DNA from: a virus
Virus record (IMG/VR): IMGVR_UViG_3300006195_000008
Span: 1 to 20,196 of that record
Length of the DNA stretch: 20,196 bases
Strand: one strand, 5' to 3'
A program made the position numbers and the translations under genes. The notes under the pieces are model-generated. The model was given only the letters and a program-made list of their open reading frames with translations, was not told the DNA's origin and searched no databases. Below are positions 1 to 20,196 of this stretch, in pieces. The number at the start of each line of letters is the position of its first letter. The first letter of the stretch is position 1.

Positions 1-90
1 CCCGGGGGTATTTTTCCGTCAATGTTTTTACTTTTTTGGGGGTTAAAAGTGAGCGACAACTCTAGACAAGTTCAGGGAAAGTGGTAACAG
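1..90. other. Left edge, GC-rich then T-rich non-coding stretch
   Basis: This short stretch precedes the first confident gene. It begins with a CCCGGG palindrome running into five Gs, followed by T-rich tracts at 11-15, 25-29 and 32-37 and a second G5 run at 38-42. One frame (from ATG 22 to a TAA at 85-87) is open for 21 codons and is also open back to base 1, so the tail of a gene beginning outside the window cannot be excluded. I see no convincing promoter or terminator. Such a composition could belong to a genome end or cos region, but nothing here proves it. Confidence 0.3.
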
Positions 91-324
91 ATGCTTAAAG
101 AAAGATTAACAACTGGATCGAATCCTATTAGAACAGCCAGAGAAGAAATTGAAACTTTGGGATTCAGGAAAGTTTTCTTTCTTCCAGGAACCATTGGCCT
201 GTTGGGTGGTACTATTGTAGCATCAATGATGGCAAGAAGCAGATGGAGACAGGAGATACTTCAAAAACTTTCTGATATCGAAGAACTTTTGATGAACAAC
301 GAAGGAGATAGATCAGATGAGTAA
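91..324 (+). CDS. Small putative membrane-anchored protein, unknown function
   Basis: A 77-residue protein I do not recognise. Residues about 28-48 form one hydrophobic stretch (FFLPGTIGLLGGTIVASMMA) flanked by basic residues on both sides. This suggests a single membrane helix with a short charged N-terminal part and an amphipathic, acidic C-terminal helix (about 52-70). The start is preceded by a modest AGGGAAAG ribosome site about 10 bases upstream. The stop overlaps the start of the next gene by 8 bp, so the two are probably translated together. It might be a small lysis accessory or an exclusion protein because a holin-like gene lies 1 kb downstream, but that is only a guess from position. 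Confidence 0.6.
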   Translation: MLKERLTTGSNPIRTAREEIETLGFRKVFFLPGTIGLLGGTIVASMMARSRWRQEILQKLSDIEELLMNNEGDRSDE

Positions 325-529
325 TATTCCAGATGAGAATGTTCCACACGAAGCTCAGCACGCCAAGGCAACTGATGCTCAGATGGCACGCACCTCTGAT
401 CACGCTGCTATTCCTGATCTTGCTTCACCGAGCGCGACTTATGTTCAGGCCGAAGCGGTTGCTGCTCGAAACAAGATCAACGAGATCCTTGATGTTCTTC
501 GCGATGCTGAACTGATTCCGCTTGTATAG
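317..529 (+). CDS. Small hypothetical protein with C-terminal helix
   Basis: A 70-residue protein with no recognised family. The first 45 residues are polar, Ala/Asp/His-rich and probably disordered. The last 25 (about AEAVAARNKINEILDVLRD) should form an amphipathic helix. A GAAGGAGAT ribosome site at 301-309 lies just before the ATG at 317, inside the end of the upstream gene. A competing frame beginning at 333 covers the same bases, but it lacks a ribosome site and has a less plausible composition. The 'NKINEILDVLRDAELI' ending resembles short C-terminal helices of phage head-decoration or fibre proteins, a weak resemblance that does not support a function. Confidence 0.55.
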   Translation: MSNIPDENVPHEAQHAKATDAQMARTSDHAAIPDLASPSATYVQAEAVAARNKINEILDVLRDAELIPLV

Positions 530-559
530 ATTTGAGAATGAAAAGTAAGAGGAGGTGTC

Positions 560-907
560 GTGCCCGCTAGAAAAAGAAGGTTGGAAGTTGTCCAAACAAA
601 TCGTAGACCCGCGACAACTCCCGAGGGTCGAGAGAATGAAATGGTTTCTGCGGCTATTGACCTTGCCGAGCAACAAATTCTTAGCGGAACGGCTTCATCG
701 CAGGTCATCACGCACTTCTTGAAGCTTGGCTCGACTCGAGAACGTCTCGAGCAGCAACGACTTGAGCATGAAAACGAATTGACTCGTGTAAAGATTGAAG
801 CTCTCGAATCACAGAAGCGTGTAGAAGAATTGTATCTCGAAGCTCTCACCGCAATGCGGTCTTATGCAGGAGATCTGCCAACTCCAGAATTTGATGACGA
901 AAATTAG
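560..907 (+). CDS. Coiled-coil phage protein of the packaging region (possible small terminase-type)
   Basis: This 115-residue protein starts at GTG 560 after a strong AGAGGAGGT site at 548-556. The segment PEGRENEMVSAAIDLAEQQI (21-40), then LSGTASSQVITHFLKLGSTR (41-60), then a long charged helix with heptad character (about 60-100) matches my memory of a conserved protein. It sits directly before an HNH gene in many Gram-positive siphophages and has at times been called a small terminase subunit. I see no clear helix-turn-helix DNA-binding signature beyond the N-terminal helical part, so the small-terminase role is an inference. The coiled coil suggests an oligomer. The neighbouring HNH gene overlaps its 3' end by 14 bp. 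The N-terminal dozen residues are basic (RKRR) and could touch DNA. Confidence 0.7.
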   Translation: MPARKRRLEVVQTNRRPATTPEGRENEMVSAAIDLAEQQILSGTASSQVITHFLKLGSTRERLEQQRLEHENELTRVKIEALESQKRVEELYLEALTAMRSYAGDLPTPEFDDEN

Positions 908-1310
908 AACATATCATGAGCTTTCGCAATTCACTGTCTTTGAAGATCGTTATAATTACCTTAAGTTAAAGGGAAAGGTTGGAAACAGGACATTCGGATT
1001 CGATAGATGGGTTAATCAACGATTTTACAAGTCTACTGAGTGGAAGCATGCGAAAAATTTCGTGATATCTCGTGATAACGGATGTGATTTGGGTATTCTT
1101 GGCTATGAGATTTATTCAGGACTGCTTGTTCACCATATGAACCCAATGTCGTTGAACGATGTAAAGCTTGGAAACGAGTGGATCTTTGATCCGAACTTTC
1201 TCATAACTACATCGCTTCAAACACACAATGCCATTCATTATGGAGACATAAATTTACTTCCTAGGGGTCCGATTGAAAGAACGTCAGGTGATACGACACT
1301 CTGGCGATAG
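894..1310 (+). CDS. HNH endonuclease
   Basis: Predicted metal-dependent HNH nuclease of 138 residues. The nuclease core runs from about residue 60 to 116: VISRDNGCDLGI, then LLVHHMNP with the paired His 80/81, then DPNFLITT with Asn 101, and THNAIHYGD with His 111, Asn 112 and His 115. These give the His-Asn-His pattern of the fold, without zinc-binding CxxC pairs. In HK97-like phages such proteins stimulate terminase cutting at cos sites, and the family recalled here normally sits next to the terminase. I place the start at ATG 894, overlapping the upstream stop, because the ten extra residues of an in-frame start at 864 look like read-through of the preceding gene. Neither start has a strong ribosome site, so coupling to the upstream gene is likely. 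The large terminase lies 6.8 kb away, which is unusual. Confidence 0.85.
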   Translation: MTKIRTYHELSQFTVFEDRYNYLKLKGKVGNRTFGFDRWVNQRFYKSTEWKHAKNFVISRDNGCDLGILGYEIYSGLLVHHMNPMSLNDVKLGNEWIFDPNFLITTSLQTHNAIHYGDINLLPRGPIERTSGDTTLWR

Positions 1311-1318
1311 GGGTTTAA

Positions 1319-1567
1319 ATGAATAGACATGAGGTGGCGTTATGGGCTGGTATCGCGGCGTTTTTCGGTAGTCTTCTTGCTGTTGGTATCTTTGACATCT
1401 TTAATCCCGACCAATTGCTTGAATACGTTGGTGCTTTTCTTGTGGCGTTCATCACCGCAGGATCGGTATACGCAAAGCAAAGGTTGGACGAGGCTAAAGA
1501 AAAGCGAGAAGAACTTAAAGGTCGACCATTGACGACATATGAGAGAAACAAGAGTAATGGAGGTTAA
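1319..1567 (+). CDS. Putative holin (two-helix small membrane protein)
   Basis: An 82-residue protein with two predicted membrane helices, about residues 7-28 (ALWAGIAAFFGSLLAVGIF) and 34-52 (LEYVGAFLVAFITAGSVYA). A short turn containing Asn-Pro-Asp joins them, and a highly charged Lys/Glu-rich tail fills residues 53-80. Length, topology and the charged C-terminus fit class II phage holins, which form the lesion that lets endolysin reach the cell wall. Its stop is immediately followed by the start of an M15 peptidase gene, the usual holin-lysin order. It has only a weak GGGG ribosome site, which would keep expression low. The family itself is not recognised by sequence, so the call rests on topology and neighbourhood. 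Confidence 0.7.
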   Translation: MNRHEVALWAGIAAFFGSLLAVGIFDIFNPDQLLEYVGAFLVAFITAGSVYAKQRLDEAKEKREELKGRPLTTYERNKSNGG

Positions 1568-1975
1568 ATGGCGACACGTAAACGTTTGAGTCCTCATTTT
1601 ACCGTCGAGGAATTTGATTGTAAAGACGGAAGCAAGGTTATGGCGCGTGATTATGATGGGTTGTCGCTGCTATGCAAGGTATATCTCGAACCGCTCAGGC
1701 AGAAATATGGGTCTGTAAAAATTCATAGTGGTTATCGAACAAAGGCGTATAACGCTCGGATCGGTGGAGCGTCTAATAGTTATCACGTTTATACCATTCA
1801 TGATGGCAATGATCAAGCTGCCGATATTTCTTGTGTTCGTGGGACTCCAGCACAATGGCATTCTACACTTAACTGGATTCGAAAGAACAGAATGAAGAGC
1901 AAGGGCGGACTGGGTCTTTACAGCAATTTCGTACACGTTGACCTTCGAGACTACAAATCAGATTGGAGAGGTTAA
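1568..1975 (+). CDS. M15-family peptidase, probable endolysin
   Basis: A 135-residue predicted zinc peptidase of the M15 (D-Ala-D-Ala carboxypeptidase / L-Ala-D-Glu peptidase) group, expected to cut peptide bonds in peptidoglycan. It begins with the typical HFTVEEFDCKDG segment (10-21). It then has SGYRTKAYNARIGGASNSYH (54-73), AADI (84-87) and FVHVDLR (121-127). Likely zinc ligands are His73, Asp86 and His123, with Asp125 the probable catalytic acid. The ligand pair His73-Asp86 is separated by an insert (VYTIHDGND) longer than the usual HxxGxAxD spacing; His78 inside it could be an alternative ligand. A GGAGG site lies at 1559-1563. There is no signal peptide and no cell-wall-binding domain, so it would need the adjacent holin candidate. 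A virion-associated wall-degrading role is the main alternative. Confidence 0.85.
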   Translation: MATRKRLSPHFTVEEFDCKDGSKVMARDYDGLSLLCKVYLEPLRQKYGSVKIHSGYRTKAYNARIGGASNSYHVYTIHDGNDQAADISCVRGTPAQWHSTLNWIRKNRMKSKGGLGLYSNFVHVDLRDYKSDWRG

Positions 1976-2320
1976 ATGACGAATCCTGATCCCACTACTC
2001 CCACTCCAGCTACCGTTCCACCGCCTAACGTTCCGCCTCCGGCTACTGAGCCGCCCGGACCCAGTGGCGTTCCTGCTCCTGGAACCGGAGATCCGGCTCC
2101 TTCTGTTGCTCCCGATGATGAGCCGAACGAGGCAGATCTTCCCGACAAGCCCGCAGTTGATCTTCCAGATGACAATTTCGAAACCCCTGGGGAGGAAGCT
2201 GTGCCTGACGAGGAATTCCAGGATCCCGGAGTTGCTGCTGAGGATCCCGAGACCGATAACGAAGAGCAGGACGCTGACGAAGAGGGCGAGAAGTATGACG
2301 GCGGAGATATTCCTGCTTGA
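1976..2320 (+). CDS. Proline-rich, acidic low-complexity protein
   Basis: A 114-residue protein of no recognised family, starting directly after the peptidase stop with a GAGAGG site upstream. The first 45 residues are dominated by Pro, Thr, Ala and Gly (PTTPTPATVPPP and similar). The rest is very acidic, rich in Asp and Glu (DPETDNEEQDADEEGE), with almost no hydrophobic residues. It should be disordered and strongly negatively charged. Possible roles are a spacer, a decoration or scaffold-like factor, or a soluble antagonist, none of which is shown. The opposite-strand frame is also open here because of codon bias, but it lacks a ribosome site. The clean operon fit (1-bp spacing before, good site after) supports the + strand gene. 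Confidence 0.65.
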   Translation: MTNPDPTTPTPATVPPPNVPPPATEPPGPSGVPAPGTGDPAPSVAPDDEPNEADLPDKPAVDLPDDNFETPGEEAVPDEEFQDPGVAAEDPETDNEEQDADEEGEKYDGGDIPA

Positions 2321-2341
2321 TTAATAGAAAGTGGGTGTGAG

Positions 2342-2812
2342 ATGGAACAGAGTATTCTTATTAGTACAAAGAAGATTTTGGGCATTCCTGAAGACTATAC
2401 TGTCTTTGATCTCGATATTATTACCCATATTAATACCGCATTTTCTACTCTCACCCAGCTGGGCGTGGGTCCGGCTAATGGATTCATGATCGAGGACGAA
2501 AGTGCGGTTTGGGCTGATTTTATTACGGATTATCCGTCAGGGAATTATGATACGCCAACGGGGGATGATCTTCAATATAATTCAGTGAAATCGTACGTTT
2601 TCCTCAAAGTTCGACAGTTGTTCGACCCCCCATCGACATCATATCTAATTGCGGCAACTGAAAAGCAGATTCAAGAGCTCGAGTGGCGTTTGAATACGCA
2701 TAGAGAAGAAAATGAATGGGTAGATCCTGATCCTAATGTTCGTATTGTTGAAGATATTTATGACGGAACGGTTGTGGAGGTGACAAATAGGAGACGGACA
2801 TGGCGACGGTAG
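2342..2812 (+). CDS. Head-tail connector-like (gp6/gp15-type) protein
   Basis: A 156-residue, mostly helical protein. Conserved-looking segments are SILISTKKILGI (4-15), DYTVFDLDIITHINTAFSTL (18-37), the LGVGPANGF loop (40-48), SVKSYVFLKVRQLFDPP (about 82-98) and a late ELEWRLN helix. This pattern matches a family I recall from many Gram-positive phages, annotated as head-tail connector or adaptor, related to HK97 gp6 and SPP1 gp15, which form a ring under the portal. Its position is odd: it lies among lysis and fibre genes, 9 kb upstream of the main connector genes at 13033-13639. That leaves open another role, for example at the tail tip. The start ATG 2342 follows a GTGGGTGTGAG stretch. 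Its 3' end overlaps the next gene by 13 bp. Confidence 0.65.
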   Translation: MEQSILISTKKILGIPEDYTVFDLDIITHINTAFSTLTQLGVGPANGFMIEDESAVWADFITDYPSGNYDTPTGDDLQYNSVKSYVFLKVRQLFDPPSTSYLIAATEKQIQELEWRLNTHREENEWVDPDPNVRIVEDIYDGTVVEVTNRRRTWRR

Positions 2813-3162
2813 ATATAGGACCTCCTAAAGTTGACCTGCTTCGTATTCGTGCCGGTGATCGGAATCTGTTCACTATGAAGTTGACGCAAAACGATCAGCC
2901 TTTTGATCTTACCGGATTGACGATCGAAGCACAAGCAAGATCTACGCCGATTGATACAGTTATTGCTGTTACCGCAGTTATTACAGTTATTGACGCCGAA
3001 CAAGGACACTTCGAGATGCGTTGGCCAGGCAATGAAGTACGAGCTTTGGTCGCCGACAAGGTAGCTTGGAACGGCGTATGGGATTTGCAGGTCGGTAACG
3101 GTTCGGATCCTCAGACGTTGATGGCAGGAGTATTCACGGTCGAGCCGGATGTGACCAGATGA
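2800..3162 (+). CDS. Baseplate/minor tail protein with BppU-like Ig-type domain
   Basis: A 120-residue beta-rich protein resembling the N-terminal domain of phage upper baseplate (BppU-like) proteins. Visible hallmarks are an early IRAGDRNLFTMKLTQNDQPF strand pair, then DLTGLTIEAQARS, a middle VIDAEQGHFEMRWP strand with the typical 'G.f.m.w' pattern, and a C-terminal WDLQV...GVFTVEPDVTR. In known phages this domain anchors receptor-binding or fibre modules to the tail tip. Here it stands alone and is followed, with a 4-bp ATGA overlap, by a short collagen-like protein, so the two could work as a split fibre. An AGGAGA ribosome site lies about seven bases before ATG 2800. The family assignment is moderately secure; the virion location is inferred. 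Confidence 0.7.
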   Translation: MATVDIGPPKVDLLRIRAGDRNLFTMKLTQNDQPFDLTGLTIEAQARSTPIDTVIAVTAVITVIDAEQGHFEMRWPGNEVRALVADKVAWNGVWDLQVGNGSDPQTLMAGVFTVEPDVTR

Positions 3163-3407
3163 GTACGTCTATCGAAGTAAATTCAGAAACCGAGTTGACG
3201 CTTGATTTAGCGACTCAAATAATCGGCGTTACTCAAAAAGGAATCGAGATAAGTATCGATGTTCCAGAGGCCCCGGATATTATTGTAGGGATGCCGGGGC
3301 CTACTGGTCCTCCCGGTCCTCAAGGACAATGGGAGGCTCTTACACAAGCTCAATATGATGCACTTGATCCGCCGGATTTTGATACTCTCTACGTAATCGT
3401 CGGATAG
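3159..3407 (+). CDS. Short collagen-like tail fibre protein
   Basis: An 82-residue protein with three visible parts. An N-terminal acidic beta segment (1-43) is followed by a short collagen-like stretch, GMPGPTGPPGPQG (44-56), with Gly every third residue. The C-terminal motif is WEALTQAQYDALDPPDFDTLYVIVG (58-82), of which LTQ.QYDAL...D.DTLYVI is a tail-fibre ending I recall from several phage minor tail proteins. Collagen-like repeats in phage fibres usually promote trimers. The gene overlaps the Ig-like gene by four bases, which suggests translational coupling and a physical partnership. It is too short to be a whole receptor-binding fibre, so it is more likely a linker or tip subunit. Confidence 0.7.
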   Translation: MSTSIEVNSETELTLDLATQIIGVTQKGIEISIDVPEAPDIIVGMPGPTGPPGPQGQWEALTQAQYDALDPPDFDTLYVIVG

Positions 3408-3415
3408 GAGAGATA

Positions 3416-3811
3416 ATGGCAACTGGATTAGCATCGGCGATTGCGCAGGCTATGTTGAATGCGCTTTGTCGTAATGTTGCTTGGACTCAACCAGCAGGCT
3501 TTTTCGTTAAATTGCATACGGCCGATCCAGGAGCTGCGGGTGCAACTGCGGCTTTCGGTGATGCAACTCGACAGCCTGTTACGTTTTCGGCAGCTGCTGC
3601 AGATGGTACGATCACTAACTCGGCTGATGTGAACTGGGTGAACGTGACGGCAGCAGGAACAGTTACGCATGTTTCTTTCTGGTCCGCATCTTCAGGTGGT
3701 ACTTTCCTTGGTTCGGACGATCTAGCAACTCCGCGTACGCTTTCGATTGGTGACAACTTTACGATCTTGGCGGGTGATGTCGATCTAAGTCTCGCTCCGA
3801 TCGCAGCGTAA
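3416..3811 (+). CDS. Minor tail protein (actinophage-type fibre domain)
   Basis: A 131-residue, beta-rich, Ala/Thr/Ser-rich protein. The start SAIAQAMLNALCRN, then FFVKLHTADPGAAG (29-42), NWVNVTAAGTVTHVSFWSAS (73-92) and GGTFLGSD followed by a terminal beta segment with GDNFTI match a small minor tail protein family that I recall as common in actinobacterial phages. There it lies among fibre genes near the tail tip. The role in binding the host surface is inferred. An AGGAGAG site (3405-3411) precedes ATG 3416, and the stop overlaps the start of the long fibre gene by one base (TAATG). Its composition matches the N-terminal third of the next gene, and both are probably parts of one adhesion module. 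Confidence 0.75.
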   Translation: MATGLASAIAQAMLNALCRNVAWTQPAGFFVKLHTADPGAAGATAAFGDATRQPVTFSAAAADGTITNSADVNWVNVTAAGTVTHVSFWSASSGGTFLGSDDLATPRTLSIGDNFTILAGDVDLSLAPIAA

Positions 3812-6800
3812 TGCCTCCGGTTCTTGATACCGTAGGAGCAGCGATTGCTTCAGGTAACAATGTTTCTACTCCAACTACGTTGACGCCAGCTCTTCCTGCG
3901 CATTCGGTAGGAGAGTTACTACTCGCGGCAACTTTCTGCCGATCAGGAACTCCAACTGTCGCGACTCCATCTGGATGGACACAGCTGGTTAATGTAGCTG
4001 GTACAAACGGCAGAATTGCTTTGTTTGGGAAAATCGCAGCGTCAGGTAGTGAGAGTGCTCCGAGTATTGTCTGGTCAGGTTTGACAACCGGTACGTCTGG
4101 TACTCCGGTTCAAGCTCAATGTGCTGTTTTCTCAGGTATGTTGGATACGATTACCGGAATTACCGATGTTCTTGGAACGGTTGAGAATGGTGCAGCTAGT
4201 ACCAGCGCTGCTGCAAGTGGAAATGCGATTACGACGGTTGATCCTGACGATTGTGTAATCGCGCTTTCGTGTCGATTGGATGATGTTGGTACTTGGACGC
4301 CACCGGCTGGATTTACAGCAATCGGTTCTGCTCTTACAACTTCCGGTGCCGATATGTCCTTTGCCTGGGCTTATCAGGTCAAGGCAACTCCAGGTTCAGT
4401 AGCACCTGCAGATTTTGGTCTCGTTGGAGCATCGAGTTTTGCTTCTAGTGGTATCTTGATTGCACTCAAGAAGCGAATTCCAGTAACGCTCTTTGGCGCA
4501 GTCTCTATGCCGATTACCTTTGAGGCTGTTACTCAATGGAGAGTACTTCCTAAAACTGAGACGCTGATTGACGAGTTTAATACTCTTGATACGACCAAAT
4601 GGAAACTGAGAACTAATGTTGCTCTTTCAGGAGGTCAAGCAAGACTTGTAAATCAGACAACAGTTGAGGCTGTTCTTGCAACGAATAGTCCTGGAATACT
4701 TGAATACGATTTTACTAAATCATCGGTTTTAGGTATGGTTACTCCCTCTCTATTGCCGCCGACTAATTTTTCTCGATATACTAATTTCGCAGTTCGAACG
4801 GGAGTTGAGGGCGATTATGTAGGATGGAGTATTATTGCATACTCAACAGGTCAGGTTGATATTAAGGGCGGCGTGTTTAAAAATCATGCCGTGCAAGCTG
4901 GGGGTTATCAAGCTGCATATAATGCGACGGCTCATAAGTACCTTCGTATGCGTGAAAATAATGGTACTGTTTATTTAGATACATCTCCAGACGGAAGTAC
5001 ATGGACGCAACGAGTAGCTACTGCTTGTGATTTACCTCTTAATAAAGTAAGAATTTCTTTTGTATCTAAATCGCCCTTGGATGGCGAAGCTCTTGATTAT
5101 GCTTATCTCGATAATTTTAATTATACTATTCCGAAAATGGAAACGTTTCAGGACGATTTTGCATCACCGCCTGCGCCGCCTAAATGGAACGATGGCTCAG
5201 ATTACGGATGGGATATTAGTCAACGTCTTCTTCTCAATTGTGTTGTAGCATATGGCTATATTTCTACGTGGGATGGTGGAACAGGAGGTGTTTATGATTT
5301 AATAGGATCGTATATTCATGCGAAGGTAACGCCGCCTCCTGTTGGTACTGGAACAAAAGAAACATATATGGAAGTTAGTAGGATGGGTACTTCCGGTGCG
5401 ACTCGAGACGGTGTTTCTCTTTTCGTTGCTGGTTCAAATTTAGGCGCATTCAAGAAAATTGCTGGAGCTACTGTCGCATCGGCTACATCACGACCTTACG
5501 ATCCAGTAAACGATCAGTGGTTTCGCATTCGAGAACAAGCTGGGACAATCTACTGCGATACTTCACCTGATGGTATAAGTTGGACGAATTTCTGGTCGAC
5601 ACCTGCGAATTTCGACGTAACAAGATGTTGGGCAGCATTTACTTCTGGTTATTATGGAACTGAAACCGCTTCACAAGCTTCTATCGATAGTGTTAATGTC
5701 CCGCAAGTTCCGACTGGTCCGACTACATATTACGGGATTACTTCTACAGCGCTGGCGTTTAATCAAGTCGTACAAGGTCGACGTCGAACGTTTAGTCAAA
5801 TCGCTGCACCGTTTGTATTCGCCAAAGAAGTTCAAGGTCGACGCAAAGTATTCGGACAGATAGCGTCACCGTTTCTATTCGCCAAAGAAGTTCTGGCTCA
5901 ACGCAAGACTTTTGGACAAATCACAGCACCGTTCGTGTTTGTCAAGGATCTTCAGGGCCAACGCAAGACTTTTGGACAAATCACAGCACCGTTCGTGTTT
6001 GTCAAGGATCTTCAGGGCCAACGCAAGACGTTCGGACAAATCGCTGCTCCATTTGTATTCTCGAAAGACGTTCAAGGTCGACTTAAAGTATTTGGACAGA
6101 TCGCATCGCCGTTCCTATTCTTCAAAGATGTTCAGGCCCGACGTAAGACGTTTGGCCAAATTCTCTCTCCATATCTTTTTTCTAAAGATATTCGTGGTCA
6201 GCGAAAAACATTTAGTTCAATAGATTCGCCGATAACTATTCCGATCTCAATAGCTGGATCTCGTGTCGGTTTGACTCTTTATGGAGTTGTAGCTCGTCCG
6301 ATTGCTTTTGGAGCAGCTGTTGACGGAAAGCGAAAAACGTTCGGACAAATCGTAGCACCTTTTGCATTTGTCAAGGATCTTCGCGGGCAACGCAAGACGT
6401 TCGGTCAAACATCGCTTCCGATCATATTCATAAAGGAAGCGGTTGGACGCGAATGGATGTATGGCCAAACGTCAATGCAGACGTTGTTCGGAAAGGAAGT
6501 GTCAGGACGTCGAAAGACATTTGGCCAGCTTGCGTTTCCGATGAATTTTACCAGAGATCTTCGTGGTAGTCGGAAAACTTTCGGCAAGATCGATGATCTT
6601 CTCATATTTACAGCGTTTGTCGACGGTCGGGGATTTGTAGGATCGAAGACTTATTATGGGAAGATTGACAGTCCGTTTACTTTCTCAAAACAATTCTCGG
6701 CTTCTCGCAAGACATTCGGGAGAATCATAGCTCCTCATATTTTTGGATCCGCTTCGCAAGGGATTAGACAGACGTTTGGTGAGCTAGATTTTCCTATGGA

Positions 6801-6996
6801 TTTGCTTTTCGATGCGGAAACAGGATTGATCGAGGCTTATGGTCAAGTTTCCTTGCCGATGCTTGTTGAGTTCGACGTTACGGGAAATGTAAGAGTAAGC
6901 GGAATAATTTTGAATGACGCACTAGCTCTTTATTTGGGAATTAAGCCTGTAGAGGCAGTCTATACCGAAGGTATTAAAGTCTGGCCATCCGAATAG
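3811..6996 (+). CDS. Large minor tail protein / fibre with LamG-like domains and tandem repeats
   Basis: A 1061-residue probable tail fibre. Residues about 1-225 form an actinophage-type beta domain (VLDTVGAAIASGN, then TPSGWTQL, ending SSGILIALKKR). Two concanavalin/LamG-like domains follow, about 248-440 (ETLIDEFNTLDTTKWKL; DTSPDGSTWTQR) and 445-632 (METFQDDFASPPAPPKWND; DTSPDGISWTNF). Such domains often bind sugars. From about 637 to 1035 lie roughly 19 repeats of about 20 residues with consensus RKTFGQI.APF.F.KD.QG. A single related unit (TLFGAVSMPITF) also occurs between the first and second domains. The C-terminus (about 1036-1061) is unique. The ATG is joined to the upstream stop (TAATG). 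Its role as an adhesion fibre is inferred; its internal repeats make length variation likely. Confidence 0.8.
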   Translation: MPPVLDTVGAAIASGNNVSTPTTLTPALPAHSVGELLLAATFCRSGTPTVATPSGWTQLVNVAGTNGRIALFGKIAASGSESAPSIVWSGLTTGTSGTPVQAQCAVFSGMLDTITGITDVLGTVENGAASTSAAASGNAITTVDPDDCVIALSCRLDDVGTWTPPAGFTAIGSALTTSGADMSFAWAYQVKATPGSVAPADFGLVGASSFASSGILIALKKRIPVTLFGAVSMPITFEAVTQWRVLPKTETLIDEFNTLDTTKWKLRTNVALSGGQARLVNQTTVEAVLATNSPGILEYDFTKSSVLGMVTPSLLPPTNFSRYTNFAVRTGVEGDYVGWSIIAYSTGQVDIKGGVFKNHAVQAGGYQAAYNATAHKYLRMRENNGTVYLDTSPDGSTWTQRVATACDLPLNKVRISFVSKSPLDGEALDYAYLDNFNYTIPKMETFQDDFASPPAPPKWNDGSDYGWDISQRLLLNCVVAYGYISTWDGGTGGVYDLIGSYIHAKVTPPPVGTGTKETYMEVSRMGTSGATRDGVSLFVAGSNLGAFKKIAGATVASATSRPYDPVNDQWFRIREQAGTIYCDTSPDGISWTNFWSTPANFDVTRCWAAFTSGYYGTETASQASIDSVNVPQVPTGPTTYYGITSTALAFNQVVQGRRRTFSQIAAPFVFAKEVQGRRKVFGQIASPFLFAKEVLAQRKTFGQITAPFVFVKDLQGQRKTFGQITAPFVFVKDLQGQRKTFGQIAAPFVFSKDVQGRLKVFGQIASPFLFFKDVQARRKTFGQILSPYLFSKDIRGQRKTFSSIDSPITIPISIAGSRVGLTLYGVVARPIAFGAAVDGKRKTFGQIVAPFAFVKDLRGQRKTFGQTSLPIIFIKEAVGREWMYGQTSMQTLFGKEVSGRRKTFGQLAFPMNFTRDLRGSRKTFGKIDDLLIFTAFVDGRGFVGSKTYYGKIDSPFTFSKQFSASRKTFGRIIAPHIFGSASQGIRQTFGELDFPMDLLFDAETGLIEAYGQVSLPMLVEFDVTGNVRVSGIILNDALALYLGIKPVEAVYTEGIKVWPSE
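5721..6900 (+). repeat. Tandem ~60-bp coding repeats in the fibre gene
   Basis: About 19 head-to-tail units of roughly 60 bp encode the 20-residue R-K-T-F-G-Q-I repeat. The central block at about 5760-6200 is the most regular, with eight near-contiguous units on an exact 60-bp period. Outer units (6200-6900) are more diverged and vary by a few codons. Spacing is set by the reading frame, with no unique spacers between units, which excludes a CRISPR array. The pattern points to growth by repeated unequal exchange or replication slippage, followed by drift. Confidence 0.9.
5899..6029 (+). repeat. Exact recent 60-bp tandem duplication
   Basis: Bases 5899-5969 are identical to 5959-6029, that is 71 consecutive matching positions at a 60-bp offset. 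The next base differs (t at 5970 against g at 6030), as does the base before. The two copies encode identical repeat units QRKTFGQITAPFVFVKDLQG. All other adjacent units differ at several positions, so this is probably the newest unit in the array. Confidence 0.95.
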
Positions 6997-7007
6997 AGAG
7001 GTGAGAC

Positions 7008-7337
7008 ATGGGAGTAGAAGGATTGGAAAACGCGCATTCTGACGAGTCCTCTGAATCTGAAAAGAAGGAACGCGAGGATCCGGTTGCAAGACAGGAACGT
7101 CAGGTGTCGGAACGAGAAGAGGCAAGACTTGCGCGTTCAGAACGACTAGGACATGAGCTTTTCGATCATTCGAAGGAAAAGCGGACAGTTCAGAATGAAG
7201 GATCGGAGCCCACTTCTGAGTCTGAGCCCGAGCCTGAGCCTGAACCTGCACCCGAGCCTGAACCTGAGCCCGCTCCCACGCCTGCGCCTGCACCCGCGCC
7301 CGCGCGGAGATCGTCTTCACGTAGGAAGTCGGAATAG
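7008..7337 (+). CDS. Charged low-complexity protein with Pro-Glu/Pro-Ala repeat
   Basis: A 109-residue protein without a recognised family. Residues 1-60 are a highly charged, probably helical region (KKEREDPVARQERQVSEREE). Residues about 73-99 are an alternating Glu-Pro then Ala-Pro repeat, and the end (RRSSSRRKSE) is basic. The repeat is also visible as a 6-bp periodicity in the DNA at 7224-7304. Pro-Glu/Pro-Ala stretches form stiff extended rods in other proteins, here possibly a spacer between a helical part and a basic tail that could touch DNA. AGAGGTGAG precedes ATG 7008. Location just before a capsid-associated candidate hints at a virion or scaffold role, but that is not shown. Confidence 0.65.
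   Translation: MGVEGLENAHSDESSESEKKEREDPVARQERQVSEREEARLARSERLGHELFDHSKEKRTVQNEGSEPTSESEPEPEPEPAPEPEPEPAPTPAPAPAPARRSSSRRKSE
7224..7304 (+). repeat. Hexanucleotide-periodic Pro-Glu/Pro-Ala coding repeat
   Basis: Imperfect 6-bp units (gagcct, gagccc, gaacct, then gcgcct, gcaccc and similar) repeat through this stretch and encode alternating Glu-Pro then Ala-Pro. Third positions vary, so the peptide pattern is kept better than the DNA. Copy number may vary between relatives. Confidence 0.85.
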
Positions 7338-7360
7338 GAGGTTTAAAGAGGAAGGCTAAA

Positions 7361-8131
7361 ATGACTAGTGTAAGTGAAATTGGCCAGCAAGCGGTCAACG
7401 AGATTCTTCATATTTCAGAAAGACCATGGAGCGCCTATACAGAAGCTGATTATACGATTGAACAGTGGCATTCTGCATGTTTGATCCATTTGCATAGTGG
7501 CTCTCCTACCTCAAAAAGTGAATGTAAGCTTCCTGTTAAGACACCGAATGGGGCGTTGAATCGAAACGGAGTTCACGCTGCCGCTGCTGCATTGGCTGGA
7601 GCTCGAAGTCCACTTAAGGCATCTTCTGAACAGAAAGCAAAAGCGGCTCGAGCTCTTAGGGGATACTATAGTCAATTGGGAGAAGAGCCTCCGGATTCTT
7701 TGAAGCAGTCCGACAATATGGTCGAAGATATTCTCACCCATCACGGTGTTAAGGGAATGAAGTGGGGTGTCCGTAGAAAGGCTACTGTCGGTCCTCAAGA
7801 GGTTGTTATTAGCGATAGAAGAAAGAGGATCAAGACTTCTGGAGGAGAAGGACATCCTGCACATCCTGAAGCAGTTCGATCCCGACAGATTGGACAAGTC
7901 GGAAGGAAGAGCGGACTCAAGGCACTTTCAAATGCTGAGCTTCAGGCATACAATCAGCGTTTGAACATGGAGCAGCAGACCAAACGTCTTATGTATGAGG
8001 ATTCCTCTCCTCCGAGGAAGTTTATCCTAAGTCTTCTGAGACAAACTGGTAGACAGCAGGCTAACGAAGCAGCAAATCAGGTCGCATCTAAGCAAGTTAA
8101 AAAGCTTCTTGCCAAAGCTGCAATAGCTTAG
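7361..8131 (+). CDS. Capsid-region protein with KGMKWGVRR motif
   Basis: A 256-residue protein. Residues about 24-115 (YTIEQWHSACLI; KLPVKTPNGALNRNGVHAAA; QKAKAARALRGYY; LGEEPPDSL) resemble a conserved block I recall attached to capsid maturation proteases in actinobacterial phages. There it reads roughly 'LPVREPDGTLN.NGVHAAAA.LAGARGG'. Here the protease part is absent. A short linker leads to ILTHHGVKGMKWGVRRK (124-140), a motif recurrent in many Gram-positive phage structural proteins, of unknown role. The rest is basic and helical (NAELQAYNQRLNMEQQTKRL near 190-210). Two GGAGG-like sites lie upstream (7338-7354). The gene sits directly before the large terminase. It is probably an internal head or ejected virion protein; no enzyme motif is visible. 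Confidence 0.65.
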   Translation: MTSVSEIGQQAVNEILHISERPWSAYTEADYTIEQWHSACLIHLHSGSPTSKSECKLPVKTPNGALNRNGVHAAAAALAGARSPLKASSEQKAKAARALRGYYSQLGEEPPDSLKQSDNMVEDILTHHGVKGMKWGVRRKATVGPQEVVISDRRKRIKTSGGEGHPAHPEAVRSRQIGQVGRKSGLKALSNAELQAYNQRLNMEQQTKRLMYEDSSPPRKFILSLLRQTGRQQANEAANQVASKQVKKLLAKAAIA

Positions 8132-8145
8132 GAAAGGAGGTTGGG

Positions 8146-9891
8146 GTGGGCCTGTCTAATACTGCGACACCGATCTATTACGGTCAGTTTCGCGAGGCAG
8201 TTCTCCGTGGCGAGATTCCGGTGAATCGTGAGATCTCTCTGGAAATGAATCGAATTGATTCACTCATCGCTAACCCCAACATCTATTATGATGATCAAGC
8301 GGTTGAGGGATTTATTCGTTATTGCGAAGGAGAATTAACGTTAACTGATGGATCTGATCTTCATCTTCTTGATTCGTTCAAGCTTTGGGCTGAACAAATC
8401 TTTGGTTGGTATTACTTCGTCGAACGTAGTGTCTATGTTCCGACCAAAGAGAATCACGGTGGACATTATGAGAAAAAGCAGATCAAGAAACGTCTAACTC
8501 TTAAACAATACCTAATAGTTGCTCGTGGAGCCGCCAAGTCGATGTATGCGTCGGTCATCCAAAACTACTTCTTGAATGTCGATACGTCGACAACGCATCA
8601 GGTTACCACAGCTCCGACGATGAAGCAAGCAGATGAGGTCATGTCTCCATGTCGCACGGCTATTACTCGAGCTCGAGGACCTCTGTTCAAGTTCTTGACA
8701 GAAGGATCTCTCCAGAACACCACTGGATCTAGAGCCAATCGGGTAAAGCTGGCAGCTACCAAGAAAGGCATCGAGAACTTTCTTACCGGATCACTACTCG
8801 AAGTTCGTCCAATGGCCATTAACAAGCTGCAAGGTCTTCGGCCGAAGATCTCAACAATTGATGAATGGTTATCCGGCGATCTTCGAGAAGACGTAGTGGG
8901 CGCTGTTGAGCAGGGAGCCTCGAAGCTTGAGGATTATCTGATCGTGGCTATCAGCTCAGAAGGAACTGTTCGAGCAGGTTCAGGTGATACCATCAAAATG
9001 GAACTTGCTGACATCCTCAAGGGTGAGTACTACGCGCCTCACGTTTCGATCTGGCATTACAAACTCGATGAGCTCGAAGAAGTCGCTAATCCTGCAATGT
9101 GGATTAAGGCAAATCCGAATCTGGGGTTGACGGTCTCTTATGAAACCTATCAACTTGATGTGGAGCGTGCTGAGAAAGCACCAGCTTCACGAAATGATAT
9201 TCTTGCTAAGCGCTTCGGGATCCCGATGGAGGGATACACGTATTTCTTCACGTACGAAGAAACTTTACCTCATCGGAGAAGAGAATTCTGGCAGCTTCCA
9301 TGTAGTCTCGGCGCCGATCTCTCTCAAGGAGACGACTTTTGTGCATTCACATTCATTTTCCCCTTGGGTCATGAGAAGTACGGTGTAAAGACTCGAAGCT
9401 ACATCACTGAGCTTACGCTGATGAAGCTTCCCGGAGCTATGCGGCAAAAGTATGAAGAATTCATTAATGAAGGAAGCCTTCACGTCATGCCTGGAAACAT
9501 TCTGGACATGATGCAGGTATACGAAGATTTAGATAGATTTATCTTAACGTCTGAGTATGATGTTCGAGCTCTTGGTTATGATCCTTACAATGCAAAAGAA
9601 TTCGTCACTCGTTGGGAAGCAGAGAACGGGCCGTTTGGCATCGAGAAGGTTATCCAAGGAGCGAAAACGGAATCTGTTCCTCTAGGAGAGATCAAGATCA
9701 TGGCATCAGAGCGACTTTTGATCTTCGATCAGTCACTCATGTCTTTTGCCATGGGTAATGCGATCACTCTTGAGGATACCAACGGAAATCGAAAGCTTTT
9801 GAAGAAACGCCAAGATGAGAAAATCGATAATGTTGCTGCTCTCCTAGATGCTTGGATTGCATACAAGCTTAACAAGGAGGCATTCGAGTGA
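8146..9891 (+). CDS. terL: Terminase large subunit
   Basis: DNA-packaging motor ATPase plus nuclease, 581 residues, a normal length for the family. The ATPase has a phosphate loop in family-typical variant form, LIVARGAAKSMYAS (123-136, Lys131), and a Walker B with catalytic acid, STIDEWL (236-242, Asp239-Glu240). The nuclease domain shows the metal-binding acids expected of an RNase H-like fold: GADLSQGDD (389-397, Asp391), LGYDPYNAKEF (476-486, Asp479) and DNVAALLDAW (561-570, Asp568). The start is GTG 8146 with AGGAGG at 8135-8140. It cuts and pumps phage DNA through the portal, encoded next. From memory this subfamily is widespread in siphophages of Firmicutes and actinobacteria. The usual HNH partner is far upstream. 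Confidence 0.97.
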   Translation: MGLSNTATPIYYGQFREAVLRGEIPVNREISLEMNRIDSLIANPNIYYDDQAVEGFIRYCEGELTLTDGSDLHLLDSFKLWAEQIFGWYYFVERSVYVPTKENHGGHYEKKQIKKRLTLKQYLIVARGAAKSMYASVIQNYFLNVDTSTTHQVTTAPTMKQADEVMSPCRTAITRARGPLFKFLTEGSLQNTTGSRANRVKLAATKKGIENFLTGSLLEVRPMAINKLQGLRPKISTIDEWLSGDLREDVVGAVEQGASKLEDYLIVAISSEGTVRAGSGDTIKMELADILKGEYYAPHVSIWHYKLDELEEVANPAMWIKANPNLGLTVSYETYQLDVERAEKAPASRNDILAKRFGIPMEGYTYFFTYEETLPHRRREFWQLPCSLGADLSQGDDFCAFTFIFPLGHEKYGVKTRSYITELTLMKLPGAMRQKYEEFINEGSLHVMPGNILDMMQVYEDLDRFILTSEYDVRALGYDPYNAKEFVTRWEAENGPFGIEKVIQGAKTESVPLGEIKIMASERLLIFDQSLMSFAMGNAITLEDTNGNRKLLKKRQDEKIDNVAALLDAWIAYKLNKEAFE

Positions 9892-9913
9892 GTCTTGGGA
9901 AAGGAGGTGAGAT

Positions 9914-11212
9914 GTGGCGCGATTTGGCGAGACGTTGAGACATGCGTGGAATGTTTTCACTAATCAAGAAGATAGACTTAAAGCTTATCCTAGTGTCGTT
10001 GGTGGTTTTGGATCAAGCAGACCAGATCGTGTAAGGCTCAGAATTCCCAATGAACGCTCACTCATCTCTTCGATTTATACACGTCTTAGTATCGATGTTG
10101 CTTCGATTGATATGCGTCATGTGAGGTTAGACGCACAGCAGCGCTATATCGAAGACATCGATAGCGGTCTAAACAATTGTTTGACGGTTGAAGCCAATAT
10201 TGATCAAGCTGCGCGCGCATTTAGACAAGATATTGCTATGACACTTTTCGATAGAGGCGTTGCAGCGCTTGTTCCTGTTGATACTTCAATCAGTCCAAAA
10301 CAAAGTGGTGGGTTTGACATCTTAACGCTTCGTGTTGGAGAAATTATCGGATGGTATCCGCAACACGTGCGAGTAAATCTGTACAACGAAGCAAGAGGTG
10401 AACGCGAAGAGATTGTTTTACCAAAGGCCTCAATAGCTATTGTTGAGAATCCGTTGTATACGGTGATGAATGAGCCGAATTCAACACTTCAGCGTTTGCT
10501 TCACAAGCTTAATCTTCTAGACGTTATCGATAATCAATCTGCTTCGGGAAAACTTGATCTCATCATTCAGCTTCCATATGTGATCAAGTCCGAAACACGC
10601 AGAGAGCAAGCAGAGCAACGACGTAAGGATATTGAGTTCCAGCTTAAGGGTAGTCAGTATGGCATTGCTTATACCGATGGAACCGAGAAGATTACTCAGC
10701 TGAATCGTCCAGCCGAGAACAATCTAATGAGTCAGATCGAGTATTTGACGACAATGCTATACGGTCAACTTGGCTTGACTGAAGAAGTTATGAATGGTAC
10801 GGCCGATGAAAAGGCCATGTTGAATTACTGGAATCGTACAATCGAGCCTATTCTTACGGCAGTTGTCGAAGCTATGCGACGTTCCTTCTTGACGAAGACT
10901 GCTCGGACACAAAAACAAACGATTCTATTCTTCCGAGATCCGTTTCGCTTGGTTCCGATTGAGAACATTGCTGAAATTGCGGACAAGTTTACTCGTAATG
11001 AGATCATGACCTCGAACGAGATGCGACAGGTAGTTGGCATGTCTCCGCATCCCGATCCAAAGGCCGACAAGCTGGTCAACAGCAATATGCCAGCGGCTAA
11101 TCCAGATAGAACCGCAGCTAATGGACATAGCTCAGAAACTGATCCGTCTAAGCTTGACCTGGCACCTATTCTAGTCACAAAATCTAGAAAGGACGTTCAA
11201 AATGGAAGTTGA
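9914..11212 (+). CDS. Portal protein
   Basis: A 432-residue phage portal, which forms a twelve-subunit ring at one capsid vertex through which DNA is packaged and ejected. Family-like features include NERSLISSIYTRLSIDVASI (47-66), SGLNNCLTVEANIDQ (near 84-98), the RVGEIIGWYPQHVRVNLYNE stem region, VENPLYTVMNEPNSTLQRLL, the crown/wing helices and YLTTMLYGQLGLTEEVMNGT. The late segment FFRDPFRLVPIENIAEIADKF is also typical. The start is GTG 9914 behind a perfect AAGGAGGTGA. The C-terminus overlaps the protease/capsid gene by 11 bp. Its position between terminase and protease is the canonical one. The N-terminal 45 residues, with a Trp-rich amphipathic helix (LRHAWNVFTN), are short, as expected. 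Confidence 0.96.
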   Translation: MARFGETLRHAWNVFTNQEDRLKAYPSVVGGFGSSRPDRVRLRIPNERSLISSIYTRLSIDVASIDMRHVRLDAQQRYIEDIDSGLNNCLTVEANIDQAARAFRQDIAMTLFDRGVAALVPVDTSISPKQSGGFDILTLRVGEIIGWYPQHVRVNLYNEARGEREEIVLPKASIAIVENPLYTVMNEPNSTLQRLLHKLNLLDVIDNQSASGKLDLIIQLPYVIKSETRREQAEQRRKDIEFQLKGSQYGIAYTDGTEKITQLNRPAENNLMSQIEYLTTMLYGQLGLTEEVMNGTADEKAMLNYWNRTIEPILTAVVEAMRRSFLTKTARTQKQTILFFRDPFRLVPIENIAEIADKFTRNEIMTSNEMRQVVGMSPHPDPKADKLVNSNMPAANPDRTAANGHSSETDPSKLDLAPILVTKSRKDVQNGS

Positions 11213-13019
11213 GGCAAAGCCTGATTTTAGCGGCTATGCCACGAAAGCTGGTCTCAAGTGTTCAGACGGTCGGATTATCATGCCCGATGCCTTCAAGCAT
11301 CAGGATAAGCAGACGGTTCCGTTGGTCTGGCAGCACAATCATAACGAACCCAGCAATATTCTTGGTTATGCCGTTCTCGAGCATCGAGGCGATGGCGTTT
11401 ATGCGTACGGTTTCTTCAACGATACCGATGCAGCGAACAACGCTCGAACCCTAGTACAGCATGGTGATATCAAGTCGCTGTCTATCTATGCGAATCAGCT
11501 TACCGAAAAGTCCAAGCAGGTTATTCACGGATTTATTCGTGAGCTGAGCCTTGTCTTGTCGGGAGCTAATCCTGGCGCACTTATCGACAATATCACATTG
11601 GCTCACGCTAATGGCGATATGGTTACGTTGGAAGATGAAGCTGTCATCTATACCGGTCTTGAGTTGAGTCATGCTGATGAGGAATCGTCGGATGAAAAGA
11701 AGGACGAAGATACGGAGCCGACGGTTCAGGAAATTTACGATTCGATGACCGACGAACAGAAGAATGTTGTTCACTTTATGATCGGCGCCGCTCTTGAGAG
11801 CTCTACTCAGACTCTTAAAGAAGCAGCTCATTCCGACGAAGAGTCCGACGAAGAGTCCGACGAAGAGTCTACCGAGGAATCGGAAGAAGAGTCGGATAAG
11901 GAACCCGTCGCTGAACTCGTCCACCATGATGAAAGTAATGACAAGGAAGGACGGCGCATGACTCGTAATGTCTTCGAGGAGCAGAGCGGAGGCAAGAAGG
12001 AACAAGAGAAGCCCACTCTCTCACATGATGCAATGCGAGAGATCGTTGCTGACGCTCAGAAGTCGGGTTCACTGAAAGACGCTGTTGAGGCGTATGCACT
12101 TAGGCACGGTATCGAGGATATCGAGCTGCTTTTCCCGGACGCTCGCTCAGTTACGAACACGCCTGAGTTCGATCAGCGTCGTATCGAGTGGGTCTCCGGT
12201 GTCATCAATGGCACGAGGCACTCCCCGTTCTCTCGTATCAAGTCTCTCGTTGCCGATATCACGGTTGAGGAAGCACGTGCGCTGGGTTATGTGAAGGGGA
12301 ACTTGAAGAAGGAGGAGTTCTTCGGGCTCACCAAGCGTGTCACGACTCCGAGCACTGTTTACAAGAAGCAGCAGCTGGATCGCGATGACATCATCGACAT
12401 CACCGATTTTGATGTCGTGGCCTGGCTCAAGGCTGAGATGCGTCTTATGCTCGACGAGGAGCTTGCACGCGCGGTTCTGATTGGCGATGGTCGCGATGTT
12501 GCCAGCCCTGACAAGATCAAGGATCCTGCGGGTTCGGCGGAGGGTGCTGGTATTCGCTCGATTCTTAATGATCATGATCTTTATGCTGTAAAGGTCGAGG
12601 TTGACTCTGATGCCAGCCCGAATGATGTTGTCGATGCCTTTGTCACGAACATGGGCGTCTACAAGGGTTCTGGAGCACCGTCGCTTTACACGACTCGTCC
12701 GTTCCTGACGCAGATGCTGCTCGCTCGGGATGGTATGGAGCGGCGCATGTATCGTGGTGTGAGCGAGCTTGCTGCTGAGCTGGGTGTTTCGGAGATCGTC
12801 ATCGTTGAAGTGATGGAGAATGAGGACGATCTACTCGGTATCGTCGTGAATCTGAAGGACTACACGATTGGTGCCGACAAGGGTGGAGAGATCAACTTCT
12901 TCGACGATTTCGACATCGACTACAACCAGTACAAGTACCTGTACGAGACTCGTGTTTCGGGTGCACTGACGAAGATTCGCTCGGCGGTTGTCTTCACTAA
13001 GGCGCCCGCAGGTCCGTAA
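11202..13019 (+). CDS. Fused prohead protease and major capsid protein
   Basis: A 605-residue fusion. Residues 1-150 are an HK97-type (S78) prohead protease: VPLVWQHNH (39-47, His45/47), GDIKSLSIYAN (88-98, catalytic Ser candidate 92 or 94) and IRELSLVLSGANPGALID (112-129). Residues 155-250 are an acidic linker with helical DSMTDEQKNVVHFMIGAALE and a DEES repeat. Residues about 253-605 are an HK97-fold major capsid protein: a delta-type N-terminal helix, LLFPDARSVTNTPEF, PFSRIKSLVADIT, DRDDIIDITDFDVVAWLKAEM and LIGDGRD. As I recall, such fusions are known in relatives. Mature capsomers need free capsid protein, so self-cleavage or the in-frame internal start at 11958 must supply it. Lys codons in the capsid part are almost all AAG, consistent with high expression. 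Confidence 0.95.
   Translation: MEVEAKPDFSGYATKAGLKCSDGRIIMPDAFKHQDKQTVPLVWQHNHNEPSNILGYAVLEHRGDGVYAYGFFNDTDAANNARTLVQHGDIKSLSIYANQLTEKSKQVIHGFIRELSLVLSGANPGALIDNITLAHANGDMVTLEDEAVIYTGLELSHADEESSDEKKDEDTEPTVQEIYDSMTDEQKNVVHFMIGAALESSTQTLKEAAHSDEESDEESDEESTEESEEESDKEPVAELVHHDESNDKEGRRMTRNVFEEQSGGKKEQEKPTLSHDAMREIVADAQKSGSLKDAVEAYALRHGIEDIELLFPDARSVTNTPEFDQRRIEWVSGVINGTRHSPFSRIKSLVADITVEEARALGYVKGNLKKEEFFGLTKRVTTPSTVYKKQQLDRDDIIDITDFDVVAWLKAEMRLMLDEELARAVLIGDGRDVASPDKIKDPAGSAEGAGIRSILNDHDLYAVKVEVDSDASPNDVVDAFVTNMGVYKGSGAPSLYTTRPFLTQMLLARDGMERRMYRGVSELAAELGVSEIVIVEVMENEDDLLGIVVNLKDYTIGADKGGEINFFDDFDIDYNQYKYLYETRVSGALTKIRSAVVFTKAPAGP
11832..11867 (+). repeat. Three perfect 12-bp repeats in the acidic linker
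   Basis: The 12-mer tccgacgaagag occurs three times in direct succession at 11832-11843, 11844-11855 and 11856-11867. It encodes Ser-Asp-Glu-Glu three times and is followed by degenerate copies up to about 11900 (STEESEEES). The perfect identity at synonymous sites suggests recent expansion of the linker between protease and capsid domains. Confidence 0.9.
11943..11960 (+). promoter_or_regulatory. Internal ribosome binding site and in-frame ATG for separate capsid protein
   Basis: Inside the fusion gene, AAGGAAGGA (11943-11951) lies six bases before ATG 11958, a good Shine-Dalgarno spacing. The ATG is in frame (codon 253) and begins MTRNVFEEQSGG, exactly where major capsid proteins of this family begin as I recall them. 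Use of this start would give a 353-residue capsid protein (11958-13019) alongside the full fusion. No transcript or protein data support it here. Confidence 0.55.
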
Positions 13020-13032
13020 AGGTAGGTTCGCC

Positions 13033-13374
13033 ATGGCAAGGTTCTTTGGACGTGTTGGTTATGGTCAAGCGGTAGAAACTGCGCCTGGCGTGTGGGTAGA
13101 TTCGATTGTTGAGCGCTCCTATTATGGAGATATTATCCGCAATGCGAGAGTTCTTCGTGAAGGAGAGAACCTCAATAAGGATCTCAGTGTTCAAAATTCA
13201 ATTAGCATTTTGGCTGACGCATATGCAAACGATCATTTCTTCGCTATTCGTTACGTGGAGTGGGCGGGGGCTTTGTGGACAGTCTCAACGGTTGAAGTAC
13301 AGAGTCCTCGCCTTATTTTAAGACTGGGGGAGGTGTACAATGGCCCCACGTCTGCAATTGCAGGAACTCCTTGA
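13033..13374 (+). CDS. Head-tail connector (head closure-type) protein
   Basis: A 113-residue beta-rich protein immediately after the capsid gene. It reads FFGRVGYGQAVETAPGVWVD (4-23), then ERSYYGDIIRNARVL (27-41), then AYANDHFFAIRYVEWAGALW, and ends with VEVQSPRLILRLGEVYN. This matches a small conserved protein I recall directly downstream of protease/capsid fusions, thought to be a head-tail connector or stopper that retains packaged DNA and receives the tail. An in-frame ATG at 12988 would add 15 residues, but those overlap the capsid 3' end and look like read-through. ATG 13033 is preceded by an AAAGGTAGG site and gives the family-typical start. The 3' end overlaps the terminator gene by 35 bp. 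Confidence 0.85.
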   Translation: MARFFGRVGYGQAVETAPGVWVDSIVERSYYGDIIRNARVLREGENLNKDLSVQNSISILADAYANDHFFAIRYVEWAGALWTVSTVEVQSPRLILRLGEVYNGPTSAIAGTP

Positions 13375-13639
13375 GACATTTACGCCAAACGTTTATTTTC
13401 AACCGCCTACCAATATTCAATTGCAATATCCTTGTATTATTTACAGGCGTGATTTCGCCCAGACAAAATTTGCGGATGATCTTGCTTACGATTACTACAT
13501 CAGATATCAAATTACGGTCATCGATCGGGATCCGGATAGCGAAATTCCGGAAAAAGTGGCCTTAATGCCAATGAGTTTGTTCAATCGATTCTATACGGTC
13601 GATAATTTAAATCATGATGTTTTTAACGTGTACTTCTAA
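13340..13639 (+). CDS. Tail terminator / tail completion protein
   Basis: A 99-residue protein starting at ATG 13340, behind GGGGGAGGTG and inside the end of the connector gene. Conserved-looking pieces are LQELLETF (7-14), NVYFQPPTNIQLQYPCIIY (17-35), FADDLAYDYYIRYQITVIDRDPDSEIPEKV and the terminal VDNLNHDVFNVYF. I recall this pattern for small tail terminator proteins of Gram-positive siphophages, which cap the growing tail tube at final length and join it to the head. Position between the connector and the first tail tube gene fits. The short overlap suggests coupled translation with the connector, in similar amounts. Confidence 0.85.
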   Translation: MAPRLQLQELLETFTPNVYFQPPTNIQLQYPCIIYRRDFAQTKFADDLAYDYYIRYQITVIDRDPDSEIPEKVALMPMSLFNRFYTVDNLNHDVFNVYF

Positions 13640-13654
13640 GGGGAAAGGACAAAA

Positions 13655-14311
13655 ATGGCTCCCTTGACCTGGGACCAGGTCGGCGAGAGATTGTATGAAA
13701 CCGGTGTTGATCACGGAGTTCTGTATCTTCCTGATGATGCCGGTGTATACAATTCTGGTTTTGCTTGGAATGGTCTCACGACCGTTACCGAATCGCCGTC
13801 CGGCGCGGAAGCGACTCCGCAGTATGCAGACAATATCAAGTACTTGAACATGATTTCTGCCGAAGAGTTCGGCGCAACGATCGAGGCGTTCACGTATCCG
13901 GAAGAGTTCGGTCAGTGTGATGGTACCGCTCTTCCTGCTCCGGGAGTCGCCGTTGGACAGCAGGGTCGGAAGATGTTTGGTTTGAGCTATAGGACTAGGG
14001 TCGGAAATGATGTTGAGGGCTCGGAATTTGGCTATAAGCTCCATCTTCTGTACGGTTGTCAGGCTGCTCCGTCGGAGAAGGCCTACGCTACAATCAATGA
14101 TTCACCGGAGGCGATCGCATTTAGCTGGGAAGTTACGTCTACTCCCGTTCCGGTTACCGATCATAAGCCGACGTCTCTCATTGTGGTTGATTCGACGATT
14201 GTAGATCCTGCTGATCTTGCAGCACTCGAGGATCTTCTCTACGGCAAGGCCTCGATTGAAGCGGCTCTCCCTACTCCGGATGCAGTCATCGCACTTTTCG
14301 GAACGCCGTAA
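13655..14311 (+). CDS. Major tail protein (tail tube), copy 1
   Basis: A 218-residue tail tube subunit. The N-terminus PLTWDQVGERLYETGVDHGVLY, the central EAFTYPEEF and GLSYRTRVGNDVEG, then YKLHLLYGCQAAPSEKAYATI and HKPTSLIV are all matched in the second tube protein at 14887. The fold expected is the beta-sandwich shared by tube proteins of long-tailed phages, whose hexameric rings stack to build the tail. AAGGGGAAAGGA precedes ATG 13655, a strong ribosome site in keeping with an abundant product. Unlike copy 2, it ends after the tube domain, with no extra C-terminal domain. It is followed by the chaperone gene, the usual order. The functional assignment is secure at family level. Confidence 0.92.
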   Translation: MAPLTWDQVGERLYETGVDHGVLYLPDDAGVYNSGFAWNGLTTVTESPSGAEATPQYADNIKYLNMISAEEFGATIEAFTYPEEFGQCDGTALPAPGVAVGQQGRKMFGLSYRTRVGNDVEGSEFGYKLHLLYGCQAAPSEKAYATINDSPEAIAFSWEVTSTPVPVTDHKPTSLIVVDSTIVDPADLAALEDLLYGKASIEAALPTPDAVIALFGTP

Positions 14312-14331
14312 TTACGGCAGGAGGCTAAAGA

Positions 14332-14874
14332 ATGCTCACTATTGTTGTTCCTGGTGTCGAAATGTATGACGAACAAGTAGAAGAGTTCGTCACTATCGGC
14401 GACGTGACGTTGGATCTTGAGCATTCCTTAGTCTCACTGTCAAAATGGGAGTCAACTTACGAGAAACCTTTTCTGGGTAAGGGCGAGAAGACGACAGAAG
14501 AGGTTTCCGACTACATAAAGATGATGACTTTGACTCCTGATGTTCCAGAGGAAGTTTTCCTCAAACTTTCTGAAGAGAATGTCAAGGCTATCAATAACTA
14601 CATCGATGCCAAGATGACTGCGACTTGGTTCAACGAACGCCCTGGAGCTCCGCAAAGTCGAGACGTCATTACTGCCGAGCTTATTTACTATTGGATGATC
14701 TCTTTTCAAATCCCATTCGAATGTGAGAATTGGCATCTTAATCGATTGTTTACATTGATCCGAGTTTGCAACATCAAGCAAGCTAAGCCTAAGAAGATGA
14801 GTCGTGCTGAAATCGCCGCTAGGAACCGAGAACTCAATGCTCAACGTAGAGCACAGCTCGGAACTAAGGGTTAG
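14332..14874 (+). CDS. Tail assembly chaperone
   Basis: A 180-residue protein matching a conserved family I recall lying between tail tube and tape measure genes in Gram-positive phages. The match includes [21 protein letters not shown] (about 28-48), [20 protein letters not shown] (53-72), [37 protein letters not shown] and [16 protein letters not shown], with a basic C-terminal tail. Such proteins bind the tape measure during tail assembly, like lambda gpG. Many phages make a longer form by frameshifting. Here no downstream overlapping frame is plausible and no clear slippery heptamer is visible near the end. CAGGAGG (14318-14324) precedes the start. The stop is a TAG in the same frame as the next gene, four codons before its ATG. 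Confidence 0.88.
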
Positions 14875-14886
14875 AAAGGGGGTGAC

Positions 14887-15699
14887 ATGGCGGTTCTCAC
14901 CTGGGATCAAATCGGTGAGAGAATTTATCAAACCGGTGTTGATCGTGGAGTTCTTTATCTACAGGATGGTACGGTGGTGGCTTGGAATGGGCTCATCAGT
15001 ATTGAGGAGTCTCCGAGCTCGGAATTGAAGTCGTTTTTCCTCGATGGAGTGAAGTATTTGGAAAATTTGGCTCCGGGGGATTTTCTAGGAAAACTTTCTG
15101 CATTTACTTATCCTGATGAATTCGACAACGTTAATGGAATTGCTCGTGTTGCTCCTGGATTGTCGTATCACGATCAGCCCGCAAAGAGTTTCAACTTATC
15201 GTATCGAACGAGAGTTGGCAACGACATCGAGGGCGAAGAATACGGATACAAGATTCACATTCTCTACAATCTTCTCGCCACTCCAGAAGGTGTTGCGTAT
15301 GCAACCATTCAGGATTCAGGTGTTGCGCCAATTACGTTTGCTTGGAGTTTGACTGGTACGCCGTCGAAAACGATCAAGCATAAACCAACGGTTCACATTT
15401 CTATCGATTCAAGGACAACACCTCCTGAAATTTTGACCTTGTTGGAAAATCAACTTTATGGAACTGAGAAAACTTCTCCTAGTCTTCCTCCGATCTCAGA
15501 AGTTGGAGAATATTTCGGGTATCGAGGCGCACTTCTCATCGTCGATATCGGAGATGGCACTTGGTTAGGTATTGATGAATCGGATACTTATATCGACATG
15601 ACCGATCTCACCACTTTCGAGATTAACGGCGCCGACGCTACATATTTAGATCCAGATACATACACTGTTTCATCCACCAATATCGGCGAACAAGACTAA
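14887..15699 (+). CDS. Second major tail-like protein with C-terminal extension
   Basis: A 270-residue paralogue of the tail tube protein at 13655. By eye roughly half of the aligned residues are the same: LTWDQIGERIYQTGVDRGVLY (4-24), SAFTYPDEF, NLSYRTRVGNDIEGEEYGYKI and IKHKPTVHISID. It keeps the full tube domain (about 1-215) and adds about 55 residues (GALLIVDIGDGTWLGIDESD through DPDTYTVSS) that look like a small Ig-like or decoration domain. AAAGGGGGTGA precedes ATG 14887. It may build a special ring, decorate the tube, or mix with copy 1 as extended subunits do in SPP1. Its neighbours are a collar fibre and a glycine-rich adhesin, hinting at a joint adhesion role. Confidence 0.85.
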   Translation: MAVLTWDQIGERIYQTGVDRGVLYLQDGTVVAWNGLISIEESPSSELKSFFLDGVKYLENLAPGDFLGKLSAFTYPDEFDNVNGIARVAPGLSYHDQPAKSFNLSYRTRVGNDIEGEEYGYKIHILYNLLATPEGVAYATIQDSGVAPITFAWSLTGTPSKTIKHKPTVHISIDSRTTPPEILTLLENQLYGTEKTSPSLPPISEVGEYFGYRGALLIVDIGDGTWLGIDESDTYIDMTDLTTFEINGADATYLDPDTYTVSSTNIGEQD

Positions 15700-15709
15700 G
15701 GGAGGTGAA

Positions 15710-16447
15710 ATGGCTACAATTACCGGTCTTACTGCCGAGAGAATGCTGGAAATTGAAGGGGCCACGGTTGTTGGTGGGGATATTGTCGGTGGTCATCTGA
15801 TTCTTCATAAGCATGACGGAACAGATGTCGATGCGGGCCCTATGCCACCGGGTCCACAAGGTCCAGTCGGTCCTGCCGGAGGTCTGATCCCGGGTGAGAT
15901 CAGAATTTGGCCTGGAAATTCGCTTCCGTTAGTCGCTGACTTTGGTAAATGGGTTTGGGCGGATGGAGCAGTCTATGCTGTTGCGACATATCCCAAAGCA
16001 GCTGCGAATATTGCGTCTCAGTGGCGTACATTTGGTGGAGCTAGTGATCCAGGAGCCAGCAATTTCCGAGTTCCTGACATTCGAGGCTTGATACCAGCTG
16101 GTTTGGATCAGATGCCTGGTGGAGCTCGAGCGAATCGACTTACTCGCTCAGTTTCAATCGTGATTGCAGGAAGAACGGGCGAAGAGATTCATACTATCAC
16201 GGTTCCTGAGATGCCTGCTCACGGTCATCCTCTTACAGATCCTGGTCATAGTCATATCGGTGGTACTCTAAGATTTTTAGGTGGTGAAGGTTATGACATG
16301 ACAGGTACTGCTGGTTATCCTGTGGGTCAGTGGGGTGTAGGATCAGCCGTTACGGGTATCACGATTGGTAACAATGGCGGTGGAGCTGCTCACGAGAACA
16401 TGCAGCCAACGGTTTTTGTACCTTATATTGTAAAATTGGACGATTAA
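15710..16447 (+). CDS. Tail collar-domain fibre protein with collagen-like linker
   Basis: A 245-residue fibre. Residues 1-45 form an N-terminal attachment-like segment (GDIVGGHLILHKHDGT). Residues about 46-57 are collagen-like (PPGPQGPVGPAG). A phage tail collar domain begins at about 61: GEIRIWPGNSLP, WVWADGAVYAVATYP and FRVPDIRGLIPAGLDQM. The end, GGAAHENMQPTVFVPYIVKL, is the standard collar-family terminus. Two His-x-His pairs (171/173 and 180/182; HGHPLTDPGHSH) recall metal-binding His sites of trimeric T4 fibres. A receptor-binding or fibre-tip role is likely. Its position between tail tube and tape measure genes, not with the distal tail genes, is unusual. AAGGGAGGTGA precedes the start. 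Confidence 0.85.
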   Translation: MATITGLTAERMLEIEGATVVGGDIVGGHLILHKHDGTDVDAGPMPPGPQGPVGPAGGLIPGEIRIWPGNSLPLVADFGKWVWADGAVYAVATYPKAAANIASQWRTFGGASDPGASNFRVPDIRGLIPAGLDQMPGGARANRLTRSVSIVIAGRTGEEIHTITVPEMPAHGHPLTDPGHSHIGGTLRFLGGEGYDMTGTAGYPVGQWGVGSAVTGITIGNNGGGAAHENMQPTVFVPYIVKLDD

Positions 16448-16448
16448 A

Positions 16449-17321
16449 ATGAGAATTGAGCTCGCAGGGAGTCTGATTCGTCCTGCTCCATTGACTTTGA
16501 AATACGATTCTAATCAAATTTTCGATACTTTGAAGTACATCGATCTAGGATACACCAATTTCGAGGTAATTTGTATTGGTGGTGGCGGTGGAATGGGTGG
16601 AGGCATCGATACTGCTAATACAGGAACTCAGCTTAAAAGCTATGGCGGAGCTGGCGGTGGCGGTGGATTTCATCGAGTTCGCGGATTGTTGTCGGCTTTA
16701 CCTGATAGTTGCGCGATTGTGGTCGGAGCTGGCGGTGCTGTAGGAACCGGTCATGCAAGTAATCCAGCCAATACTACCGACGGTGGTAATGGAGGAGCTT
16801 CGACGTTCAATACCAATACCTGCCGGGCGTCTGGTGGTGAAGGTGGAAAACGCGTCCAAACAAATTCGCCGACAGCGTCCACGCTTGCTAACGGTGGTGC
16901 TGGTGGAGCGGGTAACCGTAGTGCCGTGGGTGGTGGAGCTGCCGGAGGGGTTGCGGGTGTTCCAACAGCAACGGGTCCTGGAACTCCGGGTACTGCGGGG
17001 GCCGATGGAACATTTATCAACAATGTAGGAAAAGGTGGTGGAGGAGGTGCAGGTGGCGTTGGTAAGTACGGAGGAGTCACTTGCAACGCGGGTACGAACG
17101 GAGGACGAGGCTCATACAACCCCGGGGACACGTCCGTCTATGGACCAGGAGACACGCCCGGAAACGATGCCAGTAGTGCCGCAGCAGCAATCATCCCTGG
17201 AGGTGCCAGTGGGGCAAAAGCTTCTCCGATTAACGGTTTGCCTTATATATTTGGGCAGTCTCGGGGTGATCTTCTACCTGGTGATCCAGGTGTTGTAATC
17301 ATTCGTCTTACTGTGGAATAG
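16449..17321 (+). CDS. Glycine-rich putative tail adhesin
   Basis: A 290-residue protein that is very rich in glycine through about 55-275 (GGGGGMGGG, GGAGGGGG, GGGGGAGGVG). An N-terminal beta segment (1-52: LTLKYDSNQIFDTLKYIDLGY) and a C-terminal DPGVVIIRLTVE strand flank it. Glycine-rich domains with this ending are known in phage fibres. In the T4-like phage S16 a similar polyglycine core packs as a sandwich that displays receptor-binding loops. The non-Gly stretches (NTNTCRASGGEG; TCNAGTNGGRGSYNPGDTSV) may be such loops. The ribosome site is weak, and the start lies two bases after the upstream stop, so translation is probably coupled to the collar fibre gene. Confidence 0.75.
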   Translation: MRIELAGSLIRPAPLTLKYDSNQIFDTLKYIDLGYTNFEVICIGGGGGMGGGIDTANTGTQLKSYGGAGGGGGFHRVRGLLSALPDSCAIVVGAGGAVGTGHASNPANTTDGGNGGASTFNTNTCRASGGEGGKRVQTNSPTASTLANGGAGGAGNRSAVGGGAAGGVAGVPTATGPGTPGTAGADGTFINNVGKGGGGGAGGVGKYGGVTCNAGTNGGRGSYNPGDTSVYGPGDTPGNDASSAAAAIIPGGASGAKASPINGLPYIFGQSRGDLLPGDPGVVIIRLTVE

Positions 17322-17327
17322 GATCTC

Positions 17328-17705
17328 ATGATTACTATCACACAGAAAGGATCGTTTAATCGTACGGAAAGATATTTGCAAAGAATGAAATCTGGTCAGG
17401 TATTTGCGATTCTGAATAAGTACGGAACAATAGGTCAGAACGCCTTGTCGAACGCTACTCCAGTCGATACAGGCTTGGCCGCAGGATCATGGTATTTCAC
17501 CGTTGTCAATCGACCAGGATATTACTCTATTCGTTGGCACAATAGCGATGTCGAGAACGGTTTTCCTGTAGCTATCATGATTGACTATGGCCATGGTACT
17601 GGAACCGGCGGATATGTACAAGGGCGTAACTACATTATGCCTGCAATTCGACCTATATTTGACCAGATGGTAGCGGATATTTGGAGGGAGGTGAATCGCA
17701 TCTAA
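17328..17705 (+). CDS. HK97-gp10-like neck/tail completion protein
   Basis: A 125-residue protein with N-terminal ITITQKGSFNRTERYLQRM, then ATPVDTGLAAGSWYF (43-57), SIRWHNSDVENGFPVAIMIDYGHGTGTGGYVQG and NYIMPAIRPIFDQMVADIWREV. The 'TPVDTG...SW' block with the later YGHGTG.GGYV...Y..PA pattern is typical of HK97-gp10-like proteins that act at the head-tail joint or tail completion. In the lineage I recall, this variant lies immediately before the tape measure, as here, so its place is normal even though it is far from the other connectors. AGGA before ATG 17328 is a modest site. The stop overlaps the tape measure start by one base. Confidence 0.85.
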   Translation: MITITQKGSFNRTERYLQRMKSGQVFAILNKYGTIGQNALSNATPVDTGLAAGSWYFTVVNRPGYYSIRWHNSDVENGFPVAIMIDYGHGTGTGGYVQGRNYIMPAIRPIFDQMVADIWREVNRI

Positions 17706-20196
17706 TGGCTGTCGATGACAAAGTCGTTGCTATTAGTTTTGAATCAAGTAGATTTGAACAGGGTGTTAACAGAACTATTTCGGCTCTTGACAGGCTCAAA
17801 GCTGCTCTTCACTTCCCTAATGCCGGAAAAGGTTTGAGCGATATCGATGCTGCGGCTAAGAAAGTCGATATGGGTCATATTGCTAAGGGGATCGAAGGTG
17901 TAAAAAGCGCCCTTAGCACGTTAAGGCTGGTGGGAGTTGCTGTACTGGCAGATCTGGCTTCAAAAGCTCTTCATGCTGGAACCCAATTTGTCAAGGCGTT
18001 TACCATTGATCCAATCAAAGCTGGTTTTGGCGAGTATACGACTAATCTAAACGCTGTTCAGACGATCCTGGCCAATACCCAAGCTGCGGGAACTAAGCTG
18101 AAAGATGTTAATGCCGCACTCAAAGAACTGAACGAGTATTCCGACAAGACGATCTATAACTTCAGCCAGATGGCCAAGAACATCGGTACCTTCACGGCTG
18201 CCGGTGTCGATCTTGACACAGCAACTGGCGCCATCAAGGGTATCGCCAACTTGGCGGCACTTTCCGGGTCGAACGCTGAGCAGGCCTCGACGGCGATGTA
18301 TCAGCTGTCTCAGGCTATCTCGGCTGGTCGAGTCTCATTGCAGGACTGGAACTCCGTTGTCAATGCTGGTATGGGCGGTACCGTCTTCCAGCGCGCTTTG
18401 GCTCAGACGGCCGTGGCGATGGGAACGTTGGAAGACAAGTCGCTCAAGCTTGTCGGTCCGATGAAGAACGTTGCGATCAACGGAGAGTCGTTCCGTCAGT
18501 CTATCTCGGCAGCCCCTGGAAAAGAGTCGTGGCTGACGTCCAAAGTTCTGACCGCAACGCTTCAGCAGTTTACGGGCGATCTGTCCAGGGCTGAACTCGC
18601 GGCTATGGGCTTCAATGCAGCTCAGATCAAGGCGATTCAGCAGACGGCCAAGACGGCAATGCACGCTGCTACCCAGGTGAAGACCCTTCAGGGCGTGCTG
18701 GATACGGCCAAGGAAACGGCGCAGTCTGGCTGGGCTCAGACTTGGGAGATCATATTTGGTAACTTCGGAGAGGCCAAGACGACGTTTACGGCTCTCTCCA
18801 ACGCTATCAATGGATTCATCAGTGCCAACGCAGATGCACGTAACAAAGTTCTGGAAGATTGGAAAGCTCTTGGCGGACGTACAGTTCTGATCGAGGGCAT
18901 CAAGAACGCATTCAACGCCCTGAAAGCAGTTATTGCCCCTATTAAGGAAGCGTTCAGAGACATATTCCCACCTGTCACTGGAAAGAATCTCTATGATCTG
19001 ACAGTACGTTTCCGAGACTTCACCGCAGGACTAAAGCCGAGCGTCGAGACGGTTGAGAATCTAAAACGCACGTTCCGAGGCCTCTTTGCCATTTTCAGCA
19101 TCATCGGACAGGTCGTTCAGGGCGTATTTAGCGTTTTTGCTCGTCTTTTCGGTGTAGTCGGAGAGGGTACGGGCGGTTTCCTGAATTTCACCGGCAGTAT
19201 CGGTGATTTCCTCGTTTCAGTAGATAAAGCCTTGAAGAAGGGCGATGGGCTAACGAAGTTCTTCGACAAGCTCGGAGATATTCTCGAGATCCCGATCAGA
19301 TTGATTGGGGATTTGGCGAGCGCAATTGCAAGTTTGTTCAGCGGATTTTCCTCCGGGGGATTTTCTGGACAAATGGAGGGCATGGCCTCGGCTATGAGTC
19401 CTCTTGCGCGAATTATCGATGGAATCGCCAGCGCTTGGGACAATTTCGTAGATAGCGTCAAGCAGAGCGGAGTTCTGCAGGCCGCTTTCGACGGGATTAT
19501 CAATTTCATCTCGGCAATTGGGCCTGCTATCGGCAAGGCAGCAGCGAGCATGAATTTCGAGGCTATATTTGCCGTTATCAGAACTGGTCTCTTCGCAGCG
19601 CTTGTTGTGATGCTCAAGAACTTCTTCGGTAAGGGAAGTTTCTTGGATCAGATCAGCAAGGGCTTTGCTGGCGGGATCATGAAGAATATCGCAGGCTCGT
19701 TCGGAGCTCTCGAGAAGACGATGGTGGGTCTTCAGCAGAACATCAAGGCGAAGACGCTCAAGGAAATTGCCATCGCGATCGGAATTCTTGCGGCTTCGGT
19801 CGTTGCTCTGTCCTTTGTCGATCCGGCGAAGCTTAACAAGGCTTTGGCTGGAATTGCCATCATGATGGGTGAGCTTCTCGCGGCTATGGCCGTTTTGGAC
19901 AAGATTGCCATGGCGGGAGGATTTATCAAGCTTCCCATTATCGCAGCAGGGTTGATTCTCCTTGCCGGAGCCATCGATATTCTCGTGATTGCGGTATATG
20001 CCCTCAGTCGACTCAGTTGGGACGAGCTGCTCAGAGGTCTCGGCGGTGTCGGGGCGCTTCTGATCGGTATCTCCGCAGCATCATATCCTTTGTCGGCAAA
20101 TGCCGCAGGGATGATCCGAGCAAGTATCGGTATTACCGGTATCGCGATTGCCATGAATCTCTTGGCTCTCGCAGTGAAGCAGTTTGCCGGTCTGTC
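17705..20196 (+). CDS. Tape measure protein (3' end beyond the window)
   Basis: Open frame of at least 830 codons running off the right edge. The start is ATG 17705 (TAATG with the upstream stop) behind GGAGGGAGGTG. The N-terminus reads VVAISFESSRFEQGVNRTIS, then DIDAAAKKVDMGHIAKGIEG. The conserved block at about 95-250 includes FTIDPIKAGFGEYTTNLNAVQTILA, IYNFSQMAKNIGTFTAAGVD and SAGRVSLQDWNSVVNAGMGG, the typical TP901-1-like tape measure core. Later parts are helical with hydrophobic stretches near 680-790 (IAIAIGILAASVVALSF; IIAAGLILLAGAIDILVIAVY), possibly membrane segments used at DNA entry. The protein sets tail length and is often ejected into the host. No enzyme motif is visible in the part present. 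Composition in 18130-18760 seems more GC-rich than the first 350 bases. Confidence 0.96.
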   Translation, partial: MAVDDKVVAISFESSRFEQGVNRTISALDRLKAALHFPNAGKGLSDIDAAAKKVDMGHIAKGIEGVKSALSTLRLVGVAVLADLASKALHAGTQFVKAFTIDPIKAGFGEYTTNLNAVQTILANTQAAGTKLKDVNAALKELNEYSDKTIYNFSQMAKNIGTFTAAGVDLDTATGAIKGIANLAALSGSNAEQASTAMYQLSQAISAGRVSLQDWNSVVNAGMGGTVFQRALAQTAVAMGTLEDKSLKLVGPMKNVAINGESFRQSISAAPGKESWLTSKVLTATLQQFTGDLSRAELAAMGFNAAQIKAIQQTAKTAMHAATQVKTLQGVLDTAKETAQSGWAQTWEIIFGNFGEAKTTFTALSNAINGFISANADARNKVLEDWKALGGRTVLIEGIKNAFNALKAVIAPIKEAFRDIFPPVTGKNLYDLTVRFRDFTAGLKPSVETVENLKRTFRGLFAIFSIIGQVVQGVFSVFARLFGVVGEGTGGFLNFTGSIGDFLVSVDKALKKGDGLTKFFDKLGDILEIPIRLIGDLASAIASLFSGFSSGGFSGQMEGMASAMSPLARIIDGIASAWDNFVDSVKQSGVLQAAFDGIINFISAIGPAIGKAAASMNFEAIFAVIRTGLFAALVVMLKNFFGKGSFLDQISKGFAGGIMKNIAGSFGALEKTMVGLQQNIKAKTLKEIAIAIGILAASVVALSFVDPAKLNKALAGIAIMMGELLAAMAVLDKIAMAGGFIKLPIIAAGLILLAGAIDILVIAVYALSRLSWDELLRGLGGVGALLIGISAASYPLSANAAGMIRASIGITGIAIAMNLLALAVKQFAGL

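Follow-up and report, generated by a model that had tools for sequence, protein, structure and literature searches.

A second tail tube protein whose C-terminal tag co-occurs with the N-terminal module of a neighbouring fibre in a soil phage and its relatives

In the tail gene region of a soil phage, the second of two tail tube paralogs (MTP2) carries a C-terminal tag of ~55 residues (CTD2), and the collar-domain fibre encoded by the next gene starts with a module of ~45 residues (NT1). In the relatives of this phage that were examined, the tag and the module occur together without exception, NT1 is absent elsewhere in the genomes, and the payload behind NT1 is exchanged for domains of other kinds. 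We propose that MTP2 would form a low-copy ring of the tail tube, in which CTD2 serves as the tag that docks the NT1 protein as a side fibre; judged by sequence comparison, this arrangement appears rather likely.

The window, i.e., the whole stretch of 20,196 bases that was analysed, represents one end of a 50,777-base IMG/VR contig (99.995% over the full window length). From position 13340, all on the + strand, it encodes a tail terminator (13340..13639; phrog_78, E 3e-10), the canonical tube protein MTP1 (218 aa; 13655..14311; phrog_2645, E 2e-106), a 180-aa gene product in the tail-chaperone position, which is conserved in relatives (14332..14874; phrog_4338, function unknown), MTP2 (270 aa; 14887..15699), the NT1 fibre (245 aa; 15710..16447), a Gly-rich protein (290 aa; 16449..17321; Pfam Gly_rich_2, E 6.6e-12), a gp10-like/Neck1 tail-completion protein (17328..17705; phrog_5, E 2e-12) and the start of the tape measure protein (17681..20196; phrog_4372, E 6e-297), which runs off the window. 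The original prediction had read 14887-17321 as a second tube protein, a collar-domain fibre with His-x-His pairs and a glycine-rich protein, flanked by the chaperone, gp10-like and tape measure genes. The three ORFs are real and complete, each has a separate start, and these assignments, as well as the flanks (PHROG matches), were confirmed.

It was also claimed that these 2.4 kb had been inserted into a lineage with the order tube, chaperone, gp10-like, tape measure; this part is rejected. The MTP2 tube protein has relatives in 243 named phages, predominantly phages of Arthrobacter, Gordonia and Streptomyces, and nearly all of these have two tube-protein places per genome. In the annotated maps of about two dozen phages, those with two tube proteins show the order terminator, MTP1, chaperone, MTP2, 1-6 variable genes, gp10-like, tape measure, and in some the interval from the chaperone to MTP2 contains additional genes or a third tube paralog. 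Among the variable genes are those for a GH46 chitosanase (Rima, Scarif) and LysB (Mossy, ReqiPepy6), and Truckee has GDSL hydrolases upstream of MTP2. The order that had been taken for the norm is found only in relatives with a single tube protein, i.e., Lactococcus phages 1706 and P078, two saliva phages and the contig L073, where it holds give or take small genes and with an amidase in the slot of one. The gene-order argument thus fails: the module is old and widespread in the lineage. Three ORFs of other kinds were seen in this comparison: a 350-aa ORF between the chaperone and MTP2 of L142 (1578-2630) has, by eye, the motif HxGVKGMKWGVR; the same motif (DUF7211) occurs in an ORF before the terminase of the window (7361-8131); and a 278-aa ORF between the chaperone and MTP2 of L065 (2870-3706) resembles, by eye, papain-family cysteine proteases (motifs SCTA and RNSWGxxWG).

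MTP2 belongs to the tube-protein family phrog_2645 ('major tail protein', E 1.3e-77). The top Foldseek matches of its model (pLDDT 69.6, weak in CTD2) are tail tube proteins, with probabilities up to 0.99, the best E-value being only 3e-3 and the TM-scores about 0.3-0.45. A sequence search of solved structures gave no match, and no relatives were found in bacterial and archaeal genomes. In a tree of the tube core, one branch separates MTP1 and the single-copy proteins from all MTP2-like proteins, indicating that MTP2 derives from an ancient tube-protein duplication. CTD2 occupies about aa 210-264 of MTP2 (15514..15678) according to profile matches, and it is present only where NT1 is; MTP1 of the window phage has no C-terminal extension.

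The two paralogs differ in codon usage. Measured against the capsid gene, the codon adaptation of MTP1 has a median of 0.61 and that of MTP2 a median of 0.40, and MTP1 has the higher value in 45/45 loci; the usage of MTP1 is capsid-like, and that of MTP2 is at the level of the chaperone and the fibre. It should be noted that codon bias reflects copy number or expression only indirectly. MTP2 thus does not show the high expression expected of a major virion component, and it is probably a tube paralog but not a 'major' one. Since the codon bias seen in MTP1 and the capsid is absent from MTP2, a few rings fit these data better than a shaft-wide component.

In the arrangement we propose, MTP2 would replace the normal tube subunit in one or few rings. 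CTD2 would project outward and dock NT1 of the (presumably trimeric) fibre encoded by the neighbouring gene, and this fibre, with its T4 gp12-like collar, would form a side fibre projecting from the tube. The Gly-rich protein probably serves as an accessory adhesin or as a tip, at or close to the fibre. A swap of the payload behind NT1 would alter the contact with the host and leave the mount unchanged. We infer docking, placement in the tube and an adhesive role from the comparisons given here, and low copy number from codon usage; the position of the ring is likewise inferential and may be near the neck or near the tip.

In one placement compatible with the low-copy ring, MTP2 is located at the head-proximal end and the fibre forms a whisker of the neck or collar, at a site similar to that of the lactococcal neck passage structure. 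The cluster adjoins the gp10-like/Neck1 tail-completion gene, and the low copy number expected from codon bias suits a whisker; however, a ring on the tip side agrees with the data just as well, the sequences showed no relationship to the neck passage structure, and the nps gene of 936 phages lies upstream of the tube gene (PMC4759559), whereas the window fibre gene lies downstream of both tube genes. We regard the whisker as possible but somewhat doubtful. According to another explanation, MTP2 is mixed with MTP1 through the whole tube, and many fibres decorate the shaft, as the original prediction had suggested when it placed adhesins along the tail. This would agree with the fully tube-like character of MTP2 (phrog_2645, Foldseek), and there is a precedent in the 936 phages, where an MTP-TpeX fusion and the plain MTP together produce a spiral tail decoration (PMC4759559). 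The codon bias of MTP2, below that of MTP1 in every locus compared, is suggestive of few copies instead, and decoration of the whole shaft is therefore unlikely.

The window fibre has a Collar domain (Pfam Collar, E 2.2e-8) and is related in sequence to the T4 short tail fibre (1OCY, E 1.3e-5). Its His-x-His segment, followed by a hypervariable stretch (16190..16255; alignment A2), includes H161, H171 and H173, which are invariant across the 14 aligned sequences, and these pairs resemble a metal site. The monomer model of the fibre is poor (pLDDT 46.6). NT1 corresponds to aa 1-43 (15710..15838), as delimited by alignment; it usually precedes collagen-like repeats, of the GPxGP type in the window fibre, and consists of a short helix and beta strands in a low-confidence model (pLDDT about 70-75 at aa 21-40). 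Neither CTD2 nor NT1 has a model in Pfam or NCBIfam.

The payloads behind NT1 vary. Among 70 diverse NT1 proteins, Collar domains were detected in 21, Laminin_G_3 in 19, Gly_rich_2 in 6 and C1q/BclA in 1. In Rima and Scarif, the NT1 protein has only 86-88 residues, and the chitosanase gene is next. In the window, the fibre gene starts 10 bp past the MTP2 stop, behind a strong Shine-Dalgarno sequence. At the MTP2-fibre junctions of relatives, all three stop codons are used, the frame of the fibre is distributed 40/23/9 among 72 cases, and most fibre genes have a strong ribosome site of their own, so that the payload is a separate protein. An MTP2-fibre fusion produced by frameshift or readthrough is rejected on the same grounds, as neither the stop nor the frame is conserved and the fibre has its own Shine-Dalgarno sequence.

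The pairing of the tag and the module was found in two samples. In a non-redundant set of 75 closed slots, 55 have CTD2 together with NT1, 20 have neither, and no slot has one without the other; for 4 more CTD2 genes located at contig ends, the beginning of an NT1 fibre can be read in the remaining DNA of 3. Conversely, when loci were fetched by NT1 alone, a CTD2-bearing ORF was directly upstream in 78/78 mapped cases, and the unmapped locus L211 also fits (79/79). These 79 loci are not all independent, because only about 59 are distinct in sequence and some contigs had already been reached via MTP2. A pairing between the C-terminal domain of the second tube protein and the N-terminus of the collar fibre, as originally predicted, is thus consistent with co-occurrence throughout both samples. 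On the tree of the MTP core, CTD2 changes 8 times, at least 5 of these changes being forced by well-supported branches. NT1 tracks CTD2 in all 5 supported pairs, and the Gly-rich gene does not; a sign test restricted to the supported branches yields p 0.0625, so that the tree test is suggestive and not conclusive.

In the genomes searched, NT1 is confined to this place. Over 47 whole phage records, the NT1 profile has matches in 32, and the 15 records with no match are those that lack CTD2. The strong matches, where compared with maps, fall between the chaperone and gp10 genes of a CTD2-bearing locus; one weak match elsewhere (E 0.009) is probably due to chance. A general fibre start that may occur anywhere in the genome is rejected for NT1, having not been seen in the 47 records. 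The original prediction held that a location of these genes at the distal tail, with no link to tube proteins, would speak against it, and NT1 was not found at the distal tail in any of these records.

The same co-occurrence could arise by linkage without contact: CTD2 would serve, e.g., capping or tube stability, and the NT1 fibre would be mounted elsewhere, e.g., on Dit. In most loci the fibre gene follows directly on the gene whose 3' end encodes CTD2, so one exchange could move both without any contact between the proteins. The mirror-tree test is in line with this, the partial correlation between CTD2 and NT1 (0.376) being no higher than that of CTD2 with the chaperone or gp10, i.e., there is no signal of specific co-evolution. 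However, in several Streptomyces phages a 244-aa unrelated gene separates MTP2 from the NT1 fibre and the pairing still holds, CTD2 and NT1 change together several times on the tree, the neighbouring Gly-rich gene does not follow them, and a second, unrelated tag/module pair obeys the same rule. We consider linkage without contact quite improbable.

The Gly-rich gene is not part of a fixed unit with the two genes before it, as had been predicted. Five relatives keep this gene and have neither CTD2 nor the fibre, so that it is separable from them. What stands of the claim of a host-facing unit on a tube paralog is the tie between CTD2 and the fibre module; the inclusion of the Gly-rich gene does not stand. 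The locus L074, in which a tube domain and laminin-G lectin domains are joined within a single 1340-residue ORF, supports a host-facing module tied to the tube paralog. Ingrid has a fusion of NT1 with a Gly-rich domain, and this links the third gene of the window to the module by analogy only. A tblastn search of the named phages with the Gly-rich protein gave no match, perhaps as a result of low-complexity masking.

Past the tape measure (L235 13422-15412), only Dit (phrog_33; Pfam Sipho_tail) and a Gp37-like hub (PF14594) were found. They are followed by small ORFs and, later, by one long ORF of a non-tail type; no fibre gene is recognisable after the tape measure of the 50,777-base contig. 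The NT1 fibre does not have the position of a distal-tail receptor-binding protein, being encoded before the tape measure and not after Dit and the hub. Other genes that resemble host-facing proteins lie to the left of the terminase in the window (2800-6996). These encode a BppU_N-like protein (PF10651), a collagen-like protein with a tail-tip domain (PF24243), a Gp80 fibre-type protein (PF23140) and a 1061-aa protein with ~35-residue 'RKTFGQI' repeats.

The tube paralogs of some Arthrobacter phages and of two contigs carry another C-terminal tag, with the hairpin-like pattern LxESxxxGLYxL. This pattern, which was composed after examples had been seen, occurs within the last 40 residues of 10/1377 ORFs, all of them tube paralogs or a tube fragment, and 8 of the 10 directly precede a fibre that starts with VDExxxFPPEIRxAL or a close variant (NT2). 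NT2 is not strictly confined to the slot, with a weak match near the left end of phage Gordon (E 8.9e-6). Given the post hoc pattern and this match, the second pair is a lead and not a test. Related arrangements were observed in other loci: (i) in L087 (4241-4537), L150 (8182-8478) and L152 (9283-9579), a 98-aa ORF consists of a tube-protein end and three hairpin repeats, and it directly precedes a 742-756-aa fibre that mixes NT2 and NT1 features; (ii) MTP2 of Ingrid (L009 6875-7792) has an extra N-terminal stretch with the hairpin-like motif LYEDPNDPGTYLI, as if the second tag had been relocated there, although the start codon may be misassigned.

A broader proposal is that the lineage uses a general plug-and-socket code, in which the tag of each low-copy tube paralog (CTD2 or the GLYxL hairpin) is specific for a single type of fibre N-terminus (NT1 or NT2), two or more such pairs can coexist per tail, and the payloads (lectins, enzymes, collar fibres) are exchanged freely; we consider the case for and against this code evenly balanced. 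Hundreds of cultured actinophages have duplicated tube proteins in their annotation, with no role stated. If MTP2 is an adaptor ring, it would provide a modular tail mount for host-binding parts, which would explain the presence of many different lectins and enzymes at one locus. CTD2 and NT1 could also serve as a sequence rule for candidate receptor-binding proteins in phages with no fibre after the tape measure. No description of tag/module pairing on tube paralogs was found in the literature searched, which includes only a minority of the subscription journals.

Parts of this system have known counterparts. The T4 short tail fibre gp12 is mounted on the myovirus baseplate. It shares with the window fibre the Collar-type body, the sequence similarity noted above and the His-x-His pairs; unlike gp12, the window fibre has the NT1 module, and its gene is located beside a tube paralog. 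In SPP1, one tube-protein gene yields a form with a C-terminal extension by frameshift (PMC6669499). The mixed tube and the extension on one form are features in common with the window lineage; the extension of SPP1 is a frameshift product, however, and the available part of that account mentions no fibre gene paired with it. The 'two major tail proteins' shared by actinophage clusters AM, AU, AW, BI, CC, DJ and EL (PMC11080557) are the same two genes in the same lineage, so the duplication was already known; the accessible portion of that paper assigns it no function and mentions neither a tag or module pairing nor a difference in expression. The closest counterpart described is the lactococcal 936 MTP-TpeX decoration, in which some of the tube subunits acquire a carbohydrate-binding extension through a +1 frameshift (PMC4759559, PMC6669499). 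Both systems have two tube-protein forms per phage, a special form with a host-binding extension, a variable region beside the tube gene and a carbohydrate-binding payload. The special form of the 936 phages is made by frameshift and its payload is covalent, whereas here the special form is a paralogous gene, no frameshift-fused payload is found, the payload gene is separate and has its own start, and the proposed link is that of a tag to a module. The MTP2/NT1 system would thus belong with the known tube-borne tail decorations.
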